From the NCBI GenBank assembly GCA_002070415.1, contig MWDF01000010.1, positions 1-64,000 of the forward strand: a DNA stretch of 64,000 nt, in the 5' to 3' direction. A program made the position numbers and the translations under genes. This document shows, in pieces, positions 1 through 64,000 of the stretch. Position 1 is the first letter of the stretch. The number at the start of each line of letters is the position of its first letter. This DNA comes from Firmicutes bacterium ADurb.Bin153. Lineage in GTDB: Bacteria; Bacillota; DTU025; MWDF01. The notes beneath the pieces were generated by a model. The model saw nothing but the letters and a program-made list of their open reading frames with translations. It was not told the DNA's origin and searched no databases.

Positions 1-180
<180 letters not shown>

Positions 181-291
181 TCAACCGGCGGACCCGTCAT
201 CGGGGTACCCGCCAAAGTCAGGCCTTACCATGCCAGGACACCCTGATTTCGCTTCGCCCATGCCCCCGTGCGGTTACCTGAGGGCATTTTC

Positions 292-331
292 CGAATGGCC
301 CGATCTTTTCGATCGGGCCATTCGCTTTATT
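292..331 (+). terminator. Rho-independent terminator after the rRNA operon
   Basis: A perfect inverted repeat of 13-14 bp (CGAATGGCCCGATC, 5-nt loop, GATCGGGCCATTCG) is followed by CTTTATT. It ends the rRNA transcript about 110 bases after the 23S gene. A smaller hairpin (ATGCCC/GGGCAT followed by TTTT, about 260-290) sits just upstream and may assist. Confidence 0.85.
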
Positions 332-359
332 AAGACAAAGATCGCGGGGGATGTTGCGG

Positions 360-866
360 ATGAAGAAGACTGCACAGCTTACGTTGTCGGCGATGTTCGT
401 CGCATTGGCGATAGTGACGCCGATGCTGTTACACGGTATACCGAATGCAGGCACCCTGTTCCTTCCCATGAATTTCGTGGTCCTGCTCGGAGCGTTCTTC
501 CTAGAACCCGCATTCGCGCTCATGGTCGGCGCGTTGAGCCCGGTCGTTAACATGCTGATAACGGGGATGCCCCCGGCGTTTCCCGTGCTTCCGTTCATGG
601 TGGCGGAACTTGCGGTGTACGGATTGTCGGCAAGCGTGCTGTACAGGAAGCTCAAACTAGACAGGACGATATCGTTGGTGCTTGCGATGGTTCTGGGAAG
701 GCTCGCCGCCGCTTCGGCCGTATGGGCGCTGGTGAACTGGTTCGGCGCCAAGCTTCCGGCCCCTTGGGCGTTCTTCGCGGCCACCTTCACGGGAAGCCTT
801 CCCGGCATAGCGATACAACTCGCCGCCATACCGAGCATAGTGGCCGTCATACAGAGAAGGCGCTAG
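360..866 (+). CDS. ECF transporter S component (substrate-binding membrane subunit), substrate unknown
   Basis: A 168-residue, strongly hydrophobic protein with about five to six membrane segments. It resembles S components of energy-coupling-factor vitamin/metal importers: a Lys-rich start (MKKTAQLTLSAMFVALAIV), a Gly/Pro-containing second helix and a short Arg-rich tail. The ATG at 360 is preferred because GGGGG lies 9 bases upstream; an in-frame ATG at 351 abuts that motif. No EcfA/EcfT energising subunits are nearby, so it would use a shared module encoded elsewhere. Hydrophobic core residues do not identify the ligand, and no riboswitch was recognised in front. It stands alone between an rRNA terminator and its own terminator. 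Confidence 0.75.
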   Translation: MKKTAQLTLSAMFVALAIVTPMLLHGIPNAGTLFLPMNFVVLLGAFFLEPAFALMVGALSPVVNMLITGMPPAFPVLPFMVAELAVYGLSASVLYRKLKLDRTISLVLAMVLGRLAAASAVWALVNWFGAKLPAPWAFFAATFTGSLPGIAIQLAAIPSIVAVIQRRR

Positions 867-895
867 GGCGGGGTAGATAGAGGCAATCAGATCTT

Positions 896-922
896 AGGGG
901 CCCCCTTAAAGGGCCCCTTTTT
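896..922 (+). terminator. Rho-independent terminator after ECF S component
   Basis: GGGGCCC, a 7-nt loop and GGGCCCC are followed directly by TTTTT. It lies between convergent genes and its last bases reach the stop of the gene on the other strand. Confidence 0.88.
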
Positions 923-1809
923 CACGGCCTCTTGAGCTTGAGGGCGTCTATCTGCTCTTTCGTAAAGGAAGGCGGCTCGAAGAGCCTTTCGGGATTTTCC
1001 ATGTAGCCCTTGAACGTCTTTAGAGTATTACCGTAGTACGTCCCGTCGGCGAGCCTGTCGTCCAGCGTCATGTATATATCCAGAACGTATGCTATCCTTG
1101 CAAGGCCGGACCTGTTGTCGTTGACGGGAGCCTTCTTGATCTTGCCTATCGCCATGATCATTCCGCTGTTGCCCCAGTTGAAGAGGTGATGGAAAACGCC
1201 GTCTATCCCTATGCTCCCCAGGTTCGTGATCAGGCCGGTGCTGTATGAGGGGTCGTTGCCGATGAGAAAGCCCGGAAGCAGGTTGCTTGCGTCGAGAAGC
1301 TTGTACAGCCACATGAAAGCCGACACCAGCGGCTGTGGCATGGACATCAGGAACTCAACCTCACGCTCGGAGCTGCTGCCCTTGTCGCTCTTGCCCTCCT
1401 CTATCGCGCATCTCATCCTTCCGGCCACCCGGTGTACGGTGTCATAGGGTTGGAAACAGACCTTTACAAGGCCTTCGGTGCCCTCGTCGGTCAACTCCTT
1501 CTTGGCTACGAAGCTGAAGGAGATCTCGTTCCTCTGGTAGAAGGAGTGGCCCGACACGAAAGTGTTCACGAGGGGCCTTTCGACGACGGTCCTGATGTAG
1601 GACGCGACTAGAAGGTGCATGATGTTTATCCTGTCCTCGGCCGACTTGCCCCGGTTCTCCTTTAAAAGCATGGCGATGGCTGCGTCCATGACTATAGTAT
1701 CCTTGTAGTACAACGACGCTTCGTCCCTGGTAGGGCATGTATAGGTCAGGACTTTCTTGAAACTCGGGACCTTGATATAGGTGCCGTCCGGACGGTTCTT
1801 GAAAAGCAT
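922..1809 (-). CDS. Stand-alone 2-oxoacid dehydrogenase E2-type acyltransferase fold protein, paralogue 1
   Basis: A 295-residue protein resembling the catalytic (CAT-like) domain of 2-oxoacid dehydrogenase E2 acyltransferases, with no lipoyl or E1-binding domains. The family's late active-site signature (usually DHRxxDG) reads TLDDRLADG, so the catalytic His is replaced by Asp while the DG remains. The start is set at MLFKNRPDG because AGGGGG lies upstream and the next gene's product starts the same way (MILKDRPDG). An in-frame ATG 60 bases further upstream is less likely. Paralogue 2 lies just upstream, separated by a terminator. The substrate is unknown and acyl transfer by the usual mechanism is doubtful. 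Confidence 0.75.
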   Translation of the reverse strand: MLFKNRPDGTYIKVPSFKKVLTYTCPTRDEASLYYKDTIVMDAAIAMLLKENRGKSAEDRINIMHLLVASYIRTVVERPLVNTFVSGHSFYQRNEISFSFVAKKELTDEGTEGLVKVCFQPYDTVHRVAGRMRCAIEEGKSDKGSSSEREVEFLMSMPQPLVSAFMWLYKLLDASNLLPGFLIGNDPSYSTGLITNLGSIGIDGVFHHLFNWGNSGMIMAIGKIKKAPVNDNRSGLARIAYVLDIYMTLDDRLADGTYYGNTLKTFKGYMENPERLFEPPSFTKEQIDALKLKRP

Positions 1810-1880
1810 GGCATGTCCCCCTGAAAAATCATGGCCGGTCCTATGGCCGTCGATGCCCTTCATAAGCATGCGGCTCCTTT

Positions 1881-1919
1881 AAAAAGCCCGCAGCGCAAGG
1901 GCTCGGCCTTCCTGCGGGC
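1881..1919 (-). terminator. Rho-independent terminator between the two E2-like genes
   Basis: Read on the minus strand, GCCCGCAG and CTGCGGGC form an 8-bp stem around an 18-20 nt loop, followed by TTTTT. It separates paralogue 2 from paralogue 1, so the second gene may be expressed at a lower level. Confidence 0.75.
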
Positions 1920-1946
1920 GTCAGGGTCTTGACGAAGGTTCGCGCT

Positions 1947-2840
1947 CTACTCCGGGACGCAACCCAAGTCGAGCTCGTCAAGATGCTCCTTCGTGTAGCC
2001 CGCCGGCTCCAGGAGCGGCTCGGGATGTTCGACATATTTCTTGAAAGTGGAAAGGGAGTTGTAGTAGTAGACCCCGTCGGCCACACGGTCGTCGAGCGTC
2101 ATCTTCATGTCCAGCACGTGGCCTATCTTCATGTTGCCGTGCCTGTTGTCGAAGATGGGCCCCTTCTTGACCTTCCCTACTGATATGAAGACTGAGCACG
2201 TCCCCCAATTGTAAAGATGGTGGCTTATGGAGTCCATCCCGATGCTTCCCAGGTTCGTGAAGAAGGCGGTGGAGTAGAGCGGGTCCGTCTTTATCATGAA
2301 GCCGGGCAAAATGTTGTTGTAATCGAGGAACCTGTAGAGCCACATGAAGGCCTTGATCCCGAAGCGCGGCAGCGCCATGACGAGGTCGATCTCCTTCTCG
2401 GTGGTGTTGCCGGTGGCGCTCCTGCTCAGGCTTACGGCCTCCCTTACCCTTCTTGCCACGTCGTGGAGGGTATCTTCAGGATTAAAGACGATCTTTAGAA
2501 TCGTCTCCTCGCCCTCGTCCGATATGTCCTTCTTCACCACGAAGCTGAAGGAGAGCTCGTTGCGCCTGAAGTACCTCTGTCCGGCGACGAACGTGTTCAG
2601 GATGGGCCTTTCTACGACCGTGCGCAAATACGCGGCAAGGATTATATGGAACAGGTTGATCCTGTACTCGGGGTCCTTGCCCTTGTTGATCTCAAGGAGC
2701 ATCGCGATCGCCTTGTCTATGTCGAAGCGCTCCTCGGCGAACAGCACAGATTCATCCCTGGTCGGAAACATGTACGGGTTAAGCTTCTTGAAATTCGGTA
2801 CTTTAAGCGCTTTGCCGTCAGGCCTGTCCTTAAGGATCAT
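1947..2840 (-). CDS. Stand-alone 2-oxoacid dehydrogenase E2-type acyltransferase fold protein, paralogue 2
   Basis: A 297-residue relative of the downstream gene's product. It shares the N-terminal RPDG motif, FPTRDES, VVERP, FTNLGSIG, the VGKVKKGP block and the C-terminal TLDDRVADG. As in paralogue 1 the E2 catalytic His is Asp, which suggests both inherited the change from a common ancestor. The ATG at 2840 has GGAGG eight bases upstream. The fold is that of chloramphenicol acetyltransferase-like trimers in known E2 proteins. With no E1 or E3 subunit nearby it is not part of a dehydrogenase complex here. It could bind acyl-CoA or be a structural relative. Confidence 0.75.
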   Translation of the reverse strand: MILKDRPDGKALKVPNFKKLNPYMFPTRDESVLFAEERFDIDKAIAMLLEINKGKDPEYRINLFHIILAAYLRTVVERPILNTFVAGQRYFRRNELSFSFVVKKDISDEGEETILKIVFNPEDTLHDVARRVREAVSLSRSATGNTTEKEIDLVMALPRFGIKAFMWLYRFLDYNNILPGFMIKTDPLYSTAFFTNLGSIGMDSISHHLYNWGTCSVFISVGKVKKGPIFDNRHGNMKIGHVLDMKMTLDDRVADGVYYYNSLSTFKKYVEHPEPLLEPAGYTKEHLDELDLGCVPE

Positions 2841-3057
2841 CTCTATACCTCCGGGCTTTCACATGAAACGTCAATTAATTATACATCACATGTATCATTA
2901 GGTGCGACTTGACGGGCAAATAGGCCTCCGATGTGCGCTTCGGGCAGTAAAGGCAGCCTCAAGGCGGTGCGAACGGGACGGCCCTGTAAAACCTGGAAGG
3001 ACGGCCGGAAGCTTTCATACATGACTGTACGAGAAAAGAGGGCTGCAAGCCGGCCTT

Positions 3058-3087
3058 TTGACGCCTGGGGGCGTTTACCCCTATAAT
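3058..3087 (+). promoter_or_regulatory. Sigma-A-type promoter upstream of the HAD/gpmI genes
   Basis: TTGACG at 3058-3063 and TATAAT at 3082-3087 are separated by 18 bases. Transcription would start near 3094, giving a leader of about 85 bases that contains the hairpin at 3129-3160. Confidence 0.75.
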
Positions 3088-3128
3088 AGCCGGGCTGTCG
3101 CTGATAAAATAGATTAAGACTACTTGCC

Positions 3129-3166
3129 TTGCGCGGGCTGTGTCTTACGGCCCGCGCAATTTCTTT
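3129..3166 (+). terminator. Terminator-like hairpin in the leader of the HAD gene (possible attenuator)
   Basis: A perfect 10-bp stem (TTGCGCGGGC / GCCCGCGCAA) is followed by TTTCTTT, ending only 13 bases before the ATG at 3180. The upstream gene points the other way, so this hairpin can only act on the transcript starting near 3094. That suggests premature termination or attenuation. Confidence 0.7.
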
Positions 3167-3179
3167 CAGGGAGGATTCT

Positions 3180-4001
3180 ATGGGATACAGGATGCTTGTC
3201 ACGGACCTGGATTATACGTGCCTCAATGACGACCACGTCATACCTGAGGACAACATAAAGGCGGCCAAGAGGGCGATGGAAGAAGGCCTCATATTCTCGG
3301 TGGCGACCGGGCGGAGCAAGGCCGCCGCAGAAAGGCACGTACTGCAACTTTCACCCAACGCCCCCGTAATACTGCAAAACGGCATGAGCATATACGATTT
3401 CAACGAAGAAAGGGCGATAATCGAGCACATGCTGGATACCGCGACGTCCATGCGCGCTATCGAGTGGGGGATCTCCAAGGGCATAGTCACAGCCGTGGCC
3501 ATCGGGGACAGGCATTACGTCTCAAAGAGGGGCGGGGAGATGATAGACGCCCTTGAGACACTGGAGGGTGTCCCCTGCGTGGAGACCGGGAACCTGAAGG
3601 CGTTCATCGAAAGGGAGAAGAATACCGTAAGGATCGCGAACGTTCTCTACGTAGTGAACCCTGAGGACAGGGATTCGCTGGCCAAGGAGGCCGCGGCGGA
3701 CTTCCCCGAGGTAAGCGTTATAGTATCGGGCCCTCCCTTCATCGAGTTCCTGAACAAGGAAGCGTCGAAAGGCCATGCGCTGGAGGAGTTATGCGGTATC
3801 ATCGGAGTGGACCTGTCCGAAGTCGTAGTCGTCGGAGATGCGCCCAATGACGCGGAGATGATGATAAGGGCCGGAATGTCATACGCCGTCGCGAATGCCG
3901 AGGACAAGGTGAAGGGCATAGCGCAGAGGATGACGAAGAGAGGACACAACGACGCCGTCCTGCCGGAGGTCCTTCTGGACGCTTTCGGCATAAGTATTTG
4001 A
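3180..4001 (+). CDS. Cof-type HAD-superfamily (IIB) phosphatase
   Basis: A 273-residue cytoplasmic hydrolase. HAD motif I is TDLDYTCLNDD (nucleophile Asp and acid/base Asp). The motif II Thr lies in SVATGRSKAA. The C-terminal GDAPNDAEMM carries the metal-binding Asp residues. The alpha/beta cap between motifs II and III is typical of Cof-type sugar-phosphate or flavin-phosphate phosphatases. The ATG at 3180 is chosen because GGGAGGA precedes it; a longer TTG-initiated frame from 3129 would start inside the terminator stem. The gene is 47 bases upstream of gpmI and probably co-transcribed. The specific substrate cannot be read from sequence. Confidence 0.88.
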   Translation: MGYRMLVTDLDYTCLNDDHVIPEDNIKAAKRAMEEGLIFSVATGRSKAAAERHVLQLSPNAPVILQNGMSIYDFNEERAIIEHMLDTATSMRAIEWGISKGIVTAVAIGDRHYVSKRGGEMIDALETLEGVPCVETGNLKAFIEREKNTVRIANVLYVVNPEDRDSLAKEAAADFPEVSVIVSGPPFIEFLNKEASKGHALEELCGIIGVDLSEVVVVGDAPNDAEMMIRAGMSYAVANAEDKVKGIAQRMTKRGHNDAVLPEVLLDAFGISI

Positions 4002-4048
4002 ACGGGTCCCCCTAAGGGGATAAAATTGGTCTGCAGGTGATGTGTATG

Positions 4049-5692
4049 ATGATTGGCAAAAAAGTGATAATGATCATAATGGACGGCTGGGGGATACCCC
4101 GGAAGCTGGATGACAGCGCCATAACCCCGATAAATGCGCCGAATGTCACAAGGTTGTCGGACCTGAACCCCTACTGTACGCTTCCCGCGCACGGAAGGGC
4201 GGTGGGCCTTCCCGACGGCCAGATGGGAGGCTCCGAGGTGGGGCATCTCTGCCTTGGCGCCGGGCGCGTCGTGCCGCAGGCCCTCGCCTATATCGACGGG
4301 CTAATAGAGGACGGCCGGTTCTTCGGGAACAAGGCCATAAAGGACGCCTTCGACTCGGCCAATGCGTCGGGCGGCGCGGTGCACCTCATGGGACTGCTGT
4401 CCCCTGGCGGCATACATACGCACACGAGGCACATAGAAGCTCTGATACGTTTTGCGAAGCTCTCCGGTGTCAGGGAGCTATACTTGCATGCCTTCCTTGA
4501 CGGAAGGGACGTTCCCCCGAAGAGCGCAAGGGAATACATAGCCGATGCCGAGGCCATGATGAAAGCCGAGGGGATCGGCAGGATAGCCACTGTATCTGGC
4601 AGGTACTACCCCATGGACAGGGACAACAGGTGGGACAGGGTCAAGCGTGGCTGGGACGCCATAGTGCTCGGAAGGGGCAAGATAGCGGCCAACGCCGAGG
4701 AGGCGGTGGACCAGTCCTACCAGGCAGGGGTCACCGACGAGTTCGTGGAGCCGACCGTGGTGTTCCATGACGGCAAGCCCATCGGCAAGGTCGAAGACGG
4801 TGATTCCGTAATATTCTTCAACTTCAGGGGCGACAGGGCCAGGGAACTGACCAGGGCCTTCAACGAACCCGACTTCAAGGAGTTCGAAAGGGAGACCGTG
4901 CCAAAGGTCCACTATGTCTGCTTCATGGATTACCTGAAGGAGCCAGGGTACAACATCGCGTTCTCCCAGCCTGATACGGTGGGGGGACTTTCCGAGACCC
5001 TTTCCAGGCACGGCCTGAAGCAGCTCCATACGGCCGAGACGGAGAAGTTCGCCCACGTGACGTTCTTCTTCAACGGAGGCAGGGAGGAACCGTTCGAAGG
5101 GGAGGACAGGGTGCTCGTACCTTCGTCGAAAGTGGCCACCTACGACCTCAAGCCCGACATGAGCGCGCACGAGGTCACCGATACGGTGATAAAAGCGCTC
5201 GATTCCGAGAAGTACGACTTCATAGTGGCGAATTATGCCAACTGTGATATGGTGGCCCATACGGGGTCCTACGAAGCTACGGTGAAGGCGGTCCAGACTG
5301 TCGACTTCTGCGTCGGAAGAGCGGTAGAGAAGGCGAGGGCCATGGGCTGGACCGTGATAGTGACGGCGGACCACGGCAACGCCGACGAGATGAGAGACCC
5401 TTCCGATGGGGGGATATCCACAGCCCACTCCCTGAATCAAGTACCTTTCATACTCATAGGGGAAGGCAACCTCAAGCTTAGGAAGGACGGCAACTTCGGC
5501 GACGTAGCGCCGACGATCCTTGAGATCTTCGGGATAGAAAAACCGGCCGAGATGACGGGAACAAGCCTTATAGTGGCAGGCTCACGCCATCCCGAGGCTA
5601 AGGCTGCTGAGGGTGTCTATGGTTCCGGTCTTGAAAGTGGCCGACTTGAAGGCGTGCTTGAGGGCCATGATGCTGATGAACTGCCCGAATAA
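4049..5692 (+). CDS. gpmI: 2,3-bisphosphoglycerate-independent phosphoglycerate mutase
   Basis: Interconverts 3- and 2-phosphoglycerate in glycolysis. The N-terminal metal site (IMDGWG), the phosphoserine motif GGSEVGHL, GRYYPMDRDNRWDR, and the C-terminal metal motifs NCDMVAHTG and VTADHGNADEM are all present. AGGTGA precedes several close ATG codons (4040, 4046, 4049); 4049 has the best spacing. The family usually ends just after the MTGxSLI segment. This protein runs about 36 residues further (VAGSRHPEAKAAEG...), through the 3' end of the convergent gene on the other strand. The tail is probably dispensable and may reflect a lost stop codon. Confidence 0.95.
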   Translation: MIGKKVIMIIMDGWGIPRKLDDSAITPINAPNVTRLSDLNPYCTLPAHGRAVGLPDGQMGGSEVGHLCLGAGRVVPQALAYIDGLIEDGRFFGNKAIKDAFDSANASGGAVHLMGLLSPGGIHTHTRHIEALIRFAKLSGVRELYLHAFLDGRDVPPKSAREYIADAEAMMKAEGIGRIATVSGRYYPMDRDNRWDRVKRGWDAIVLGRGKIAANAEEAVDQSYQAGVTDEFVEPTVVFHDGKPIGKVEDGDSVIFFNFRGDRARELTRAFNEPDFKEFERETVPKVHYVCFMDYLKEPGYNIAFSQPDTVGGLSETLSRHGLKQLHTAETEKFAHVTFFFNGGREEPFEGEDRVLVPSSKVATYDLKPDMSAHEVTDTVIKALDSEKYDFIVANYANCDMVAHTGSYEATVKAVQTVDFCVGRAVEKARAMGWTVIVTADHGNADEMRDPSDGGISTAHSLNQVPFILIGEGNLKLRKDGNFGDVAPTILEIFGIEKPAEMTGTSLIVAGSRHPEAKAAEGVYGSGLESGRLEGVLEGHDADELPE

Positions 5693-5977
5693 TCCGGTTT
5701 CCACCGGTTTGGGCAGAGTGAGCGACATCGCGAGGGAAGGGTCCGGCAGGAGTATGTCGACCTCCCTTGCACCGGCATTGTACGCCTCCTCAAGGGCGAT
5801 GCGCACTGCCGCAAGCCTTGCCGACCTCATATTGTTGACCGGAAGGGATACGTTCTTGACTATCTCGGATACGGGGCGTCCGTCGGGGCCCAGGATCAGC
5901 GCCCAGACGTTCGCTCCCGAGTCGTGCCTGATGAAGGCGTCGACGTATGCGGTCAGTCTGCCTTGTAGTCTTGACAC
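5582..5977 (-). CDS. Small RNase H-fold-like protein under a LexA-type operator
   Basis: A 131-residue product whose first 80 residues follow the RNase HI strand order: LTAYVDAFIRHDSG, WALILGPDGRPVSEI, VNNMRSARLAAVRIALEEA, GAREVDILLPDPSLA. The first catalytic Asp (YVDA) and a late Asp (LPDPS) are in place, but the position of the central catalytic Glu holds Arg/Ala, so nuclease activity is doubtful. The GTG at 5977 is preferred: GAGGTG lies 6 bases upstream and the promoter would start transcripts near 6000, excluding the longer TTG frame. Its 3' end overlaps the gpmI 3' end by 111 bases, antiparallel. Assignment to the RNase H fold is by pattern only. Confidence 0.6.
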   Translation of the reverse strand: MSRLQGRLTAYVDAFIRHDSGANVWALILGPDGRPVSEIVKNVSLPVNNMRSARLAAVRIALEEAYNAGAREVDILLPDPSLAMSLTLPKPVETGLFGQFISIMALKHAFKSATFKTGTIDTLSSLSLGMA

Positions 5978-6006
5978 GGTAGTCACCTCGCAATCCATCC
6001 AATTCA

Positions 6007-6034
6007 ATTATACCGAACATATGTTCTATGTCAA
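6007..6034 (-). promoter_or_regulatory. Sigma-A promoter with embedded LexA-type SOS box
   Basis: On the minus strand TTGACA (6034-6029) and TATAAT (6012-6007) are separated by 16 bases. The spacer contains the perfect palindrome GAACATATGTTC (6015-6026), which fits the Gram-positive LexA/DinR consensus GAAC-N4-GTTC. A repressor bound there would block polymerase. The site also lies 36 bases before the divergent PLP-decarboxylase gene and could affect it. Confidence 0.8.
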
Positions 6035-6061
6035 TGATCCAGGGGGTGTTCCATACAAAAG

Positions 6062-7525
6062 ATGGACCTAGACAAGATAAACGCACCATTGTTCCAAGCC
6101 CTTAGAAAGCACGCCGACATGGAGCCCTACCAGTTCCATGTACCCGGCCATAAGGCCGGCAAGGCATATCCGATGGAGATATACGAATGGCTCAGGGACT
6201 ACGCCATGAGAATAGACCTGACGGAACAGCCCGACATAGACTGTCTTCTTGCTCCGTCCGGTCCGATAAAGGAAGCCCAGGAGAACACCGCCAGGGTGTT
6301 CGACTGCGACAGGACGTTCTTCCTGACCAACGGCAGCACGTCCGGCTGCCAGGCCATGATACTCACGAACACGAAACCGGGGCAGAAGATAATAATGCCC
6401 AGAGACGCCCACATGTCGGCCTTCGGCGGGATGATAATGTCCGGCGCGGAGCCGGTCTTCGTGTACCCGGACGTGGACCCGAAATGGGGCGTCACGAAAG
6501 GCGTACCGTACGCAGAGTACGAGAGGGTCCTGTCAACGCACTCCGACATAGCCGCTTGTTTCATCACCAGGCCTAACTATTACGGCATGTGCCCGAACAT
6601 AAAGCAGGTAGTGAAGCTGTGCCACGAAAAGAACATACCCGTGCTGGTGGACGAAGCCCACGGCGCACACATGGCGTTCCATTCGGCGATGCCAGATTCG
6701 GCCCTGGAATCGGGGGCCGATTATGTCGTACAGAGCGCTCACAAGACGTTGCAGGCCTTCACGGGCGGCTCGTGGATGCACCTCAAGGGGCCGCTCTCCG
6801 ACCCTGACAAGGCCTCCAGGATGGTATCGCTGCTGCAGTCCACAAGCCCGTCATACATAATAATGGCGACTTTGGACCTTACCTCCTATCTCATGGGAGG
6901 GTTCGGCAAGGAGATAATGAACAGGCAACACAAGCTCAACAAGAACTTCAGGAAGGAAGCCTACAAGCTAAAGGGCGTTCGTATAATCGACGATTCCATA
7001 ATCGACCCGCTTAGGATCACAGTATCCGCGTCCGACCTGGGCCTTTCCGGCATAGAGCTGGACTTGGTCCTTAGGAACGAGTACAGGGTCTGCGCCGAGA
7101 TGGCCGACCTTGAAAACGTCGTAATCATACAGACCGTGGCGGACGACGAGGACACGATGGCCGCCCTTCTGGCTGCGCTGACCGACATAAGCCACAGGTT
7201 CAAGGCCGACCCGAAGAAACGCTCGAGGCTCGGAAGGCAGGTGGCGGCCACCTGGCTTGCGATGCAGTCGAGCCCCGTCAGGATGTCGATGAGGGAAGCG
7301 GCGTTCTGCGACAGCGAGACCGTACCGCTCACCCAGGCGGTGGGCTACGTCGCGACGGAGACCGTCTCCGTCTATCCTCCCGGCATACCGGCGATCATAC
7401 CCGGAGAGGAGATAACGGCAGAGAAGGCTGTGCTGATAATAGACCTAGCCCGCTCCGGCTATTTCATCAAAGGACTCAGAGGTTCGGAGGATTTCGGCAT
7501 CAGAGTGGTGAAGACCGGCATATAG
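6062..7525 (+). CDS. Orn/Lys/Arg decarboxylase family PLP enzyme (YaaO-like)
   Basis: A 487-residue fold-type I PLP decarboxylase of the Orn/Lys/Arg group, which produces diamines or agmatine. Visible elements are FHVPGHKAGK near the N-terminus, FLTNGSTSGCQAMI (cofactor phosphate site), LVDEAHGAHM (Asp on the pyridine nitrogen), and VVQSAHKTLQAFTGG with the Schiff-base Lys. The C-terminal domain carries YPPGIPAIIPGE, the family signature. At under 500 residues it is the short form typical of Bacillota, lacking the N-terminal wing domain. As in Bacillus it sits directly before tmk. The amino-acid substrate cannot be decided from sequence. Confidence 0.92.
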   Translation: MDLDKINAPLFQALRKHADMEPYQFHVPGHKAGKAYPMEIYEWLRDYAMRIDLTEQPDIDCLLAPSGPIKEAQENTARVFDCDRTFFLTNGSTSGCQAMILTNTKPGQKIIMPRDAHMSAFGGMIMSGAEPVFVYPDVDPKWGVTKGVPYAEYERVLSTHSDIAACFITRPNYYGMCPNIKQVVKLCHEKNIPVLVDEAHGAHMAFHSAMPDSALESGADYVVQSAHKTLQAFTGGSWMHLKGPLSDPDKASRMVSLLQSTSPSYIIMATLDLTSYLMGGFGKEIMNRQHKLNKNFRKEAYKLKGVRIIDDSIIDPLRITVSASDLGLSGIELDLVLRNEYRVCAEMADLENVVIIQTVADDEDTMAALLAALTDISHRFKADPKKRSRLGRQVAATWLAMQSSPVRMSMREAAFCDSETVPLTQAVGYVATETVSVYPPGIPAIIPGEEITAEKAVLIIDLARSGYFIKGLRGSEDFGIRVVKTGI

Positions 7526-7544
7526 CACTATTTTGGAGGCAGAT

Positions 7545-8198
7545 ATGTTCATAACGTTCGAAGGCCCTGACGGTTGCGGGAAATCAACCCAGTCCAGGCT
7601 GATGGCCGAGAAGCTGGAGGCGGTCGGCTACAGGGTGGTATACACCAGGGAACCCGGCGGAACCGACATCGGCAGGAAGATAAGGCAGATAGTCCTGTCG
7701 AACACGAACGAGGGAATGAGCCCCGTGGCCGAGGCCCTTCTCTATGCGGCCGACAGGGCCCAGCACGTGTTCGAGACGATAGGACCCGCGCTTAAGGCAG
7801 GTTACATAGTCGTGTCCGACAGGTTCGTCGATTCCAGCTTCGCCTACCAGGCGGTAGCGCTAAACGTCGGGATGGACGAAGTTAAATCGGCCAACGACAT
7901 TGCCACGGGAGGATTGAAGCCCGACCTCACCATACTCCTGGACGTGGACCCGGAGACAGGGATCTTCCGCGTCAAGAGGTCGAAATCCAAGGGCTCTTCC
8001 GAAGCGCAGGTGGATCGGATAGAGGCCAGGGACCTGGAATACCACGGGAGGGTCAGGAAGGCATACCTGGACATGGCCGCCAAAGAGCCCGGCAGGATCA
8101 AGGTGGTCGACGCCAAATCCGGCGACGTCGCCACTGTCCATTCGAAAGTCAGCGACATAGTCATGGGATTCCTTTCCTCAAGGGGCGTTACGAAGTGA
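7545..8198 (+). CDS. tmk: Thymidylate kinase
   Basis: Phosphorylates dTMP to dTDP for DNA synthesis. It has the P-loop FEGPDGCGKST, the TREPGGTDIG motif and the DR-containing VVSDRFVDSSFAYQ motif. The length of 217 residues is normal. The ATG at 7545 follows GGAGG by 5 bases; an in-frame start 12 bases earlier overlaps the ribosome site. Its TGA overlaps the GTG of holB by three bases, so the two are translationally coupled. Confidence 0.96.
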   Translation: MFITFEGPDGCGKSTQSRLMAEKLEAVGYRVVYTREPGGTDIGRKIRQIVLSNTNEGMSPVAEALLYAADRAQHVFETIGPALKAGYIVVSDRFVDSSFAYQAVALNVGMDEVKSANDIATGGLKPDLTILLDVDPETGIFRVKRSKSKGSSEAQVDRIEARDLEYHGRVRKAYLDMAAKEPGRIKVVDAKSGDVATVHSKVSDIVMGFLSSRGVTK

Positions 8199-9304
8199 AG
8201 TCGGAAGGATACCTCTTTGAAGGAAAGGCGCCGGGCCTTCTTGAAGGCGACATAGCTCGCGGGGAAATCTCCCACTCATACCTCATCTGGGGTCCAAGGG
8301 GCATCGGGAAATCCGAGCTGGCCGAGAGGTTCGCCACCGCGGTCAACTGCACAGGGGAGCGAAAGGGCCCCCTGGGCTATTGCGGCACGTGCCCCAGCTG
8401 CTCAAAGATGATCGACAACGTCCTCGTGGACTATAACGTAAAAAGGCCCACGCGCGCAGTCAGGCGCGAAAGGGGTACCGAGATAAGATCCTCCAAGGCA
8501 TCCATCAAGATAGAGGATGTCAGGGAGATGATTGAGGACATATACCTGAAACCCAACGAGGCCAAGAGGAAGTTCTGGGTACTCGAGGACGTGCACACGA
8601 TGGAGGAGAGGATGCTCAACTCCCTGCTGAAAGTACTGGAGGAGCCGCCGGGAGATTCGGTGGTGGTACTGACGGCAGATTCCCCGGACGACCTCCTGCC
8701 GACGGTGGTCTCGCGCTGCAGGCAAGTTAAGATGCTAAGGCCCGACCAGGACGAGCTTACCGGTTGGCTTTCCTCCGAAAGGGGCATCGACGGGGAGAAG
8801 GCCGCCATGATAGGCAGGGCCGCCGATTTCCTGCCCGGCCGGGCCCTTGCGATCGCGGATGATCCTTGCTATTGGCCGCTTAGGGAGGGAATGCTCGGCA
8901 TATTGGTGGATACGGCCCTTGAAGGTGGCCTGTTCGCCGCGCAAAGGGGCGCCGACACGCTGCAGCTTCTCGGGGCGGCGGCCATGGAAGAGGGCCTGGA
9001 AGGATCGGAGCCGGCCGACCCTGACGGAGAGGCGGGGCGCCTGGCCTCCGGAGGGGGTATAATTGAATTCATAGCGGCATTCCTGAAGGACCTCGCGTAC
9101 TTGAAGGCCGGGATGCCGATCGATGCGATAATGAACGTGGACCGTGTGGCCGACCTTTCAGCGGCTTCCGGCAGGATGGAAGCCGCTGAATGGCTCAGGA
9201 GGGCGACGAGGGCCTTCGACCTCTCAACCGCCGTAGCGGCGAACGCGAATTTCAGGCTCGCGCTCGACGAGGCCATGTTCTTGGCGTCGGGCGATTCTAT
9301 TTGA
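8195..9304 (+). CDS. holB: DNA polymerase III delta' subunit (clamp loader)
   Basis: A AAA+ clamp-loader subunit. The P-loop reads GPRGIGKSE. A zinc module with four Cys follows (from NCTGERKG to YCGTCPSC). The Walker-B-like region is FWVLEDVHTM, followed by LNSLLKVLEEPP and VVSRCRQV, which carries the delta'-type SRC arginine finger. The GTG start overlaps the tmk stop. The C-terminal collar domain is short and less conserved. It sits between tmk and yaaT as in Bacillus, but without the yaaQ and yaaR genes that lie between them there. Confidence 0.92.
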   Translation: MKSEGYLFEGKAPGLLEGDIARGEISHSYLIWGPRGIGKSELAERFATAVNCTGERKGPLGYCGTCPSCSKMIDNVLVDYNVKRPTRAVRRERGTEIRSSKASIKIEDVREMIEDIYLKPNEAKRKFWVLEDVHTMEERMLNSLLKVLEEPPGDSVVVLTADSPDDLLPTVVSRCRQVKMLRPDQDELTGWLSSERGIDGEKAAMIGRAADFLPGRALAIADDPCYWPLREGMLGILVDTALEGGLFAAQRGADTLQLLGAAAMEEGLEGSEPADPDGEAGRLASGGGIIEFIAAFLKDLAYLKAGMPIDAIMNVDRVADLSAASGRMEAAEWLRRATRAFDLSTAVAANANFRLALDEAMFLASGDSI

Positions 9305-9318
9305 AAGGGTGCCATGAT

Positions 9319-10773
9319 TTGGTAAGGATAACCGGGATTAGGTTTAAAAGGGCTGGCAAAGTCTATTACTTCGATCCGGGGGAGCTTGAGCTGCGACTGG
9401 GTCAGAAGGCGATAGTCGAGACCGTGCGCGGCATAGAGATGGGAGACGTCGTCATAGCCTCGAAGATGGTCGCAGACGACGCCGTCGTACAGCCACTAAA
9501 GAAAGTGATCAGGGCGGCGTCTGCGGATGACATCAGACATTCTGAGGACAACGCCGCGAGGGAGCCGAAGGCGCTCGAGATATGCCATGAGAAGATCAGG
9601 GCCCACGAGCTGCCTATGAAGCTCGTCGGCGCGGAGTACACCTTCGACAACAGCAAGGTCATATTCTATTTCACCGCAGAGGGAAGGGTCGACTTCAGGG
9701 AACTCGTAAAGGACCTTGCCTCGGTCTTCAAGATGAGGATAGAACTCAGGCAGATAGGCGTAAGGGATGAGGCAAAGCTGGTCGGCGGCCTCGGCCCGTG
9801 CGGACTGCCGATGTGCTGCACGACATGGCTGGGGGATTTCGACCCGGTCTCGATAAAGATGGCGAAGGAACAGAACCTTTCGTTGAATCCCGCGAAGATA
9901 TCGGGGATATGCGGAAGGCTCATGTGCTGCCTGAAATTCGAATCCGGCATGTACGAGGGGGCGCCTGCCGCGGGAGAGGGCTCCGAGCAGGAAGTATCCT
10001 ACCTCATGAGGGAGGCTGCCGCCGAAGGGAAGCCCGAGAAATGCATGAAATGCGGAGCGTTCCTTCACGACATGACCGAAGAGGATGTAGAAGCTGCTGA
10101 GCCCGAAAGCGCAAAGGGACCCGTACAGGAGGAAAAGGTTCCTGACGAAGCGATGAAGGGCTTTGCGAGGCCTGAAGCAGAAGCTGGACCGGCTCTGGCG
10201 GGACATGCGCCGTCTGCCGAACCTTCCGGGGAAGAGGCTTTCTCGTCCGTGAAAGTAAAGGACGCGGAGGAAAGGCATGCTTTCCCCGGCAAGGAGAAGG
10301 AGGGCTTCCCGCCCGTGCGCGCCGGCGCACACGACGAGAAGAAGCCGCCGGCCGAGCGCGGTCAAGACGCGAGCAGGCATCACGGAAGGCATGACAGGCG
10401 GAAAAAGGGACACGAGCCTTACGGAACGGCCGCGGAAACGGCAAGGGGCCACAACGAACCCGGCAGGGCGGCCGTCCAGAAGGAGCATCCCGAAGAGCAG
10501 CGCCGCGATGATGCGCGCCGGCCTTTCCGCAAGAAGAACCCGAATTGGCAGGAGTACGAGGCCAGAGAGAAGAAGGCGGCGCCGACGGGAACCGGCCAGG
10601 CCGGTCCGGGAGCCGCAGGGCAGTCCCAGCAGCATCCGCAGGCAACGCCCGGCCAGCACTCCGAACCGGCGGAAAACAAGACGGGCGCTCACAACAAGAA
10701 CAGGAGAAGAAGGCGTGGACACAGGAAGCCCTCGGAAAACAGAGGAAACGACGGGCCTGCTCAGGGGGAGTGA
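9319..10773 (+). CDS. yaaT: PSP1-domain protein YaaT (RicT-like) with a long charged tail
   Basis: The first 235 or so residues are a PSP1/YaaT domain. Its Cys-rich blocks CGLPMCCTTWL (about residues 158-168) and GICGRLMCCLKFE (about 196-208) supply the iron-sulphur ligands of the Bacillus RicA-RicF-RicT complex, which promotes RNase Y-dependent RNA processing. A TTG start at 9319 with AAAGGGTG 7-8 bases before it fits best; longer frames begin inside holB. The product is 484 residues against about 275 in Bacillus. The extra 240 residues are low-complexity, rich in E, K, R, G and P, contain one further CxxC (KCMKCGAF), and finish with an Arg-rich patch (KNRRRRRGHRK), suggesting a disordered RNA-binding tail. 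Confidence 0.88.
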   Translation: MVRITGIRFKRAGKVYYFDPGELELRLGQKAIVETVRGIEMGDVVIASKMVADDAVVQPLKKVIRAASADDIRHSEDNAAREPKALEICHEKIRAHELPMKLVGAEYTFDNSKVIFYFTAEGRVDFRELVKDLASVFKMRIELRQIGVRDEAKLVGGLGPCGLPMCCTTWLGDFDPVSIKMAKEQNLSLNPAKISGICGRLMCCLKFESGMYEGAPAAGEGSEQEVSYLMREAAAEGKPEKCMKCGAFLHDMTEEDVEAAEPESAKGPVQEEKVPDEAMKGFARPEAEAGPALAGHAPSAEPSGEEAFSSVKVKDAEERHAFPGKEKEGFPPVRAGAHDEKKPPAERGQDASRHHGRHDRRKKGHEPYGTAAETARGHNEPGRAAVQKEHPEEQRRDDARRPFRKKNPNWQEYEAREKKAAPTGTGQAGPGAAGQSQQHPQATPGQHSEPAENKTGAHNKNRRRRRGHRKPSENRGNDGPAQGE

Positions 10774-11488
10774 ACGTATAGACGACCTCCAAAGGTCCGG
10801 TCTGAGGATCATCCAGGATCCGAAGGGGAACAGGTTCTCCACGGACGCGGTGCTGCTATCCTCATATTGCAGGGCAAAGAGATCCGACAGGGTCGTGGAC
10901 CTTGGGACCGGCACCGGGATACTCACGCTTCTTGTCTGGGCCAAGTGGCATCCGAGGTCCATCACGGGAATAGAGCTCGACCCGCCGACCGCCGACATGG
11001 CGTCGAGGAGCGTCAAGCTCAACGGCCTGGAAGGACATATCAGGATCCTGGGCGGGGACCTTAAGGACGCCGCCGCGCTTCTGGGCAAAGCATCCTTCAC
11101 CCTGGCGATCTCCAATCCGCCGTATATAAAGCACGGAGGGGGTCTTGAAGGGGACAGCGGCGCGAGGGCGCTGGCAAGGCATGAGATCGGCTGCACGTTC
11201 GACGACGTGGCAAAAGCCGCTTCGGAGCTGCTCGTACCCGCAGGAAGGTTTGCCCTGGTGCACAGGCCCGACAGGCTGGCCGACATAATTTGCTCCTTGA
11301 GGTCGTGGGGGCTTGAGCCTAAGAACATGCGTATGGTCCACACCAGGGCATCGGAACCTCCGGTGCTCGTCCTGGTGACGTCGGTCAAGGGAGCTTCTGC
11401 CGGCCTCAAGATAGGCCCGTCCCTTTTGATCTACGGGGAGGACGGCAAGTACTCCGAGGAGACCAACGATATCTATTTCGGAGAGTAA
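10715..11488 (+). CDS. TrmN6/YabB-type adenine-N6 methyltransferase
   Basis: A 257-residue class I SAM-dependent methyltransferase. Motif I is VVDLGTGTGILTLL and motif IV is SNPPYIKHGG (the NPPY signature of adenine-N6 methylation). An early KGNRFSTDAVLLSSY segment is typical of the TrmN6/YabB group that modifies tRNA-Val1 A37 in E. coli. A GTG at 10715 is chosen because AGGAGAAG precedes it and the length fits the family. This start lies inside the Arg-rich 3' end of yaaT, overlapping it by 59 bases in another frame. The target RNA in this organism is inferred from family and synteny only. Confidence 0.88.
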   Translation: MDTGSPRKTEETTGLLRGSERIDDLQRSGLRIIQDPKGNRFSTDAVLLSSYCRAKRSDRVVDLGTGTGILTLLVWAKWHPRSITGIELDPPTADMASRSVKLNGLEGHIRILGGDLKDAAALLGKASFTLAISNPPYIKHGGGLEGDSGARALARHEIGCTFDDVAKAASELLVPAGRFALVHRPDRLADIICSLRSWGLEPKNMRMVHTRASEPPVLVLVTSVKGASAGLKIGPSLLIYGEDGKYSEETNDIYFGE

Positions 11489-11519
11489 GAACCTCCCCCG
11501 TAAAAAAGGGGGAGGTTCT
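11488..11519 (+). terminator. Strong hairpin after the yaaT-methyltransferase operon
   Basis: A perfect 12-bp stem (AGAACCTCCCCC / GGGGGAGGTTCT) starts at the methyltransferase stop codon, with an A-rich loop. On the minus strand the loop gives TTTTTT. It lies between convergent genes and probably stops transcription from both sides. Confidence 0.7.
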
Positions 11520-11542
11520 AAAGTCTTCGCTGGACCGCCATC

Positions 11543-11788
11543 CTACTTCGCCGACTTTATCGAGCTGAGGCAATCCGTGCAGATGTTCTTACCCATGATG
11601 TTTCGCATATTGTCGGCATTGCCGCAGAATATGCAAGCGGGTTCGTACTTCTTCAGGATAATCCGCTCTCCGTCCACGAAGATCTCCAGCGCATCCTTCT
11701 CGTGGATGTTCATCGTCCGCCTTAGTTCGATCGGAATCACTACACGGCCTAATTCATCCACTTTCCTAACGATGCCAGTAGATTTCAC
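11543..11788 (-). CDS. abrB: AbrB/SpoVT-family transition-state regulator with C-terminal zinc motif
   Basis: An 81-residue DNA-binding protein. The N-terminal swapped-hairpin domain MKSTGIVRKVDELGRVVIPI is close to Bacillus AbrB, which represses post-exponential genes. A GTG at 11788 with GGAGG eight bases upstream gives exactly this start. The C-terminal half differs from Bacillus: it carries CIFCGNADN...NICTDCL, a four-Cys zinc-ribbon-like motif of the kind seen in clostridial AbrB proteins. It occupies the conserved abrB position before metG but on the opposite strand. Confidence 0.93.
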   Translation of the reverse strand: MKSTGIVRKVDELGRVVIPIELRRTMNIHEKDALEIFVDGERIILKKYEPACIFCGNADNMRNIMGKNICTDCLSSIKSAK

Positions 11789-11828
11789 AGTAAACACCTC
11801 CGTCACTTAGTTGCCAAGTCAAGCTGAT

Positions 11829-12428
11829 TTATACGGATATACTCTTCCAGCTACTGTCCAGTTGCATTGATGCGATGAGCTTATCGACTAGTTCCCGTGC
11901 ATGCGTAAGGCTGGATTCTTGCGCATACGCAATTATGATTATCGCCCGTTCGTAGTCGGTGAGCAGCGTGAACAATTTCACCGACTTGGAACCTGATGTA
12001 GCAGTGGCCTTTCCCGTCAGCTTGAAATTCAGCCCCACGAGGCCGGCCACCCGGACTTGGGCTACATCCTCAGCGGATGAAGGGTCTTCCTTGAAGAATA
12101 GCGCCGATATCCCGTCTATGGGCCCGAAAGTCAACGAATCGAGCACCGATGCCGATATCTCGACCAGGGGACCCTGGCTTGAAGAAATATATAGCTTCCT
12201 GAGCCCGTTGGAATCCTTTGCCTCATAGACCGTCAGGTCATATTCGTTGGGCAGGCCTAAAGTAAAACCCGAGTTATTGATCAGCTCCACCTTGTCGCCA
12301 GTCTTCGTCAACTTGGCCAGTGTCAGCGGCGACGTCGCCTTTACGGTGGCCGTGGCTACCGGCGACAGCGAAGAGACCAACAAGATGCAGAGCAAAGCCA
12401 CACCAACGGCCGCCTTACTCTTGGACAT
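11829..12428 (-). CDS. Secreted protein of unknown function
   Basis: A 199-residue product with a clear Sec signal peptide (MSKSKAAVGVALLCILLVSSLSPVATA region, probable cleavage after about residue 27). The mature part is mostly beta-strand and Ser/Thr/Leu rich, followed by a C-terminal helix (LTHARELVDKLIASMQLDSSWKSI). That ending resembles lipoprotein-type domains with a long final helix, but no family was recognised. GGAGGTG lies 5 bases before the ATG. It is 40 bases upstream of abrB on the same strand and may be co-transcribed with it. Confidence 0.7.
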   Translation of the reverse strand: MSKSKAAVGVALLCILLVSSLSPVATATVKATSPLTLAKLTKTGDKVELINNSGFTLGLPNEYDLTVYEAKDSNGLRKLYISSSQGPLVEISASVLDSLTFGPIDGISALFFKEDPSSAEDVAQVRVAGLVGLNFKLTGKATATSGSKSVKLFTLLTDYERAIIIIAYAQESSLTHARELVDKLIASMQLDSSWKSISV

Positions 12429-12711
12429 GCTGTCACCTCCGATTGTATGATAAGAAACATCTAAAAATAGAAATTGTTAATCAATATATTAATACACAAT
12501 TGGTTAAAGACAATCAAATATTTGGAAAATACCCTAGTGAAAATCGTGAATATTTTCAAATTCCCTTGCAGCAGCCACCGACACGCTCTACTTTAACCAA
12601 TTTGACAATGCATAATTGCGACAACTAACATATAGATACTATCATACATCATATATACTAGAACAAGTATTATAGCCCAATGGCCGTGCGCCAAGCATCT
12701 GGAGGTAAAAA
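12429..12711. other. AT-rich divergent intergenic region
   Basis: 283 bases, far richer in A and T than the surroundings, between the secreted-protein gene and metG. It must hold promoters for both. A TTGACA near 12603 has no well-spaced TATAAT partner. No T-box, S-box or other riboswitch pattern was recognised in front of metG. Confidence 0.5.
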
Positions 12712-14703
12712 ATGGAGAACAAGGCTTTCTACATAACGACACCCATATACTATGTGAACGACCTGCCGCACATCGGCCATTCCTATACGACGATCGCCTG
12801 CGACGTAATGGCGAGGTACAAGAGATTGGCAGGTTTCGATGTATATTTTCTCACCGGCACCGACGAGCACGGGCAGAAGATAGAGCGGATGGCAGAGTCG
12901 AAGGGCGTGGCGCCGAAAGCGTACTGCGACGAGATAGCCGGGGCCTTCAGAAGGCTCTGGGAACGGCTCGACATAAGCAACGACGGGTTCGTGAGGACCA
13001 CGGACGACTACCATGTCCGCAGGGTGCAGAAGATATTCAAGCGCATCTACGACAACGGAGACATATACAAGGACAAGTATGAGGGCTGGTACTGCACGCC
13101 CTGCGAGTCATTCTGGCCCGAGGGGCAGCTCGTGGACGGCAACTGCCCGGACTGCGGAAGGAAGGTCGAGTGGACCGAGGAGGAGGCCTATTTCTTCAAG
13201 CTGTCCAAGTACGCCGACAGGCTCCTGAAGCTCTACGAGGACAAGCCGAACTTCATCCAGCCGGCGAGCCGCAAGAACGAGATGGTGGCGTTCATCAAGT
13301 CGGGGCTTGAGGACCTCTGCGTGTCGCGCACGACGTTCAAATGGGGCGTGCCTGTAGACTTCGACGGGAAGCATGTCGTCTACGTATGGATAGACGCCCT
13401 TTCCAACTACATAACCAAGCTCGGCTTCCCCGAGGAGGACGACGAGCTGTACAGGAGGTACTGGCCGGCCGACTTTCACGTGGTCGGCAAGGAGATAGTG
13501 AGGTTCCACTCGGTCATATGGCCCGCGCTTCTGATGTCGTTGGGCATAGACCTTCCGGGATCCGTGTTCGGACACGGATGGTGGACTGCCGAAGGGGAGA
13601 AGATATCCAAGTCAAAGGGCAACATGATTGACCCGGGCAAGTACATCGACGAATTCGGGTCCGACCAGATTAGGTATTTTGTCCTGAGGGAGATATCCTT
13701 CGGCCAGGACGGCGATTTCTCCAGGCTCAACTTCCTTCACAGGACCAACGCAGAGCTGGCGAACGACCTCGGAAACCTGCTGAGCAGGGCTACGGCCATG
13801 ATCGGCAAGTTCTGCGAGGGCCTCGTGCCCCTGCCGGGATCTTTCGACGACATGGACCGCGAGTTCGAGCCGCTGGCCACGGAAGTGCTAGCCAACTACG
13901 TGAAGGCTATGGACAGGCTGGACTTCCAGAGCGCTTTCGGTGAAGTCCTCAGGCTGGTAGGAAGGGCGAACAAGTACATCGACGAGGCCGCCCCCTGGAG
14001 CCTCGCCAAGGACGACGCCGGGAAGGAAAGGCTGGGCACCGTGCTCTACAACGTGGCCGAGACCTGCAGGGTGGCCGCGATACTGCTTTCGCCGGTTCTT
14101 ACGAAAGGAGCGCCCGAGATATGGCGCCAGCTGGGCCTCGAAGGAACGCCCGCAGAGGCCGGCCTTGCGGCCGCCAAGTGGGGCGGCCTGGTCCCAGGTA
14201 CTGAAGTAAGGCGCGCGGAGCCCGTATATCCGAGGATAGACGTAAAGGCGGTACTGGAGCGCGACGCGGTCGAGAAGGCCGACAAGGAAGCGTCAAAGTC
14301 GAAGGAGGCCGCGGCGAAGGCCAAGGAGTCGAAGAAGGAGCCCGCCAAGGCTCCTGCCGTAGACGAACCTATGCCCCTCATCACGATAGACGATTTCGCC
14401 AAGATAGAGCTGAGGACAGCCGAGGTGCTGGAGGCCGAGCGCATAGAAGGGGCCGACAAGCTACTCAAGCTGACCGTAAGCGTCGGCGGCAAGCAGAGGC
14501 AGATAGTGGCGGGCATTGCCAAGTTCTACGAGCCGGCGGAGCTCGTCGGCAAGCACATAGTGATAGTCGCCAACCTGCAGCCCGCGAAGCTGAGGGGAAA
14601 TATCTCGGAGGGCATGCTGCTTGCGGCATCGACGCCCGGCCATGAGCAACTGGCTGTGCTGACCGTAGACAAGCCTCTTCCCAGCGGCTCCAGGGCGAAA
14701 TGA
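12712..14703 (+). CDS. metG: Methionine-tRNA ligase with C-terminal tRNA-binding domain
   Basis: Charges tRNA-Met. The HIGH motif is LPHIGHSY (near residue 20) and the KMSKS loop is KISKSKGN (about residue 300). A zinc knuckle with four Cys (CTPC...CPDC) lies between them. After the anticodon-binding helices there is an Ala/Lys-rich linker of about 40 residues. A C-terminal EMAPII/Trbp111-like OB domain follows (IDDFAKIELRTAEVLEAE...HIVIVANLQPAKLRG), which dimerises and binds tRNA. The length of 663 matches the two-domain form. AGGTAAAAA precedes the ATG. The TGA is one base before the tatD ATG. Confidence 0.97.
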   Translation: MENKAFYITTPIYYVNDLPHIGHSYTTIACDVMARYKRLAGFDVYFLTGTDEHGQKIERMAESKGVAPKAYCDEIAGAFRRLWERLDISNDGFVRTTDDYHVRRVQKIFKRIYDNGDIYKDKYEGWYCTPCESFWPEGQLVDGNCPDCGRKVEWTEEEAYFFKLSKYADRLLKLYEDKPNFIQPASRKNEMVAFIKSGLEDLCVSRTTFKWGVPVDFDGKHVVYVWIDALSNYITKLGFPEEDDELYRRYWPADFHVVGKEIVRFHSVIWPALLMSLGIDLPGSVFGHGWWTAEGEKISKSKGNMIDPGKYIDEFGSDQIRYFVLREISFGQDGDFSRLNFLHRTNAELANDLGNLLSRATAMIGKFCEGLVPLPGSFDDMDREFEPLATEVLANYVKAMDRLDFQSAFGEVLRLVGRANKYIDEAAPWSLAKDDAGKERLGTVLYNVAETCRVAAILLSPVLTKGAPEIWRQLGLEGTPAEAGLAAAKWGGLVPGTEVRRAEPVYPRIDVKAVLERDAVEKADKEASKSKEAAAKAKESKKEPAKAPAVDEPMPLITIDDFAKIELRTAEVLEAERIEGADKLLKLTVSVGGKQRQIVAGIAKFYEPAELVGKHIVIVANLQPAKLRGNISEGMLLAASTPGHEQLAVLTVDKPLPSGSRAK

Positions 14704-14704
14704 T

Positions 14705-15481
14705 ATGAGGATCTTCGACTCGCATTGCCATCTTGACGACGAGGCATACGAACCGGACAGGGCCGAGTGCCTTCTGCGCGCGGGGCAATGGGGCGTGGAC
14801 AGGATACTGAATCCCGGGTACGACATCGGATCCAGCTGGAGGGCGGCGCGGCTTGCCGGCCTTTACGATGGGGTATGGGCCGCGGTGGGTATACATCCGC
14901 AGAAAGGTACGGAGCACAACACCGCGAGCCTGGAAGGCCTGAAGGAACTCGTCCGGTTGCCCAAGGTAGCGGCGATAGGCGAGATAGGCCTCGACTACTA
15001 CTGGATGGAATCTCCAAAACAGGCCCAGCACGACGCTTTCGTCTGGCAGCTGGAGCTGGCCGGCGGGCTCGGGCTTCCCGTGATAGTGCACAGCAGGGAC
15101 GCCGCAAGCGAGACGTATCAGATAGTCAAGGCAAACAGGGACAAGGTGCCCGGCATAGTGATGCACTGCTATTCCGGGAGCGCGGAGATGGCGATGGATT
15201 ACGTAAAGCTCGGCTGCATGATATCTCTTGCCGGCCCGGTTACGTTCAACAACGCCAAGAAGGCGAGGGAAGTCGCGGAAAAGGTGCCGCTGTCCGGCCT
15301 GATGGTGGAGACGGACGGCCCGTACCTCGCTCCGATGCCATACAGGGGCAAGAGGAACGAGCCGGCGTATACGAAGTACATCGTCGAGAAGATCGCCGAG
15401 ATAAAAGGAATTACCGCGGAGGAGGTCGCCTCCAGGACATACGACAATGCCGTGAGGCTCTTCGGCATCGAACCAGCTTGA
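14705..15481 (+). CDS. tatD: TatD-family metal-dependent hydrolase (YabD)
   Basis: A 258-residue TIM-barrel nuclease of the TatD family (3'-5' DNase/RNase in studied members). Metal ligands are visible in order: FDSHCHLD (HxH), GEIGLDYYW (Glu), VIVHSRDA (His), VMHCYSG (His) and VETDGPYLAP (Asp). It follows metG by one base, the usual metG-yabD operon of Bacillota. Confidence 0.94.
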   Translation: MRIFDSHCHLDDEAYEPDRAECLLRAGQWGVDRILNPGYDIGSSWRAARLAGLYDGVWAAVGIHPQKGTEHNTASLEGLKELVRLPKVAAIGEIGLDYYWMESPKQAQHDAFVWQLELAGGLGLPVIVHSRDAASETYQIVKANRDKVPGIVMHCYSGSAEMAMDYVKLGCMISLAGPVTFNNAKKAREVAEKVPLSGLMVETDGPYLAPMPYRGKRNEPAYTKYIVEKIAEIKGITAEEVASRTYDNAVRLFGIEPA

Positions 15482-15522
15482 AAACAATACAGGCTTTCAT
15501 GTACAAGCACTAGAGCACAAAA

Positions 15523-15555
15523 GAAGGGCGCGGCTTTCTCGATGCCGCGCCCTTC
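15523..15555 (-). terminator. Rho-independent terminator between tatD and glpX
   Basis: A 12-bp stem (GAAGGGCGCGGC / GCCGCGCCCTTC) with a 9-nt loop. On the minus strand it is followed by TTTTG, so it mainly ends the glpX transcript. On the plus strand the tail is not U-rich. Confidence 0.8.
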
Positions 15556-15579
15556 GGAATATCTTCAGTCGCCTACGGC

Positions 15580-16578
15580 CTAGACCCTGAGCTCCTGTCC
15601 CGAGCTTCCCCTAATGGTCTTCCTGCTGAGGTCGTGGGTCGTGATTATCCTCCTGATGGTTCCTGTGCGGTATCTCATCGCGATAGATTCGGTCACGCAC
15701 TTGTCGCCCTCGAACCTTACTCCCCTTAGCATCTCCCCGTCAGTCACACCGGTCGCGGAGAATACGATGCCGTCTCCCTTGGCGAGGTCGTCCGCGCAGA
15801 AAGTTTCGTCAAGGTCCTTGAATCCCGCGTTCGCCGCCCTTTCCTGTTGGTCCTTGTCCGGCGCGTAGAGCTTGGTTAGGATCTCCCCTCCGAGGCATTT
15901 CATCGCCGCCGCCGTTATCACGGCCTCCGGTGCGCCCCCGATGCCCATGAGCATGTCGACCCCCGTGTCAGGCAGCGCCGTGGCGATCGCCGCCGCGACA
16001 TCCCCGTCTTGTATGAGCTTTATCCTCGCGCCGCATTCGCGGATCTCCCTTATGAGGGCCTCGTGCCTCGGCCTGTTGAGGACCACCACGGTAAGGTCTC
16101 GCACCTTCTTGCCTAGATTGGCGGCCACCACGTGGAGGTTCACCCTTACCGGCTCATCCAGGCTGACGCCCTCCTTCGCCTCCGGCCCGACCGCGATCTT
16201 GTGTGCGTAGAATGTGGGAAACGGCATCAGCGTGCCCTTGTCGGCCGCAACCATCACCGATATCGCCCCCGGCATCCCGTTCGCGACGAGGCTCGTGCCC
16301 TCGATCGGGTCCACGGCGATGTCCACCTCCACGGCGTCCCCGCCCAAGCCCACCTTCTCGCCGTTGTAGAGCATGGGTGCCTTGTCCTTTTCGCCCTCTC
16401 CGATTATTATCGTCCCGTTGATCCTGACGAGGTCCAGCATGCCCCTCATACCGTCCACGCCGGCCGCGTCCACCGCGTTCTTGTCCCCGGTGCCCATGAA
16501 ACGTGCTGCCTTAAGAGCCGCGGTCTCGGTAACCCTGACCAGTTCGAGAAGGATCTCCCTCTCCCTGTCGTGACCCAT
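15580..16578 (-). CDS. glpX: Fructose-1,6-bisphosphatase, class II
   Basis: Hydrolyses fructose-1,6-bisphosphate to fructose-6-phosphate in gluconeogenesis. Class II GlpX signatures are present: ARFMGTGDKNAVD, IIIGEGEKDKAP, VDIAVDPIEGT and the Gly-rich IGGAPEAV. The length of 332 is normal. GGGAGG stands upstream of the ATG. This gene is not part of the conserved origin-region series and reads against it. Confidence 0.95.
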   Translation of the reverse strand: MGHDREREILLELVRVTETAALKAARFMGTGDKNAVDAAGVDGMRGMLDLVRINGTIIIGEGEKDKAPMLYNGEKVGLGGDAVEVDIAVDPIEGTSLVANGMPGAISVMVAADKGTLMPFPTFYAHKIAVGPEAKEGVSLDEPVRVNLHVVAANLGKKVRDLTVVVLNRPRHEALIREIRECGARIKLIQDGDVAAAIATALPDTGVDMLMGIGGAPEAVITAAAMKCLGGEILTKLYAPDKDQQERAANAGFKDLDETFCADDLAKGDGIVFSATGVTDGEMLRGVRFEGDKCVTESIAMRYRTGTIRRIITTHDLSRKTIRGSSGQELRV

Positions 16579-16697
16579 CGAAACCAGCCTCCCAACACTA
16601 GGGCATAAACCCTTGATAATCTAATATTACCATCTTGCGCGGCGCTATTGGCCTTGATTAAGGCCGTACTCGCCTCCACGTGAAAGAAACCGCAAAT

Positions 16698-16725
16698 TTG
16701 ACATCGAAGATGAAGTTGGCATAAT
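16698..16725 (+). promoter_or_regulatory. Sigma-A-type promoter for the G5/3D-domain gene
   Basis: TTGACA (16698-16703), a 16-base spacer and CATAAT (16720-16725). It lies about 35 bases before the start codon. Confidence 0.7.
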
Positions 16726-16759
16726 CTATTCGTATAAAAAGCCGCCTAAGGAGGCAATC

Positions 16760-17590
16760 ATGCATATAAGCAGGGCGAACAGGACGTTTGCCGTCATGTT
16801 GGCCATGACATTGGGGATAGTCTCATTCGTGGTCATGGGTAGCGGCGGGGCCGATTACCCTTCGGAGAAGCCGACTTTGCTGGCCACGGACCTCGGTGTC
16901 TCGATGGACGTCGAGTGGCTCTATTCGAACAGGATGGGCTACCTATACACGGGCTCGACCGGCAAGTACATGCCCGGGTTCACAATAAAGCGGTATCACG
17001 AAGGCGCCGCCCTCAGGGCGGACTTCATGACCTACAACGTCAAGACGAACTATACGGTCAAGAAGGTCGCCGACTACACGATGGAGAAAGGCAAGAGCAA
17101 GGTGGTCGTGGCGGGCCGCAGGGGCCTGATAACGAAGACGGTCGTTGAGACGCGGATAGGGACCAAGCTGGTATCCCAGTACAAGGTGGCCGAAAGGGTC
17201 ATAAGGGAGCCCATCACCGAGGTGGTGCACTATGGCACGCTTCCTCCGCTGAAGAAACTTGTCACGAAGTCCGGTACGTACTACTATAGGAAGTCGTTTA
17301 TAGTCACGGCGACGGCGTACGAGCCCAGCGAGGTATCCTGCGGCAAGTACGCGGACGGCTTCACCGCCATCGGCCTTAAGGCGGGGCCAGGGATCATTGC
17401 GGTCGACCCGAGGGTGATTCCGATGAGGACCAAGGTCTACGTCGAAGGCTACGGCTACGCCATAGCGGGAGATGTCGGCAGCGCGATCAAAGGCAATCGG
17501 ATAGACGTGTGTTTCAACACGGTGAGGGAGGCCCTGAACTTCGGGCGCAGGAGGGTGCGCATATACATCTTGGAGAACCCGAAGCAGTAG
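16760..17590 (+). CDS. yabE: Secreted G5 and 3D domain protein (YabE-like cell-wall hydrolase)
   Basis: A 276-residue exported protein with an N-terminal signal or anchor helix (about residues 10-28). A G5 domain follows (GRRGLITKTVVETRIGTKL...EPITEVVHYGT, about 120-165). The C-terminal 3D domain contains VTATAYEP, IIAVDPRVIPMRTKVYV and AGDVGSAIKGNRIDVCF. The last is the catalytic Asp region of MltA/Rpf-like lytic transglycosylases, usually DTGGAIKGNRIDL. Bacillus YabE has DUF348 repeats as well; this is a shorter version. AAGGAGG lies before the ATG, and rsmA follows 19 bases later. The rnmV gene that normally sits between them is missing. Confidence 0.88.
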   Translation: MHISRANRTFAVMLAMTLGIVSFVVMGSGGADYPSEKPTLLATDLGVSMDVEWLYSNRMGYLYTGSTGKYMPGFTIKRYHEGAALRADFMTYNVKTNYTVKKVADYTMEKGKSKVVVAGRRGLITKTVVETRIGTKLVSQYKVAERVIREPITEVVHYGTLPPLKKLVTKSGTYYYRKSFIVTATAYEPSEVSCGKYADGFTAIGLKAGPGIIAVDPRVIPMRTKVYVEGYGYAIAGDVGSAIKGNRIDVCFNTVREALNFGRRRVRIYILENPKQ

Positions 17591-17609
17591 CCGGTCAGGA
17601 AGGTGTCCC

Positions 17610-18422
17610 ATGTACAAGAACCATCGCACGGCCTGGAGCCACGGAACGAGGCTGGGCCAGAATTTCCTGAAGGATATGGGGGTGGCCAATGCCGTAGTCA
17701 ACGCGGCCACGGCATTGGCCCCTAAGATAGCGGTCGAGATTGGCCCCGGTAAAGGGGCCATAACCTTCATGCTGGCCCGCCGGGTCGAGCGCCTCACCGC
17801 GATAGAGATGGACGAGGCCCTAGCGAGGGGGATAAGGAAGGCCACCGAGCCTATGGGCAACGTCGACGTGATGGAAGACGACGCGTTGCGCGCCGACTTC
17901 AGGGGCATCGTCGGCGGTTCGGGCGAAGGCGCCGTGCTAGTGGCGAATCTCCCCTATTACATGTCGACGCCGATGCTTAGGAAAGCGTTCCAGGAGGCGG
18001 CCTTCAAGAGGATGGTCTTCATGCTGCAGCTGGAAGTCGCCTTCAAGGTGTGCGCGGCGCCCGGGACAGACGGATACGGCCCCCTTGCCGTGGCGAGATG
18101 GGCAAGCCACGATGCCGAGATACTCTTCGAGGTGCCGCCGTCGGCCTTCGAGCCGGTGCCGAGCGTCAGATCGGCGGTCGTCATCATACGAAGGACCGAG
18201 CCGAAGGCCACGATACCCTACGACAAGCTGATGAAGTTCACCGACGCCGCGTTCATGGCACGGAGGAAAAACATCAAGAACGCCCTTCTGAGCAGCCCCC
18301 TGGGCCTAGGGCAGGAAGAGATTGCCAAGGCGTTGTCGATCGCAGGACTAGCGGGCACCGAAAGGGCCGAGGAGATCGAGGAGAGCAAGATCTGCGGTCT
18401 GGCGTCGATACTCATGGGCTGA
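17610..18422 (+). CDS. rsmA: 16S rRNA (adenine1518/1519-N6) dimethyltransferase
   Basis: Dimethylates the two adjacent adenines in the 3' terminal hairpin of 16S rRNA (KsgA). HGTRLGQNFLKD at the start, motif I VEIGPGKGAITFMLA, the acidic loop EMDEALA and motif IV ANLPYYMSTPML are all present. The C-terminal helical domain is of normal length. AGGAAGGTG precedes the ATG. Confidence 0.95.
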   Translation: MYKNHRTAWSHGTRLGQNFLKDMGVANAVVNAATALAPKIAVEIGPGKGAITFMLARRVERLTAIEMDEALARGIRKATEPMGNVDVMEDDALRADFRGIVGGSGEGAVLVANLPYYMSTPMLRKAFQEAAFKRMVFMLQLEVAFKVCAAPGTDGYGPLAVARWASHDAEILFEVPPSAFEPVPSVRSAVVIIRRTEPKATIPYDKLMKFTDAAFMARRKNIKNALLSSPLGLGQEEIAKALSIAGLAGTERAEEIEESKICGLASILMG

Positions 18423-18482
18423 TGAGCCAAGTCCGGGGCATGTAGAATGTCTTCTGAGGACGCTCTCGGACGGACATCTAGG

Positions 18483-18514
18483 AGACGGCGGGACGATACA
18501 CGTTCCCGCCGTCT
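18483..18514 (+). terminator. Hairpin after rsmA, probable terminator
   Basis: An 11-bp stem (AGACGGCGGGA / TCCCGCCGTCT) with a 10-nt loop. The downstream tail has only two Ts, so it may be a weak terminator or a transcript-stabilising stem. Confidence 0.5.
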
Positions 18515-18596
18515 TGCGGATTCCGCCCCCGTCCGGCCGTCGAGGAGGGTATATACAAACAATATTCACGAATCTGAAGATATTTTGTAAATATAG

Positions 18597-18625
18597 TTGA
18601 CGAAGGCGACCTCCGTATGTATAAT
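18597..18625 (+). promoter_or_regulatory. Sigma-A promoter of the amino-acid ABC operon
   Basis: TTGACG (18597-18602), a 17-base spacer and TATAAT (18620-18625). The start codon follows 44 bases later. The ACAATATTCAC string just upstream (about 18558) recurs near 20997 and could be a chance repeat. Confidence 0.85.
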
Positions 18626-18668
18626 CAAACTACTTTTACTGAATATTATTGAATCGGAGGCGCAACCA

Positions 18669-19400
18669 ATGAAGAAGGCTCTCGTCCTTGCAATCATCAT
18701 CATGACTTTCGCTCTCATATCAGGAGGTGCGATGGGCGCCAAGGTACTCAAGGTCGGCACGGACCCCGCGTTCCCACCGTTCGAATCCACCAACGATAAA
18801 GGCGAGATCATAGGCTTCGACATGGACATCATCAAGGCCGTCGCGGCCGCCGTCGGATACGACGTCCAGTTCACCGCAGTGGCATGGGACGGGATCATCC
18901 CCGGGCTCATCGCCGGCAACTATGACGTGATCGCTTCCGGTATGACCATCACTGACGAGCGCAAGCAGTCGGTGAACTTCTCCGACTCCTATTTCGAGGC
19001 CAGCCAGGTGATCATAACAATGAAGAAGGCCAAGGTCCTCAACAAGCTGTCCGACCTCGAGGGCAAGAAGGTCTCCGTGCAGATAGGCACCACGGGCGAC
19101 ATAGTGGTCAGCGAGGAAGTGAAGAACGTGACGGTCAAGAGGTTCGACCTTGTGCCGCTGGCTCTGCAGGAGCTCTTCAACGGCAACGTCGACGCCATGG
19201 TGATCGATGAGGCAGTCGCGCAGGCCTATGCAAAACAATTCACGAACATACAGTTCGGCGCGCCTTGCACCAACGAGGACTACGGTTTCGCCGTGACCAA
19301 GAAGAACGCCCAGCTGTTGGCCGATTTGAACTCGGGGCTGAAGAAGATCAAGGCCGACGGGACCTACGACAAGATCTTCGCGAAGTGGTTCGTTAAATAG
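18669..19400 (+). CDS. Amino-acid ABC transporter substrate-binding protein
   Basis: A 243-residue periplasmic-binding-type protein (SBP family 3). A signal peptide of about 23 residues ends near GGAMGA; no lipobox Cys is visible. The mature protein begins LKVGTDPAFPPFES, with the family's TDPAFPPFE ligand motif. IIGFDMDIIKAVA and SDSYFEASQVI (hinge region) follow. It is predicted to capture a polar or basic amino acid. The ATG at 18669 follows GGAGG and lies below the promoter, which excludes the longer TTG frame that begins in the -35 box. Confidence 0.9.
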   Translation: MKKALVLAIIIMTFALISGGAMGAKVLKVGTDPAFPPFESTNDKGEIIGFDMDIIKAVAAAVGYDVQFTAVAWDGIIPGLIAGNYDVIASGMTITDERKQSVNFSDSYFEASQVIITMKKAKVLNKLSDLEGKKVSVQIGTTGDIVVSEEVKNVTVKRFDLVPLALQELFNGNVDAMVIDEAVAQAYAKQFTNIQFGAPCTNEDYGFAVTKKNAQLLADLNSGLKKIKADGTYDKIFAKWFVK

Positions 19401-19422
19401 CAGGGACGATAGCAGCCGTCGG

Positions 19423-19452
19423 ACCGCCGGTCCCCGGGTCGGGGCCGGCGGT
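19423..19452 (+). terminator. Hairpin between binding-protein and permease genes
   Basis: An 8-bp GC stem (ACCGCCGG / CCGGCGGT) with further pairing in the loop (CCCC/GGGG), followed by TCATTAT. It probably causes partial termination or 3' stabilisation, letting the binding protein be made in excess over the membrane subunits. Confidence 0.55.
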
Positions 19453-19532
19453 TCATTATGTGCAGTGCATTAATAGCCACCATGTATTATTATTAGAGTC
19501 AATCACATCCGCTCTCTGCGGTGGAGGGTAAA

Positions 19533-20192
19533 ATGCTGGATTTTTCATTCATTCCGAGGATAATGCCGAGCCTGCTGGAAGGGGCCGGCGTGACGCTCTG
19601 GCTTACGGCTGCGGCCGTCGGCATAGGCTTCATAATCGGCTCCTTCATGGGCATCATGGCCTCCGGGGTCAACAAGCTGCTCGCGGCGATCGCCAAGATC
19701 TACATCAACGTGATAAGGGGGACACCGCTGCTGGTTCAGATATTCCTGATATACTTCGGCATCCCGGCGTTGCTGGGGGCCGCGGTGCCGTCAACGCTTG
19801 CGGCGATCATGGCGCTTAGCATCAATTCCGGCGCGTACGTGGGCGAGATCGTCAGGGGCGGCATCAACTCCGTGGACAGGGGACAGCACGAGGCCTCGTT
19901 CTCCCTCGGGATGAACAGGAAGCTGACCATGCTGCACATAATCTTCCCGCAGGCATTCAGGCGCATCATCCCCATGCTCGGAAACGAGTTCATCGCGATG
20001 CTGAAGGATTCTTCCCTCGTGGCCGTGATATCAATGGAGGAGCTGCTGAGGAAGGGCCAACTGGCGGTGACCAGGACCTTCAAGCCGTTCGAGATCTACA
20101 TCGTCATCACGCTTATGTACCTGGTGATGACGTACTGCATATCGCTCTTCGTCAAGTGGAGCGAAAGGAGGTTCGCGACCGATGAAAGATAA
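19533..20192 (+). CDS. Amino-acid ABC transporter permease
   Basis: A 219-residue His/Glu/Gln-type permease with about five membrane helices. The inner-membrane EAA loop is present as [46 protein letters not shown] is typical of polar amino-acid importers. GGAGG lies 6 bases before the ATG. The last 11 bases overlap the ATPase gene. Confidence 0.92.
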
Positions 20193-20925
20193 CATTATCG
20201 AAGTCAGGGGCCTCCATAAGACGTTCAAGAGGACGGAAGCGCTCAAAGGGGTGGACATAGACATAAAGAAGGGCCAGGTCATGGTACTCATCGGCCCGTC
20301 CGGCTCAGGCAAGAGCACGCTGCTTAGATGCATGAACCTCCTCGAGGTGCCGACCGAGGGGGATGTCATGTTCGAGGGCAGGAAGATCAACGACAAGAGC
20401 GTGAACATCAACGAAGTCCGCAAAGAGATGGGCATGGTGTTCCAGAGCTTCAACCTGTTCCCCCACATAAAAGTCATCGACAACATTACCCTGGCACCGA
20501 TGAAGGTGCGCGGGCTGAGCAGGGACGAGGCCACCCAGACGGCCATGGAGCTGCTCAAGAAGGTCGGCATCCCCGAGAAGGCCAACGACTATCCGGCTCA
20601 GCTTTCCGGAGGCCAACAGCAAAGGGTCGCCATTGCCAGGGCCCTGGCAATGAAACCGAAGGTGCTGCTCTTCGACGAGCCGACTTCGGCCCTGGACCCG
20701 GAGATGATAGGCGAGGTGCTCGACGTAATGAAGGCGGTGGCCTTCGAGGGCATGACGATGGTCGTCGTGACGCACGAGATGGGCTTCGCAAGGGAGGTCG
20801 GTGACATGGTCTCGTTCATGGACGAGGGCCTCATCGTCGAGCGGGGTGAGCCGGAGAGGCTATTCACGGCGCCGGAGAACGCAAGGACGAAGCTCTTCCT
20901 TAGCAAGGTGCTCCACAGCAACTGA
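20182..20925 (+). CDS. Amino-acid ABC transporter ATP-binding protein
   Basis: A 247-residue ATPase of the polar amino-acid uptake type (GlnQ-like). Walker A is GPSGSGKST, the Q-loop lies in [11 protein letters not shown], the signature is [15 protein letters not shown], and Walker B with D-loop is [13 protein letters not shown]. The H-loop is [10 protein letters not shown]. It is translationally coupled to the permease through an 11-base overlap. Confidence 0.95.
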
Positions 20926-20949
20926 ACGAATAGGGAATACCGGGATGAC

Positions 20950-20983
20950 GGCATGGCACGGGATAACCCCTGCCATGCCTTTT
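20950..20983 (+). terminator. Terminator of the amino-acid ABC operon
   Basis: GGCATGGCA and TGCCATGCC form a 9-bp stem with a 12-nt loop, followed by TTTTAT. Confidence 0.85.
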
Positions 20984-21100
20984 ATATGCATCGATACAAT
21001 ATTCACAAGCAGGAATATGTATAATGCCGAAGAATATCTGAGCAATCCCGGATCCATAGGATTCCTTACACCCACCGGGCTGACGAAAGGGGATACGGTC

Positions 21101-22501
21101 ATGTCGAAACGGCTATCACGCGCATACGTAATGGCGGTTCTTCTTTGCGTTGCGATATCGGCGCTGTCGTCCGGCTGTTCGAACAGCGCATATTCCATCT
21201 CCGGCAAGATCACAGGCGAGGGGATCGACGGTGTCAGTGTATCGGCTCTGGGGACGGCGAAGTCCACGCTCTCGGATACTTCGGGAGCCTACTCCCTGAC
21301 CGGCCTGACGGGCACGAAGAAGATAGTGGCCTCCAAGGAGGGCTATACCTACGCCCCGCCCGAAAGGACAGTGACCGGCCCGTCTTCGGCCGTCGACTTC
21401 ATAGGGACGATTAACGCATCGGTCGCCTCGATAGTGTCTATGTGCGGGGGTGAGCAGCATACCCTCGCGATAAAGGACGACGGACATGTCCTTGCGGCCG
21501 GCGAGAACGGGAGCGGGCAGCTTGGCATCAACTCCTTCGAGGACAGCTGGACACCGGTGGAAGTGCAGGATATCTCGGGTGTCACCGACATCGCATGCGG
21601 TGATGCCCACTCGGCCGCCATCGGCGGCGGGGACTTGTATACGTGGGGGTGCGACGACAGCGGACAGCTCGGTGACGGCGGCGAGCCTGCCGATGTCCCG
21701 GTACCCGCGAAGGTTACGGCCGTACCCGATGTGGAATGGGCGGACGTTGCCTGCGGCGGGGACCACACCATAGCCCTGACGGATAATCATGTGGTATATA
21801 CCTGGGGATACAACGGATACGGGCAGCTGGGCCGGACCGTAAGCGAGGAGCACCCGGCCAACCTCCCCGGGGCAGTGAACCTTGACGCGTTCCTGCCGGC
21901 CATACCCGTGGCGGTATTCGCAGGGGACTCCCATTCATTGGTGCTCATGAGCGGAGGGGGCATGGTGGCCTGGGGGACCAACTACTACGGCGAGCTCGGC
22001 GCCGGGTACACCGCGACGTACACGTCAACGCCGGTGAGCGTGCTCATCGCGGACGTGGAGAAAGTCTCCGCTGGTGATTTCCACACGCTGGTCCAGAAAG
22101 TCTCCGGCGAGCTGTATACATGGGGCTACAACTGGCAGGGGCAGCTGGGCGACGGCAGCACGACGGAATGCGCGACACCCAAGCACGTCACCGGCTTCGA
22201 TAACGCGGTCGATTTCGTCGCCAAGGGCGACTCGACTTTCGTGGTCAAAACAGACGGCACAGTATGGGCATGGGGGGACAACAACAACGGCTATCTGGGT
22301 ACCGGCAGCACGAGCGGCAAGGTGCTGGACCCGGAACAGGTCGTAGGCCTTGCTGGCATCGTTAACGTATACGGCGGATACGATTTCACGTTCGCCTTCG
22401 AAAGCGACGGGAGCATGTGGGGATGGGGGGAGAACGGCGACGGCCAGCTGGGTAACGGAACGTACGACCCCGAGGATGAGCCCGTCCCGCTTAGCTGGTG
22501 A
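21101..22501 (+). CDS. RCC1-repeat lipoprotein
   Basis: A 466-residue exported lipoprotein. The signal peptide ends in a lipobox (ALSSGC), so Cys is predicted to be lipidated. Residues of about 30-95 form a carboxypeptidase-regulatory-like beta sandwich (SGKITGEGIDGVSVSALG...YSLTGLTGTKKIVASKEGYTYAPP). Seven RCC1 repeats follow, each with a G(D/G)xHxxA...WGxNxxGQLG core: enough for one complete seven-bladed propeller. The ATG at 21101 follows AAAGGGG. Function is unknown; bacterial RCC1 proteins are mostly surface proteins of unclear role. Confidence 0.85.
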   Translation: MSKRLSRAYVMAVLLCVAISALSSGCSNSAYSISGKITGEGIDGVSVSALGTAKSTLSDTSGAYSLTGLTGTKKIVASKEGYTYAPPERTVTGPSSAVDFIGTINASVASIVSMCGGEQHTLAIKDDGHVLAAGENGSGQLGINSFEDSWTPVEVQDISGVTDIACGDAHSAAIGGGDLYTWGCDDSGQLGDGGEPADVPVPAKVTAVPDVEWADVACGGDHTIALTDNHVVYTWGYNGYGQLGRTVSEEHPANLPGAVNLDAFLPAIPVAVFAGDSHSLVLMSGGGMVAWGTNYYGELGAGYTATYTSTPVSVLIADVEKVSAGDFHTLVQKVSGELYTWGYNWQGQLGDGSTTECATPKHVTGFDNAVDFVAKGDSTFVVKTDGTVWAWGDNNNGYLGTGSTSGKVLDPEQVVGLAGIVNVYGGYDFTFAFESDGSMWGWGENGDGQLGNGTYDPEDEPVPLSW

Positions 22502-22530
22502 AAGGACAATTGGATATCCTATAGGCGGTC

Positions 22531-22562
22531 GTGCGGCCGGCAGCATAGGATGCCGGCCGCAC
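22531..22562. terminator. Hairpin between convergent RCC1 and PAP2 genes
   Basis: A 12-bp perfect stem (GTGCGGCCGGCA / TGCCGGCCGCAC) with an 8-nt loop. Neither side has a long U tract. It probably works as a bidirectional block. Confidence 0.5.
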
Positions 22563-22570
22563 CGTCATCA

Positions 22571-23446
22571 TCATTGTCTTTCTAGCCTCAGCGCTTTGAA
22601 CAACGCGGTGGAAACGAAGGTGGGCCATGCGCCGAGGAGGAAATAAAAGGGAAGGCACAGGGCCGGGTATGCCTCCGAGCCCAGATCGGCAAGGTATCTG
22701 AGGCCGAGGAATCCGGCAAAGCCTATCACGAGTTTTGCCAGCTGGCACAAAATCGGGCCCTTGGCCGACGACTTCACGAATTTCGCGTGTAGGTAATACC
22801 CGAGCGACATGCCCCCCGCTATTCCGACCAGGCCGACATAGTCGTCCGCGCCCGTGGAGGACAGGGCCGGCACGAAGGTATAAAGAAGCGCCACTGCCGC
22901 AGCAATGATGAGCGCAAGGCCTTCCAGGCCTCCCTTCACCCTCCTTTGCCAAAGGCCCGTCACCGTCGCTACGATAACGGCCGTAACGATACCTCCCGCC
23001 CAGCCCCACAGGACCTGGGCCGGGAAATGCACACCGGCGTACACTCTCGTAAAGCCGATCAGGAGGATCAGGACTGCGGACAGACGACAAAACCACGCCT
23101 TTTTCAGCCTCATTGACGCCGCCGTCCAGAAGGCCATGGAATTGAAGGCGTGCCCCGAGGGCATGCCCGAGCCGGTCGCAGTCTTGAGGAAATGCAGGCT
23201 CGGCTTTACGCCCTGGTCCACTTCGAAGGGCCTCGGCGCGTTTATTACAGCCTTCGCAAGGTCTGTGCAGATGCCCCCGGACAGCACGGTCAGCCCCACG
23301 ACATAGCCGGACCTTCTGTCCATGCACCAGTAGACTATCGGGACCGCCACGAGGTAGAACATCGTGGAGCCCAGCTCGGTCACGTAGCCAAGCAGCCCGT
23401 CAAGGGCCGCCGAGGAGAACGACCTCAGCCACAGCACAATTTCCAT
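22571..23446 (-). CDS. PAP2-superfamily membrane phosphatase
   Basis: A 291-residue protein with about eight membrane helices. The acid-phosphatase signature is complete: KAVINAPRPF (KxxxxxxRP), MPSGHAFNS (PSGH) and TRVYAGVHFPAQVLWG (R and nucleophile-activating His; the usual Ser before Arg is Thr). Members dephosphorylate lipid phosphates or undecaprenyl pyrophosphate. The ATG at 23446 has AGGAGG 5 bases upstream; a longer frame starts 57 bases earlier without a ribosome site. Confidence 0.88.
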   Translation of the reverse strand: MEIVLWLRSFSSAALDGLLGYVTELGSTMFYLVAVPIVYWCMDRRSGYVVGLTVLSGGICTDLAKAVINAPRPFEVDQGVKPSLHFLKTATGSGMPSGHAFNSMAFWTAASMRLKKAWFCRLSAVLILLIGFTRVYAGVHFPAQVLWGWAGGIVTAVIVATVTGLWQRRVKGGLEGLALIIAAAVALLYTFVPALSSTGADDYVGLVGIAGGMSLGYYLHAKFVKSSAKGPILCQLAKLVIGFAGFLGLRYLADLGSEAYPALCLPFYFLLGAWPTFVSTALFKALRLERQ

Positions 23447-23558
23447 GCTTTCCTCCTGTTCTGATTGCTCAACAATACAATAAATGGTATTATGTATACA
23501 CAAAACAATTATACGCTTGATTGTTTGGATTTAAGCCAAGTCGTTACGGGGGCTGGAT

Positions 23559-24494
23559 ATGATTATATCAGTGGGCGACATAATGCTCGACATCTACATG
23601 GATGAGCCCGGCTCGCTGAACGAGGACACCGATACAGTCGGCAGGACCAACCTGGCCTGGGGCGGATCGGCGGCCAACTTCGCCGTATGGGTGAGAAGGC
23701 TTGGCATGCCGTCCGCCATAGTCGGCAGGGTGGGCAGGGACTTCGTCGGCGACGCCGCCGTACAGGACTTCATCTCCGAGGGCGTGCTGCCCCTGGTCGC
23801 AAGGGATCCGTCCCATCCGACGGGCACCGTTGCGGTAAGGCGCCGCGGCGGGCTCGGCAGGGAGATGATATGCGACAGGAAGGCCAACGCACGCTTTTCG
23901 GTAAAGGACCTGCCTATGATGGAGATATCGTCCGCGTCGTGGATCCATGTATCGGGCTATACGGTGATAGAGGAAGGGCCGCGCAAGGCCGTCGTGGAAT
24001 GCATAAAGGCCGCGAAAGAGCGCCGTATCCCCGTATCCGTCGACCCGGGCTCCTGCCATCTGATAAGCTCACTCGGGGTCTCGCATTTCATGGAGGCCGT
24101 AGAGGGCGCCGATGTGATCCTTCCCAACCTTGACGAGGCCAGGCTCCTGTCCTCTTGCGAGAATATCGAAGAGATATCCGACAGCCTGCTGGAAAGCTTC
24201 CCTACGGTTGTGGTCAAGCTCGGTCCCGAAGGGGCCCGGTTCGCCACCAGGTCGGGCGAAAGAGGGCTCGTGCGCCCCCCCAAGACCGAAGCGGTCGATC
24301 CCAACGGGGCCGGGGACGCATTCGGGGCCGCGTTCGTATGCAAGTACCTGGCGACGGGCGACATCGCGGCCGCCACAAAGGCGGGCTGCGACCTTGGGGC
24401 GCTCGTGGTCGCGGCAAGCGGGGCGAGGGCGAAGGTCGCCCTGGACCGTTTCCTTAAGGACAATTTCCAAAAAAGCGGGGGTGTTACCGTATGA
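23559..24494 (+). CDS. PfkB-family (ribokinase-like) sugar kinase
   Basis: A 311-residue kinase. The N-terminal signature is WGGSAANFAVWVRRLG and the C-terminal ATP/catalytic signature is DPNGAGDAFGAAF, where the usual DTTGAGD is DPNGAGD with the catalytic Asp intact. The family phosphorylates sugars or nucleosides; the substrate cannot be assigned here. Its TGA overlaps the next ATG (ATGA), coupling it to the membrane propeller gene. Confidence 0.88.
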   Translation: MIISVGDIMLDIYMDEPGSLNEDTDTVGRTNLAWGGSAANFAVWVRRLGMPSAIVGRVGRDFVGDAAVQDFISEGVLPLVARDPSHPTGTVAVRRRGGLGREMICDRKANARFSVKDLPMMEISSASWIHVSGYTVIEEGPRKAVVECIKAAKERRIPVSVDPGSCHLISSLGVSHFMEAVEGADVILPNLDEARLLSSCENIEEISDSLLESFPTVVVKLGPEGARFATRSGERGLVRPPKTEAVDPNGAGDAFGAAFVCKYLATGDIAAATKAGCDLGALVVAASGARAKVALDRFLKDNFQKSGGVTV

Positions 24495-26182
24495 ACGCGG
24501 GCGCAAGGGCGAAGGCGGTTCTTGCCGTCATCCTTCTGGTGCTGTTAACGGCCCGCGGCCTGACCGGCGCCGCTGAACAAGGTCCGGGCTTCCCGCCCGG
24601 CGGCTGGTCGAGGGAGCAGCTCCTGTGCGAGTATTCAAGGCTCACGGGCTCGTTCAGCGCGGGCGTGAACGGGGCCCTTTTCGTTATCGCTTACTCGGAC
24701 GGGGAATACGATTGGTTACGGATATCGACGAAGGCCTTCCTGCTTGGCAGGAACGGCCCCTCGGAGGCATGGTCGCGCGAGGTCTCGAGCGAAAGGACGC
24801 ACAACATCACACCCCTGGTAATACCCTCGTCCTCGGGAGGCTTCCATCTGTTCTGGGTGGAAAGGCCGGACGAGGAGAGGTATTCGATAAGGTATTCCGG
24901 ACTCGCCGGCGACGGAAGCGTACTGGTGTCCGATACGCTGCTGGAAAGCGCCGCGGGCCCGATAAGAGATCTTACGGCCGTCGAGGTCGCGGACGGATCC
25001 ATCGTGTTGGCCTGGTCCGACTGGAGGGGCAGGACCCTGGACGTGATGGCTGGCAAGGTGCTCCTTGAAGGAGGAGGCGCAAGGATTTCCACAAAGGTGA
25101 CGTACGAGGGCCTTTATGCGGAAAGAGCGATGTCTACCCCGAGGGTTGCCCATCTAGAGGATGCGGACGAGGTAGCCCTCGTCTGGGTTGAATCGGGTTT
25201 CGAACAGGCAAACCTTGTGGCATCCTGGATAGACCCCGCCGACCTTTCGGTCGGGGCCCATTCGGACCTCGGCTCTTTCACAACGGCATCCGGCGCATAT
25301 CCCGCGATAGCGACGGGGGCGGGCGGAGGGCTGTACATAGCCTGGCCGCAGGACATAAACGAGCTCTCGTTTTCTGCCACGAAGACATCGGACATCATGA
25401 TGGCGAGGTTTATGGGCCGCGATCTCAAATGGTCCGGAAAGCTCGTGGACTTGCCCGAGAACCAGACGGCGCCCTCGCTGGCGGCCGACGGGGACGACAT
25501 GATACTTGCTTGGCACGACTTCAGCGAGAGAAGCCCGCACGTATGGATCGGAAAGCCCGGGCCCGAGGGCGGATTCTCATACGGGCCCGTAAAGGCGGAC
25601 TACAGCCTCATGGCCTCGATGAAACCGTTCGTGGGCTCGGTCGACAAGAAGGCCGTGCTCGCATACGAGAGGTTCACAAGCGAAGGGCCGAGGCAGGCCT
25701 ACTTGATGTCTGAGTTCAATCCGGCGAATCCCAGCATATTGTACAAGCTGGGAATCGAGGAGGCTGCGCCGGTGAAGCACATAGCCTTCACCCTTGCCAT
25801 GGCGGTCCTTAGGAGCGCGCTGAACGTCATGCTGAACATCGGGGCCTTCGCGCTAACGATGGGATTCCTATGGCTGCTCGGGCGCCTGGGCTTCGGCGAG
25901 GGGCTTAAGAAGAGGCCCGAGCTGATGGCGGCCGCGACGATATCGTTCCTGCTGCTGCTGCAGGCGACGCCTCTGTTCGTGTCGTTGCCGGGCATATACG
26001 GCCCGGATTTCCACGCGATAGTATCAGTGGCCGCGGGGCTCATGGCATTTGCCCTCATGAGGACGGCGAAGTCGGACTGGTGGCTGGATTCTCTGATGCA
26101 GCTGGCGTTCATGCTGCTCTGGGTATTCCTGCAGCAGTTCGCGCTTCTGATACCGGGCCTGCTGAAAGCGGGGTTGATGTAG
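24491..26182 (+). CDS. Exported beta-propeller-like protein with C-terminal membrane domain, unknown function
   Basis: A 563-residue protein. Residues 1-27 are a signal peptide. About residues 50-415 form repeating beta strands with recurrent LAW-D/AWS-D and FHLFWVERPDE motifs, like BNR/sialidase-type propeller blades outside the cell. The last 140 residues contain four hydrophobic segments (LNIGAFALTMGFLWLLG; AAATISFLLLLQATPLFV; IVSVAAGLMAFALM; LAFMLLWVFLQQFALLIPGLL). No family is recognised. It overlaps the PfkB gene by 4 bases and is followed after 3 bases by a small membrane protein and then ispE. Confidence 0.75.
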   Translation: MNAGARAKAVLAVILLVLLTARGLTGAAEQGPGFPPGGWSREQLLCEYSRLTGSFSAGVNGALFVIAYSDGEYDWLRISTKAFLLGRNGPSEAWSREVSSERTHNITPLVIPSSSGGFHLFWVERPDEERYSIRYSGLAGDGSVLVSDTLLESAAGPIRDLTAVEVADGSIVLAWSDWRGRTLDVMAGKVLLEGGGARISTKVTYEGLYAERAMSTPRVAHLEDADEVALVWVESGFEQANLVASWIDPADLSVGAHSDLGSFTTASGAYPAIATGAGGGLYIAWPQDINELSFSATKTSDIMMARFMGRDLKWSGKLVDLPENQTAPSLAADGDDMILAWHDFSERSPHVWIGKPGPEGGFSYGPVKADYSLMASMKPFVGSVDKKAVLAYERFTSEGPRQAYLMSEFNPANPSILYKLGIEEAAPVKHIAFTLAMAVLRSALNVMLNIGAFALTMGFLWLLGRLGFGEGLKKRPELMAAATISFLLLLQATPLFVSLPGIYGPDFHAIVSVAAGLMAFALMRTAKSDWWLDSLMQLAFMLLWVFLQQFALLIPGLLKAGLM

Positions 26183-26185
26183 AAG

Positions 26186-26383
26186 ATGCTAAGGAGTAGG
26201 AGCTTGAAGGTGACGGCGGTGTTCTTCGGATCGCTGGCCGGGCTTGCGGCGCTCGTGTTCGCGTATACCTACCTTTCGGGAGGAGGCGGGCTAGGAAAGC
26301 ACTACATGGCGTTCTATTACCCCATCGCCGCCATCGTCCTTACGGTGGGAGCTTCGGCCGCAAGCAGAAGGAAGGGGTCCTAA
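26186..26383 (+). CDS. Small two-helix membrane protein, unknown
   Basis: A 65-residue product with two hydrophobic segments (VTAVFFGSLAGLAALVFAYTYL and MAFYYPIAAIVLTVGASAA) joined by a Gly-rich loop, and a basic end. The ribosome site is weak. The tight spacing (3 bases after the previous stop, 3 bases before the ispE ATG) supports translation by coupling. It may partner the preceding membrane protein. Confidence 0.6.
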   Translation: MLRSRSLKVTAVFFGSLAGLAALVFAYTYLSGGGGLGKHYMAFYYPIAAIVLTVGASAASRRKGS

Positions 26384-26386
26384 TAG

Positions 26387-27310
26387 ATGGCATGGCTCAG
26401 GGCGCTCGCGAGGGCGAAGATCAACCTCACCCTCGACATAATGGCGAGAAGGCCCGACGGTTATCACGACATCGAGAGCGTGATGCATACGATAGGCCTC
26501 GCCGACGAAGTGGGTGTAAGGATCTCCGACGGCCCTTCCGTGAGCCTTAGGGTGATGGGGGCCAAGCTTCCGGAAGACCCCAGGAACCTGGCATGGAAGG
26601 CCGCGGACGCCGCCTTGAAGGCCATTAGGGGCAAAGGCGCTGGCGACGGCAGGGGCGTCGATATAGAGCTTTTCAAGAACATCCCCTTCGAGGCCGGCCT
26701 CGCCGGCGGAAGCTCTGACGCCGCGGCGGTGCTATACCTCGTGAACACGGCCTTCGGGGGGCTTCTTGGGGATCACGAGCTGTCGGAAGTGGCGTCTGGC
26801 ATAGGCGCCGACGTGCCCTTCCTGCTGACCGGTGGAATCGCGCTCGCCACGGGAACCGGGGACGAGCTGACGGTCCTGGACCCTTGCATGGACGCGCCGG
26901 TAGTGCTGGCCAAGCCGGCGACGGGGCTTTCGACGGCGCTGATGTACAGGGCATGGGACGAAAAGCACGGTTTCATGGCCGATCGGGTCCAGGAAAGGGA
27001 GTCCAGCACGAGGGCCTTCCTGAGGGAGCTGGCGAAGAAGGGGCAGGACGGCGCCTTGATGTGCGTCCACAATGATTTCGAGGAGCTGGCTGTGATCGCG
27101 GTGCCCGAGATATCGGAAATCAAGGCCGTAATGCTTGAAGAGGGCGCCGCGGCGAGCGCGATGAGCGGTTCGGGCACGTCGGTGTTCGGTATCTTCAACG
27201 ATGAACAGAGCGCAAGGAAGGCCCTCGGGGCCCTTAGAAGGGCGTGGGGGGATATCTTTACTGCATATACAAGGCTGGATCCTAGACGCCAAATTCCAAT
27301 GCTAGAATGA
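26387..27310 (+). CDS. ispE: 4-diphosphocytidyl-2-C-methyl-D-erythritol kinase
   Basis: GHMP kinase of the MEP isoprenoid pathway. ARAKINLTLDIMARRPDGYHDIESVM is split here by conserved K (substrate) and H residues. The ATP motif is EAGLAGGSSDAAAVL, and a late Gly-rich SAMSGSGTSVFGIF forms motif 3. The length of 307 is slightly above the usual 280-290. Position next to the regulator and ridA/spoVG matches Bacillota synteny. Its presence implies the cell uses the MEP rather than the mevalonate route. Confidence 0.95.
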   Translation: MAWLRALARAKINLTLDIMARRPDGYHDIESVMHTIGLADEVGVRISDGPSVSLRVMGAKLPEDPRNLAWKAADAALKAIRGKGAGDGRGVDIELFKNIPFEAGLAGGSSDAAAVLYLVNTAFGGLLGDHELSEVASGIGADVPFLLTGGIALATGTGDELTVLDPCMDAPVVLAKPATGLSTALMYRAWDEKHGFMADRVQERESSTRAFLRELAKKGQDGALMCVHNDFEELAVIAVPEISEIKAVMLEEGAAASAMSGSGTSVFGIFNDEQSARKALGALRRAWGDIFTAYTRLDPRRQIPMLE

Positions 27311-27321
27311 GGTGAGCTAAG

Positions 27322-28026
27322 ATGACTGACGGCAGGATTATCCTCAACATGGACAACTATAAGCCCCTTAGGGAGATAGTGTTCGAGGCCATGAGGGAGG
27401 CTATCGTCTCGGGGCGCCTGGCCCCGGGTGAGAGGCTGGTAGAAATCAAGCTGGCGGACGAGATGGGAGTCTCGCGCACACCCGTAAGGGAGGCAATAAG
27501 GAAGCTCGAGCTCGAAGGTTTTGTGATCATGATGCAGAGGAAGGGAGCATACGTGGCGGGCCTTTCCCCGAAGGAGATCAGGGACGTCTTCGAGATCAGG
27601 TCGACGCTGGAGAGCCTCGCGGCGAGGCTGGCAGCGGAGCGCATCACGCAAGTCCAGCTGGAACAGCTGAAGAGGCAGCTCGCCGACCTCGAGGAGAAGA
27701 TCAGGTCGCACGAGATAGAAGCGGTGGTAAAAGCGGACATCGCATTCCACGACGTCCTGTTCAGCGCCTCGGGCAACGCAAGGCTGGTTTCGATGCTTTC
27801 CAACCTGAGAGAGCAGATACACCGTTACAGGTCGATGTCCCTGTCGTATCCGGGCCGCATGTCTGTGGCACTCGGAGAGCACAGGGCGATAGTCAAGGCG
27901 ATCGTGGAACACAAGCCGCAGGAGGCTGCGGAAGCGGCGCTGGAGCACATGGACAGCGCGGAAGCGAGCCTGATAGAAGTGATGAAGAAGGTGCACATGT
28001 CCATTAACGAGGAAAGAGAAGAGTGA
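27322..28026 (+). CDS. GntR-family (FCD-domain) transcription regulator
   Basis: A 234-residue regulator. The winged helix-turn-helix spans about residues 12-80 (LVEIKLADEMGVSRTPVREAIRKLE, the family signature). An all-helical FCD ligand domain follows, with metal-binding residues in RSTLESLAARLAAER, D-x3-H in ADIAFHDVL, and a late His in GEHRAIV. GAGGTG lies before the ATG. In Bacillus this slot is occupied by purR, which this is not. Candidate targets are the adjacent genes; the effector is unknown. Confidence 0.9.
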   Translation: MTDGRIILNMDNYKPLREIVFEAMREAIVSGRLAPGERLVEIKLADEMGVSRTPVREAIRKLELEGFVIMMQRKGAYVAGLSPKEIRDVFEIRSTLESLAARLAAERITQVQLEQLKRQLADLEEKIRSHEIEAVVKADIAFHDVLFSASGNARLVSMLSNLREQIHRYRSMSLSYPGRMSVALGEHRAIVKAIVEHKPQEAAEAALEHMDSAEASLIEVMKKVHMSINEEREE

Positions 28027-28030
28027 TAGC

Positions 28031-28798
28031 ATGGCGGACATGATAGAAGGGGTGCTTTTAGCGGGCGGTCTGAACAAGGGGAGGCTGTCCGAGTGCACGG
28101 CCGAGAAATGGGAGGCAATGATCGACATAAACGGGCATCCCATGGCGGCATACGTGGTCAAGGCCTTCCTGGAGAGCGGAAGGGTGTCCAGGGTGGTAGT
28201 CTCCGGACCGGGCGAGCTGGAGACCGCTCTGGCGGAATTCGGCGACAGGGTGAGATTGGTCAGGCCGGGCGAGAACCTGCTGGACAGCCTGATGAACGCC
28301 CTGGACGGGACATCGGGAAGGAAAGTGCTCATAGGTTCGGCGGACATACCCCTCATAAACGGCGAGGCGATAAAGGACGTCATAGAAAGGTGCGATGCCG
28401 ACGAAGCAGAGGTGCACTACGCCCTCGTCATGAAGGACGATTACGAGAGATCCTACCCGGGCGGGAAGAGGACCTACATCAACCTAAAGGACGGCGTCCT
28501 GACCGGGGCCAACATATTCATGGCATCCAGGGAGGCCCTGCTATCGAAGAAAGAGATAATCAGACAGATGTACGACAGGAGGAAGAACCCGCTGGCCATG
28601 GCGATCGCCTTGGGGATAGGGCCTGTCATGATATTGAAGTTCCTCCTGGGGCTCGTTTCTGTCGCTGACATAGAGAAGGTCGCAAGGAAATCGTTCAAGC
28701 TGGAAGGCAGGGGCATAAAGACGCCGTACGCCTCCATAGCCATGGACGTGGACAAACCGTCGGACCTGGAGCTTGCCAGGAAGAATGCTGTTTGGTAG
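28031..28798 (+). CDS. MobA-like NTP transferase family protein
   Basis: A 255-residue nucleotidyltransferase-fold protein. The N-terminal nucleotide loop is GVLLAGGLNKGRLSE, shorter and lacking the full LAGGxSxRMGxxK pattern. A metal-site motif IGSADIPLI follows (Asp for the metal). Overall it resembles MobA/GlmU-type NTP transferases. It overlaps no gene but sits 4 bases after the GntR gene. The sugar or cofactor that is activated is not known. Confidence 0.8.
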   Translation: MADMIEGVLLAGGLNKGRLSECTAEKWEAMIDINGHPMAAYVVKAFLESGRVSRVVVSGPGELETALAEFGDRVRLVRPGENLLDSLMNALDGTSGRKVLIGSADIPLINGEAIKDVIERCDADEAEVHYALVMKDDYERSYPGGKRTYINLKDGVLTGANIFMASREALLSKKEIIRQMYDRRKNPLAMAIALGIGPVMILKFLLGLVSVADIEKVARKSFKLEGRGIKTPYASIAMDVDKPSDLELARKNAVW

Positions 28799-28831
28799 AA
28801 AATGACCGATTCAGAACGGAGGTAATGAAAA

Positions 28832-29215
28832 ATGAAGAAGACCGCGGTATCGACTGACAGGGGCCCGAAAGCCATAGGCCCTTACAGTCAGGCGATCAAA
28901 GTACCTGGGCTGATGTTCGTTTCCGGACAGACGCCGCTGGATCCCAAGACGGGGCAGATGGTGGGCGAAAACGTCAGGGAGCAGACCATTAGGGTTTTGG
29001 ACAACATCCAAGGTATACTAGAATCACAAGGATTGGGAATGGCGGACATAGTGAAGACCACGGTATTCCTGAAGCACATGAACGATTTCGCCACAATGAA
29101 CGAGATCTACGCGGATCGTTTTCCCTCTCCCGCCCCCGCGAGGTCGACGATACAGGTCGCAAGGCTCCCCAAGGATGCCCTGGTGGAAATCGAAGCCATA
29201 GTTGTACTTGATTAG
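28832..29215 (+). CDS. ridA: RidA/YjgF-family imine deaminase
   Basis: A 127-residue protein that hydrolyses reactive enamine/imine intermediates made by PLP enzymes. Signatures are IGPYSQAIKVPGLMFVSGQTPLDP, NIQGILESQG and the substrate-binding Arg in PAPARSTIQVARLP, with the active-site Glu in EIEAIVV. It corresponds to Bacillus yabJ, next to spoVG. AGGAGGTAA-type site upstream (CGGAGGTAATG) with 8 bases to the ATG. Confidence 0.95.
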   Translation: MKKTAVSTDRGPKAIGPYSQAIKVPGLMFVSGQTPLDPKTGQMVGENVREQTIRVLDNIQGILESQGLGMADIVKTTVFLKHMNDFATMNEIYADRFPSPAPARSTIQVARLPKDALVEIEAIVVLD

Positions 29216-29332
29216 GGACAAGACGTGTACCTGCGAAAATACTTATAACAAATATATTCCAGGGGAAGGTTAAATCTGGAATTTGGTAGAAATATATAAG
29301 CACCGACTAAGCAATTCATCGGAGGTGCACTA

Positions 29333-29617
29333 ATGGATATCACTGACGTAAGGGTCAGGAAAGTGGTAACCAATAGCAGGATGAAAGCGATAGCGACCAT
29401 TACGTTCGACGATTGCTTCGTAGTCCGCGACATCAAGGTGATCGACGGCCAGGATGGGCTTTTCGTGGCGATGCCGTCGAGGAAGTCCCCGGACGGCCAG
29501 TTCAGGGACGTGGCCCATCCGATCAAGCAGGAGTTCAGGGATATCATCGAGAGCAGGATAATCGAGATCTACAACCAGATCGTGGACGAGGTCCCGGTAG
29601 AACAAACAGAAGCTTAG
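29333..29617 (+). CDS. spoVG: SpoVG family RNA/DNA-binding regulator
   Basis: A 94-residue regulator. [32 protein letters not shown] and [18 protein letters not shown] are the conserved SpoVG blocks. Studied homologues bind nucleic acid and affect septation, virulence or sporulation; the gene also occurs in non-sporeformers. GGAGGTG precedes the ATG. Bacillus spoVG uses a sigma-H promoter; I could not find a convincing sigma-H site upstream here (the region 29216-29332 is AT-rich). Confidence 0.96.
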
Positions 29618-29673
29618 CATTAACCTTTATCAAGCCTTGCCGCTGTGGTAGAATCTCTATGCTCCGAAAAAGT

Positions 29674-29747
29674 TGGGGAGTCGCCAAGCGGTAAGGCACG
29701 GGACTTTGGATCCTGTACCGCAGGTTCGAATCCTGCCTCCCCAGCCA
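29674..29747 (+). tRNA. tRNA-Gln (anticodon TTG), CCA encoded
   Basis: Acceptor stem TGGGGAG/CTCCCCA with discriminator G and encoded CCA. The anticodon stem is CGGGA/TCCTG around loop CTTTGGA (anticodon TTG, reads CAA). The T arm is GCAGG-TTCGAAT-CCTGC. It lies 56 bases after spoVG. Confidence 0.97.
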
Positions 29748-29754
29748 GAATTTG

Positions 29755-29786
29755 ATATGCCGGCGTTTACGCCGGCATATCCTATT
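29755..29786 (+). terminator. Terminator after tRNA-Gln
   Basis: A perfect 11-bp stem (ATATGCCGGCG / CGCCGGCATAT) with a 4-nt loop, followed by CCTATTT. Confidence 0.75.
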
Positions 29787-29823
29787 TAAGGGCGATTGCG
29801 AGCACGCGGCAAGGTCCCTGCCG

Positions 29824-30318
29824 TCACCTGGCAATCAGCTTGGCGATGGGCACTACAAGCGCGATTACGCTCATCAACCTTATAAGCTGGAGGATCGCCA
29901 CCACGGGGGAATTTGCGCTCATTTCAGTGGCCACCATGGAAAGCTCGGTCATGCCGCCGGGAGTCGAGCTGAATATCGCCGTCATCATATCGAAACCGAA
30001 GAACCTGTTGAGGATGAGGGCCGTAAGGAAGCCGGCCACCATCAGGATGGTTATGATTATGCCCGCAGGTAGCAGGAGCGATTTCAGCTGGTCCAGGTCC
30101 ATGTTCTTAAGGCCCAGCCCCAGGATGGCGCCCAGGATGACCTGTACGACGGCCTTGGAGTAGGGCGGCAACGGCCCCAGGTCCACCTTCAGCAACGAAC
30201 CGGCTGCCACGGCGATCATAGAGCCGACCATCGCACCAGCCGGTATCTTCAACCGCCAGCCCACATAACCGCCTATGCCGGCCAAAGCCAATGTCTTAAG
30301 CAAGGGAAAGTACGACAT
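29824..30318 (-). CDS. AbrB-duplication family membrane protein (single repeat)
   Basis: A 164-residue hydrophobic protein with about five membrane helices, belonging to the membrane family misleadingly called AbrB (PF05145, AbrB duplication), not the DNA-binding AbrB. Conserved elements are IPAGAMVGSMIAVAAG, VVQVILGAILGLGL and the FSSTPGGMTELSMVATEM block. Usual members have two such repeats in about 350 residues; this has one. The single-repeat form also occurs in Bacillota. Function is unknown. Confidence 0.8.
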   Translation of the reverse strand: MSYFPLLKTLALAGIGGYVGWRLKIPAGAMVGSMIAVAAGSLLKVDLGPLPPYSKAVVQVILGAILGLGLKNMDLDQLKSLLLPAGIIITILMVAGFLTALILNRFFGFDMMTAIFSSTPGGMTELSMVATEMSANSPVVAILQLIRLMSVIALVVPIAKLIAR

Positions 30319-30555
30319 TCCAGCACCCCCAGTAGGAATAAGGGTCGGGATCGAAAGTGAAGCCCCGCTTCAATTGTATATTATAAATACCTGCCAGCCC
30401 CAGGTATTTTTCGAGGACGCGCAAATACCGGTTCCGTGCGCATTCCGTTGAGCAAGGGACCGTACGGCCGTGGGCCGGGCAACTCCCGGACCCGTATATT
30501 CGTTATCTTATAATAAATCAGGCACATCCACGGGTGTTTATTGGAGGGGAAACAG
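30319..30555. other. Divergent intergenic region
   Basis: 237 bases between divergent membrane-protein genes. A TATAAT near 30511 (inside CTTATAATAA) has no clear -35 partner. Nothing else is recognised. Confidence 0.4.
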
Positions 30556-30948
30556 ATGCAGGAGGAGATCAAAACGGAAAAGGCGCCGGAAGCAGCCGGG
30601 GAGGCTGTGTCCTCCGCGGGGGCGGCACAGGCAAAGGAGCCCGAGGCGATCATCGGCAGGGCGAGGAAATACTTCAAGCTCTCCAATTTAATATACATCA
30701 TGGGTATAATCCAGATGGCCGCGGGCGCGGTGTTCGGGATAGTGCTCTTCTTCGTGAACATGGCGGGGTTCAGGGGATACGGCTATAACTACTATTACAG
30801 CATGCCCAGGTTCTCGAGCTTCTTCAGCTCGGTCGTAATAGGACTCGCCGTCTTCCTCGCGTTCCTGGTAAGCGGGGTCATGACCATGGGATTCGGCAAG
30901 ATCGTCCAGGCGGCCGAAGTGTACATACAGAGAAGGGCGAAAAAGTAG
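30556..30948 (+). CDS. Small membrane protein with acidic cytoplasmic N-terminus, unknown
   Basis: A 130-residue product. About 45 residues of Glu/Ala/Lys-rich sequence are followed by two membrane helices (LIYIMGIIQMAAGAVFGIVLFFV and VVIGLAVFLAFLVSGVMTMGF), separated by an aromatic loop (YGYNYYYSMPRF), and a basic amphipathic end. The ATG at 30556 has GGAGGGG 8 bases upstream; the longer TTG frame starts on top of that site. No family is recognised. Confidence 0.7.
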   Translation: MQEEIKTEKAPEAAGEAVSSAGAAQAKEPEAIIGRARKYFKLSNLIYIMGIIQMAAGAVFGIVLFFVNMAGFRGYGYNYYYSMPRFSSFFSSVVIGLAVFLAFLVSGVMTMGFGKIVQAAEVYIQRRAKK

Positions 30949-30961
30949 AAGCCCGCAAAGA

Positions 30962-30992
30962 GAGAGCCGCCATAGTGCGGCTCTCCTTTTTT
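30962..30992 (+). terminator. Rho-independent terminator
   Basis: GAGAGCCGC, a 6-nt loop and GCGGCTCTC are followed by CTTTTTT. It ends the small membrane protein transcript before the convergent DUF438 gene. Confidence 0.92.
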
Positions 30993-31022
30993 ACGTTCAT
31001 ACGCGCCCGGGCCTTTCGAAGG

Positions 31023-32252
31023 TCATGACATCATGCGCTTTTCGCCCTCCAGGCCCTTTATGCCCGAGATCTCCTGCGATACTTCCAGCGTGCCCAGGTA
31101 GCTACCGTCCTCGTCCCTCACCGCGAAATATCTTATGTAGACCGTCTTGCCACCCATGTTGATCCAGAAATCCTCATGGTCCTTCATTTTAGACCTGAAA
31201 TCGTCAAGTATCTTCTGGACTATGGGCATGCTCTTCGGAGGATGGCAGTTCTGCACGGCCCTTCCCAGGACCGCCTTGCTGCGCACGAATATGCGCTCCT
31301 TGGAATTCGAGAAGTAGCGCACCGTGTCGTCGGCATCGATGAAGGTCACGTCCACTGGCATCGTATTCAGCATCAGCTCCAGCTGTTTGGCCGTCAGCGT
31401 CCCCGTTCCGAGGTTCATACCCTCCGTTTGTACATCCCCGGCCTTCGCGCTCGCTTCGGGGTACAGGACCGCCCTCGCCGGGATCCATCTTTGTTTAGGG
31501 GCCACTAGGCAGTAGCCCACGTCATCGGATTCCTTCTCCACCTTGGCCCAGTCGTCCTCGGTGAGCGCGTCCTTCAGCATCGGGTAGAGTATGTTGCGCT
31601 CCTTGAATATCATGTCCTTGACCTTCCTGCCCACGGTGTCCGCCATGTCCGCCGCTTCCGGCCCCTTGCTTGGAATGAGGGCCTTGGCCTTCTTTATGTC
31701 AACGCGGATCTCGTCGTGCACGCCCCACATCACCTTGGGAGGCGCGGTGATGCCTGCTTTCTCAAGGAACGGGAAGATGAGGTTCTCCTTCCTAAGGTAG
31801 TGTTTATCGACGTCCGTAAGGGTGTTGAGCACCTCCAGGAGCTTGTAGGCGTTCTCGTTAGACACACCGGACCTGTATGCCGACGCCGCCTCCTTAAGGG
31901 AAGCGTCGACCAGCTCCTCGAGGGCCCGGTTCTCCTCTTCCAGCTGGTTGAGCGGGTGCCCGGGCGCCTTCTCCGGGTGGTCCTTGCCGTGTACTTGAGC
32001 CACTGATGTGCCCATGACGGCTGCATGCACGTCGCACAACCTCTGTATCTCCTCGACAGGCATTCCCTCGGCCATGAGCTCAGCTTCCATCGCGGCTATC
32101 TCCTCGGAGCTGACGCTTGCGAAAAGGGCAGCGAACTCCCTCTTTACGTCCTCCGGATCGCGTCCTTGGTGAAGGTCCTTGATCAGCCTTCTCAGGTGGT
32201 GCTGCCTTGCCGGGTCCATACTGCCCGGTCTGTTATGTATCATCTCGCTCAT
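31023..32252 (-). CDS. DUF438 - hemerythrin - PAS protein
   Basis: A 409-residue cytoplasmic protein. The N-terminal DUF438 domain (about 20-90) is LIKDLHQGRDPEDVKREFAA...MPVEEIQRLCDVHAAVM, again a family with His-containing helix bundle. A hemerythrin-like four-helix domain (about 115-245) has candidate iron ligands HPLNQLEEE, DKHYLRKENLIFP, WGVHDEIR and FKERNILYPM. The C-terminal PAS domain (about 300-395) is PVDVTFIDADDTVRYFSNS...GSYLGTLEV. Such proteins are linked to oxygen or NO sensing and iron-sulphur protection. The ATG at 32252 follows GGGGAGGG; the longer frame adds 10 residues without a site. An operator-like palindrome lies upstream. Confidence 0.9.
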   Translation of the reverse strand: MSEMIHNRPGSMDPARQHHLRRLIKDLHQGRDPEDVKREFAALFASVSSEEIAAMEAELMAEGMPVEEIQRLCDVHAAVMGTSVAQVHGKDHPEKAPGHPLNQLEEENRALEELVDASLKEAASAYRSGVSNENAYKLLEVLNTLTDVDKHYLRKENLIFPFLEKAGITAPPKVMWGVHDEIRVDIKKAKALIPSKGPEAADMADTVGRKVKDMIFKERNILYPMLKDALTEDDWAKVEKESDDVGYCLVAPKQRWIPARAVLYPEASAKAGDVQTEGMNLGTGTLTAKQLELMLNTMPVDVTFIDADDTVRYFSNSKERIFVRSKAVLGRAVQNCHPPKSMPIVQKILDDFRSKMKDHEDFWINMGGKTVYIRYFAVRDEDGSYLGTLEVSQEISGIKGLEGEKRMMS

Positions 32253-32328
32253 ATCCGTTCCCTCCCCATGGAATCTCATCATGATTAATCCTTACCAATA
32301 TAGTAGGGAATAAGAGAGGGAAAAAGCG

Positions 32329-32342
32329 GTAACATATGTTAC
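32329..32342 (-). promoter_or_regulatory. GTAAC-N4-GTTAC palindrome, probable CRP/FNR-family operator
   Basis: The perfect 14-base palindrome GTAACATATGTTAC lies upstream of a TATATT -10 candidate (32302-32297, minus strand) that lacks a good -35 box. The palindrome centre falls about 45 bases before the expected start, near where CRP/FNR-type activators bind. From memory this half-site resembles sites proposed for HcpR-type nitrosative-stress regulators; that link is unverified. Confidence 0.5.
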
Positions 32343-32536
32343 GAACCGCAAAGAAACGGGATTGCGGGCCGAAGTCCTGCGAACCGGCCCGTCGGGGTAA
32401 TCTGTGCTAGCTAGAGGCCCACCGTGAGGCATCGACGGAAGCATTCATCCCGCCGCCGAAGGCGGCGAGTACTGGACCGATGTGGCATACGGCGCCGTAA
32501 GGATGCGGGCTCCCATAATCACGCATAAAAGTGGCG

Positions 32537-32554
32537 GCATATGGCACCATATGC
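32537..32554 (+). promoter_or_regulatory. Inverted repeat GCATATGG-N2-CCATATGC, probable operator
   Basis: Two perfect 8-base arms with a 2-base centre lie 60 bases before the Cys-rich gene's start. Additional CCATAT half-sites occur at about 32571 and 32585, suggesting a multi-site operator. The binding protein is unknown. Confidence 0.45.
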
Positions 32555-32613
32555 AACGGTATGCAATAATATCCATATAGGCTCCCATATTGTTCCGCTG
32601 ACGGGGTGATCTC

Positions 32614-33585
32614 ATGGACAAGATAGGTTTCCTCGATTACCTGAAGAAGAAAGGCCTGGACGGCGAAGCGGCCAGAAGGCAGCTTGCCATAGCGGACCAT
32701 CTCGACACGATGATGTCGGCAAGAAACGTCGCCAAGGGCTCCGGATGCGGCAGCCGCGCAGCCAGGAGCCTTATCGACGCCTTGGTACAGTCAGGCGAGG
32801 ACTCCGTGGATAACATACTCGCCATATTGAGGTACGGCTATTTCGTGAGGAACGATGAAGTCTACGTGGAAGCGCTCACATACCTCGACGGGGTCGAAGC
32901 GATGGACAACCTGTACGCCAGGCTGGGCAGGATCGCCGGGGAAGGTGTCAGAGACCGCATATTCTCAAAGATAGGGCCCGTCACGCCCGGCACCGACTTG
33001 AAGGCGAGGTCCGCGGCCATGAGGACCGTGATCGGGGAGGTCCTGTCCGGGCTGGACAAGGACCGTCTCGACGAACTCTTCGCGTCCAGTTTCAGGGACC
33101 TTGACGATTCGCACTACTCATCGGAAGCGGGGCTTCTCGCAGGCTCGAACGGCGTGGACGGTTACATAGAGGCCAAGAAGTCGGAATTCATCGGGGACCT
33201 CAAAAGCTGCATGGACGAGGGCCGGCTGTTCTTCGGGCAGGAGATAACGCCGGCGGTGATGGAACTCGTGACATCGGACCCGGAGATGGCCTTCGGCAGG
33301 AGGGAAGGCGGCAGCGTCTACGTGACGAAGATACCTTTCAGGGCCGATATGTGGCTCAAGGAGAAGGACCCCCTGAAGAGGAGGTACCTGTACTGCCACT
33401 GCCCGTGGGCAAGGGAATCGATACTCTCCGAGGAGGGGACGGTGCCTTCAGAATTCTGCCGCTGCAGCGCGGGTTTCCACAAGAAGCCGTGGGAGGCGGC
33501 GCTCGGCCGCCTTGTGGGATGCGACGTACTCGAATCCGTCCTTGCGGGCGACGACAGGTGCAGATTCAGGATACACATCGACTGA
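32614..33585 (+). CDS. Conserved Cys-rich protein of unknown function
   Basis: A 323-residue protein without signal peptide. The N-terminal 110 residues are helical, with an early GSGCGSRAARSLIDAL. The C-terminal 90 residues hold a Cys/His cluster: LYCHCPWARESIL, EFCRCSAGFHKKPWEAALG and a terminal DDRCRFRIHID. This ending is reminiscent of V4R and 2-amino-thiazoline-carboxylate hydrolase-like proteins, which also finish with a CRFxI strand, but the match is only by eye. It could bind a metal or a small ligand. The ATG follows GGGGTGA. Control may come from the inverted repeat upstream. Confidence 0.75.
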   Translation: MDKIGFLDYLKKKGLDGEAARRQLAIADHLDTMMSARNVAKGSGCGSRAARSLIDALVQSGEDSVDNILAILRYGYFVRNDEVYVEALTYLDGVEAMDNLYARLGRIAGEGVRDRIFSKIGPVTPGTDLKARSAAMRTVIGEVLSGLDKDRLDELFASSFRDLDDSHYSSEAGLLAGSNGVDGYIEAKKSEFIGDLKSCMDEGRLFFGQEITPAVMELVTSDPEMAFGRREGGSVYVTKIPFRADMWLKEKDPLKRRYLYCHCPWARESILSEEGTVPSEFCRCSAGFHKKPWEAALGRLVGCDVLESVLAGDDRCRFRIHID

Positions 33586-33708
33586 AGGGGTCCAGAGGCC
33601 CCGTCGCAGTAACTGCATATTGTATACAGAATCCGCTTTTCGCTTAAATGCCTCTGATAGGCGCTTTAACGCATGTTTTTCTTACGGGCCGAATCGGGCG
33701 CCCGGCAC

Positions 33709-33736
33709 ATGACCGGGGCGATTTACATGCTATAAT
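33709..33736 (+). promoter_or_regulatory. Probable promoter of glmU
   Basis: TATAAT at 33731-33736 preceded at 16 bases by ATGACC, a 4 of 6 match to the -35 consensus. The resulting leader of about 95 bases is GC-rich and includes a GGGCGAAAGCCC stem-loop just before the ribosome site. Confidence 0.5.
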
Positions 33737-33833
33737 ATTTATGCCCCGAAGACGAAAGCGGCCCCGATTCAAGGGCCGGAGGACGAAGGGGTGCCATTAC
33801 GTGGGCGAAAGCCCGCTCCTGGAGGAATAGGGC

Positions 33834-35222
33834 ATGCCATTTGCAGGGCTGATCCTTGCCGCGGGGATGTCTAGGCGGATGAAGACAGAGACCCCCAAGG
33901 TTCTCCACAAGGTCTGTGGCCTTCCGATCATCGACCACGTCATATCGAACCTGCAGAAGGCCGGCTGCGAGCGCATAGCCACCGTCGTCGGCCATATGGG
34001 GGAGCTCGTATCAGAGCACATCGACAACAGATCGGAGATATTCTGGCAGCATGAGAGGCTGGGCACCGCCCACGCCGTCATGCAGGCGAAGGGCCTTCTC
34101 GATACGTACGGGAGGACCGTCCTCGTCATACCCGGAGACGTGCCGGCGGTCCGGCCGGAGACCATCAGCCGCATGGTGGCGGAACACGAAGCCGGCGGCG
34201 CCGCCGCCACCGTCCTTACGATGGAGCTGGACGATCCGGCGGCCTACGGCAGGATCGTGCGCGACGCGTTCGGGGATTTCACTGCCATAGTCGAATTCAA
34301 GGACGCAAGCGAGGACATAAGGCAGATAAGGGAGGTCTCAACCGGCATAATCGCGTTCGACCCCGCGAAGCTGAAGGACGCCCTCCAGTACATAGGAAAC
34401 AAGAACGCCCAGGGCGAATACTACCTCACCGACGCGCTGATGATACTCTACGAGGCCGGCCACGGCATACAGGCCGTGCTGCTGGAGGACTGCGACGAGG
34501 GGATAGGCATCAACAGCAGGCAGGACCTCGCCGTTGCCGAGGCTGTGCTGAAGGGTCGCAAGCTCGATGAGGTAATGTCATCCGGCGTGACCGTGATATC
34601 CCCCGAGACGACATTCATGGATTTCGACGTGGTGGTCGGCCAGGACACCGTTATACATCCCTACACCATACTGACGGGCCGGACGGTCGTCGGCAGGCGC
34701 TGCGAGCTGGGCCCCCATACCACGCTGCTTTCGGCCGTGGTTGACGACGATTCGGACGTATGCCATTCATACGCGCGCGAATGCCACATAGGCCCGCAGT
34801 GCAAGGTGGGCCCCTATGCCTACATCCGCCCCGGCACCGAGCTGAGGCAGGGTGCCAAGGCCGGCTCGTTCGTGGAGATAAAGAACTCCGTGATAGGCGA
34901 GGGCTCCAAGGTGCCACACCTTTCCTACATCGGGGACACGGACGTAGGCTCCGGCGTGAACATAGGGTGCGGGACGGTGGTCTGCAACTACGACGGGTTC
35001 AAGAAGTACAGGACGACGATAGAAGACGACGCTTTCGTAGGCTCGAACACGAACCTGGTGGCACCGGTCAAGGTGGGCAAGGGTTCCTACATCGCGACCG
35101 GCTCCACGATAACCGCGGACGTACCAGAAGGGGCCCTCGCGGTGGCGAGGGCGAGGCAGGAGAACAAGGAAGGTTGGGCAGAAAGGAAGAGAAGGCTTGC
35201 TAAGGCCGACAAAGACAACTAG
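33834..35222 (+). CDS. glmU: Bifunctional UDP-N-acetylglucosamine pyrophosphorylase / glucosamine-1-phosphate N-acetyltransferase
   Basis: Makes UDP-GlcNAc for peptidoglycan. The N-terminal uridylyltransferase has LILAAGMSRRMKTETPKVLH and QHERLGTAHAVM. The C-terminal left-handed beta-helix contains hexapeptide repeats (IHPYTILTG..., IRPGTELRQGAKAGSFVEIKNS, GTVVCNYDGFKKYRTTIED). The conserved acetyl-CoA/active-site segment lies at NYDGFKK. The length of 462 is normal. GGAGG lies 9 bases before the ATG. glmU is followed 13 bases later by prs as in Bacillus. Confidence 0.97.
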   Translation: MPFAGLILAAGMSRRMKTETPKVLHKVCGLPIIDHVISNLQKAGCERIATVVGHMGELVSEHIDNRSEIFWQHERLGTAHAVMQAKGLLDTYGRTVLVIPGDVPAVRPETISRMVAEHEAGGAAATVLTMELDDPAAYGRIVRDAFGDFTAIVEFKDASEDIRQIREVSTGIIAFDPAKLKDALQYIGNKNAQGEYYLTDALMILYEAGHGIQAVLLEDCDEGIGINSRQDLAVAEAVLKGRKLDEVMSSGVTVISPETTFMDFDVVVGQDTVIHPYTILTGRTVVGRRCELGPHTTLLSAVVDDDSDVCHSYARECHIGPQCKVGPYAYIRPGTELRQGAKAGSFVEIKNSVIGEGSKVPHLSYIGDTDVGSGVNIGCGTVVCNYDGFKKYRTTIEDDAFVGSNTNLVAPVKVGKGSYIATGSTITADVPEGALAVARARQENKEGWAERKRRLAKADKDN

Positions 35223-35235
35223 GAGGGGCGCTCAG

Positions 35236-36183
35236 ATGGTCGCATGCCACAGGAAGCTCAAGCTCATGACGGGGACATCCAATACTGAACTGGCGCAGGA
35301 GATATCCGACGTACTCGGTACCCCGCTGGTCAAGAGCGCTGTCACGCGCTTCTCGGACGGCGAGATCAGAGTACAGATATTCGAGACGGTAAGAGGGGCG
35401 GACGTCTTCGTGATCCAGTCGTTGGGAAGCCCTGTGCATGACAACATTATGGAGCTGCTCATCATGGCGGATGCATTAAGGCGCGCGTCCGCGCGGTCGG
35501 TCACGGCCGTCATCCCCTACTACGGCTACGCCAGGCAGGACAGGAAGTCCTCGTCGAGGGAGCCGATAACGGCGAAGCTTCTGGCCAACCTAATCGTGAC
35601 GGCGGGCGTGAACCGGGTCCTGACGCTGGACCTGCACGCGCCACAGATACAGGGTTTCTTCGACATCCCGGTCGATCATATGCTGGGGGCTCCGCTTCTG
35701 GCCGACTACCTGAAGGACATAGGGCTTTCGGACTGCGTGGTCGTCTCGCCAGACGTCGGGGGCGTCTCGAGGGCTAGGGCCCTCGCCGAGAGGATAGGAG
35801 CGACGCTTGCCATCATAGACAAGAGGCGACCCAAGCCCAACGTGTCCGAGGTGATGCACATAATCGGCGACGTGCAGGGCAAGGTCTGCGTGCTCGTCGA
35901 CGACATCATAGACACGGCAGGCACCTTGTGCCAGGCCGCGGACGCGCTGATGGCGCACGGCGCCAAGGAAGTGTACGCGGCATGCTCGCACGGCGTGCTC
36001 TCGGGCCCCGCCATAGAGAGGATAAACGGGTCCTGCCTGCAGCAGGTCGTGATAACCAACAGCGTGCCAAGGGACCTGAACTCGCCTTGCGACAAGGTCA
36101 AGGTGATCTCGGTGGGCCAGATGATGGCAGAGGCGATACGCAGGATCTACGAGGAGCTGTCGGTGTCCATACTCTTCAACTAG
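35236..36183 (+). CDS. prs: Ribose-phosphate pyrophosphokinase
   Basis: Makes PRPP for nucleotide, His and Trp synthesis. Key parts are FSDGEIRVQI, the flexible-loop PYYGYARQDRKSSSREPI, the Mg-binding DLHAPQIQGFFDIPVDHM and the PRPP loop VLVDDIIDTAGTLC. The length of 315 is standard. An AGGAGGGG site precedes the ATG at 35236; the longer frame begins inside glmU. The ctc/rplY gene found next in Bacillus is missing here. Confidence 0.97.
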   Translation: MVACHRKLKLMTGTSNTELAQEISDVLGTPLVKSAVTRFSDGEIRVQIFETVRGADVFVIQSLGSPVHDNIMELLIMADALRRASARSVTAVIPYYGYARQDRKSSSREPITAKLLANLIVTAGVNRVLTLDLHAPQIQGFFDIPVDHMLGAPLLADYLKDIGLSDCVVVSPDVGGVSRARALAERIGATLAIIDKRRPKPNVSEVMHIIGDVQGKVCVLVDDIIDTAGTLCQAADALMAHGAKEVYAACSHGVLSGPAIERINGSCLQQVVITNSVPRDLNSPCDKVKVISVGQMMAEAIRRIYEELSVSILFN

Positions 36184-36192
36184 GAGGGCCTG

Positions 36193-36783
36193 ATGGCAAG
36201 ATGGCTTGTGGCCGGCTTGGGAAACCCCGGCAGCGCGTACGAGACCACCAGGCACAACATGGGCTTTTTGGCCGCGGACCTCATGGTCAGGCGGCTTAAG
36301 GGCCGTTTCGTGAGGTCCAGGTGGAAGGCGGTCGCCGCAAGGTGCGAGTTCGCAGGCGATGAGGTCGTGGTCATAAAGCCGCATTCCTTCATGAACCTCT
36401 CCGGAGGGCCGGTGAGTGCCGCCATGTGCGCCTTGGACGTGGACGCCTCGCACCTGATAGTGATGTTCGACGACATGGACCTTGAGCCCGGCAGGATCCG
36501 GGTGAGGCCTTCCGGCAGCGCAGGCGGCCACAAGGGCATGAAGTCGATAATCGCGTCGCTGGGGACGGACCGCTTCGCGAGGGTCAGGATCGGGATCGGC
36601 CATCCCCCCGCATACGCCCAGACCGTGGACTACGTCCTCGAAAGGCCCGACAGGCAGGAGGCGAAGCTGTTGTCCTTCGGTGTGGCGGCCGCCGCCGAGG
36701 CGGTAGAGGAGATAATATTGTCCGGCGTGGAGGCCGCGGCCTCGAAGTTCAACGGACCCACGCTGCCGCGCGAGGAAGCGTAA
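36193..36783 (+). CDS. pth: Peptidyl-tRNA hydrolase
   Basis: Recycles peptidyl-tRNA. The GLGNPGSAYETTRHNMGF block holds the catalytic His. KPHSFMNLSGGPV, VMFDDMDLEPGRIRVRPSGSAGGHKGMKSI and FARVRIGIGHP are conserved. The length of 196 is normal. AGGAGGG is 4-6 bases before the ATG, 9 bases after prs. Confidence 0.96.
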   Translation: MARWLVAGLGNPGSAYETTRHNMGFLAADLMVRRLKGRFVRSRWKAVAARCEFAGDEVVVIKPHSFMNLSGGPVSAAMCALDVDASHLIVMFDDMDLEPGRIRVRPSGSAGGHKGMKSIIASLGTDRFARVRIGIGHPPAYAQTVDYVLERPDRQEAKLLSFGVAAAAEAVEEIILSGVEAAASKFNGPTLPREEA

Positions 36784-36869
36784 GGGGCCTTAAGGCGCCG
36801 TAAAAGGCGGTATAGGGCCCGAAGCCGGGATCAGGGCTAAGTGGTTTTGGTTTCAGTGATACTGTCCAT

Positions 36870-36900
36870 CCGGCAGGGGGAGGGTAAGGGCCCCTGCCGG
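36870..36900 (+). terminator. Hairpin between pth and mfd
   Basis: A 10-bp stem (CCGGCAGGGG / CCCCTGCCGG) with an 11-nt loop, then CGTTTGCG. The U tract is poor, so it may only partly stop transcription from the glmU-prs-pth operon. Confidence 0.5.
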
Positions 36901-36973
36901 CGTTTGCGATTCGACGAGATGACGTCCTACGGCGCCTTAAGCATGCTATGCGAGTACGGACGGGGAGGGCATC

Positions 36974-39900
36974 ATGCCGCACCTTACGAGGTTGTTGAGC
37001 AACACAAGGGAATTCGCCGACCTGCTGGCCGCGGCAGGGCCTTCCGGAAGGGCCGGGCACGCGAGGCTCACCGGCCTTTCGGGGACGCAGAAGGCCTACG
37101 CGCTCGCCGCTCTGGCGGAAGCCGAAGGCGGCCTGGTCCTTATGACGTTCAACCAGCAGGAGGCGGACAGGCTCGCGGCCGACATGTCCGCCATACTGGG
37201 AGGCTCGCTCAAGGTATATGAGTTCCCGTTCAAGGACCTGCTGCCCTATGAGGAGGCGTCCGCCCCGTCGGACCTGGTGGCGAAGAGGATCGAGGCCATG
37301 TCGGGCCTGGCGAGGAAGCAGCCGGGGGTGTACGTGCTGGCCGCGCGCTCCGCGGCCTACAGGCTGATGCCCCCGGACAGGTTCGAAGCCTCCCACATAG
37401 TGCTTAGTTCCGGCGGATCGACGGATCCCATAGCCGCGGTAAAGGCACTCGCAAGGCTCGGCTACGAGAGGACCGACAGGTGCGAGGGGGAAGGGCAGGT
37501 AAGCTTCAAGGGCGGCGTGCTCGACGTCATACCTCCAGGATACGACATGGGCATAAGGGCCGAGTTCTTCGGCGACGACATCGAATCCCTAAGGAGGTTC
37601 GACCCGGACACCCAGAGGTCCGTGGGGAGGATGGAAACCGCCGTCGTGCCCCCGGCCAGGGAGATGTGCCTTTCGGCCAAGGAGCTCGAAGAGGGCGCGG
37701 CCGGCATATCCAAGGCACTGGAGGAGGCCTCGGGGAAGGACTACCTCTCCGGCAGGGCCGGCGCCAAGGGGAGCCTGTACGAGCACCTCGCCGGGAGGGT
37801 GGGGCGCCACCTGGAGATGTTCGCAGGTTCGGGCATGTTCGACAACGACGAGCAGTACATCGGCTACTTCTTCAGGAGGCCCTATTCGATACTCGACTAC
37901 GCGGAAGGCATGCTCCTGGTGGTGGACGAGCCGGACAGGGCCCATAACAGCCTCGTGGGCTTCGACCGCGACGCGTCTGAGGCATATGTGAGCTTCGCCG
38001 AGCAGGGCCTGGTCCTTCCGGGCAACATGGGCGCACACCTTGGCGCCGGCTACGTGGACCTCGTTAGCCAGAACATGCGGAGGGTCGAGATGTCGGCGGC
38101 GCCCTTCAGGGAAGACGACGGCCCTTCGGGCGTAGCCGAGGTAATGATGAGCATGAGGGAGCCCTCGTTCAAGTCGGCCGACCTGGGGAATCTCATAAAA
38201 GAGGTCGACAAGCTGAGAAGGAAGGGCTTCGCGGTTGTGGCGGCGGCTTCCACAGAGGACAGGGCGGCAAGGCTTCACGCGGCCTTCCTGGACGCGGGCA
38301 CACCCGTGCAGAAGCAGCCCTGGGACGGCCTCGAGCCTGCCGCGGGCACCGTCAAGGTCTCGGTAGCCGGCATATCATCCGGCTTCATATCCAACTCCGC
38401 GAAGCTTGCGGTGCTCACGGACAACGAGTTCTTCGGCACGGCCAAGAAGAAGAAGAGCTACAAGCAGATCGCAGAGGGCGCCAAGATATCTAGCTACAGG
38501 GACCTGACCCCGGGGGATTACGTGGTGCACGTAAACCACGGAATAGGAAGGTACCTGGACATGAGGCCCATGGAGGCGCTTGGTGTGACGAGGGACTACC
38601 TGGTGGTCCAATACGCCGGCGACGGCATGATATACGTGCCGACCGACCAGGTGGCCATGCTGCAGAAATACATCGGCGGCGAGGACGCATCGCCGAAGCT
38701 CAACAAGCTGGGCGGGACGGAATGGATCAAGGCGAGGAGGCGCGCCGGCAAGGCGGTCAGGGAGATCGCCGAGGAGCTGGTCAGGCTGTACGCGGCAAGG
38801 CTTGCCGCCCGGGCGTACGCTTGCGGGCCGGACAGCCCCTGGCAGGCCGACTTCGAGGACAAGTTCCCGTACGATGAGACTTACGACCAGCTGGAGGCGG
38901 TCAATGCGGTGAAAGCGGACCTCGAGCGCGACCATCCCATGGAGAGGCTCGTCTGCGGCGACGTCGGCTTCGGTAAGACCGAAGTCGCTCTCAGGGCGGC
39001 CTTCAAGATGGCGGCCGAGGGCAAGCAGTCGGCTGTGCTGGCCCCGACCACGATACTCTCCTACCAGCACTACAACACCTTCAAGGAGCGCTTCGAGGGC
39101 TTCCCGATGAGAGTGGAGCTGCTGTCGAGGCTTACGAAGCCCGAGGACGAGAAGCTCATACTCAGGGACATCTCCAACGGCATGGTCGACGTCGTGGTCG
39201 GCACCCACAGGCTCCTTTCTAAGGACGTCAAGTTCAAGGACCTGGGGTTTCTCGTGATAGACGAGGAGCAGCGCTTCGGCGTCGAACAGAAGGAGAAGCT
39301 GAAGGCTATGAGGACCGACGTGCACGTGCTAACCCTCACCGCAACGCCCATCCCCAGGACGATGCACATGGCGATGGTCGGGGCGAGGGACATGAGCCTC
39401 ATAGGCACGCCCCCGGAGAACCGGTTCCCGGTGAGGACATACGTCACCGAGCACGACGACAGGATGGTCAGGGAGGCGATACTAAGGGAGGTCGACCGCG
39501 GCGGCCAGGTCTTCTACGTGCACAACAGGGTCAGGAGCATCAACCGCGTTGCCGAGGAGCTTGCAGGGCTCGTGCCAGAGGCCAGGATCGGCGTCGCGCA
39601 CGGGCAGATGAACGAGGACAGGCTCGAGGGGATAATAATGAGCTTCCTGAGGCATGACTTCGACGTGCTGGTGTGCACGACAATCATCGAAGCCGGAATG
39701 GACATGCCAAACGTCAACACCCTCATCGTCAACGACGCCGAGAGGTTCGGCCTGGCCCAGCTCTACCAGCTCAGGGGAAGGGTCGGAAGGTCGAGCAGGG
39801 TCGCGTACGCCTACTTGACCTACAAGAGGGACAACGTCCTTTCCGAAGCGGCCGACAAGAGGCTCGCGGCGATAAGGGAGTTCTCCACGCTCGGCTCCGG

Positions 39901-40795
39901 CTACAAGATAGCCATGAGGGACCTCGAGATAAGAGGGGCGGGCAACCTCCTGGGAAGGGAGCAGAGCGGCAACATAACCTCGGTGGGCTTCGAGATGTAC
40001 TCGTCGATGCTCGAAGAGGCCGTAAGGGAGCTGAAGGGCGTAAAGCCGCCGGAAGAGAAGCTAGCCGTGAGCATCGACGTGCCGTTCGACGCCTACATAC
40101 CCTCGTCGTACATAGCGGACCAGTCCGAGAAGATAGAAGCCTACAGGAAGATCAACGCCGCATCGTCCCCTGAGGAGGCCGCGGACCTCGCGGAGGAGTT
40201 CGCGGACAGGTTCGGGCGCATGCCCCCCGAAGTGTCCAACCTCATCGCCGTCGCCGAGCTCAAGGCCATGGCAAGGCAGGCCAACATATGCTCGCTGTCG
40301 CTGGAAAACGACGACTACTCGGGCATGCAGGTGATGGCGCTCAGATTCGCCCCGATGATGCAGCTTCCCCTGGACGAGAGCATAAGGGTGGCAAGGCTGT
40401 TCGGAAACCGTATACTCATACCCAGGACCGCCACCTCGCCCCTGATGGTCCGCTACAAGGACCTCGAGCCGGCGGCGCTGATAGGCATCCTGAGGTCCCT
40501 GCTGGTCCAGCTGAAGGACTCGTACCTTAGGCTCTCGGCCTTCATGGACGAGCTGGAGGCGGGCCACGGGCTGGGCGAGGCCATCAAGGCGGCGATGCCC
40601 AAGGAAGCTCAAGCAGGCGGCACGAAGGGCGTAAGGAAGGACGACGGGGGCGGGGCTGAAAAAGGCTCGGTTGCAAAGGCCGTAAAGGAAGCCAAGGGCG
40701 CGCAGGGCGCGACGAAGGCCCAAGAGCCGGTAAAGGCGCCCTACAACAAGAAGCTTAAGCTGGCACAGCTTGACAGGGGCCGGAAAAAGGACTGA
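36974..40795 (+). CDS. mfd: Transcription-repair coupling factor
   Basis: Removes stalled RNA polymerase and recruits UvrA to DNA damage. Order of domains: UvrB-like N-terminal half (about 1-450), RNA-polymerase interaction (CarD-like) domain around GDYVVHVNHGIGRYLDM (near 515), RecG-like translocase with Walker A GDVGFGKTEVALRAAF and Walker B DEEQRFGVEQKEK, helicase motifs TLTATPIPRTMHMA and LRGRVGRSSR, and a TRCF C-terminal domain. At 1273 residues it is about 100 longer than usual; the surplus is a Lys/Ala-rich tail after residue 1200. GGAGGG lies before the ATG. Confidence 0.97.
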   Translation: MPHLTRLLSNTREFADLLAAAGPSGRAGHARLTGLSGTQKAYALAALAEAEGGLVLMTFNQQEADRLAADMSAILGGSLKVYEFPFKDLLPYEEASAPSDLVAKRIEAMSGLARKQPGVYVLAARSAAYRLMPPDRFEASHIVLSSGGSTDPIAAVKALARLGYERTDRCEGEGQVSFKGGVLDVIPPGYDMGIRAEFFGDDIESLRRFDPDTQRSVGRMETAVVPPAREMCLSAKELEEGAAGISKALEEASGKDYLSGRAGAKGSLYEHLAGRVGRHLEMFAGSGMFDNDEQYIGYFFRRPYSILDYAEGMLLVVDEPDRAHNSLVGFDRDASEAYVSFAEQGLVLPGNMGAHLGAGYVDLVSQNMRRVEMSAAPFREDDGPSGVAEVMMSMREPSFKSADLGNLIKEVDKLRRKGFAVVAAASTEDRAARLHAAFLDAGTPVQKQPWDGLEPAAGTVKVSVAGISSGFISNSAKLAVLTDNEFFGTAKKKKSYKQIAEGAKISSYRDLTPGDYVVHVNHGIGRYLDMRPMEALGVTRDYLVVQYAGDGMIYVPTDQVAMLQKYIGGEDASPKLNKLGGTEWIKARRRAGKAVREIAEELVRLYAARLAARAYACGPDSPWQADFEDKFPYDETYDQLEAVNAVKADLERDHPMERLVCGDVGFGKTEVALRAAFKMAAEGKQSAVLAPTTILSYQHYNTFKERFEGFPMRVELLSRLTKPEDEKLILRDISNGMVDVVVGTHRLLSKDVKFKDLGFLVIDEEQRFGVEQKEKLKAMRTDVHVLTLTATPIPRTMHMAMVGARDMSLIGTPPENRFPVRTYVTEHDDRMVREAILREVDRGGQVFYVHNRVRSINRVAEELAGLVPEARIGVAHGQMNEDRLEGIIMSFLRHDFDVLVCTTIIEAGMDMPNVNTLIVNDAERFGLAQLYQLRGRVGRSSRVAYAYLTYKRDNVLSEAADKRLAAIREFSTLGSGYKIAMRDLEIRGAGNLLGREQSGNITSVGFEMYSSMLEEAVRELKGVKPPEEKLAVSIDVPFDAYIPSSYIADQSEKIEAYRKINAASSPEEAADLAEEFADRFGRMPPEVSNLIAVAELKAMARQANICSLSLENDDYSGMQVMALRFAPMMQLPLDESIRVARLFGNRILIPRTATSPLMVRYKDLEPAALIGILRSLLVQLKDSYLRLSAFMDELEAGHGLGEAIKAAMPKEAQAGGTKGVRKDDGGGAEKGSVAKAVKEAKGAQGATKAQEPVKAPYNKKLKLAQLDRGRKKD

Positions 40796-40879
40796 GCGCC
40801 GGCCGGTACGGGCAAAGCGGTCCCGGGGCGGACGAAGAGTAAAGGCACGGGCCTTCGGGCCGGAGGACGGGGGATACAG

Positions 40880-42406
40880 ATGGCTAATGGGAAAATAAGG
40901 ATAATAGGCATGGGTCCGGGGTCGGAGAAGGCGATTCCCCTTGCGGCGATCGAGGAGGCGTCCTCGTGCGACATCATATTCATCAGGACGCTGGACCATC
41001 CCGGGGCCGGGCGCTTCACCTCCCTGGGACGCGCGTGGGAATCGTTCGACAGGATTTATGAAGAGGCCCCTGACTTCGAGCAGGCCTACGAGAGGATGGC
41101 CGAGACTGTCGTGGGAGCCGCCCTAAAGGGGCAGGAAGTAGCATTCGTCGTACCCGGAAGCCCCGCCGCGGGGGAAGCTGCGGTAAGGGCCGTGACCGGA
41201 AAGGCAGGCATGCTCGGCATAGGCGTGAGCGCAGTCCAGGGGGCGAGCTTCGTGGATGCGTGCGCCATAGCTGCGGGAAGCGACATCCTGCTGGACGGGC
41301 TTGCGGTGATAGGCGCTTTCAGGCTGGACGAGCAGTGGCCCCGGTCCGACAAGGGCAAAAGGTCCCCTTTTCCCGTGCCGCTTCTAATAGGCGAGGTATA
41401 CGACCGCATGATGGCCGGCAATGTAAAGCTCGCCGTGGCGGACGCGTACGGTGACGGGCACACCGTCTTGGTGATAGACGCCGCGGGGGACCCCGAAAGG
41501 GCCTCGGTCAGGAGGATGAAGGCGTACGAGCTCGACAGGGCTGACATGTTCGGTTCGCTTACGTCAGTCTTCGTGCCAAGACCGTCCGACGCGGGGCTTA
41601 CCAGGCCGTGCAGCTGGCCAGCCGACAGGATCGTCGGCATCATGGCAAGGCTAAGGGGCGAGGACGGCTGCCCGTGGGACAAGAAGCAGGACCTTAAGAG
41701 CCTTAGGCCATACGTGCTGGAAGAAGCTTACGAGGTTGCCGGGGCGATCGACGAGGATGACATGGACCATCTGTGCGAGGAGCTGGGCGATCTGCTGCTG
41801 CAGGTGGTGTTCCAGGCCCGGCTGGCAGAGGAGGAAGGCCACTTCGACTTCACCGACGTTGTCGATTCGATATCGGAGAAGCTCATAAGGCGCCACCCCC
41901 ACATATTCGCGGACGTGAAGGCCGACACGGCTGAGAAGGTGCTAAGGAACTGGGAGTACATAAAGCAGCAGGAGAAGGCGGCTAAAAGCGCCGAGGACGG
42001 AGAATCCGGTCCGCCGTCGCTCCTTTCCGGGGTGGCCACGGCGCTTCCGGCGCTCTGGTATTCATCAAAGATGCAGGACAAGGCCGCGAGGGTGGGATTC
42101 GACTGGAAGACGGCCGAGCAGGCGATGGCAAAGGTCCATGAGGAGGTCGGGGAAGTCGAGGCCGTGCTCTCAGGTGACAGGGAAGACCTGGAGGAAGAGC
42201 TAGGCGATCTCATATTCGCCGTGGTGAACGTGGCCAGGCTCTCCAAGATAGATGCCGAGGCGGCCCTTAAGAAGACGGCCGAGAAGTTTAAGAGGCGCTT
42301 CATGTACATAGAAGCGCGCGCGCTTGAGATGGGCGAGAGGCTGGAGGACATGGGCCTTGAGAGGCTGGACGCGCTCTGGGACGAGGCCAAGGAGAACGGC
42401 GTCTAG
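40880..42406 (+). CDS. mazG: Tetrapyrrole-methylase domain / MazG nucleotide pyrophosphohydrolase fusion (YabN-like)
   Basis: A 508-residue house-cleaning NTP pyrophosphohydrolase. The N-terminal 225 residues have a tetrapyrrole methylase fold (IRIIGMGPGSEKAIPLAA, VAFVVPGSPAAGE), of uncertain activity. Two MazG helical repeats follow. The first has the metal motif EEAYEVAGAI and ELGDLLLQVVFQ near CPWDKKQ, and the second EEVGEVEAVL with ELGDLIFAVVNVARL. This is the standard Bacillota YabN arrangement, right after mfd. The spoVT gene normally lying between them is absent. GGAGGACGGGGG precedes the ATG. Confidence 0.95.
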   Translation: MANGKIRIIGMGPGSEKAIPLAAIEEASSCDIIFIRTLDHPGAGRFTSLGRAWESFDRIYEEAPDFEQAYERMAETVVGAALKGQEVAFVVPGSPAAGEAAVRAVTGKAGMLGIGVSAVQGASFVDACAIAAGSDILLDGLAVIGAFRLDEQWPRSDKGKRSPFPVPLLIGEVYDRMMAGNVKLAVADAYGDGHTVLVIDAAGDPERASVRRMKAYELDRADMFGSLTSVFVPRPSDAGLTRPCSWPADRIVGIMARLRGEDGCPWDKKQDLKSLRPYVLEEAYEVAGAIDEDDMDHLCEELGDLLLQVVFQARLAEEEGHFDFTDVVDSISEKLIRRHPHIFADVKADTAEKVLRNWEYIKQQEKAAKSAEDGESGPPSLLSGVATALPALWYSSKMQDKAARVGFDWKTAEQAMAKVHEEVGEVEAVLSGDREDLEEELGDLIFAVVNVARLSKIDAEAALKKTAEKFKRRFMYIEARALEMGERLEDMGLERLDALWDEAKENGV

Positions 42407-42424
42407 TCAGCACTGGGTCTGTAA

Positions 42425-42456
42425 GGAAGGGATACAGATGGGGCTGTATCCCTTCC
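42425..42456. terminator. Bidirectional terminator between mazG and the restriction gene
   Basis: A 13-bp perfect stem (GGAAGGGATACAG / CTGTATCCCTTCC) with a 6-nt loop between convergent genes. On the minus strand it is followed by TTAC; U tracts are short on both sides. Confidence 0.6.
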
Positions 42457-42458
42457 TG

Positions 42459-45158
42459 CTATATATTGGCTAGTTTACTATATAACTCCATTAGGTGCGC
42501 TACCCGTTGAGTTTCAGATCTGAAGGACTTCCCGTAAGCTTTATCTACAAGGCGATCCAATTTTACATGTGCCTTCTTTAAGTCTGGGGGCATACTTGTT
42601 GGGTCATATAGATCCGCTAAAGATGCGTTCGGATATTTTGAGCGGATCTCCAGAATTCTTCCTGCAGCATCTTCTATTTGCTTCTTTAGTGTGCTGGTAG
42701 GATTTGGCCATGGGAAATTATTATAGATCAAGTCTTTTGAGTAGCGATAATCACTTTTTAATCGGCCACCTACGGCTCTCACCCACGCCATATGCATTGC
42801 TGAAGTAAGAATGCCGAATATATAAGAAGATGCAGAAGGAATTGTTCTTATAGCATTACTAGCTAACGTGTTTGGTTCCAGCATTGATATCGGTATATAA
42901 TACCTTGATTCAGAGGAGGTTTCTGGTATTGCTATATATCTGTCATGATGAAATGTTTCTACCTGGAATCTTGTTGGTGTATCAGCCAGTTTGAGTGTCG
43001 ATATCCTCTTGCTGGCCCTCCTGAAATCAACAACTCTATTTACTCTTTCAAGAGCCGCTGGCATCCTTCTTAACTCATCTGGAGGACAATCGCCCAACCA
43101 AAGACAATACCTTCGGCAACCGTTAATCAACTCATCGGCTCCTACCCAGGATCGAAACCAACGCGCTGATAGGGGTTCCTTTTTGATGAATTCATCCATC
43201 TCTTCTTCGGTAAATAGATAATTACCATCATCAATCGGTTGGTTACCGGTTTCAATCTGAGGAACGTCACAAAGAGGTTTGGTTCTACTCATAATCAAAA
43301 TACCCGGCGCATCAACTAGATAAGGATTGATTTCTTTTACAAAACTGCATATAGGCTCAGATTTCGGATCAGCATAATCGAATAAAAGAGCTCTCTTTGC
43401 AGGAATTAGCGAAAATCCAATTATCACACAGTATACAGCAGCTTTATTCTTTGCTTCGTTGCTCCATTTGAAAGTCCTATGCGCGAAATTTATGTGGAGT
43501 CCTTCTTCTAATAAGGGTTTCCATAACACACAGACCTGTTCTCCCTGAGTGATGGAATTCGTTGACACAAGCCCTACTTTGATTTTGGTCCCTTTAATAT
43601 AATCCATTGATTTCCTGTACCAAGCAGCCACATAATCGAGATTCCCTACACCCTTTAAACCATGGAAAACAAGCAGCATATCGTCTTTCTGTTCAGATGA
43701 CATGACCCTTGCGCCAGAGAAGGGCGGATTTCCTAGTATATATGACAGATCCAAGGGTGAAATCAGATCATACCAATCATACCTTAATGCGTTAGTGCAC
43801 TTTATATTTGGCTGGGTGATGAGAGGCAGCCTCGCATAATATTGGCCTATCTGTGCGCTCCATAGCATGTTCATCTGATGGTCCATCAGCCATAATGCAA
43901 CTTGGGCTATCTGGGCAGGGAATTCTTCTATCTCAATTCCGTAGAATTGGTTGACATCTACTATAGATTTGCCTTTGTTGGGAAATTCCATGAGTTGGAA
44001 TCTCTTTGATATCTCTTTGTTTATCTCAATTTCAAGCTTTCTTATTTCCCTGTATGCAAGTACTAGGAAATTACCGCATCCACAGGCTGGGTCCAAAAAC
44101 CTGAGCGATCCCAGTTTATTCCTTAGGTTTATTAAGTCTGATGGAGAATCCAGTACCTTCTCGAATTCCTCATAAAGGTCATCTAGGAAAAGCGGCCGTA
44201 TGACCTTCATTATATTTTCCTCTGAAGTATAATGGGCCCCCAGCGCCCTCCTTTTATCAGTGTCCATAACGCTTTGGAACATCGCCCCGAAAATGGCTGG
44301 TGAAATCAGACCCCAGTCTAATGCGCAGCAATCGAGCAGCATTTGCCTCATCTGCGCATCGAATTTTGCCAAAGGTAGCCGTTCATCGAAGAGGTGCCCA
44401 TTGATATATGGAAATGCATCAAGGGTCGCATCACCAATTGAAAAGCGCTCAGATACAGGTGTATTGAGAGTCTGGAAAAGTGCAGCTAACTGACCGGCAA
44501 GATCAGAGCCATCTGGTCTGGTGTAGATGTCGATATACTCATAAAACTGGCTTTTGCTGAAGATGCTCGCATCATCAGCAAAAAGGCAAAATAGCAGTCT
44601 TACCATGTATACTTCCAGGTTATGCCCAGAATATCCGATAGATTTCAATTTATCGTGGAGCCTACCCATCGCTTCGGCGGCTTTCACGTTGACTGGATTT
44701 TCTCCCTTTGAAAGATACTGCCTGTATCCGCTCATGAAACCGAAGGCGTCGATATTCTTTGAGAGATTCTCGAGTTCGAACTCTACAGACGACCCTCCTA
44801 AGAGATCATAAAGCTTGAACGTGTGAAAATCTGAGACCATTATGAACTTTGGTAACTCATCATCTTTTAAGCCTGGGATATAGTCCCGGACTTGTTCATA
44901 AGCACGGTCCAAAGGAAGCCCGAGTGATTTGTGTTCTATCAAAAGCACGCCTTTCCAAAAGACGTCTATGAAGCCATCTTTACCATCGATCTTCTTTATG
45001 TATTTCTCGTATTGTACATGCCTTCTCCGATCGATCCCGAATACTTCAAAGAACTCATTCCAGAATGTCTGGGCCTCTGCCCGCTCTCGACGTTCTCCTT
45101 GCCATTTCTTTATAAAATGTATTGCCCGTGATCGGATTTCGTTGATTCCTATCGGCAT
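42459..45158 (-). CDS. MmeI-family (type IIL) single-chain restriction-modification enzyme
   Basis: An 899-residue fusion of nuclease, methyltransferase and specificity domain, matching MmeI throughout. The N-terminal PD-(D/E)xK nuclease motif is GFIDVFWKGVLLIEHKS (Asp, then Glu-x-Lys), equivalent to the MmeI nuclease. A helical connector includes RLLFCLFADDASIF, and SPAIFGAMFQSVMD-KRRALGAHYTSE precedes the methyltransferase. Motif I is DPACGCGNFLVLAYRE and motif IV is NPPF (adenine-N6 type). FAHRTFKWSNEA and IPETSSESRYYIP lie before and in the target-recognition domain, which ends with a helical tail. Such enzymes methylate one strand and cut about 20 bases away. The gene is clearly AT-richer with different codon use, indicating transfer. 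GAGGTG precedes the ATG. Confidence 0.96.
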   Translation of the reverse strand: MPIGINEIRSRAIHFIKKWQGERRERAEAQTFWNEFFEVFGIDRRRHVQYEKYIKKIDGKDGFIDVFWKGVLLIEHKSLGLPLDRAYEQVRDYIPGLKDDELPKFIMVSDFHTFKLYDLLGGSSVEFELENLSKNIDAFGFMSGYRQYLSKGENPVNVKAAEAMGRLHDKLKSIGYSGHNLEVYMVRLLFCLFADDASIFSKSQFYEYIDIYTRPDGSDLAGQLAALFQTLNTPVSERFSIGDATLDAFPYINGHLFDERLPLAKFDAQMRQMLLDCCALDWGLISPAIFGAMFQSVMDTDKRRALGAHYTSEENIMKVIRPLFLDDLYEEFEKVLDSPSDLINLRNKLGSLRFLDPACGCGNFLVLAYREIRKLEIEINKEISKRFQLMEFPNKGKSIVDVNQFYGIEIEEFPAQIAQVALWLMDHQMNMLWSAQIGQYYARLPLITQPNIKCTNALRYDWYDLISPLDLSYILGNPPFSGARVMSSEQKDDMLLVFHGLKGVGNLDYVAAWYRKSMDYIKGTKIKVGLVSTNSITQGEQVCVLWKPLLEEGLHINFAHRTFKWSNEAKNKAAVYCVIIGFSLIPAKRALLFDYADPKSEPICSFVKEINPYLVDAPGILIMSRTKPLCDVPQIETGNQPIDDGNYLFTEEEMDEFIKKEPLSARWFRSWVGADELINGCRRYCLWLGDCPPDELRRMPAALERVNRVVDFRRASKRISTLKLADTPTRFQVETFHHDRYIAIPETSSESRYYIPISMLEPNTLASNAIRTIPSASSYIFGILTSAMHMAWVRAVGGRLKSDYRYSKDLIYNNFPWPNPTSTLKKQIEDAAGRILEIRSKYPNASLADLYDPTSMPPDLKKAHVKLDRLVDKAYGKSFRSETQRVAHLMELYSKLANI

Positions 45159-45461
45159 TTAGTTCACCTCAAATGAAAGTGCTAGATTAAATGATTGATG
45201 AAAGAGCTTCCTTTGGGGTTGGGCCAGATTGGCCTATATGATTAGGACGGCAGGTAAGCCCAAAAAACGCGCGTACATGCACTTTATTGTCAGATTCCAA
45301 ACAGCTGTAATATCTATGATTCAATAGGTATAGCGGTATCCCTTCATTTTGGTGCATAAGAAATATAACCAGATAAACGCATTGTTAACTATGGTTCTTG
45401 AACAATAGGAAAAGACTTATGCAAGAGCCTAAGGCCCCTATACATATCCGGCACACCTCAC
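45159..45461. other. AT-rich non-coding flank of the restriction gene
   Basis: 303 bases, AT-rich like the restriction gene, between its start and the ABC permease stop. It presumably contains the restriction gene's promoter, but no consensus site stands out. No transposase, integrase or clear target-site duplication was seen. The composition change back to host-like sequence occurs at about 45420-45470. Confidence 0.5.
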
Positions 45462-46259
45462 CTACAGCACCATGTCGCGCCTGCTGAAGATCATAATACC
45501 TGCCGCGTACGCCGCCGATGCAATGGCGACCAGGGCTATGGCCCAGGCTGAGGTGGACGTGCCGTCCATTATCGCCTCCGCGTCGTAGAGGGAGAATATC
45601 GTGAAGTTCTTGAGCCAGGAGAGCTTCTCGCCGACGTTGGAGAGCATGTGTATCACGTAGAAACCCAGCGGTATGCCGGAGGCCAGCGCCGAGGACACCT
45701 TGGCCTCGCTGAAAGAGCACGTACATAGGAAGCATATGCCCGATATGGCGAAGAATAGGAACAGCGCGTTGTAATTGAGCTTCCAGTACTTGTCGGCCTC
45801 GAGGAGCCCCGGAAAGCGCGCTTCGCAGAAAACGTACCCTCCCGCCGACACGAGGCCGAAGAGCAGCACCAGGCTCAGCAGCATGAAGATGGCCTGCGTA
45901 GACGCTATGCGGGACCTTTTGACGGGACAAGACAGGAGGTACGCCATAGAACCTCTGTCCATGTACCTGGAGATGAGCCTGCCGGAGAGCACGATGCTGT
46001 AAATCATGGGGAACAGGAGGATTATGAAGCCGTAGTAGTAGCTCGCCATGAAGTCGGTCAGCGTGGAGCCCAGGTTGTCGAAGCCCATGGCCGATATCAG
46101 CTGCTTGGGCATGGCGGAAAGGAGGTTGTTCATCGCATCCATGCTGGCCGGGTCGTACATCATGGATATGACGGACATGTACATGAGCATCACCGCGAGC
46201 GTGATCGTGAAGAAGAACCAGTTCGATTTCAGGTCATGTTTGAAAAGTGCGCGGCTCAC
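45462..46259 (-). CDS. ABC-2 type transporter permease
   Basis: A 265-residue membrane protein with six predicted helices. An early FKHDLKSNWFFFTITLAVMLM is the first helix. A large extracellular loop with many Met residues follows, and the last helix ends near an IFSRRDMVL tail. It starts with GTG directly after the ATPase stop, so the two genes are coupled. With a single ATPase and one permease it forms a homodimeric exporter, likely for a drug, lipid or peptide. Confidence 0.88.
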   Translation of the reverse strand: MSRALFKHDLKSNWFFFTITLAVMLMYMSVISMMYDPASMDAMNNLLSAMPKQLISAMGFDNLGSTLTDFMASYYYGFIILLFPMIYSIVLSGRLISRYMDRGSMAYLLSCPVKRSRIASTQAIFMLLSLVLLFGLVSAGGYVFCEARFPGLLEADKYWKLNYNALFLFFAISGICFLCTCSFSEAKVSSALASGIPLGFYVIHMLSNVGEKLSWLKNFTIFSLYDAEAIMDGTSTSAWAIALVAIASAAYAAGIMIFSRRDMVL

Positions 46260-47141
46260 TCAAACCGCCTCCTTTCCGTAGTACTTCAGGAATGCCTGTT
46301 CCAGGTCCCTTCCGCCATGGTATAAGCCCTTTACGTCGCACCCTGAGAGCGCCTTGAAGAAGGTGTTGTAATCCCCTCCGACGAGCACCTCGACATCCCC
46401 GTTCGTCTGCCTGACTATCTCGATGCCGGCCTCCCTCAGCTTCCTTGCGTCTTCGGGGACGGCGAGCTTTACGATGTAGCTCATCCTCTGCTCGGCCTTC
46501 AGCTTCGCCATCTCCTCGACGGCCACCAGCCTGCCCTCCCTTAGGATGGCGGCCCTGTCGCAGGACCGGTCCACCTCCTCGAAGTTGTGCGACGACAGAA
46601 GGAATGTCTTGCCGGCCCTCTTCTCCTCGAGGACCAGCTCGATGAATACATTCTGCATGAGAGGGTCCAGGCCGCTCGTAGGCTCGTCCAAAAGGTACAC
46701 CGAAGGGTCGTGGGCGAACGCTGCGACGATGGCGAGCTTCTGCCTGGTCCCCTTGGACATCCTCTTTATGCGGCCCGACGGGTCAAGGTTCAGGCGGTCG
46801 CACAGCCCGTTCGCCCTCTTCAGGCTCCTCAGCCCCCTCAGCTCCAGTAGGAGTTTGATGAACCCGGTGCCGGTGAGCTCGTCGAACAGGGCGAGCTCGC
46901 CCGGCAGGTACCCCAGCCCGCGCTTTATCGCGGCCGAGTCCTTCCAACAGTCCAGGCCACCTATGCCGCAAGAGCCCCTGTCCGGCCTCATGAAGCCCAT
47001 CAGGAGCCTTATCGTGGTCGTCTTGCCCGACCCGTTGGGGCCGAGGTATCCGAACGCCTCGCCCTGTGCTATTGAGAAGTCGAGGTCGAACACCCCTTTT
47101 CCCCCGCTGTAGGCCATCGACAGCCCCTTCGCCTCTATCAC
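46260..47141 (-). CDS. ABC transporter ATP-binding protein (exporter type)
   Basis: A 293-residue ATPase. Walker A is GPNGSGKTTT, the signature is the divergent MSKGTRQKLAIVAA (usual LSGGQ replaced by MSKGTRQ, common in this DrrA/CcmA group), and Walker B is VYLLDEPTSGLDP; the H-loop lies in FLLSSHNFEEVD. The C-terminal 80 residues are an accessory domain. It begins with GTG after a GGTGATG site. Confidence 0.92.
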   Translation of the reverse strand: MIEAKGLSMAYSGGKGVFDLDFSIAQGEAFGYLGPNGSGKTTTIRLLMGFMRPDRGSCGIGGLDCWKDSAAIKRGLGYLPGELALFDELTGTGFIKLLLELRGLRSLKRANGLCDRLNLDPSGRIKRMSKGTRQKLAIVAAFAHDPSVYLLDEPTSGLDPLMQNVFIELVLEEKRAGKTFLLSSHNFEEVDRSCDRAAILREGRLVAVEEMAKLKAEQRMSYIVKLAVPEDARKLREAGIEIVRQTNGDVEVLVGGDYNTFFKALSGCDVKGLYHGGRDLEQAFLKYYGKEAV

Positions 47142-47252
47142 GCAGCATCACCGCCATTCGTAGATCGCCTCACCAATATTATATCGGATGCATATCCTTT
47201 GAAAGATGCGTGCTTCTTGAGCCGGTGGCAAAACGTCCACACCCGACGAAGG

Positions 47253-47286
47253 AAAAGGGCACCCGCCGATGATCCGGCAAGTGCCC
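47253..47286 (-). terminator. Terminator after the GATase-like lipoprotein gene
   Basis: On the minus strand GGGCAC and GTGCCC form the base of a hairpin with an internal GCCGG/CCGGC-type stem, followed by TTTTCC. Confidence 0.72.
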
Positions 47287-47314
47287 CTGGATGTAACCTC
47301 AGTCCCGCGATATG

Positions 47315-48121
47315 CTATTTATCCATGACGGGAGAAGTGTAAAGCGAGTTCATCTCGGCCGGCCCCACCGGCATGACCGGTTTTGCGCACGATGCGTTCA
47401 CGTAGCGGATCTCGTTGATCCACCACTCCACCGAATCCGGCAGCCCGTCGGCGTCCTTGTCGATGGGGACGCCGCCAATCGCCCCGTCGTCCGGCTTGAA
47501 GGCGTTGAATATGGTACGGCCCTCGTTCGCGACGAACAGCGCGCCCATCGTCTCGGGAGCCGACTTGTCGAATACGGCCATGATCTCCCCGTCGCCGATC
47601 GCCGAACCGGGGTAGCAGTTGGTTCCGTATAAGTCGTCCGCCCCGGTGAAATCAAGGTCGGGTATGGCCAGCGGGCTGGTCCACAGCCTGTCGGGACCGG
47701 GGGTCTTGTAGACCGGCCTGGGCATGAATTCGGTCGGCCCCGAATGTTCGAACCCTAGGGAGCCCCAAAGCGCGTTTTCTGGATCCCAGTGGACCATCCA
47801 CGAGCATATGGCAAGGCGGCCGCCCTTCGTGACGTAATCATTCAACAGCGTTTCAGCTAGTTTAGTGACATCCGCCTGGGTCGGGTTGTCGACTATGACG
47901 AGGTCCCACTCGGATGACTTGAAGGCGTTGTTGAACGCAACCCAATCGGTCGTCGAGGTATAGGCGTAGTTGAGGCGGTCCAGGGCTTCGGCGGCGAAAT
48001 GGTTGTTCGAATCGTCGTACAGCAGCACCGCCTTGGGTTTGCACCCAGCCATGTTGAGAACCAGGAAGCACAGGATGGCCGATACGGCCAGGATCCTTGA
48101 TGACTTGTTGATCAATGCCAA
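47315..48121 (-). CDS. Lipoprotein with Rossmann-like domain and Ca-binding motif, unknown
   Basis: A 268-residue exported lipoprotein: the signal peptide ends in LVLNMAGC (lipobox). The mature part begins with a Rossmann/GATase1-like fold (KAVLLYDDSNNHFAAEALDRLNYAYT..., WDLVIVDNPTQADVTKLAETLLNDYVTKGGRLAICSW) similar to proteins that hold a non-catalytic glutamine amidotransferase-like domain. A DKDADGLPDSVE loop near the C-terminus matches calcium-binding thrombospondin/dockerin-type repeats. A catalytic triad is not obvious. GGGGG stands before the ATG, and the gene is alone between terminators. Confidence 0.7.
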   Translation of the reverse strand: MALINKSSRILAVSAILCFLVLNMAGCKPKAVLLYDDSNNHFAAEALDRLNYAYTSTTDWVAFNNAFKSSEWDLVIVDNPTQADVTKLAETLLNDYVTKGGRLAICSWMVHWDPENALWGSLGFEHSGPTEFMPRPVYKTPGPDRLWTSPLAIPDLDFTGADDLYGTNCYPGSAIGDGEIMAVFDKSAPETMGALFVANEGRTIFNAFKPDDGAIGGVPIDKDADGLPDSVEWWINEIRYVNASCAKPVMPVGPAEMNSLYTSPVMDK

Positions 48122-48429
48122 GATGAAAGCCCCCTTCTAATAAGAATGATGGTTAATTCAATGTAACATGCCTACTATCCTGCGTCGCAAGGGAATCTTT
48201 CCTAAAGGCTCGTCGTGCCTCGGCGGGCGGCTGGACCGTTGATGAAATCCGCTAAAATGGCTGGGGACTCTTTTTTCTCCCGGGGCCTGCCGCAGCGGGG
48301 AAGGGCTTTGCCTGAAGCGCCGGCACGCTCGGATATCGTGCGGGAAAGGCCCCGGAAAGGTTATAATGGATTGGCAAAGCCTGTCGGCCGAAACCGGCCG
48401 GGCGGGGCATGACGGCGAGGAGGCCGGAG
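48122..48429. other. Divergent intergenic region
   Basis: 308 bases between the lipoprotein gene and the transglycosylase-like gene. A TATAAT at about 48362-48367 (GGTTATAATGG) may serve the divIC operon, though no good -35 hexamer sits in front. Nothing else was recognised. Confidence 0.4.
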
Positions 48430-49314
48430 ATGATCGGCAGGGCGAGGGACAGAAGGACGATCAGGTCAAGGTACGGCGCGGCTCCGAAAGGAAGCCCGCC
48501 TCTTTCGGCACTGACGGCACTGGGGCATTTCCTCGCGGGGCCTTTCATCGTACTGGCCGGCATCTTCACATCAAGGGTGGTCCCGGGCAGGCGCCACATA
48601 GTCGCGGTGCTGACGATGGGCATGTTGGCCGCGGGATTCGCATGGGCGGGCAGTTTTGCGGTCGACGGCTGGATGGACAGGAACCTTCAGGCGCTGGGAA
48701 GGTACACCGAAGCTTCGGTCGAGGTGAAGGACGCGCCGTTCGCTGACATCATAAACGTTGAGGCGGTAAGGGCCGGCGTCGACCCGACGCTGGTGGCGGC
48801 CATGATATCCCAGCAGAGCGGTTGGCAATCGGAGAGCGTTTCGTGGAGGGGCGGCAGGGGGCTGATGAACGTGACGCCTTCCGTCTGGAGGCAGTTCAAC
48901 CCGAACTCGGCCTGCAACGGCGAGCATGCGTCCCCCAAGACAGGCGCCGACTGCATATATGACGTAGAGCAGAACATAAGGACCGGCTGTTCGTACCTAA
49001 GGAATCTGATCGACATGTACGGGGGGAGGATAACCCTAGCGCTTGCGGCGTACGCGAGCGGCATAGACTATGTCGAGGCCTACGAGCAGGCGGGCGGGAC
49101 GGGAGAACCTCCCGCGCCGGCGTTCAGCGAATATTACGGGACGCTCAGGCAGGTGCTGACTTTCTGGCGCGAGGCGAGGTCCGCGGAAGGATCCAGCGAC
49201 GTCGCGGCCGCCCTGAGGCTCATGAGCATAAGGAAAGTGCTCGGATACGTCGCGGCGGGGCTGAGCGGCCTGATGTTGCTCTGGGCCGCGTTAAGGTATA
49301 GGCCGGGGGTGTGA
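48430..49314 (+). CDS. Membrane protein with transglycosylase (SLT)-like fold lacking the catalytic Glu
   Basis: A 294-residue protein. A membrane segment lies at about 45-80 (IVAVLTMGMLAAGFAWAGSF). A lysozyme-like domain covers about 100-235: INVEAVRAGVDPTLVAAMISQQSGWQ, then SWRGGRGLMNVTPSVWRQF, then NIRTGCSYLRNLIDMYGG and ALAAYASGIDYVEAY. These are the SLT family blocks (QESGF, GARGLMQ, NI..G..YL, LAAYNAG). The catalytic Glu of QESG is Gln here (CAG, codon at 48814-48816), so cleavage is doubtful. Another helix closes the C-terminus. The ATG at 48430 follows GAGGAGG; divIC starts 4 bases later. Confidence 0.78.
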   Translation: MIGRARDRRTIRSRYGAAPKGSPPLSALTALGHFLAGPFIVLAGIFTSRVVPGRRHIVAVLTMGMLAAGFAWAGSFAVDGWMDRNLQALGRYTEASVEVKDAPFADIINVEAVRAGVDPTLVAAMISQQSGWQSESVSWRGGRGLMNVTPSVWRQFNPNSACNGEHASPKTGADCIYDVEQNIRTGCSYLRNLIDMYGGRITLALAAYASGIDYVEAYEQAGGTGEPPAPAFSEYYGTLRQVLTFWREARSAEGSSDVAAALRLMSIRKVLGYVAAGLSGLMLLWAALRYRPGV

Positions 49315-49318
49315 CGGC

Positions 49319-49618
49319 ATGGCCGAGAAGAACGGAAAGAGGCGAGAAAGGCTCGAGAAGGCCGTATACGCGATAAGCATCGCGGTGATTGTCGTATGCC
49401 TTGCGGGAATAACGATATCCTCCATGTGGAGGCTTTCGGAGATCAAGAAGGAGACGGCAAGGCTGGAGCAGGAGCTCGCCTACTGGCAAGGCAAGTTGGA
49501 CGAGGTCGAGAAGGCGATCCAGGAGGCGACGAAGGACGAGACCATCGAGCGCATAGCCAGGGAGAGGCTGGGCCTCGTGTTGCCGGGAGAGACGGTCTAC
49601 ATGCCCAAGGACAAGTGA
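49319..49618 (+). CDS. divIC: Septum formation initiator (FtsB/DivIC family)
   Basis: A 99-residue bitopic division protein. The short basic N-terminus is cytoplasmic, then one membrane helix (AISIAVIVVCLAGITI, about 18-33), a coiled coil (MWRLSEIKKETARLEQELAYWQGKLDEVEKA) and the conserved ERIARERLGLVLPGETVY end. It partners the DivIB/FtsL type proteins of the divisome. The preceding gene's stop is 4 bases upstream. Confidence 0.92.
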   Translation: MAEKNGKRRERLEKAVYAISIAVIVVCLAGITISSMWRLSEIKKETARLEQELAYWQGKLDEVEKAIQEATKDETIERIARERLGLVLPGETVYMPKDK

Positions 49619-49679
49619 TCTTGTTGCGATTGCCTGAAAGACCGGCGTTTACTATACCGGGTGAAACGGGCGTCCCGGA

Positions 49680-49708
49680 TTGACTTGTTAACCCTAGGGC
49701 AATATAAT
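49680..49708 (+). promoter_or_regulatory. Sigma-A promoter of the S1-domain gene
   Basis: TTGACT (49680-49685), a 17-base spacer and TATAAT (49703-49708), about 45 bases before the start codon. Confidence 0.85.
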
Positions 49709-49752
49709 TCAAGCAAAACATCATTCAAAACCCTAAATGGAGGAAATTCTAT

Positions 49753-50160
49753 ATGGTTCCGGCCGTCGGAGAGGTCGTAAGCGGTAAAGTAACCGGAATA
49801 ACGAAATTCGGAGCATTCGTTGACATAGGGAACGGACATACCGGCATGGTCCATATCTCCGAGATAGCTGACGAGTACATAACGGAGATTAGCGACCACC
49901 TGAAGATGGGGGATATAGTCAACGTAAAGGTGATAAACATCAACGGGGAGAAGGTCGGCTTGTCGATAAAGCAGACGCTTCCCAGCTTCATCGCAAGGCA
50001 GGAGGCCAGGAACAGGGCGAGGGACGCGTCCAACATGCAAAATTTCGAGGACAAGTTGGCGAAGTTCATGAAGGACAGCGAAGAACGGCACTCCGACCTC
50101 AGGAAAAGCCAGGATTCGAAGAGGGGCGGGCGGGGGAGCCGCGGAAGCAGGATGTTCTGA
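49753..50160 (+). CDS. yabR: S1 RNA-binding domain protein (YabR-like)
   Basis: A 135-residue protein. The S1 OB-fold domain is residues 1-75 (VGEVVSGKVTGITKFGAFVDIGNGHTGMVHISEIADEYI...DIVNVKVININGEKVGLSIKQT). It is followed by a charged helical and Arg/Gly-rich tail. It occupies the divIC-yabR position of Bacillus but has its own promoter. GGAGGAAA is upstream of the ATG. Confidence 0.93.
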   Translation: MVPAVGEVVSGKVTGITKFGAFVDIGNGHTGMVHISEIADEYITEISDHLKMGDIVNVKVININGEKVGLSIKQTLPSFIARQEARNRARDASNMQNFEDKLAKFMKDSEERHSDLRKSQDSKRGGRGSRGSRMF

Positions 50161-50177
50161 GAATTCTAAGATCCGAT

Positions 50178-50204
50178 CCGGACCCTTGGCGGGTCCGGTT
50201 TTTT
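50178..50204 (+). terminator. Rho-independent terminator between yabR and the DUF501 gene
   Basis: CCGGACCC, a 5-nt loop and GGGTCCGG are followed by TTTTTT. It ends only 17 bases before the DUF501 ATG, whose ribosome site lies just downstream. Confidence 0.93.
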
Positions 50205-50221
50205 CATCGAGGGGACGGTTG

Positions 50222-50797
50222 ATGGAAGAAAGACTCATCTGCCCTGAACGCAGATGCCCCGTCGGGGACGACAGGAAGACGGCCCGCTTCCAGCTGGGAC
50301 GCGAACCGGAGGGGATGCTGGGCGTGGCGGCGAGGTGCGCCTACGGCGCGCCCTTTGTGCTGTTGTGCTCACCCGTCGTAATCAGGGAAGGGGGTAAGGC
50401 AGAGCCCTTCCCGACAGTGTACTGGCTGGCATGTCCGTACCTTCGCGACATGATAGGAAATCTCGAAGGCGGCCCCGCTTTCACGCATATCAGGGGGAGG
50501 ATCCGCCGTGACGGCGCGTTCAGGGAGGGCGTCCTGGACTCGGCCGCGAACTACAGGGCGAAGAGGGCCTCACTTTACGAGGACCTTCCCGCCGAAGTCA
50601 AGGGCATGATAAACAAGAACGCAACGAAGAGCCTTCTGGCTGCTGGACCCGGGGGCATAAAGACCTTCGAGAACATCAAGTGCCTCCACATCTACCTTGC
50701 CAACTGGCTGGCCGGAAACGCGGACCCGATAGGCCGGACGGCCGCGGAGTTGATAGCGGACATGGACCGCAGCGCAAGGAAGGAAGCAGACCGCTGA
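50222..50797 (+). CDS. DUF501 family protein
   Basis: A 191-residue protein of the DUF501 family, which in Actinobacteria is often encoded by the gene after divIC. Characteristic blocks are CPVGDDRKTARFQLGREP...GVAARCAYGAPFVLLCSPVV, PFPTVYWLACPYLRDMIGNLEGG and a helical C-terminus with GPGGIKTFENIKCLHIYLANWLAGNADPIG. The paired Cys/His residues suggest a metal or cofactor site. Function is unknown. Start ATG 50222 lies beyond the terminator; a longer frame would start inside it. It may be translated from read-through or a weak local promoter. Confidence 0.9.
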   Translation: MEERLICPERRCPVGDDRKTARFQLGREPEGMLGVAARCAYGAPFVLLCSPVVIREGGKAEPFPTVYWLACPYLRDMIGNLEGGPAFTHIRGRIRRDGAFREGVLDSAANYRAKRASLYEDLPAEVKGMINKNATKSLLAAGPGGIKTFENIKCLHIYLANWLAGNADPIGRTAAELIADMDRSARKEADR

Positions 50798-50832
50798 TAG
50801 TCGGACAGGGATAGATGCCTGTTATAAACGGA

Positions 50833-50869
50833 AAACGCGGACCGACCCGAAAACCGGAGGTCCGCGTTT
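50833..50869. terminator. Bidirectional terminator after the DUF501 gene
   Basis: An 11-bp stem (AAACGCGGACC / GGTCCGCGTTT), 15-nt loop, between convergent genes. The minus-strand tail is TTCCGTTTATAA; the plus-strand tail is AGTTGTT. Confidence 0.65.
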
Positions 50870-50946
50870 AGTTGTTCGTGCCAACCTGGCCGAAAGCCAT
50901 TCCTGACGCTCGGGCCGGAAAGGCCTCCTCGGATCGCCGCCGGGCG

Positions 50947-52062
50947 TCATACCATGAGGATCTCCTCTATCTCATAGTCCATGGTGCCAAGCCCCATCTT
51001 CACGGCGTGGGAAAGCTGCACCTTCCAGTCGGAATCGGGTGTCAGTTCCCTGAACTTGTCCGCCCCGCAGCACATATGTCCGACGGCGCTCCCCGGGGCC
51101 CCTTCGGCGGCGAGGACCTTCTCCGCTGCCGCGAAGTCTATCGCGACGGGGTCCTTGGAGGCCATTATCCCTATGTCGGGCACGATGGGCACGTCGTTGT
51201 TCGCGAAGCAGTCGCACTGCGGGCTCACGTTGAGTATCACGTTGAAGAACAGCACCTTGCCGGCCTTGCCGTAGACGGCCCCGGCCGCATACTCCGCCAT
51301 CTTGCGCTGCAAAGCGGAGGTGCTGGCGGCCCACTTGTTCCTTATCGTCCTTACCGGACACATGGCGAGGCAGTCGCCGCAGCCTATGCAGGCGGAAGGG
51401 TCGATCTGCGCCTTCTTCTCGTCGGTGAAGCTTATTGCCGAGGCCGGACAGTGCTGGATGCACTTGCCGCATCCCAGGCAGTTCTCCTGCTTGACCACGG
51501 GCCTTACGTCGGAGTGCTGTACGAGCTTCCCCGCCCTTGATGCACAGCCCATCCCCAGGTTCTTCAAGGATCCTCCGATTCCGGCCGATATGTGGCCCTT
51601 GAAGTGCGCTATCGAGATGAGCGCGGTGGCATTGTAGATGGAGGAGGCTATCTTCGCCTCCTTGAGCTGTCCTCCCTCTATAGGCACCGAGACGTAGTCG
51701 CTTCCCGTGAGCCCGTCGCCGACTATGAAGGGCGCGCCGGCGGTCTCGATGTTGAAGCCGTGCAGGCTGGCGGAGAGGTGGTGCTTCACGGCGTCGTTCC
51801 TCTGGCCGCTGTAGAGCGTGTTCGTGTCGGTGAGGAAAGGGGCCGCCCCTGTTCTCTTCACCTTTTCGACCACCCTTCGTACAAGCTGCGGGGCGACGAA
51901 GCTCAGGTTGCCCGGTTCTCCCACATGGAGCTTTATCGCCGCGAAATCCCCTTTGGACAGCATTCCTTTCAGGTCGGAAGCCTCACAAAGAGCATCCATC
52001 TTGTCAAGGAGGCTCACGCCGGGTTTCGTCCTAGCGTTCGTAAAGAAAACCTTGCTTGCCAT
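50947..52062 (-). CDS. DUF362 domain protein with two 4Fe-4S clusters
   Basis: A 371-residue iron-sulphur protein. The N-terminal DUF362 domain (KGDFAAIKLHVGEPGNLSFVAPQLVRRVVE, FIVGDGLTGSDYVSVP) is followed by two ferredoxin motifs (CLGCGKCIQHCP and CIGCGDCLAMCP). A further Cys/Asp-rich part (PQCDCFANNDVPIVPDIGIMASKDPVAID) and HMCCGADK complete it. Such proteins are found in anaerobes and are thought to handle electron transfer; no substrate is known. The ATG at 52062 follows GGGAGG; the frame upstream adds 15 residues without a site. Confidence 0.9.
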   Translation of the reverse strand: MASKVFFTNARTKPGVSLLDKMDALCEASDLKGMLSKGDFAAIKLHVGEPGNLSFVAPQLVRRVVEKVKRTGAAPFLTDTNTLYSGQRNDAVKHHLSASLHGFNIETAGAPFIVGDGLTGSDYVSVPIEGGQLKEAKIASSIYNATALISIAHFKGHISAGIGGSLKNLGMGCASRAGKLVQHSDVRPVVKQENCLGCGKCIQHCPASAISFTDEKKAQIDPSACIGCGDCLAMCPVRTIRNKWAASTSALQRKMAEYAAGAVYGKAGKVLFFNVILNVSPQCDCFANNDVPIVPDIGIMASKDPVAIDFAAAEKVLAAEGAPGSAVGHMCCGADKFRELTPDSDWKVQLSHAVKMGLGTMDYEIEEILMV

Positions 52063-52187
52063 GTTGTTCCTCCCAGAAAATTTCACCTTAAAAGAGGTTA
52101 TAGGCAAATTATATCAAATATAAAATGATGTGCAGAACATGGGCCACACGGGGCGCATTGGCGCCCAAAAGGTGCAAGGAGGTCAAA

Positions 52188-52631
52188 ATGAGAAAGAACA
52201 TTTCAGCCATCATCCTGGCGACGGCTCTGGTGCTGGCGATTTCGGGTACGGCGGCCGCCAAACTGCCGGGGCAGTTTTCCATAAGCGCCAACGGAGGGTA
52301 CATGTTCACCTACGGTGAGCTGGAGCTTGAATACAAGGAAGGCGTAGGGGCGATAGGCCTGAACGTCGGCTCCGACGGGCTCCTCCTGGAGATAGGCGTG
52401 CCTATCAAGTACTTCGTGCCGATAGGCAAGGGCTTCAGCTTCTATGTCGACGTCAACCCCGCGGCGCTGGTGTGGTTCGCTGGACCTTCTGTCGAGTTCG
52501 GCATAAAAGCAGGACCCGGGATCGAATTCAGGTCCGGGTTCTTCAAGGCGATCGTAGAGGGAGGCTACGCCTATTCTGCGACCAGGGGCCACGGCTTCTA
52601 CGCCAAGGGCGGCTTGGGCATTGCGTTCTGA
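52188..52631 (+). CDS. Beta-barrel-like secreted protein, paralogue A
   Basis: A 147-residue product. The signal peptide (MRKNISAIILATALVLAISGTAAA) cuts near residue 24. The mature protein alternates polar and hydrophobic residues in 8-10 short strands: SISANGGYMFTYGELELEYKEG, LEIGVPIKYFVPIG, FYVDVNPAALVWF, EFGIKAGPGIEFRSGF, VEGGYAYSATRGHGFY, and a C-terminal strand AKGGLGIAF ending in Phe. That C-terminal Phe and the repeat pattern are characteristic of outer-membrane beta-barrels. AAGGAGG lies before the ATG. It is the first of three tandem relatives. Confidence 0.75.
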   Translation: MRKNISAIILATALVLAISGTAAAKLPGQFSISANGGYMFTYGELELEYKEGVGAIGLNVGSDGLLLEIGVPIKYFVPIGKGFSFYVDVNPAALVWFAGPSVEFGIKAGPGIEFRSGFFKAIVEGGYAYSATRGHGFYAKGGLGIAF

Positions 52632-52700
52632 TCGTTCGGGCTCCCGCAAAAGGCTCGAGCGATAGATATGGCGATTAATTTGATCAAGGGAGGCAAGAAA

Positions 52701-53171
52701 ATGAAGAGAGTAGCACTAATAGCGTCGCTGGTGGTCATCATGGTGTTGTTTGCGGCCACGATGACACTGGCGGAAGCTCCCGAGATGTCGATCAGCGTTA
52801 ACTCAGGGTACTCATTTACTTGGGCCGAGCTGGAGCTGGAGTACAAGACCGATCCACTGGCGTTCGGCGCGCAGTTGGGCTACGGCTACGGCTTGGAGAT
52901 AGGCGCGTTCGGAAGGTACTATTTCCCTCTCAACAGCTATCTGAACATACCCCCCGAGTACAGGCTGAGCGTGTTTGCGGGCCTCACCCCTTCCCTGCTG
53001 TTGGACTTCATCCCCTCGTTCGCCGCCGGCTTCGGCCTTAAGGTGGGACCCGGGCTCGACTTCAGGTGGAACCAGCTCAGGGTGTATATGGAGAGCGGTT
53101 ATATGCTCTGGGTGAGCGGTGGAGTCTATCATGGCGGATACGGCAAGGCGGGCATCGGCTACATATTCTAG
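52701..53171 (+). CDS. Beta-barrel-like secreted protein, paralogue B
   Basis: A 156-residue relative of A: signal peptide MKRVALIASLVVIMVLFAATMTLA, mature start EAPEMSISVNSGYSFTWAELELEYK. It shares IGAFGRYYFP and KVGPGLDFRW with the next paralogue and ends KAGIGYIF. GGGAGG lies before the ATG. The three genes lie head to tail with 69- and 97-base gaps, probably from duplication. Confidence 0.75.
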   Translation: MKRVALIASLVVIMVLFAATMTLAEAPEMSISVNSGYSFTWAELELEYKTDPLAFGAQLGYGYGLEIGAFGRYYFPLNSYLNIPPEYRLSVFAGLTPSLLLDFIPSFAAGFGLKVGPGLDFRWNQLRVYMESGYMLWVSGGVYHGGYGKAGIGYIF

Positions 53172-53190
53172 GAAGCTCATAGGCATTAGG

Positions 53191-53223
53191 GAAGGGGCGC
53201 CTGGATTCACCGGGCGCCCCTTC
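53191..53223 (+). terminator. Hairpin between paralogues B and C
   Basis: A perfect 11-bp stem (GAAGGGGCGCC / GGCGCCCCTTC) with a 10-11 nt loop. The U tract is missing, so it may act as partial terminator or mRNA stabiliser. Confidence 0.5.
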
Positions 53224-53268
53224 GGCAATGCATGACGCATCAAAGATCTTCAGGACTGGAGGTGGACC

Positions 53269-53718
53269 ATGAGAAAGGTGGCAATAGCATTACCGATGGC
53301 GCTGGCATTGTTGATGGCCCTGAGCGCGGTGACGTTTGCGGCACCGAACGAGTTCATGATAGGGCTGAATTCAGGCTATCCATACACGCTGCTTGAGCTG
53401 GAGTTCGAATACAAGAACGGCCCGTGGGCGGGCGGCGCGGACGTGGCCTGGGCCGGCAATGCGATGGAAATAGGCGCCTTCGGCAGGTACTATGTCCCGC
53501 TCGGCCTCGGCTTCGAGTTCTACGCGGCCCTCAATCCTACGATGGTGATCATCTTCTCTGAAGTGCCGCCTGGTTTAAGAGGGACCATAAAGGCCGGGCC
53601 GGGGTTCGACTTCAGGTGGAAGCACTTAAGGGTCGGGCTCGAAGGAGGCATCCTCTACGTTTTCGGGCACGCTGCGCCGAACTTCTACGTAAAAGGCGGG
53701 GTAGGCGTATTGTTCTAA
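53269..53718 (+). CDS. Beta-barrel-like secreted protein, paralogue C
   Basis: A 149-residue relative. The signal peptide (MRKVAIALPMALALLMALSAVTFA) is followed by APNEFMIGLNSGYPYTLLELEFEYKNG, IGAFGRYYVPLG, FYAALNPTMVI, IKAGPGFDFRWKHL, VGLEGGILYVFG and the terminal KGGVGVLF. Shared with A and B are the first strand (SGY-LELE-EYK), the middle IGxFxRYY-P and the KxGPGxDFR strand. GGAGGTGG precedes the ATG. Confidence 0.75.
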   Translation: MRKVAIALPMALALLMALSAVTFAAPNEFMIGLNSGYPYTLLELEFEYKNGPWAGGADVAWAGNAMEIGAFGRYYVPLGLGFEFYAALNPTMVIIFSEVPPGLRGTIKAGPGFDFRWKHLRVGLEGGILYVFGHAAPNFYVKGGVGVLF

Positions 53719-53742
53719 CGCTACGCCCAGTTGGGAATCACA

Positions 53743-53779
53743 GGGTGCAGGCAGTATAGGGCCTGCACCCTTTATTATT
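53743..53779 (+). terminator. Terminator of the beta-barrel-like gene cluster
   Basis: A 10-bp stem (GGGTGCAGGC / GCCTGCACCC) followed by TTTATTATT. Confidence 0.88.
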
Positions 53780-53833
53780 GGGGAGTCGCTGACTTTAAGG
53801 GTTCCTTGATTTGAGATTGGCGGCAAGCGATTA

Positions 53834-53880
53834 TTGACAAGAACGGCCCCGACGCATATTATATATAACGAACGTTATAT
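53834..53880 (+). promoter_or_regulatory. Promoter and operator of the TetR gene
   Basis: TTGACA (53834-53839), a 17-base spacer and TATTAT (53857-53862). Directly after the -10 box stands the inverted repeat ATATAACG-AA-CGTTATAT (53863-53880), covering the transcription start. The same element precedes the gene at 54639, so autoregulation is likely. Confidence 0.85.
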
Positions 53881-53903
53881 CAGTAAAGAGGGGCGTGCTT
53901 CTT

Positions 53904-54491
53904 ATGGATAGGGCGGAAGAGACTGACCGGGCGGTGGCGAGCACCAAGGAAAGGCTTCTAAGAAACGCCGTTTCGACGTTCAGCGAGAAGGGCTTCCACG
54001 GCACGTCGATGAGGGAGATAGCCAAGGCCTCTGGCTGCGGGCTGCCGACTCTCTATTATCATTACTCCAGCAAGGCGGAGCTCTTCGAGGAGATAGTGGT
54101 GAACCAGTTCCTTAAGATAACTGAAAAGATGAACAGGCAGGTGGACTTCACGGAAAAACCGGAGGAGATATACCTGCAGGTAATCAGGACGCGCATCCGG
54201 CTTGAGGGATTCGACAAGGAAGTGTACAAGATGGCGCTTAAGGTATGGCTAGGTTTCGAGGACAGCGGAAAAGCCAGGGAACAGATCCTGGATTGGGAAA
54301 GGAAGCGGGCCGATTCGAACAGGCGCATCATAGAAAGGGGCATCGCCAACGAAGCCCTGCGCGAGGACATCATGGAGATACTCATCAACTACATAGAGAA
54401 CTTGGTGAGCAGGATAATACTCCTGGACGAGAAAGTCGACGAGGAAAGGATAAAAAGGCAGATATCCCTCCTCTTCGAGATAGGTGGGTGA
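53904..54491 (+). CDS. TetR-family transcriptional repressor
   Basis: A 195-residue regulator. The N-terminal helix-turn-helix spans about residues 15-60 (RNAVSTFSEKGFHGTSMREIAKASGCGLPTLYYHYSSKAELFEEI, the typical TetR signature). The remainder is a helical ligand-binding and dimerisation domain with no recognised effector. The ATG at 53904 is preferred since AGAGGGG stands 10 bases before it; a GTG nine bases earlier abuts that site. Its own promoter carries an operator identical to that of the downstream Cys-rich gene. Confidence 0.92.
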   Translation: MDRAEETDRAVASTKERLLRNAVSTFSEKGFHGTSMREIAKASGCGLPTLYYHYSSKAELFEEIVVNQFLKITEKMNRQVDFTEKPEEIYLQVIRTRIRLEGFDKEVYKMALKVWLGFEDSGKAREQILDWERKRADSNRRIIERGIANEALREDIMEILINYIENLVSRIILLDEKVDEERIKRQISLLFEIGG

Positions 54492-54606
54492 GCAAGTGCG
54501 CGCCCCCAATCCGTAAGGCGAATGAAAAAGGGGGTAATTGGGTTGGAAACGTCGGGAAGACCTAACCTGAACATAGAAGCCGGGGCGGGTTCTTCGTTCA
54601 TATTCA

Positions 54607-54624
54607 ATATAACGAACGTTATAT
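54607..54624 (+). promoter_or_regulatory. Second copy of the TetR-type operator
   Basis: ATATAACG-AA-CGTTATAT, identical to the site at 53863-53880, with the following CAG also identical. It ends just before the AGGAGG ribosome site of the Cys-rich gene, so a bound repressor would block its initiation. Confidence 0.85.
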
Positions 54625-54638
54625 CAGGAGGTGCGGAA

Positions 54639-55085
54639 ATGGAACCCCAGGAGAAGGTCAGGATGCTACAGACGGTTTATGCCGCGGCCCTTGCGGACGC
54701 GGTGCTGAGATTCGGGCGCGAAGGGATACTCGAGAAAGTGACCCAACAAAAAGAAGGCGAGCAGATGGCGAGCGGCAAGCTCAAAGCGGCCCAGCTGGAC
54801 ATAGCCACGAAGGAGGACGTCTTCCTCAAGCTCTCGGACCTTATGGGCTGCGCACAGTGGAAGCTGGAACCGCTTAAGGACGGGGACGGGTTCACGGCCG
54901 TGACCTCTGGCTGCATGCTTTGTACGATGGCGAAGAGGATGGGAGCCCAGAGCCCCTGCCGCATCTATTGCCTGGATCCCATGAAGGGAATGGTAATGGG
55001 GTTGGACGGCGAAGCTTCTTTCGATGTCGAAAGCACTCTGTTCGACGACGGGGAATGCCGTATAGCAATATCCGGTCACAGATGA
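54639..55085 (+). CDS. Cys-rich protein with thiazoline-hydrolase/V4R-like C-terminus, controlled by TetR operator
   Basis: A 148-residue cytoplasmic protein. A helical N-terminus (EPQEKVRMLQTVYAAALADAVLRFG) is followed by a Cys cluster (VTSGCMLCTMAKRMG...SPCRIYCLDPMKGMVMGL) and a closing STLFDDGECRIAISGH. The layout resembles the 2-amino-thiazoline-4-carboxylate hydrolase-like and V4R families, but this is by pattern only. A distant similarity to the end of the product at 32614-33585 is visible. AGGAGG lies 8 bases before the ATG, preceded by the TetR-type operator. The ligand and reaction are unknown. Confidence 0.7.
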   Translation: MEPQEKVRMLQTVYAAALADAVLRFGREGILEKVTQQKEGEQMASGKLKAAQLDIATKEDVFLKLSDLMGCAQWKLEPLKDGDGFTAVTSGCMLCTMAKRMGAQSPCRIYCLDPMKGMVMGLDGEASFDVESTLFDDGECRIAISGHR

Positions 55086-55164
55086 CGGCATATCGGGCGG
55101 GCTGATATACATGGGTGCCCAACTGTGTAGATGACCCGCTAAGATGGCCGCGAGCCGGATAGCG

Positions 55165-55202
55165 GGAAGGGCGCGGACATTCAATCCGGGCCCTTCCTTT
55201 TA
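55165..55202 (+). terminator. Terminator after the TetR-controlled gene
   Basis: A stem with GGAAGGGC / GCCCTTCC outer pairs and CGGA / TCCG inner pairs, followed by TTTT. Confidence 0.8.
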
Positions 55203-55241
55203 ATGAAGGTGACATCATATTCGACTGAAAGAGGCCATGTC

Positions 55242-56096
55242 ATGGAAAGAAAATTGAAGGCACTATCTATCATCGCCGCATTGTCCTCCGTCATATCCGC
55301 CTGCGCCGGCATCTTCTGCACTGGCGGCAGTGGGACGAGGACCGTCGATAACATCTACGGTCAGCGGGTCGTCCTCTACGGTGACGGCATATACGCGAAC
55401 GACTCGCTGCTAAAAGCCGGTGCGACGAAAGGTACCGATACCGTCATCATCGCAGTCGGCCTGGTTCTTATTGCCGTCCTGCTGTTTGGCAGAGGCAGGA
55501 AAGCCCATATCTTCATCCGATCCGGGTTGTTGCTGGTAATCCTTTATGCAACGACCTGCCTGATCATGGGCATGAGCTTCAACAGGCTGTTCCTTCTGTA
55601 TGTCCTGCAGTGGGGAAGCTCGTTGTTCGCCTTCCTGATATCCCTTTACGGGATCCTCGATGCGGAGGTGTACGATGAGCGGATATACGAAAGGCACTTG
55701 AAGGGCACTGGAATATTCATGCTCATTGCCGGCTGTTCGGCATCGGTGTGGCTTACGTTTATACTGCCTGCCCTCGTCATGGGGCGGCCGCTGGCGACCA
55801 TAGAGACCTATACGACAGAGCCGACATTCGCGGTCGACCTTGCGGTGATACTGCCGGCCCAGCTGTTCTGCGGCGTGGCGCTTCTAAAGAAGAGGAAGGT
55901 CGGCTACAAGCTCGCGCCGGTCCTGCTTACACTTTTGGCGGGAGTGGGCGCGTGTGTGATCACGCAGACTATCTTCCAAAGATCGCTCGGCATCGTCCTT
56001 CCGACTAGCCAGATGTTCGGCCTGGTCGGCTCGTTCGTCATCCTCGGTTCCATCGCCTTAGTGTTGAACGCCAGGCTGCTCAGATTCGCCAGGTAA
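55242..56096 (+). CDS. Multi-pass membrane protein, unknown
   Basis: A 284-residue protein with seven or eight hydrophobic segments (about residues 7-24, 68-85, 92-110, 116-137, 160-182, 198-217, 226-245, 254-275). A large outside loop between helices 1 and 2 starts at CAGIFCTGGSGTRTVDN and contains paired Cys. No family is recognised. The ATG at 55242 is supported by AAAGAGG; the in-frame ATG at 55203 lies in the terminator tail without a ribosome site. Confidence 0.65.
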   Translation: MERKLKALSIIAALSSVISACAGIFCTGGSGTRTVDNIYGQRVVLYGDGIYANDSLLKAGATKGTDTVIIAVGLVLIAVLLFGRGRKAHIFIRSGLLLVILYATTCLIMGMSFNRLFLLYVLQWGSSLFAFLISLYGILDAEVYDERIYERHLKGTGIFMLIAGCSASVWLTFILPALVMGRPLATIETYTTEPTFAVDLAVILPAQLFCGVALLKKRKVGYKLAPVLLTLLAGVGACVITQTIFQRSLGIVLPTSQMFGLVGSFVILGSIALVLNARLLRFAR

Positions 56097-56275
56097 GTAC
56101 GTCCATCTTGCGGGACCCTATCGGATGGTCACGTTATTTGCTTCGCAAGGAGCGCGGCGGGCCGTTGCCGAAGATTCCGCATGCGTGATATCGGGCGAAG
56201 GGCGGCGCCCATAGAGGGCGGATGGCACAAACGCCTACTGCCGGGCACCGCCGACAAGTCATCCGTAAAAGTAAT

Positions 56276-56308
56276 GAAAAAGGGACGCGGATCAGTTACG
56301 TGTCCCTT
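56276..56308 (-). terminator. Terminator after the AraC/GyrI gene
   Basis: On the minus strand AAGGGAC and GTCCCTT form a 7-bp stem followed by TTTCATT. Confidence 0.65.
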
Positions 56309-56371
56309 CTTCAGTTCATGCTGGGGATGGGGCGGGGCCTGCCTCTCATCCCCACGGATAGCGCCGATGTC

Positions 56372-57280
56372 CTAGACAATCTTTCTTACAGGGCGGGACT
56401 CGATGTAGCCTCGCCAGCCCTGGGGTTCCAACTGGAAGCGCGGGAAGTCGTCGTCCGCCCATCCGTAGCCGTAAGTAGACGGCTTGTACTTCTCTATCGC
56501 CTCCTGGATGAGCATGATCGCGTCGCAGAAGGAATCATCGTTGTCGTCGTACTCGGGTCCCTGGAAGACCATCATGCTGCAAGGTTCCAGGTCGATCATC
56601 TCAAAGCCCTCGGGGACGACGCCGGAGTAGCCGTCGGGCACCTCTACGCCCTGGACGTACCGAGAAGTGCCTTCCGGTATCAACCTTCCGGGAAGCCATG
56701 CGCCAACCGGTTCGTACAGAGCCTCTTTGATGCTGCACAAGATCCCCCATACGTCGCAGCCCACCTCGCCGCAGTATTCAAAGTAGTCGCCGGCGGACTT
56801 GCCTCTTTTGAGGATGAGCTTCCTCTTCGGTCGTTCGATCACCTGTACGAAGACAGTGGCGGTTTCGTTCTTCTCCTTCATTTCGGTTTCCCCCCTTTTC
56901 ACAAAGAGATAGTAGGACAGTATGGAAGAGGGCATGAACAGCCTTATCGGGGACGGCCTTCTGCTATAGGCGGAAGGTGTGATCCCGAACTCCTTGGAGA
57001 AGGCCCTGGTGAACCCCTCATGGCTGTCGAACATGAAATCCAGGGCGGTTTCCAGGACCTTCACGTTCCCGTCACGAAGCCTGAGCGCCGCTTTGCTCAG
57101 GCGGAGCATTCGGATGTACTCAAAAGGCGTCTTCCCCATCAGTTCCTTGAATATGCGGATGCAATAGAAGGGGGAGTACCCGCAGCTTCTTGAAAGGGCC
57201 GACAGCGTGATGGGCCCCATTAGGTTCTCCCGGATATGATCCTGCATCTTCTGCACTGCATATACATTTTCCGCTTCCAT
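56372..57280 (-). CDS. AraC-type regulator with GyrI-like ligand domain
   Basis: A 302-residue regulator. The first 100 residues hold two helix-turn-helix motifs of AraC type (LSALSRSCGYSPFYCIRIFKELMGKTPFEYIRMLRLSKAALRL, LETALDFMFDSHEGFTRAFSKEFGITPSAYSR). The C-terminal 170 residues resemble the GyrI/SOUL-like small-molecule domain (VQVIERPKRKLILKRGKS...FEMIDLEPCSMMVFQGPEYDDNDDSF), the arrangement of Rob/BltR-type multidrug sensors. GGAGG is upstream of the ATG. The controlled genes are not obvious; the upstream region faces tRNA-Leu. Confidence 0.9.
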   Translation of the reverse strand: MEAENVYAVQKMQDHIRENLMGPITLSALSRSCGYSPFYCIRIFKELMGKTPFEYIRMLRLSKAALRLRDGNVKVLETALDFMFDSHEGFTRAFSKEFGITPSAYSRRPSPIRLFMPSSILSYYLFVKRGETEMKEKNETATVFVQVIERPKRKLILKRGKSAGDYFEYCGEVGCDVWGILCSIKEALYEPVGAWLPGRLIPEGTSRYVQGVEVPDGYSGVVPEGFEMIDLEPCSMMVFQGPEYDDNDDSFCDAIMLIQEAIEKYKPSTYGYGWADDDFPRFQLEPQGWRGYIESRPVRKIV

Positions 57281-57422
57281 ACGTCAACCTCCGTTACGAT
57301 CCTATCGTCTTAAGAGGGCTTAATCTTGACTTAGGTTGCGATGATGATGATTTGAGGAGATTCGAGGGTATCCGGCGGGAGCCGGAAAAAGGGATGCCGA
57401 TGGCCCTGTGAAAACCCATTTA

Positions 57423-57509
57423 TGGTGCCGGAGGCGGGACTCGAACCCGCACGCCTTTTTGGGGCGCAAGATTTTAAGTCTCGTGCGTCTGCCATTCCGC
57501 CACTCCGGC
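57423..57509 (-). tRNA. tRNA-Leu (anticodon TAA), CCA encoded
   Basis: Acceptor stem GCCGGAG/CTCCGGC with discriminator A and encoded CCA. The anticodon loop reads CTTAAAA (anticodon TAA), and a long variable arm (GCGCCCCAAAAAGGCGT) marks it as class II. The T arm is GCGGG-TTCGAGT-CCCGC. Confidence 0.97.
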
Positions 57510-57680
57510 ACAATAATAGATTAACATCACCTGACCTGTTTGCCACCATGCAGTAACGCGATTTTGCAACGTAGCGGAAGAACGGGGCGGGGTTGTGCCG
57601 GCGCCCTGTGCGCCCGGCCTTGCGGAAATCCGCTTCGGGATGTTATCTTTTAGTATATTTATGTAGAGGGAGGCATCCTA

Positions 57681-58997
57681 ATGCACGGAAGGGCTAACAT
57701 AAAAGCCGGAAGGGACGGATCGCTCAAGCTAGGGAAAGTCTCGCTGGTTAAGCTTGCGGCGAAGTACGGCACCCCGCTGTATGTCATGGACGAGGATTAC
57801 ATGAGGGGGCAATGTAGGGAATATCTCAGGGCTTTCCGCTCCAGGATAGCGGGCACGGAAGTGCTCTTCGCCTCCAAGGCGTTCCTTACCAGGGCGATGG
57901 CCGCACTTGTAAGGCAGGAGGGCCTCTCGATAGACGTAGTATCCGGAAACGAGCTCGAATGCGCCCTCTCTGCGGGATTTGACCCCGGGAACGTGCATTT
58001 CCACGGCAACAACAAGACGCCTTCGGAGATAAGAAGGGGCCTCGAGGTCGGAATCGGGCGCTTCATAGTGGACAATTTCGATGAGCTAGAACTTATCGCC
58101 GGCACCGCGTCGGCTCTTGGAAAAAAGGCCGACATAATGCTGAGGCTCGCCCCCGGCGTAGAAGCCCACACGCATAAATATATACAGACAGGGCAGACTG
58201 ATTCAAAGTTCGGGCTGGGGATAGCCGACGGCAGGGCAGACAGGGCCGTGGACATGGCGCTGGGCCTTCCCGACGTAAGATTGCACGGCTTCCATTGCCA
58301 CATAGGGTCGCAGATATTCGACATTGAAGCTTACAAGCTCGCGGCCGAGAACATGATAGCTTTCGCAGCGAGTGTAAAGGAGCGGACGGGCTTCGTCTAC
58401 GAGGAGCTCAACCTGGGAGGCGGCCTCGGGGTCAGGTACGTCGAGAAGGACAGGCCGAGCAGCATCGACCAGCTCGCGGAGCTGGTCTGCTCGACTGTGG
58501 TATCCGAATCGAAGAAGCACGGCCTGAAGGTGCCGAAGCTGATGGTAGAGCCCGGAAGGTCCATTGTAGGAGAGGCGGGAGTGACCCTGTATACCATCGG
58601 CGCGATAAAGGACATCCCCGGCATCAGGACCTACGCTTCAGTGGACGGGGGCATGACGGACAATCCTAGGGTGGCTCTCTACCAGGCCGAGTACGACGCG
58701 ATAGTCGCCAACAAGGCAAAGGAGAAACCGGAAAGGCTCTATACCATAGCGGGCAACGCGTGCGAGTCAGGCGACATGCTCATCTGGGATATAAAACTAC
58801 CCGAGCTCAAGGCGGGAGACCTGCTCGCGGTGCTGACCACGGGGGCGTACAACTACTCCATGTCATCCCATTACAACATGCACGCCAAGCCCCCCGTGGT
58901 ATTCGTAAGGGGCGGAAGGGCCCAGGTCGTAGTTAGGGGAGAGACCGTAAAGGACATCATGAAGCCCCAGCTGCTTCCCAGAAGGCTGCAGGGCTAG
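57681..58997 (+). CDS. lysA: Diaminopimelate decarboxylase
   Basis: Makes lysine from meso-diaminopimelate. PLP enzyme, fold III: FASKAFLTRAM contains the Schiff-base Lys, HCHIGSQI the ring-stacking His, NLGGGLGVRY the phosphate loop, VEPGRSIVGEAG and ACESGDML the Arg and Cys-containing active-site motifs. The length of 438 is normal. GGGAGG precedes the ATG. No lysine riboswitch is recognised upstream. Confidence 0.96.
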   Translation: MHGRANIKAGRDGSLKLGKVSLVKLAAKYGTPLYVMDEDYMRGQCREYLRAFRSRIAGTEVLFASKAFLTRAMAALVRQEGLSIDVVSGNELECALSAGFDPGNVHFHGNNKTPSEIRRGLEVGIGRFIVDNFDELELIAGTASALGKKADIMLRLAPGVEAHTHKYIQTGQTDSKFGLGIADGRADRAVDMALGLPDVRLHGFHCHIGSQIFDIEAYKLAAENMIAFAASVKERTGFVYEELNLGGGLGVRYVEKDRPSSIDQLAELVCSTVVSESKKHGLKVPKLMVEPGRSIVGEAGVTLYTIGAIKDIPGIRTYASVDGGMTDNPRVALYQAEYDAIVANKAKEKPERLYTIAGNACESGDMLIWDIKLPELKAGDLLAVLTTGAYNYSMSSHYNMHAKPPVVFVRGGRAQVVVRGETVKDIMKPQLLPRRLQG

Positions 58998-59015
58998 CAT
59001 ATATAGGGTCATAGA

Positions 59016-59056
59016 AAGAACCGGCCGCGTGCTCGATGCCCCTGCGGCCGGTTCTT
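59016..59056. terminator. Bidirectional terminator between lysA and mscL
   Basis: A 13-bp stem (AAGAACCGGCCGC / GCGGCCGGTTCTT) between convergent genes. The minus-strand tail is TCTATGACC after TT; the plus tail is GATTCTAC. Confidence 0.75.
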
Positions 59057-59075
59057 GATTCTACAACCCGCCCGG

Positions 59076-59525
59076 CTATTTCAGCTCGGACGTGCAGTTC
59101 GGGCAACGGGTGGCCCTTATGCTTATGTCGGTGAAGCAGTACGGGCACTGTTTCGTGGTCGGCGCTGCCGCAGGAGCTTCCGGTTTCTTGTCGAAGCGAT
59201 CCCTGGCCCTGTTCATCATACGGATCATGATGAAGATGACAAAGGCGATTATCAGGAAGTCGATTACGGTGCTGATGAAATTGCCGTAGTTTATCGTAGC
59301 CGCTCCAGCCGCCTGGGCGTCCGCCAACGTAACGTACTTGTTGCCGTCGAGCGCGACGAACAGGTTCTTGAAATCGACCCTCCCCAGAAGCATGCCTATA
59401 GGGGGCATCAGCACGTCATTGACGAAAGACGCGACGATCTTGCCGAAAGCGCCGCCTATGATTATGCCTACCGCCAGGTCTATGACATTCCCCCTCATGA
59501 CGAACTTTTTGAACTCCTGGAACAA
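59076..59525 (-). CDS. mscL: Large-conductance mechanosensitive channel with C-terminal zinc ribbon
   Basis: A 149-residue osmotic safety valve. Helix 1 is FVMRGNVIDLAVGIIIGGAFGKIVASFVNDVLMPPIG with the Gly/Ala pore constriction, and helix 2 is FISTVIDFLIIAFVIFIMIRMMNR. Normal MscL ends with a helical bundle. Here about 30 extra residues hold CPYCFTDISIRATRCPNC, a four-Cys zinc ribbon. The TTG start (59525) follows GGGAGG. Confidence 0.93.
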   Translation of the reverse strand: MFQEFKKFVMRGNVIDLAVGIIIGGAFGKIVASFVNDVLMPPIGMLLGRVDFKNLFVALDGNKYVTLADAQAAGAATINYGNFISTVIDFLIIAFVIFIMIRMMNRARDRFDKKPEAPAAAPTTKQCPYCFTDISIRATRCPNCTSELK

Positions 59526-59681
59526 GCCATACGCCTCCCTTCAGTGTTATGAGCTCCATATTCGACGCTAAGTTATCACATCCTGCATGTCCCGTCCACC
59601 ATAGAGCGGCAGGAACAAATCCTCACGCAGCTTCGTTCCATTGATGAGGGCAATAAACATGAAGCACCTAGACAAGATATA

Positions 59682-59710
59682 TTGACTAAGTATTACAACT
59701 TTCTTATAAT
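59682..59710 (+). promoter_or_regulatory. Sigma-A promoter of hsp20
   Basis: TTGACT (59682-59687), a 17-base spacer and TATAAT (59705-59710). No CIRCE or CtsR box is visible near it. Confidence 0.85.
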
Positions 59711-59750
59711 GAGAATGCAAATAATACTTCTCAAGGAGGAGGTAACGATA

Positions 59751-60197
59751 ATGAACATCGTAAGGTGGAACCCTTATAGGGACGTGAATGACATGATCAG
59801 GACGATGAACAGGTTCTTGGAGGAGGATCCTCTGGCCAGGAACTACAACCGCGAGAAATGCTGCTGGGCGCCGGCGGTGGACATCGAGGAGAACGACACG
59901 CAGGTCACGCTGAAAGCGGAGATACCCGGATTCAATCCCGATGAGATCGACATCAGCCTCAAGGAGGACATGCTCGAGATCAAAGCGGAGACCAAGTCCG
60001 AGGAGGAGAAGGTAGAGAAGAACTACATAAGGCGCGAGCGCAGGAGCGGGTCGTTCTACAGGGCGTTCGAGCTCTCGGAAGGGCTCGATACCGCGAACGC
60101 GAATGCCAGCTACAAGAACGGGCTTCTCGAACTGGTGATTCCGAAGAAGGCAAAGGAAGCCGTGCCCGAGATCAAGATCAAGGTGAACCAGGAATAA
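59751..60197 (+). CDS. Hsp20/alpha-crystallin family small heat-shock protein
   Basis: A 148-residue holdase chaperone. The N-terminus (MNIVRWNPYRDVNDMIRTMN) is typical. The alpha-crystallin domain covers about 40-135: APAVDIEENDTQVTLKAEIPGFNPDEIDISLKEDMLEIKAE, RRERRSGSFYRAFELSEGLD, and NASYKNGLLELVIPKK. The C-terminal PEIKIKV carries the I-x-I docking motif. AGGAGG precedes the ATG at 59751; the longer frame starts in the promoter. Confidence 0.96.
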   Translation: MNIVRWNPYRDVNDMIRTMNRFLEEDPLARNYNREKCCWAPAVDIEENDTQVTLKAEIPGFNPDEIDISLKEDMLEIKAETKSEEEKVEKNYIRRERRSGSFYRAFELSEGLDTANANASYKNGLLELVIPKKAKEAVPEIKIKVNQE

Positions 60198-60237
60198 CAG
60201 GGACTGACACAAGTCAGGCGGATTAGAAACGGCGGCT

Positions 60238-60265
60238 AGGGCCACGCGTCAAGGGGCGTGGCCCT
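60238..60265 (+). terminator. Terminator after hsp20
   Basis: AGGGCCACGC and GCGTGGCCCT form a 10-bp stem with an 8-nt loop; the tail TCGCATA is weakly U-rich. Confidence 0.6.
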
Positions 60266-60384
60266 TCGCATATGTAAGCCGGTACCTGGGCCGGATATAA
60301 GCCGATATGCATGCTGCGGGAGCGGGAGGGGAACGGCGGGGATGCCTTCTACGGATGGGAGCAGAGACTAAGTATGCCGCCTCT

Positions 60385-60413
60385 TTGACTGTACGTTCGT
60401 TTGTATTCATAAT
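60385..60413 (+). promoter_or_regulatory. Sigma-A-type promoter of the YchF-like gene
   Basis: TTGACT (60385-60390), a 17-base spacer and CATAAT (60408-60413), 32 bases before the ATG. Confidence 0.75.
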
Positions 60414-60445
60414 ATATGGGTGTCAAAAACAGCGGAGGTTGTTCG

Positions 60446-61504
60446 ATGAAAGTAGGGATAATCGGAAGACCCGGTTCCGGCAAGACCACCCTTTTCAAGC
60501 TCCTTACGGGAAAGGGCGAGGCTGCAAGGCAGGAAGCGTCGATCGGGATGGCCAAGGTGCCGGATAAGAGGATAGACGTGCTCACCGAGGCGTTCAGGCC
60601 CAAGAAGACGGTCTACGCCCAGGTCGAGGTCCTTGACCTGGCGGGCGCGGCTTCAGGCGGCCAGGACAAGAAGGCTCTCATAAGGCTGGTCAACCACATG
60701 AGGACGATGGACGCTCTCATAAACGTGGTCAAGGGCTTTGAGGAGGCAGGCAGCCTGCCTCATCCGTATCAGGACGCGACGCACGCGACGGACGAGCTCA
60801 TCCTGGCGGACATGGCGACCGCTGACGTAAGGGTTGAAAGGCTGGCCGCACAAAAGAAGAGGACCGCCGAGGAAGAGGCGGAGCTGGAGCTAATGACGAG
60901 GCTGCTGGGCCAGCTCGGCGAGGGCAAGAGCTTGAGGCAGGTCGAACTGAGCGATGAGGACAGGGCAAGGCTTACAGGATACGGCCTGCTTTCGGTCAAA
61001 CCCATCATCATGTGCGTGAACATGGGGGAGGAGGAGCTTCTCTCCGGATCGTACGAAGACATGGGGAAGGTCAGGGAGCACTGCTCTTCCTACGGCATGC
61101 CGCTGGTGGAGCTCTGCGCCGGAGTGGAAGCCGAGATGGCCGAGCTCGAAGAACAGGACAGGCTGCAGCTCATGGAGGAGTACGGCATAGCCGAAAGCGG
61201 CGTGGACAAGGTCGCCGCGGCGGTCTACATGAGCCTTGGGCTGATATCTTTCTTCACGGTGGGCGAGGACGAAGTGCGCGCCTGGCCGGTCGCAAACGGG
61301 TCGACGGCCAAAGAAGCCGCAGGCAAGATACATTCTGACATAGAGAAGGGCTTCATCAGGGCCGAGACCGTAGCGTACGATGATTTCATCGCGGACGGCG
61401 GCATGGCAGGGGCGAGGACCGCCGGTCATTTCAGGCTCGAGGGCAGGGATTATATAGTCAGGGACGGCGACATTATGAACTACAGGTTCAGCCACGGCAA
61501 ATAG
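60446..61504 (+). CDS. YchF/OLA1-like P-loop ATPase (divergent)
   Basis: A 352-residue translation-linked nucleotidase. The P-loop is GRPGSGKTTLF (usual YchF GLPNVGKST). VEVLDLAGAASGG is the Walker B/switch II, and the base motif is CVNMGEEE (usual NVNE). The C-terminal TGS-like domain (ISFFTVGEDEVRAWPVANGSTAKEAAGKIHSDIEKGFIRAETVAYDDF...EGRDYIVRDGDIMNYRF) is strongly conserved with YchF. The N-terminal half is more divergent than in typical YchF, so this is called YchF-like. GGAGG precedes the ATG at 60446; a longer frame starts at the promoter. Confidence 0.9.
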   Translation: MKVGIIGRPGSGKTTLFKLLTGKGEAARQEASIGMAKVPDKRIDVLTEAFRPKKTVYAQVEVLDLAGAASGGQDKKALIRLVNHMRTMDALINVVKGFEEAGSLPHPYQDATHATDELILADMATADVRVERLAAQKKRTAEEEAELELMTRLLGQLGEGKSLRQVELSDEDRARLTGYGLLSVKPIIMCVNMGEEELLSGSYEDMGKVREHCSSYGMPLVELCAGVEAEMAELEEQDRLQLMEEYGIAESGVDKVAAAVYMSLGLISFFTVGEDEVRAWPVANGSTAKEAAGKIHSDIEKGFIRAETVAYDDFIADGGMAGARTAGHFRLEGRDYIVRDGDIMNYRFSHGK

Positions 61505-61581
61505 GAAAAAGGGTATGAAAGTGCTAAAATATTATTCGGCGAGCGCCCCGCCCATGGGCGCGATCGAACGGAGGTTTAGAT

Positions 61582-61803
61582 ATGCTTGAGAAGGTACAGG
61601 CGGTGCTTGACCAGATAAGGCCGAGCCTTCAGGCGGACGGCGGAGACGTCGAGCTAGTGGAGGTAACACCGGACAATATAGTCAAGGTGAGGCTGCAGGG
61701 AGCGTGCAAAGGCTGCCCCATGTCGCAGATGACGCTGAAGATGGGCATCGAGAAGCTCCTTAAGAAGCAGATACCAGAGATAGTTTCAGTAGAATCAGTC
61801 TAG
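61582..61803 (+). CDS. NifU C-terminal domain protein (iron-sulphur scaffold)
   Basis: A 73-residue protein comprising only the Nfu domain: [21 protein letters not shown], then [28 protein letters not shown] with the CxxC that holds a transient 4Fe-4S cluster between subunits. It delivers clusters to target proteins. GGAGG lies before the ATG, and a terminator follows. Confidence 0.94.
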
Positions 61804-61811
61804 GAACAGGG

Positions 61812-61839
61812 CCGGCGCGAAGTGAGCGCCGGTTTTTGT
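61812..61839 (+). terminator. Rho-independent terminator after the NifU-domain gene
   Basis: CCGGCGC, a 7-nt loop and GCGCCGG followed by TTTTTGTT. Confidence 0.92.
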
Positions 61840-62009
61840 TCGTATATTATGCACGGAAGACGGATCGATATTGATGGCAGGAATCGGATTCGAGCTACTC
61901 TTTCATCAGTTCTTGTGTTTAGGACCTGGATCTCCTGGTTGATTTGTGCGTTGGGCCTTAAGAGCCATATGAAGATTCGATTGGGGGGTATGCTTCTGTG
62001 GAGGGGACT

Positions 62010-63035
62010 ATGAAGGCCGTGGCGAAGCTTGCGCCCGGCCCGGGACTCAGTTTCATTACGGCACCGATCCCGAAGATCGGCAGAAGGGACGTTCTCATCA
62101 AGGTCAAGGCGGCCGCGATCTGCGGCACCGATGTTCACATCTATGAGTGGGACGACTGGTCCCGCAAGAGGATAACACCACCACTTATTTTCGGACATGA
62201 GTTCTGCGGAGACATAGTCGAGGTAGGAGAAGGCGTAAGCTCCGTCAAACTCGGCCAGTTCGTGTCGGTCGAGACCCACATAACCTGCGGGCATTGTTTC
62301 TATTGCAGGCAGGGCATGGGGCATGTCTGCGAAACGATGAAGATAATCGGGGTCGACCGCGATGGCTGCTTCGCCGAATATGTGGCGGTCCCCGAGACCG
62401 CCTGCTGGCCGTGGGAGATAGAGGTGCCAGCCGAGATCGCGGCGATACAGGACCCGTACGGTAACGCGGTGCATACGGCGCTTTCGGCGGACCTTGTCGG
62501 AGCGGACGTGCTCATCACCGGAATGGGCCCTATCGGCCTTGCGGCAATACCGGTCGCGCAGCTCTCAGGCGCAAGGAGGGTGTTCGTGACCGACGTCTCC
62601 GAATACAGGCTGGCCCTCGCAAGGAAGCTAGGCGCGGATTACGCCCTCAACCCCAAGAACGAGGACCCCGTCACTTTCATAAAGGATTTGACCCAGGGCA
62701 GGGGAGTCGATGTACTCCTGGAGGTCAGCGGGAATCCCGGCGCCATCAAGCAGGGCTTCGCGTCCCTAAGGAAGGCCGGGACGGCCTCCCTGCTGGGCAT
62801 ACCGTCTAAGCCGGTCGAGTTCGACATAGCAAACGACATAGTCTTCAAGAGCATTGTCGTTAAGGGCATCAACGGAAGGCGGATATGGGATACTTGGTTC
62901 AAGGGGCAGGCACTTCTGGCCAAAGGAGTCGACCTCAGCAAGCTCATAACGCACAAGATGCCCCTTGAGGAGATCGAAAAGGGCCTTGAGCTTATGAAAG
63001 CGGGAGAGTGCGGCAAGGTGATACTCTATCCGTAA
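62010..63035 (+). CDS. tdh: L-threonine 3-dehydrogenase
   Basis: Oxidises threonine to 2-amino-3-ketobutyrate with NAD. It is a zinc-type medium-chain dehydrogenase of 341 residues. The catalytic zinc site has CGTDVHIYEWD and GHEFCG; the structural zinc lobe has CGHCFYCRQGMGHVC. The Rossmann fold has GMGPIGLAAI. NGRRIWDTWFK and DPYGNAVHTAL are typical of Tdh. The ATG at 62010 follows GGAGGGG. It is followed 73 bases later by kbl, completing the two-step route to glycine and acetyl-CoA. Confidence 0.95.
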   Translation: MKAVAKLAPGPGLSFITAPIPKIGRRDVLIKVKAAAICGTDVHIYEWDDWSRKRITPPLIFGHEFCGDIVEVGEGVSSVKLGQFVSVETHITCGHCFYCRQGMGHVCETMKIIGVDRDGCFAEYVAVPETACWPWEIEVPAEIAAIQDPYGNAVHTALSADLVGADVLITGMGPIGLAAIPVAQLSGARRVFVTDVSEYRLALARKLGADYALNPKNEDPVTFIKDLTQGRGVDVLLEVSGNPGAIKQGFASLRKAGTASLLGIPSKPVEFDIANDIVFKSIVVKGINGRRIWDTWFKGQALLAKGVDLSKLITHKMPLEEIEKGLELMKAGECGKVILYP

Positions 63036-63108
63036 GGATGGGGAGATGACGAAGCTCTGCGCTTCGGGCCCGAGCTTGGACCAAAACTGTACAGGAGGTA
63101 TTTACCAG

Positions 63109-64000
63109 ATGGGATACGCCCTAGATTATCTAGCCAAGGAAATAGAAAAGATGAAGGAGCAGAAGCTCTTCAGGTACCCCAGGGTACTCCACGGAAGGCA
63201 GCTTGCTAAGTGCGTCTATGACGGTAAGGAGCTTGTGAACCTTTCTTCCAATAACTACCTGGGCTTCGCGAACCACCCGAGGATGATCGCCGCGGCAGAG
63301 AAGGCTGTAAGGGAGCTGGGGGCGGGATCTGGCGCCGTCAGGACCATAGCAGGCACGATGGAAGGCCATACCGAGCTGGAAAGGAAGATAGCCAAGTTCA
63401 AGCATACGGAAGCTGCGCTGGTCTTCCAGTCGGGGTTTACGGCCAACTCGGGCACCGTCTCGGCGGTGTTGGGAAAGAACGACATCATCATCAGCGACGA
63501 GCTGAACCATGCGAGCATAATAGACGGGTGCAGGCTATCTAGGGCCGAGATCAAGGTGTTCAGGCACGCCGACATGCAGCACCTCAGGGAGAGGCTCGAG
63601 GAGTGCAAGGAGGCCATGATTAAAGGGGCCCATGTGCTTGTGATCACGGACGGTGTCTTCTCGATGGACGGAGACATAGGCAAGCTCGACGAGATGTGCA
63701 AGATCGCGAAGGAGTACGGGGCTATCACTATGGTAGATGACGCCCATGCGAGCGGCGTCCTGGGGAGGAACGGGCGCGGCACCGTCGACCATTTCAACAT
63801 CCACGGCCAGGTGGACATCCAGGTCGGTACACTGTCGAAGGCCATCGGTGTGCTGGGCGGATATGTCGCGGGGTCGCAAACGTTGATAGACTACCTGATC
63901 ATGAGGGCGCGGCCGATATTGTTCTCGACTTCGCATCCGCCGGCGGTAACGGCGGCGTGCCTTGAGGCGTTCGACCTGCTCGAGCAGGAGCCTTGGCATA
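63109..64000 (+). CDS. kbl: Glycine C-acetyltransferase (2-amino-3-ketobutyrate CoA ligase), partial at window end
   Basis: About 297 residues are present; the 3' end lies beyond the window. It cleaves 2-amino-3-ketobutyrate with CoA to glycine and acetyl-CoA, using PLP. Blocks: LSSNNYLGFANHPRM, GSGAVRTIAGTMEGHTELE, NHASIIDGCRLS, TDGVFSMDGDIG, VDDAHASGVLGRNGRG (Asp and His on the cofactor), and TLSKAIGVLGGYVAG with the Schiff-base Lys. AGGAGG precedes the ATG. Paired with tdh it forms a threonine-degradation operon. Confidence 0.95.
   Translation, partial: MGYALDYLAKEIEKMKEQKLFRYPRVLHGRQLAKCVYDGKELVNLSSNNYLGFANHPRMIAAAEKAVRELGAGSGAVRTIAGTMEGHTELERKIAKFKHTEAALVFQSGFTANSGTVSAVLGKNDIIISDELNHASIIDGCRLSRAEIKVFRHADMQHLRERLEECKEAMIKGAHVLVITDGVFSMDGDIGKLDEMCKIAKEYGAITMVDDAHASGVLGRNGRGTVDHFNIHGQVDIQVGTLSKAIGVLGGYVAGSQTLIDYLIMRARPILFSTSHPPAVTAACLEAFDLLEQEPWH

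Follow-up and report, generated by a model that had tools for sequence, protein, structure and literature searches.

Lytic transglycosylases of the SLT type, represented by Slt (Slt70), LtgA, MltC, MltE, MltF and MltD, are the closest described relatives of the protein reported here. In MltE, the glutamate at the equivalent of the catalytic position acts as both acid and base (PMC5841429). The titles of the corresponding PDB entries describe Slt E503Q and MltE E64Q as inactive mutants, the latter having been solved with bound chitopentaose according to its title. Dead wall hydrolases that regulate division have already been described among LytM proteins; for example, DipM, a dead LytM-domain protein, acts in division and stimulates the transglycosylase SdpA (PMC10336132). 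Among the open-access papers listed on the subject, judged by their titles and the openings of their abstracts, none dealt with a naturally dead SLT transglycosylase. Another relevant system is the YabP-YabQ cluster of spore-formers, the two genes of which are listed as cortex genes in PMC3533761; the available passages of that article name no SLT gene in the cluster, and no paper describing an SLT gene in a yabQ/divIC cluster was found among those listed.

The window analysed in this study, that is, the whole stretch of 64,000 nt from contig MWDF01000010.1 (GCA_002070415.1) of Firmicutes bacterium ADurb.Bin153 (genome G000), contains an SLT gene, the product of which resembles the above transglycosylases in sequence (PDB profile matches from 2.9e-16) and in predicted fold (VIA-align Z scores from 18.5 to 14). 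It differs from them in the absence of the catalytic Glu, in changes in motifs II-IV, in predicted membrane segments that flank the domain at both ends and in a Cys/His/Cys insert. The Glu-to-Gln replacement is the same as that of Slt E503Q and MltE E64Q at an aligned position (by profile alignment for Slt, by fold match only for MltE), but, unlike these laboratory mutations, it is natural, fixed throughout the genus and accompanied by changes in other motifs. With DipM, the protein shares a hydrolase fold without catalysis, although the two folds are unrelated (DipM has that of a LytM endopeptidase) and the function of DipM is experimental while that of the window protein is inferred. Similar to the YabP-YabQ cluster, relatives in the same order carry the SLT gene between yabP and yabQ, whereas the window's genus has neither of these two genes. 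The new aspects of the locus are the genus-wide fixation of the change, the apparently repeated loss of Glu at one locus, the selection that has continued after the loss and the probable origin in a sporulation cluster.

The SLT protein and its predicted fold

The ORF matches Pfam SLT (PF01464) with 58.2 bits against a curated cut-off of 21.3, which bears out the SLT domain that the original prediction had assigned to it (Table 1). No NCBIfam model scored above its cut-off for the protein, and no relative was found among the viral contigs searched. Translation probably starts at ATG 48430 rather than at ATG 48409, since this Met is conserved in both other genomes from the genus and is preceded by GAGGAGG at a distance of 6 nt. 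Residue numbers used below and in Table 1 count from ATG 48409 (Gln136 is Gln129 when counted from ATG 48430).

The AlphaFold model of the protein (mean pLDDT 76.7, pTM 0.58) has a pLDDT of about 94 across most of the SLT domain, but of 59 at residues 171-180. In a Foldseek search, it matched solved transglycosylases with E values from 7.9e-6, and the best VIA-align match was to 5mpq (Z 18.5, rmsd 2.6, 144 residues, within residues 107-260). The domain is thus predicted to have a lysozyme-like transglycosylase fold. Of the 36 full family rows, only that of G284 lacks the Cys/His/Cys insert. The insert has the form Cys-x3-His...Cys across the family and is a candidate disulfide or metal site; an extra Cys is found in many relatives.

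Table 1. Features of the SLT locus in the window
Feature	Coordinates	Strand	Basis or remark
mazG, upstream end of conserved cluster	40880..42406	+	Pfam MazG 2.5e-42; synteny
SLT-domain gene (putative pseudo-transglycosylase)	48430..49314	+	Pfam SLT 7.7e-16; 294 aa from ATG 48430, 301 aa from ATG 48409
First hydrophobic segment, residues 32-55, with conserved Pro45	48502..48573	+	predicted re-entrant helix
Predicted transmembrane helix, residues 62-85	48592..48663	+	hydropathy; AlphaFold helix 62-96
SLT domain, about residues 106-235	48724..49113	+	Pfam 115-227; AlphaFold model matches transglycosylases
Catalytic codon CAG, Gln136 (Glu in relatives)	48814..48816	+	aligned with Slt Glu503
Motif II, Asn154: GLMN vs GLMQ in relatives	48868..48870	+	alignment
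Insert with Cys169, His173 and Cys182	48913..48954	+	kept in family
Motif III: AYASG vs AYNAG in relatives	49048..49062	+	alignment
Motif IV: EYYGT vs ET..Y in relatives	49129..49143	+	alignment
Predicted C-terminal transmembrane helix, residues 272-296	49222..49296	+	hydropathy; AlphaFold helix 240-296
divIC	49319..49618	+	Pfam DivIC 2.7e-12
S1-domain (YabR-like) gene	49753..50160	+	Pfam S1 1.6e-20
DUF501 gene, ATG 50222 (listed ORF opens at TTG 50186)	50222..50797	+	Pfam DUF501 4.8e-29

Loss of the catalytic Glu and changes in other motifs

Profile alignment placed Gln136 at Glu503 of Pseudomonas Slt, and the codon is indeed CAG as had been claimed from the sequence. The Glu-Ser pair of active lytic transglycosylases is therefore Gln136-Ser137 in the window protein. 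None of the motifs GLMQ, AYNAG and ET..Y of active lytic transglycosylases is found in that form in the protein, the versions given in Table 1 being those of the whole genus, whereas Ser137, Ser145, Met153, Tyr215 and the residues of the insert are retained.

Similar changes were observed in the other Glu-less copies of the order. In all four, the Glu-Thr of motif IV is gone, although motif IV is less surely aligned in these copies because it sits in a variable loop; motif III is altered in three of them, the exception being that of G005. One copy with Glu (G004) nevertheless has YNSS as motif III and EP..H as motif IV, and only those of G003 and G011 look fully intact among the 10 copies of the order.

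Considering the role of the Glu in MltE and the inactive Slt E503Q and MltE E64Q mutants, the window protein is almost certainly unable to cleave glycan, a loss of activity that follows from the established mechanism. That it is still an active wall enzyme, in which another acid replaces Glu, would fit the retained fold and cleft residues. However, the laboratory mutants with this very replacement are titled inactive, motifs II-IV have changed as well and no substitute acid was identified (a three-dimensional search was not made), so that we regard continued activity as very improbable. The changes in motifs II, III and IV also mean that glycan binding may have been lost, and the case for binding by the window protein appears somewhat weakened by them.

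Distribution of the Glu loss

The order to which the strain belongs is represented by 12 genomes (G000-G011), which were searched with profiles; a search of the class yielded the identical 12. In 10 of them, the residue at the catalytic site was readable. It is Gln in the first three (G000-G002), Ser in two (G005 and G008), Gly in G006, Val in G007 and Glu in the remaining three (G003, G004 and G011). The copy of G009 ends at a contig end before the site, and the profile search found no copy in G010.

The three Gln-bearing genomes constitute the genus of the window, and all three have the same CAG codon, with proteins 92 and 77% identical to that of the window. A sequencing or assembly error as the source of Gln, for which we found no supporting point, is ruled out for practical purposes by this agreement between separate genomes.

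Outside the order, Glu is universal in what was searched. A sample of 398 genomes from the larger phylum gave 37 matches at E values up to 1e-30, and all 27 copies from outside the order have Glu, including that of G284, a doubtful family member that has one internal stop and lacks the Cys/His/Cys residues. Glu is also present in all nine SLT paralogues found within the order. In a general scan for SLT domains with patterns that omit the Glu, at least 80 loci were kept among the matches listed; Glu-Ser was found in all 69 that were read, while 11 were not read. The loss of Glu is therefore rare; among the copies examined, it was seen at no other locus and in no other order. The original prediction had held that Glu in relatives would make the Gln a local mutation or an error. 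The outcome is mixed: Glu is indeed found in more remote relatives, but Gln is old and genus-wide, and a second clade appears to have lost Glu separately.

Number of losses

The number of losses was addressed by phylogenetic trees. A five-protein tree had weak support, and a single Glu-less clade was not rejected (AU test, p = 0.297). When RpoB and RpoC were added (seven proteins, 4,277 columns), the genus was placed outside the other members of the order with a support of 100, and G005-G008 formed one clade (support 91) in the midst of genomes with Glu. This data set rejected a single ancestral loss (AU p = 2.2e-12), which was also disfavoured when the outgroups were removed (p = 0.032). The genus is on a long branch, and some pull towards the outgroup is possible in these trees, from which G010 was omitted. 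They also contain several gaps: G007 is represented by only 18 aa of RpoB and 585 aa of RpoC and G002 by 470 aa of RpoB, while G009 lacks DivIC, S1 and DUF501, G011 lacks Mfd, RpoB and RpoC, G012 lacks Mfd and MazG, and G050 lacks Mfd. The family labels of the database agree with the tree, in that one family (f1) is the genus and another (f3) unites G004 and G011 with the second clade. Two independent losses are the count best supported by these analyses. That the second clade later diversified to Ser, Val and Gly fits a site that catalysis no longer constrains.

As a separate observation on rpoB, G010 contains two tandem copies (C384:1-6302) and G009 more than one stretch of the gene (C78 and C155); both genomes belong to genus g7.

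Selection on the Gln-bearing protein

Over the SLT domain, dN/dS ratios calculated by the Nei-Gojobori method are 0.02 for G000-G001, 0.11 for G000-G002 and 0.07 for G001-G002, similar to those of Glu-bearing relatives (0.02-0.14 in the four of five pairs with usable dS; the pair G374-G313 gave no dS over the domain). For comparison, mfd has ratios of 0.10-0.16 within the genus. All of these ratios are rough, because dS is close to 1 or exceeds it in several pairs, where synonymous sites approach saturation. The second Glu-less clade seems somewhat relaxed, with 0.13 for the Ser pair and 0.22 for the Val/Gly pair. Since the ratios within the genus are like those of Glu-bearing relatives, the Gln-bearing protein is, with good support, under purifying selection of ordinary strength.

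These values bear on the possibility that the SLT gene is a decaying, functionless relic of a sporulation cluster. Several of its catalytic motifs have changed, four sporulation markers are absent from the genus (see below) and the second Glu-less clade reaches a ratio of 0.22, all of which would fit a relic; however, the reading frames are intact in all three genomes of the genus and the ratios of the domain lie within the Glu-bearing range. Pseudogene decay was judged unlikely from dN/dS, and we consider a relic improbable.

Membrane segments

The original prediction of membrane helices on both sides of the SLT domain agrees with the hydropathy profile, which has peaks over residues 31-60, 63-85 and 276-296. 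The first hydrophobic segment contains a Pro in all 36 rows compared (those of G149 and G284 and the truncated piece of G011 were excluded), preceded by Ser in 32, and mostly has basic flanks on both sides; in the genus, the Pro is preceded by Gly or Ala (Gly in the window). The AlphaFold model draws the segment as a single helix of residues 32-55. In its hydrophobicity, central Ser-Pro and basic N-terminal flank, the segment is similar to the re-entrant helix of PglC (PMC6133551), although the analogy extends to this segment only, Gly-Pro or Ala-Pro takes the place of Ser-Pro in the genus, and the segment is followed by a crossing helix in the window protein. If the prediction of a re-entrant segment is right, the SLT domain would be outside, between two crossing helices. 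The segment with the conserved Pro, the predicted crossing helices on both sides and the Cys/His/Cys insert are all features of the SLT family linked to yabP and yabQ, and all are found in the window protein.

Gene neighbourhood and sporulation background

The window's SLT gene lies between mazG and divIC-S1-DUF501, the position that the family occupies in relatives. In relatives from the order, the gene order is mfd, mazG, yabP, SLT, yabQ, divIC, S1 and DUF501; in some of them, mfd is followed by spoVT (identified in G006). Wherever a genome of the order matches YabP (eight genomes), the match is directly upstream of the SLT gene, and in all seven genomes that match YabQ, that match is directly downstream (it spans only the later part of the profile in G006 and G007). 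In 20 of the 36 family pieces (9 of 9 in the order and 11 of 27 outside), divIC accompanies the SLT gene, downstream and on the same strand; in nine more, an S1 gene follows without a divIC match, and neither divIC nor S1 was found after SLT in the other seven. In G276, a SpoIID gene is located upstream of yabP. A link to the mazG-lpqU-eno-divIC gene order of actinobacteria is conceivable.

None of Spo0A, SpoIVA, YabP and YabQ had a match in the three genomes of the genus, the completeness of which is 98% (G001), 89% (G000) and 77% (G002), whereas SpoIVA and Spo0A are present in all nine other genomes of the order. As far as these four markers tell, the genus appears to have lost sporulation. 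Because the second Glu-less clade keeps sporulation markers, loss of sporulation alone cannot explain the loss of Glu.

These findings change the meaning of the proximity to divIC, which the original prediction had read as coupling. The distance is as described, the start of divIC being located 4 nt past the SLT stop codon (49312-49314) and the gene itself scoring as DivIC. However, the SLT gene is a member of the yabP/yabQ cluster, yabQ intervenes in relatives from the order, and the two genes are so close in the window because yabQ is missing; the tight link probably arose on its loss.

Such an inherited gene order is central to another explanation, in which the dead transglycosylase regulates or scaffolds another wall enzyme, such as a Glu-bearing SLT paralogue (contig C1), without being linked to the divisome in particular. 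In favour of this, the cluster order is old and shared with sporulation genes, a Glu-bearing SLT paralogue is present in G000 and G001, and LtgA has been reported to modulate the activity of its partner Ape1 (PMC7083599). On the other hand, SLT is the only one of the cluster's sporulation genes that stayed, now directly before divIC, and G002, the completeness of which is only 77%, yielded no SLT paralogue. We consider this explanation less likely than not.

Proposed function

Our preferred reading, to which we assign a probability of roughly 55%, is that a former sporulation-cluster transglycosylase has become a dead pseudoenzyme anchored in the membrane, which is retained to bind peptidoglycan or to serve as a scaffold, plausibly in association with the divisome. 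A dead site under constraint appears well supported by the comparisons described above, while glycan binding and a partnership with DivIC are what we infer. The ancestor would have been a catalytically competent transglycosylase whose gene belonged to the yabP-SLT-yabQ-divIC cluster seen in spore-forming relatives. In the window lineage, the tested sporulation genes, including yabP and yabQ, would have disappeared, the acid/base Glu would have been replaced by Gln and the other catalytic motifs would have changed, with the protein being kept under selection. Anchored by a crossing helix at either end and by the putative re-entrant segment near the N-terminus, the SLT domain would face peptidoglycan, and the present role may be that of a tethered binding or scaffolding subunit in envelope assembly that does not cut. 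The septum is a plausible site of action, together with DivIC, the operon neighbour. DipM and LtgA, which act on partner proteins, are precedents for such a role. Of the original proposal, a dead pseudoenzyme is well supported by the genus-wide Gln, the other motif changes and the purifying selection on the domain, whereas the link to divIC carries less weight than it first seems to; the protein may act in the divisome.

A more specific version, which we regard as tentative and on balance doubtful, is that the cortex-cluster transglycosylase became, on loss of sporulation, a non-catalytic tethered peptidoglycan sensor or clamp of the divisome with DivIC, and that the same residue was lost again in a spore-forming sister clade. 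If this were true, the locus would represent a repeated route from a wall-cutting enzyme to a structural subunit of division or the envelope. The locus provides a natural counterpart of the inactivating change that was made in Slt and MltE in the laboratory, which is fixed, under selection and accompanied by Glu-bearing close relatives for comparison. Furthermore, a wall gene of a sporulation cluster has been kept after the tested sporulation genes disappeared, and its remaining function is therefore testable.

Other features of the window and the order

A sigma-70-type promoter match (11 of 12) is present at 49680-49708 (+), ahead of the S1 gene, and S1-DUF501 and SLT-divIC may form separate transcription units; the search gave two promoter-like sites, compared with a mean of 1.0 in shuffles. 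An MmeI-type restriction-methylase gene (42459-45158, -) lies between mazG and an ABC transporter pair and is not there in G001 and G002. The region at 52125-53718 (+) encodes three tandem, similar, small and secreted-looking proteins that end in Phe and have no Pfam match; these are possibly outer-membrane barrels. An Omp85 match above the cut-off was found in all 12 genomes of the order (at G000:C33:123-992 in that of the window); Spo0A and SpoIVA are present as well in nine of these. The order looks like a diderm spore-forming lineage with a non-sporulating genus inside it.

Follow-up and report, generated by a model that had tools for sequence, protein, structure and literature searches.

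Three open reading frames (ORFs) follow one another on the plus strand of a contig from Firmicutes bacterium ADurb.Bin153, within the 64,000-nucleotide stretch analysed here (the window). Do they encode outer-membrane proteins, and what would such proteins do in a bacterium of the "Gram-positive type"? The initial annotation, made from the letters, had described three beta-barrel-like proteins and had taken them as a sign of a double-membrane envelope. We compared the trio computationally with its relatives; all genomes were metagenome-assembled genomes (MAGs), and the one containing the window (G000) is 1.92 Mb in size and 89% complete with 5.8% contamination. A 16S search of this MAG found none.

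The trio and its sequence features

The tandem ORFs lie on one strand, where the initial annotation had placed them. The locus comprises the following features:

52188..52631, + strand: gene 1, predicted exported eight-strand outer-membrane barrel, 147 aa, C-terminus ...KGGLGIAF (ORF, AlphaFold2, VIA, beta-signal)
52701..53171, + strand: gene 2, paralogue, 156 aa, C-terminus ...KAGIGYIF (ORF with ATG start at 52701, weak Pfam OMP_b-brl match, alignment)
53269..53718, + strand: gene 3, paralogue, 149 aa, C-terminus ...KGGVGVLF (AlphaFold2, Foldseek, VIA)
53742..53771, + strand: weak terminator-like hairpin closing the trio, 11 pairs, 8 of them G-C
50947..52107, - strand: divergent neighbour encoding a DUF362 and 4Fe-4S ferredoxin-type protein; its position beside the trio is conserved across the three species of the genus, and it is context, not part of it

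Purine-rich, Shine-Dalgarno-like sequences (AGGAGG, GGGAGG and GGAGG) precede the ATG codons of the trio genes, resembling ribosome-binding sites. The spacers within the trio are short (69 and 97 bases) and the hairpin lies 3' of gene 3; therefore, a single transcription unit is plausible. The hairpin was rated weak because the terminator scan returned three sites against 2.1 expected, and the promoter scan was likewise not above chance. A GC-rich hairpin, GGGGCGCC...GGGCGCCCC, was also seen between genes 2 and 3 at 53195-53225, without a clear T run; it may attenuate or separate the expression of gene 2 and gene 3.

The proteins share 35-44% pairwise identity, indicating that they are paralogues. 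All three N-termini showed the basic-hydrophobic-AxA order of a signal peptide, as had been proposed for proteins of about 150 residues; this was judged by eye and from a low-confidence N-terminal helix in the structure models. A cytosolic location was considered for the trio and rejected. The motifs described as common to the three (IGxFxRYY-P and KxGPGxDFR) were present in gene 2 (IGAFGRYYFP and KVGPGLDFR) and gene 3 (IGAFGRYYVP and KAGPGFDFR), but the claim was slightly overstated because the gene 1 versions are looser (IGVPIKYFVP and KAGPGIEFR). In the alignment, gene 2 carries the additional residues SYLNIPPEY at predicted periplasmic turn 2.

The terminal aromatic strand was the most distinctive feature. 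A strict BAM-type beta-signal, (polar)xGxx(hydrophobic)x(F/Y/W) at the C-terminal end, occurred in all three trio proteins and was absent from the remaining 116 ORFs (100 aa or longer) of the scanned stretches of this genome; it was found in all nine trio members across three species. Ten of the 119 ORFs in the scanned stretches end in F, and nine of these ten are of outer-membrane type. The alternating beta pattern was also borne out: in each of the 14 family members, hydrophobic/polar alternation in the modelled strands exceeded that of within-strand shuffles by 4.8-6.4 SD, and 0 of 2000 shuffles reached the observed value. Because the strand limits were taken from the gene 3 model, this test depends in part on that model. 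Ten columns (E45, E47, G56, Y74, P90, G112, E125, G127, G146 and F149) were invariant in the 14-member alignment.

Profile searches pointed in the same direction less strongly. The main Pfam matches were OMP_b-brl (PF13505) and OMP_b-brl_2 (PF13568), each in 3 of 14 members with a best E of 0.0013; gene 2 matched OMP_b-brl at E 0.033. These are generic small-barrel families, which the window proteins resemble, but with matches under the curated cut-off. An NCBIfam search of the trio gave no match, and a sequence profile run against the PDB returned no outer-membrane protein (OMP).

Predicted fold and possible roles

The AlphaFold2 alignment comprised nine members of the family, taken from the window and from two database records. 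Gene 3 was modelled as an eight-strand barrel (best pLDDT 85.2; four of five models at 83-85), and so was gene 1, with one strand interrupted (pLDDT 84.9); pLDDT was mostly 88-97 across the barrel part of both. The gene 3 model matched the OprF membrane domain (4rlc) over 124 residues at 2.1 A (VIA Z 17.1; Foldseek E 3.8e-5) and OmpA (1qjp) at Z 15.6, and the gene 1 model matched 4rlc at Z 16.3. Further matches of gene 3 included a designed transmembrane barrel and a Legionella machine-associated porin (both Z 15.6), the Thermus thermophilus major OMP (3dzm; Z 15.2) and NspA (1p4t; Z 14.8). Viral proteins among the fold matches were generic barrels, and a phage origin was rejected. The barrel prediction thus agreed with solved OMPs at Z 16-17 for genes 3 and 1, and we are highly confident that the trio proteins are outer-membrane barrels, the fold itself being predicted.

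The likeness to the N-terminal domain of OprF/OmpA, an eight-strand transmembrane barrel that aligns over about 120 residues at 2.1 A, is one of fold and not of sequence (13-14% identity). The trio proteins differ in that they end with strand 8, with no Pfam match to a C-terminal peptidoglycan-binding domain, and in their much shorter loops. As small stand-alone outer-membrane barrels without a periplasmic domain they are closer to NspA and the Thermus OMP, but they show no detectable sequence relationship to either, and again have shorter loops.

In the model of gene 3, hydrophobic residues point outward and E45, E47, K49, E67, R73, K108, D114, R116, E125 and K142 point inward (gene 3 numbering, model strand limits). 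The OmpA barrel has a charged interior of the same kind. This arrangement is the reverse of a soluble barrel. Avidin-type chains did appear among the gene 1 matches, as would be expected if the trio were secreted or periplasmic eight-strand barrels of the avidin/lipocalin kind, outside any membrane; however, they scored lower (Z 10-11) than transmembrane OMPs (Z 14-17), and a terminal beta-signal is present. We give this reading a very slight chance. The inward charges also bear on small ligand channels of the OmpW/OprG type, which would pass hydrophobic or small solutes, each paralogue with its own substrate. Six paralogues per genome and the matches of gene 3 to OmpW (Z 14.5) and OprG (Z 11.5) would fit such channels, but conserved opposite charges point into the barrel, and the OmpW match is unspecific because any eight-strand OMP gives a similar score; no OmpW-family Pfam match was found. 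We consider channels unlikely. Lipid enzymes of the PagP/PagL kind, to which PagL (Z 13.6) and PagP (Z 12.5) draw attention as structural matches, have next to no chance, since no invariant His or Ser occurs in the alignment of 14 members and LpxC, and with it an LPS substrate pathway, is absent (see below). The trio carried no enzyme signature, and the search named no homologue with known function.

We propose that the trio proteins would be exported via Sec, that their C-terminal K-x-G/A-x-G-(hydrophobic)-x-F strand would be recognised by BamA, and that BamA would insert them as closed eight-strand barrels with the shape of NspA or the OmpA membrane domain. Export, insertion and outer-membrane location are inferred from these features, and the idea of a closed pore comes from sequence and predicted strand limits, not from coordinates. 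Such barrels would be hydrophobic outside, with a conserved charged core as in non-porin barrels, tiny extracellular loops and no periplasmic domain. Their most likely role is a structural one, as minimal units that would pack and stabilise an outer membrane seemingly free of LPS. We consider this reading as a whole to be likely: minimal, closed barrels of the OmpA/NspA kind that BamA inserts and that are probably structural. The structural role on its own is more tentative, at somewhat short of an even chance; the charged barrel interior favours it over a channel, and the short loops favour it over an adhesin.

Distribution and evolution of the family

The family has six members in the genome of the window (the trio, a pair on contig C15 and one on C6), six in a second species of the genus (G001) and five in a third, incomplete one (G002). 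The trio is syntenic next to the DUF362 gene in both sister species; a TetR gene follows the trio region in G000 and G001 and not in G002. Contamination, a binning artefact and chance ORFs were considered, but synteny in three species and purifying selection argue against them; a binning artefact in particular is unlikely because the trio is syntenic in two other species. Orthologues cluster by position with 62-95% identity, against 35-44% between paralogues, indicating that the trio duplications predate the genus. The dN/dS ratio was about 0.02-0.26, with dS near saturation, indicating that the proteins are constrained by purifying selection, and no recent gene turnover of the trio was seen among the three species.

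The initial annotation had taken the triplication as a sign of selection on a surface protein, implying variable antigens or adhesins of the Opa/Ail/OmpX kind under diversifying selection. The tandem arrangement, the presence of Ail, OmpX and Opa60 among the fold matches and the greater variability of loops than strands (entropy 2.09 vs 1.45 bits) are consistent with that view. However, the predicted outer-side loops of the gene 3 model have only 5, 2, 6 and 6 residues, the duplications are older than the genus, turnover is lacking and dN/dS is far under 1. Purifying selection together with such short modelled loops leaves adaptive diversification unsupported, and we regard surface antigens as highly improbable; the structural barrels described above remain our preferred reading.

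The three further paralogues, the C15 pair (L020:4366-4866 and L020:5098-5610) and the C6 member (L021:7842-8330), end in GYRF, lack the strict Gly at -6 and have longer predicted extracellular loops. Their chief insertions map to loops 2, 3 and 4 in the alignment, as expected for the outer side. The C15 pair adjoins methylmalonyl-CoA mutase/epimerase-like genes, and the C6 paralogue adjoins a transporter-like gene. The six copies per genome could have six different roles.

Beyond the genus, the search returned only weak relatives, all from a single other genus of the order (L040, L044 and L041); one of these adjoins a lipoprotein-like gene and one an ABC transporter. Across the phylum, 4 of 398 genomes matched the family at E 1e-4. 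A database search with a narrower family alignment returned two Bacillota MAG records from sister species (JAKQNF010000006 and JAGOKM010000015) and an Aquimarina barrel at 27% identity, which we took as generic barrel resemblance. In the list of relatives, same-phylum genomes come directly after the order, a hint that the order may form a small class of its own.

Outer-membrane genes and LPS in the order

The initial annotation had proposed to look for BamA, TolC and LptD, and had named two outcomes that would overturn its reading, a genome devoid of bamA and other outer-membrane genes or a prediction other than a barrel; neither outcome was observed. The genome of the window contains one Omp85/BamA (contig C33, E 1.1e-40), and Omp85 is present in all 12 genomes of the order. 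It also encodes two TolC-like OEP proteins adjoining MacAB-like genes, SLH proteins and an SLH-domain barrel of the OmpM type. An LptD-like barrel is present too, but only as the C-terminal part of a fusion with LptF/G. The BamA region of G001 comprises murA, an S55 peptidase, BamA with three POTRA matches, OmpH, the LptF/G-LptD fusion, LptC, an LptA-like gene (clearest in G002), LptB, DUF3084, an OmpM-like SLH-barrel of 1123 aa that ends in F, and another barrel; it resembles the outer-membrane cluster published for diderm Firmicutes (PMC5007114). The S55 peptidase domain protein, of the SpoIVB type, lies directly 5' of BamA, between murA and bamA, in this genus (L075:1916-3592 and L019:1958-3634). 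TamB (PF04357) was not detected in the genus of the trio, although two other genomes of the order gave a match; its absence is not claimed, because by eye the fragments 5' of BamA in G009 and G012 resemble TamB. The structure models, BamA, the TolC-like proteins, the OmpM-type SLH barrel and the BamA-OmpH-Lpt-OmpM cluster of the same genus together support the double-membrane envelope, and the bacterium very probably has two membranes.

In each of the eight order members for which the cluster was read, the LptF/G permease (PF03739, E 8e-84 in G001) is fused in frame to the LptD-like barrel, giving proteins of 1034-1115 aa. Their loci come first below, followed by the locus in the genome of the window:

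L075:6043-9282 (G001)
L084:9570-12809 (G002)
L079:4057-7161
L076:6257-9535
L081:3302-6634
L082:9555-12842
L085:14050-17355
L080:3325-6672
G000:C1 178814-180856 (genome of the window)

At the junction, a basic-hydrophobic-AxA segment resembles a signal peptide in an internal position. The C-terminal part has about 690 residues; its start matches LptD (PDB 8h1r, E 2.7e-5), and LptD_N and DUF3769 matches occur in six of the eight members. Elsewhere in the phylum, the LptD-like region is mostly encoded as a separate frame of about 700-980 aa. The fusion may be a polyprotein that signal peptidase divides, or a single protein that bridges the two membranes. For Negativicutes and Halanaerobiales, Antunes et al. 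could identify no LptD (PMC5007114), and Poppleton et al. listed it for Veillonella parvula (PMC5491611). A narrow literature search found no description of an LptF/G-LptD fusion.

LpxC, the one gene of the lipid A pathway tested by profile, was absent from all eight order members tested (the genome of the window and seven others; G000-G006 and G009), whereas the same search clearly matched it in the same-phylum genome G012 and in control genomes. By eye, G012 also has FabZ- and LpxA/B-like genes with LpxC in the same cluster type. The LPS-bearing diderm Firmicutes (Negativicutes and Halanaerobiia) have a lipid A pathway with LpxC, unlike this order, whose outer membrane is therefore probably free of LPS. 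BamA and the Lpt export genes (LptB, LptC, LptA-like, LptF/G and LptD-like) are kept though LpxC is absent (clusters L075 and L076 vs L078). V. parvula also offers outer-membrane barrels in a Bacillota cell with BamA, namely OmpM, the porin Vpar_1106 and the OmpA homologue Vpar_0467 (PMC5491611, PMC10628300). However, OmpM combines a porin barrel with an SLH stalk, an OmpA domain is present in Vpar_0467, and V. parvula makes LPS.

Three diderm Firmicutes lineages have been described, Negativicutes, Halanaerobiales and Limnochordia (PMC10665443; PMC11448272), and we do not claim this order as a fourth. A further step, which we consider distinctly unlikely, is that the trio belongs to a diderm lineage outside these three, whose outer membrane is free of LPS, and that the genus-specific minimal closed barrels, expanded to six copies per genome, replace LPS there as a packing component. 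Compared with the trio, the order-wide fusion, in genomes that seem to lack LPS, is probably the greater surprise. The analysis adds an uncultured Bacillota order in which LpxC is missing, whereas genes for outer-membrane assembly and outer-membrane proteins of its own are present. Such lineages bear on the manner and sequence in which Bacillota lost LPS and the outer membrane. The small barrels form a genus-specific family, and heterologous expression could test where in the envelope they lie and what they do.
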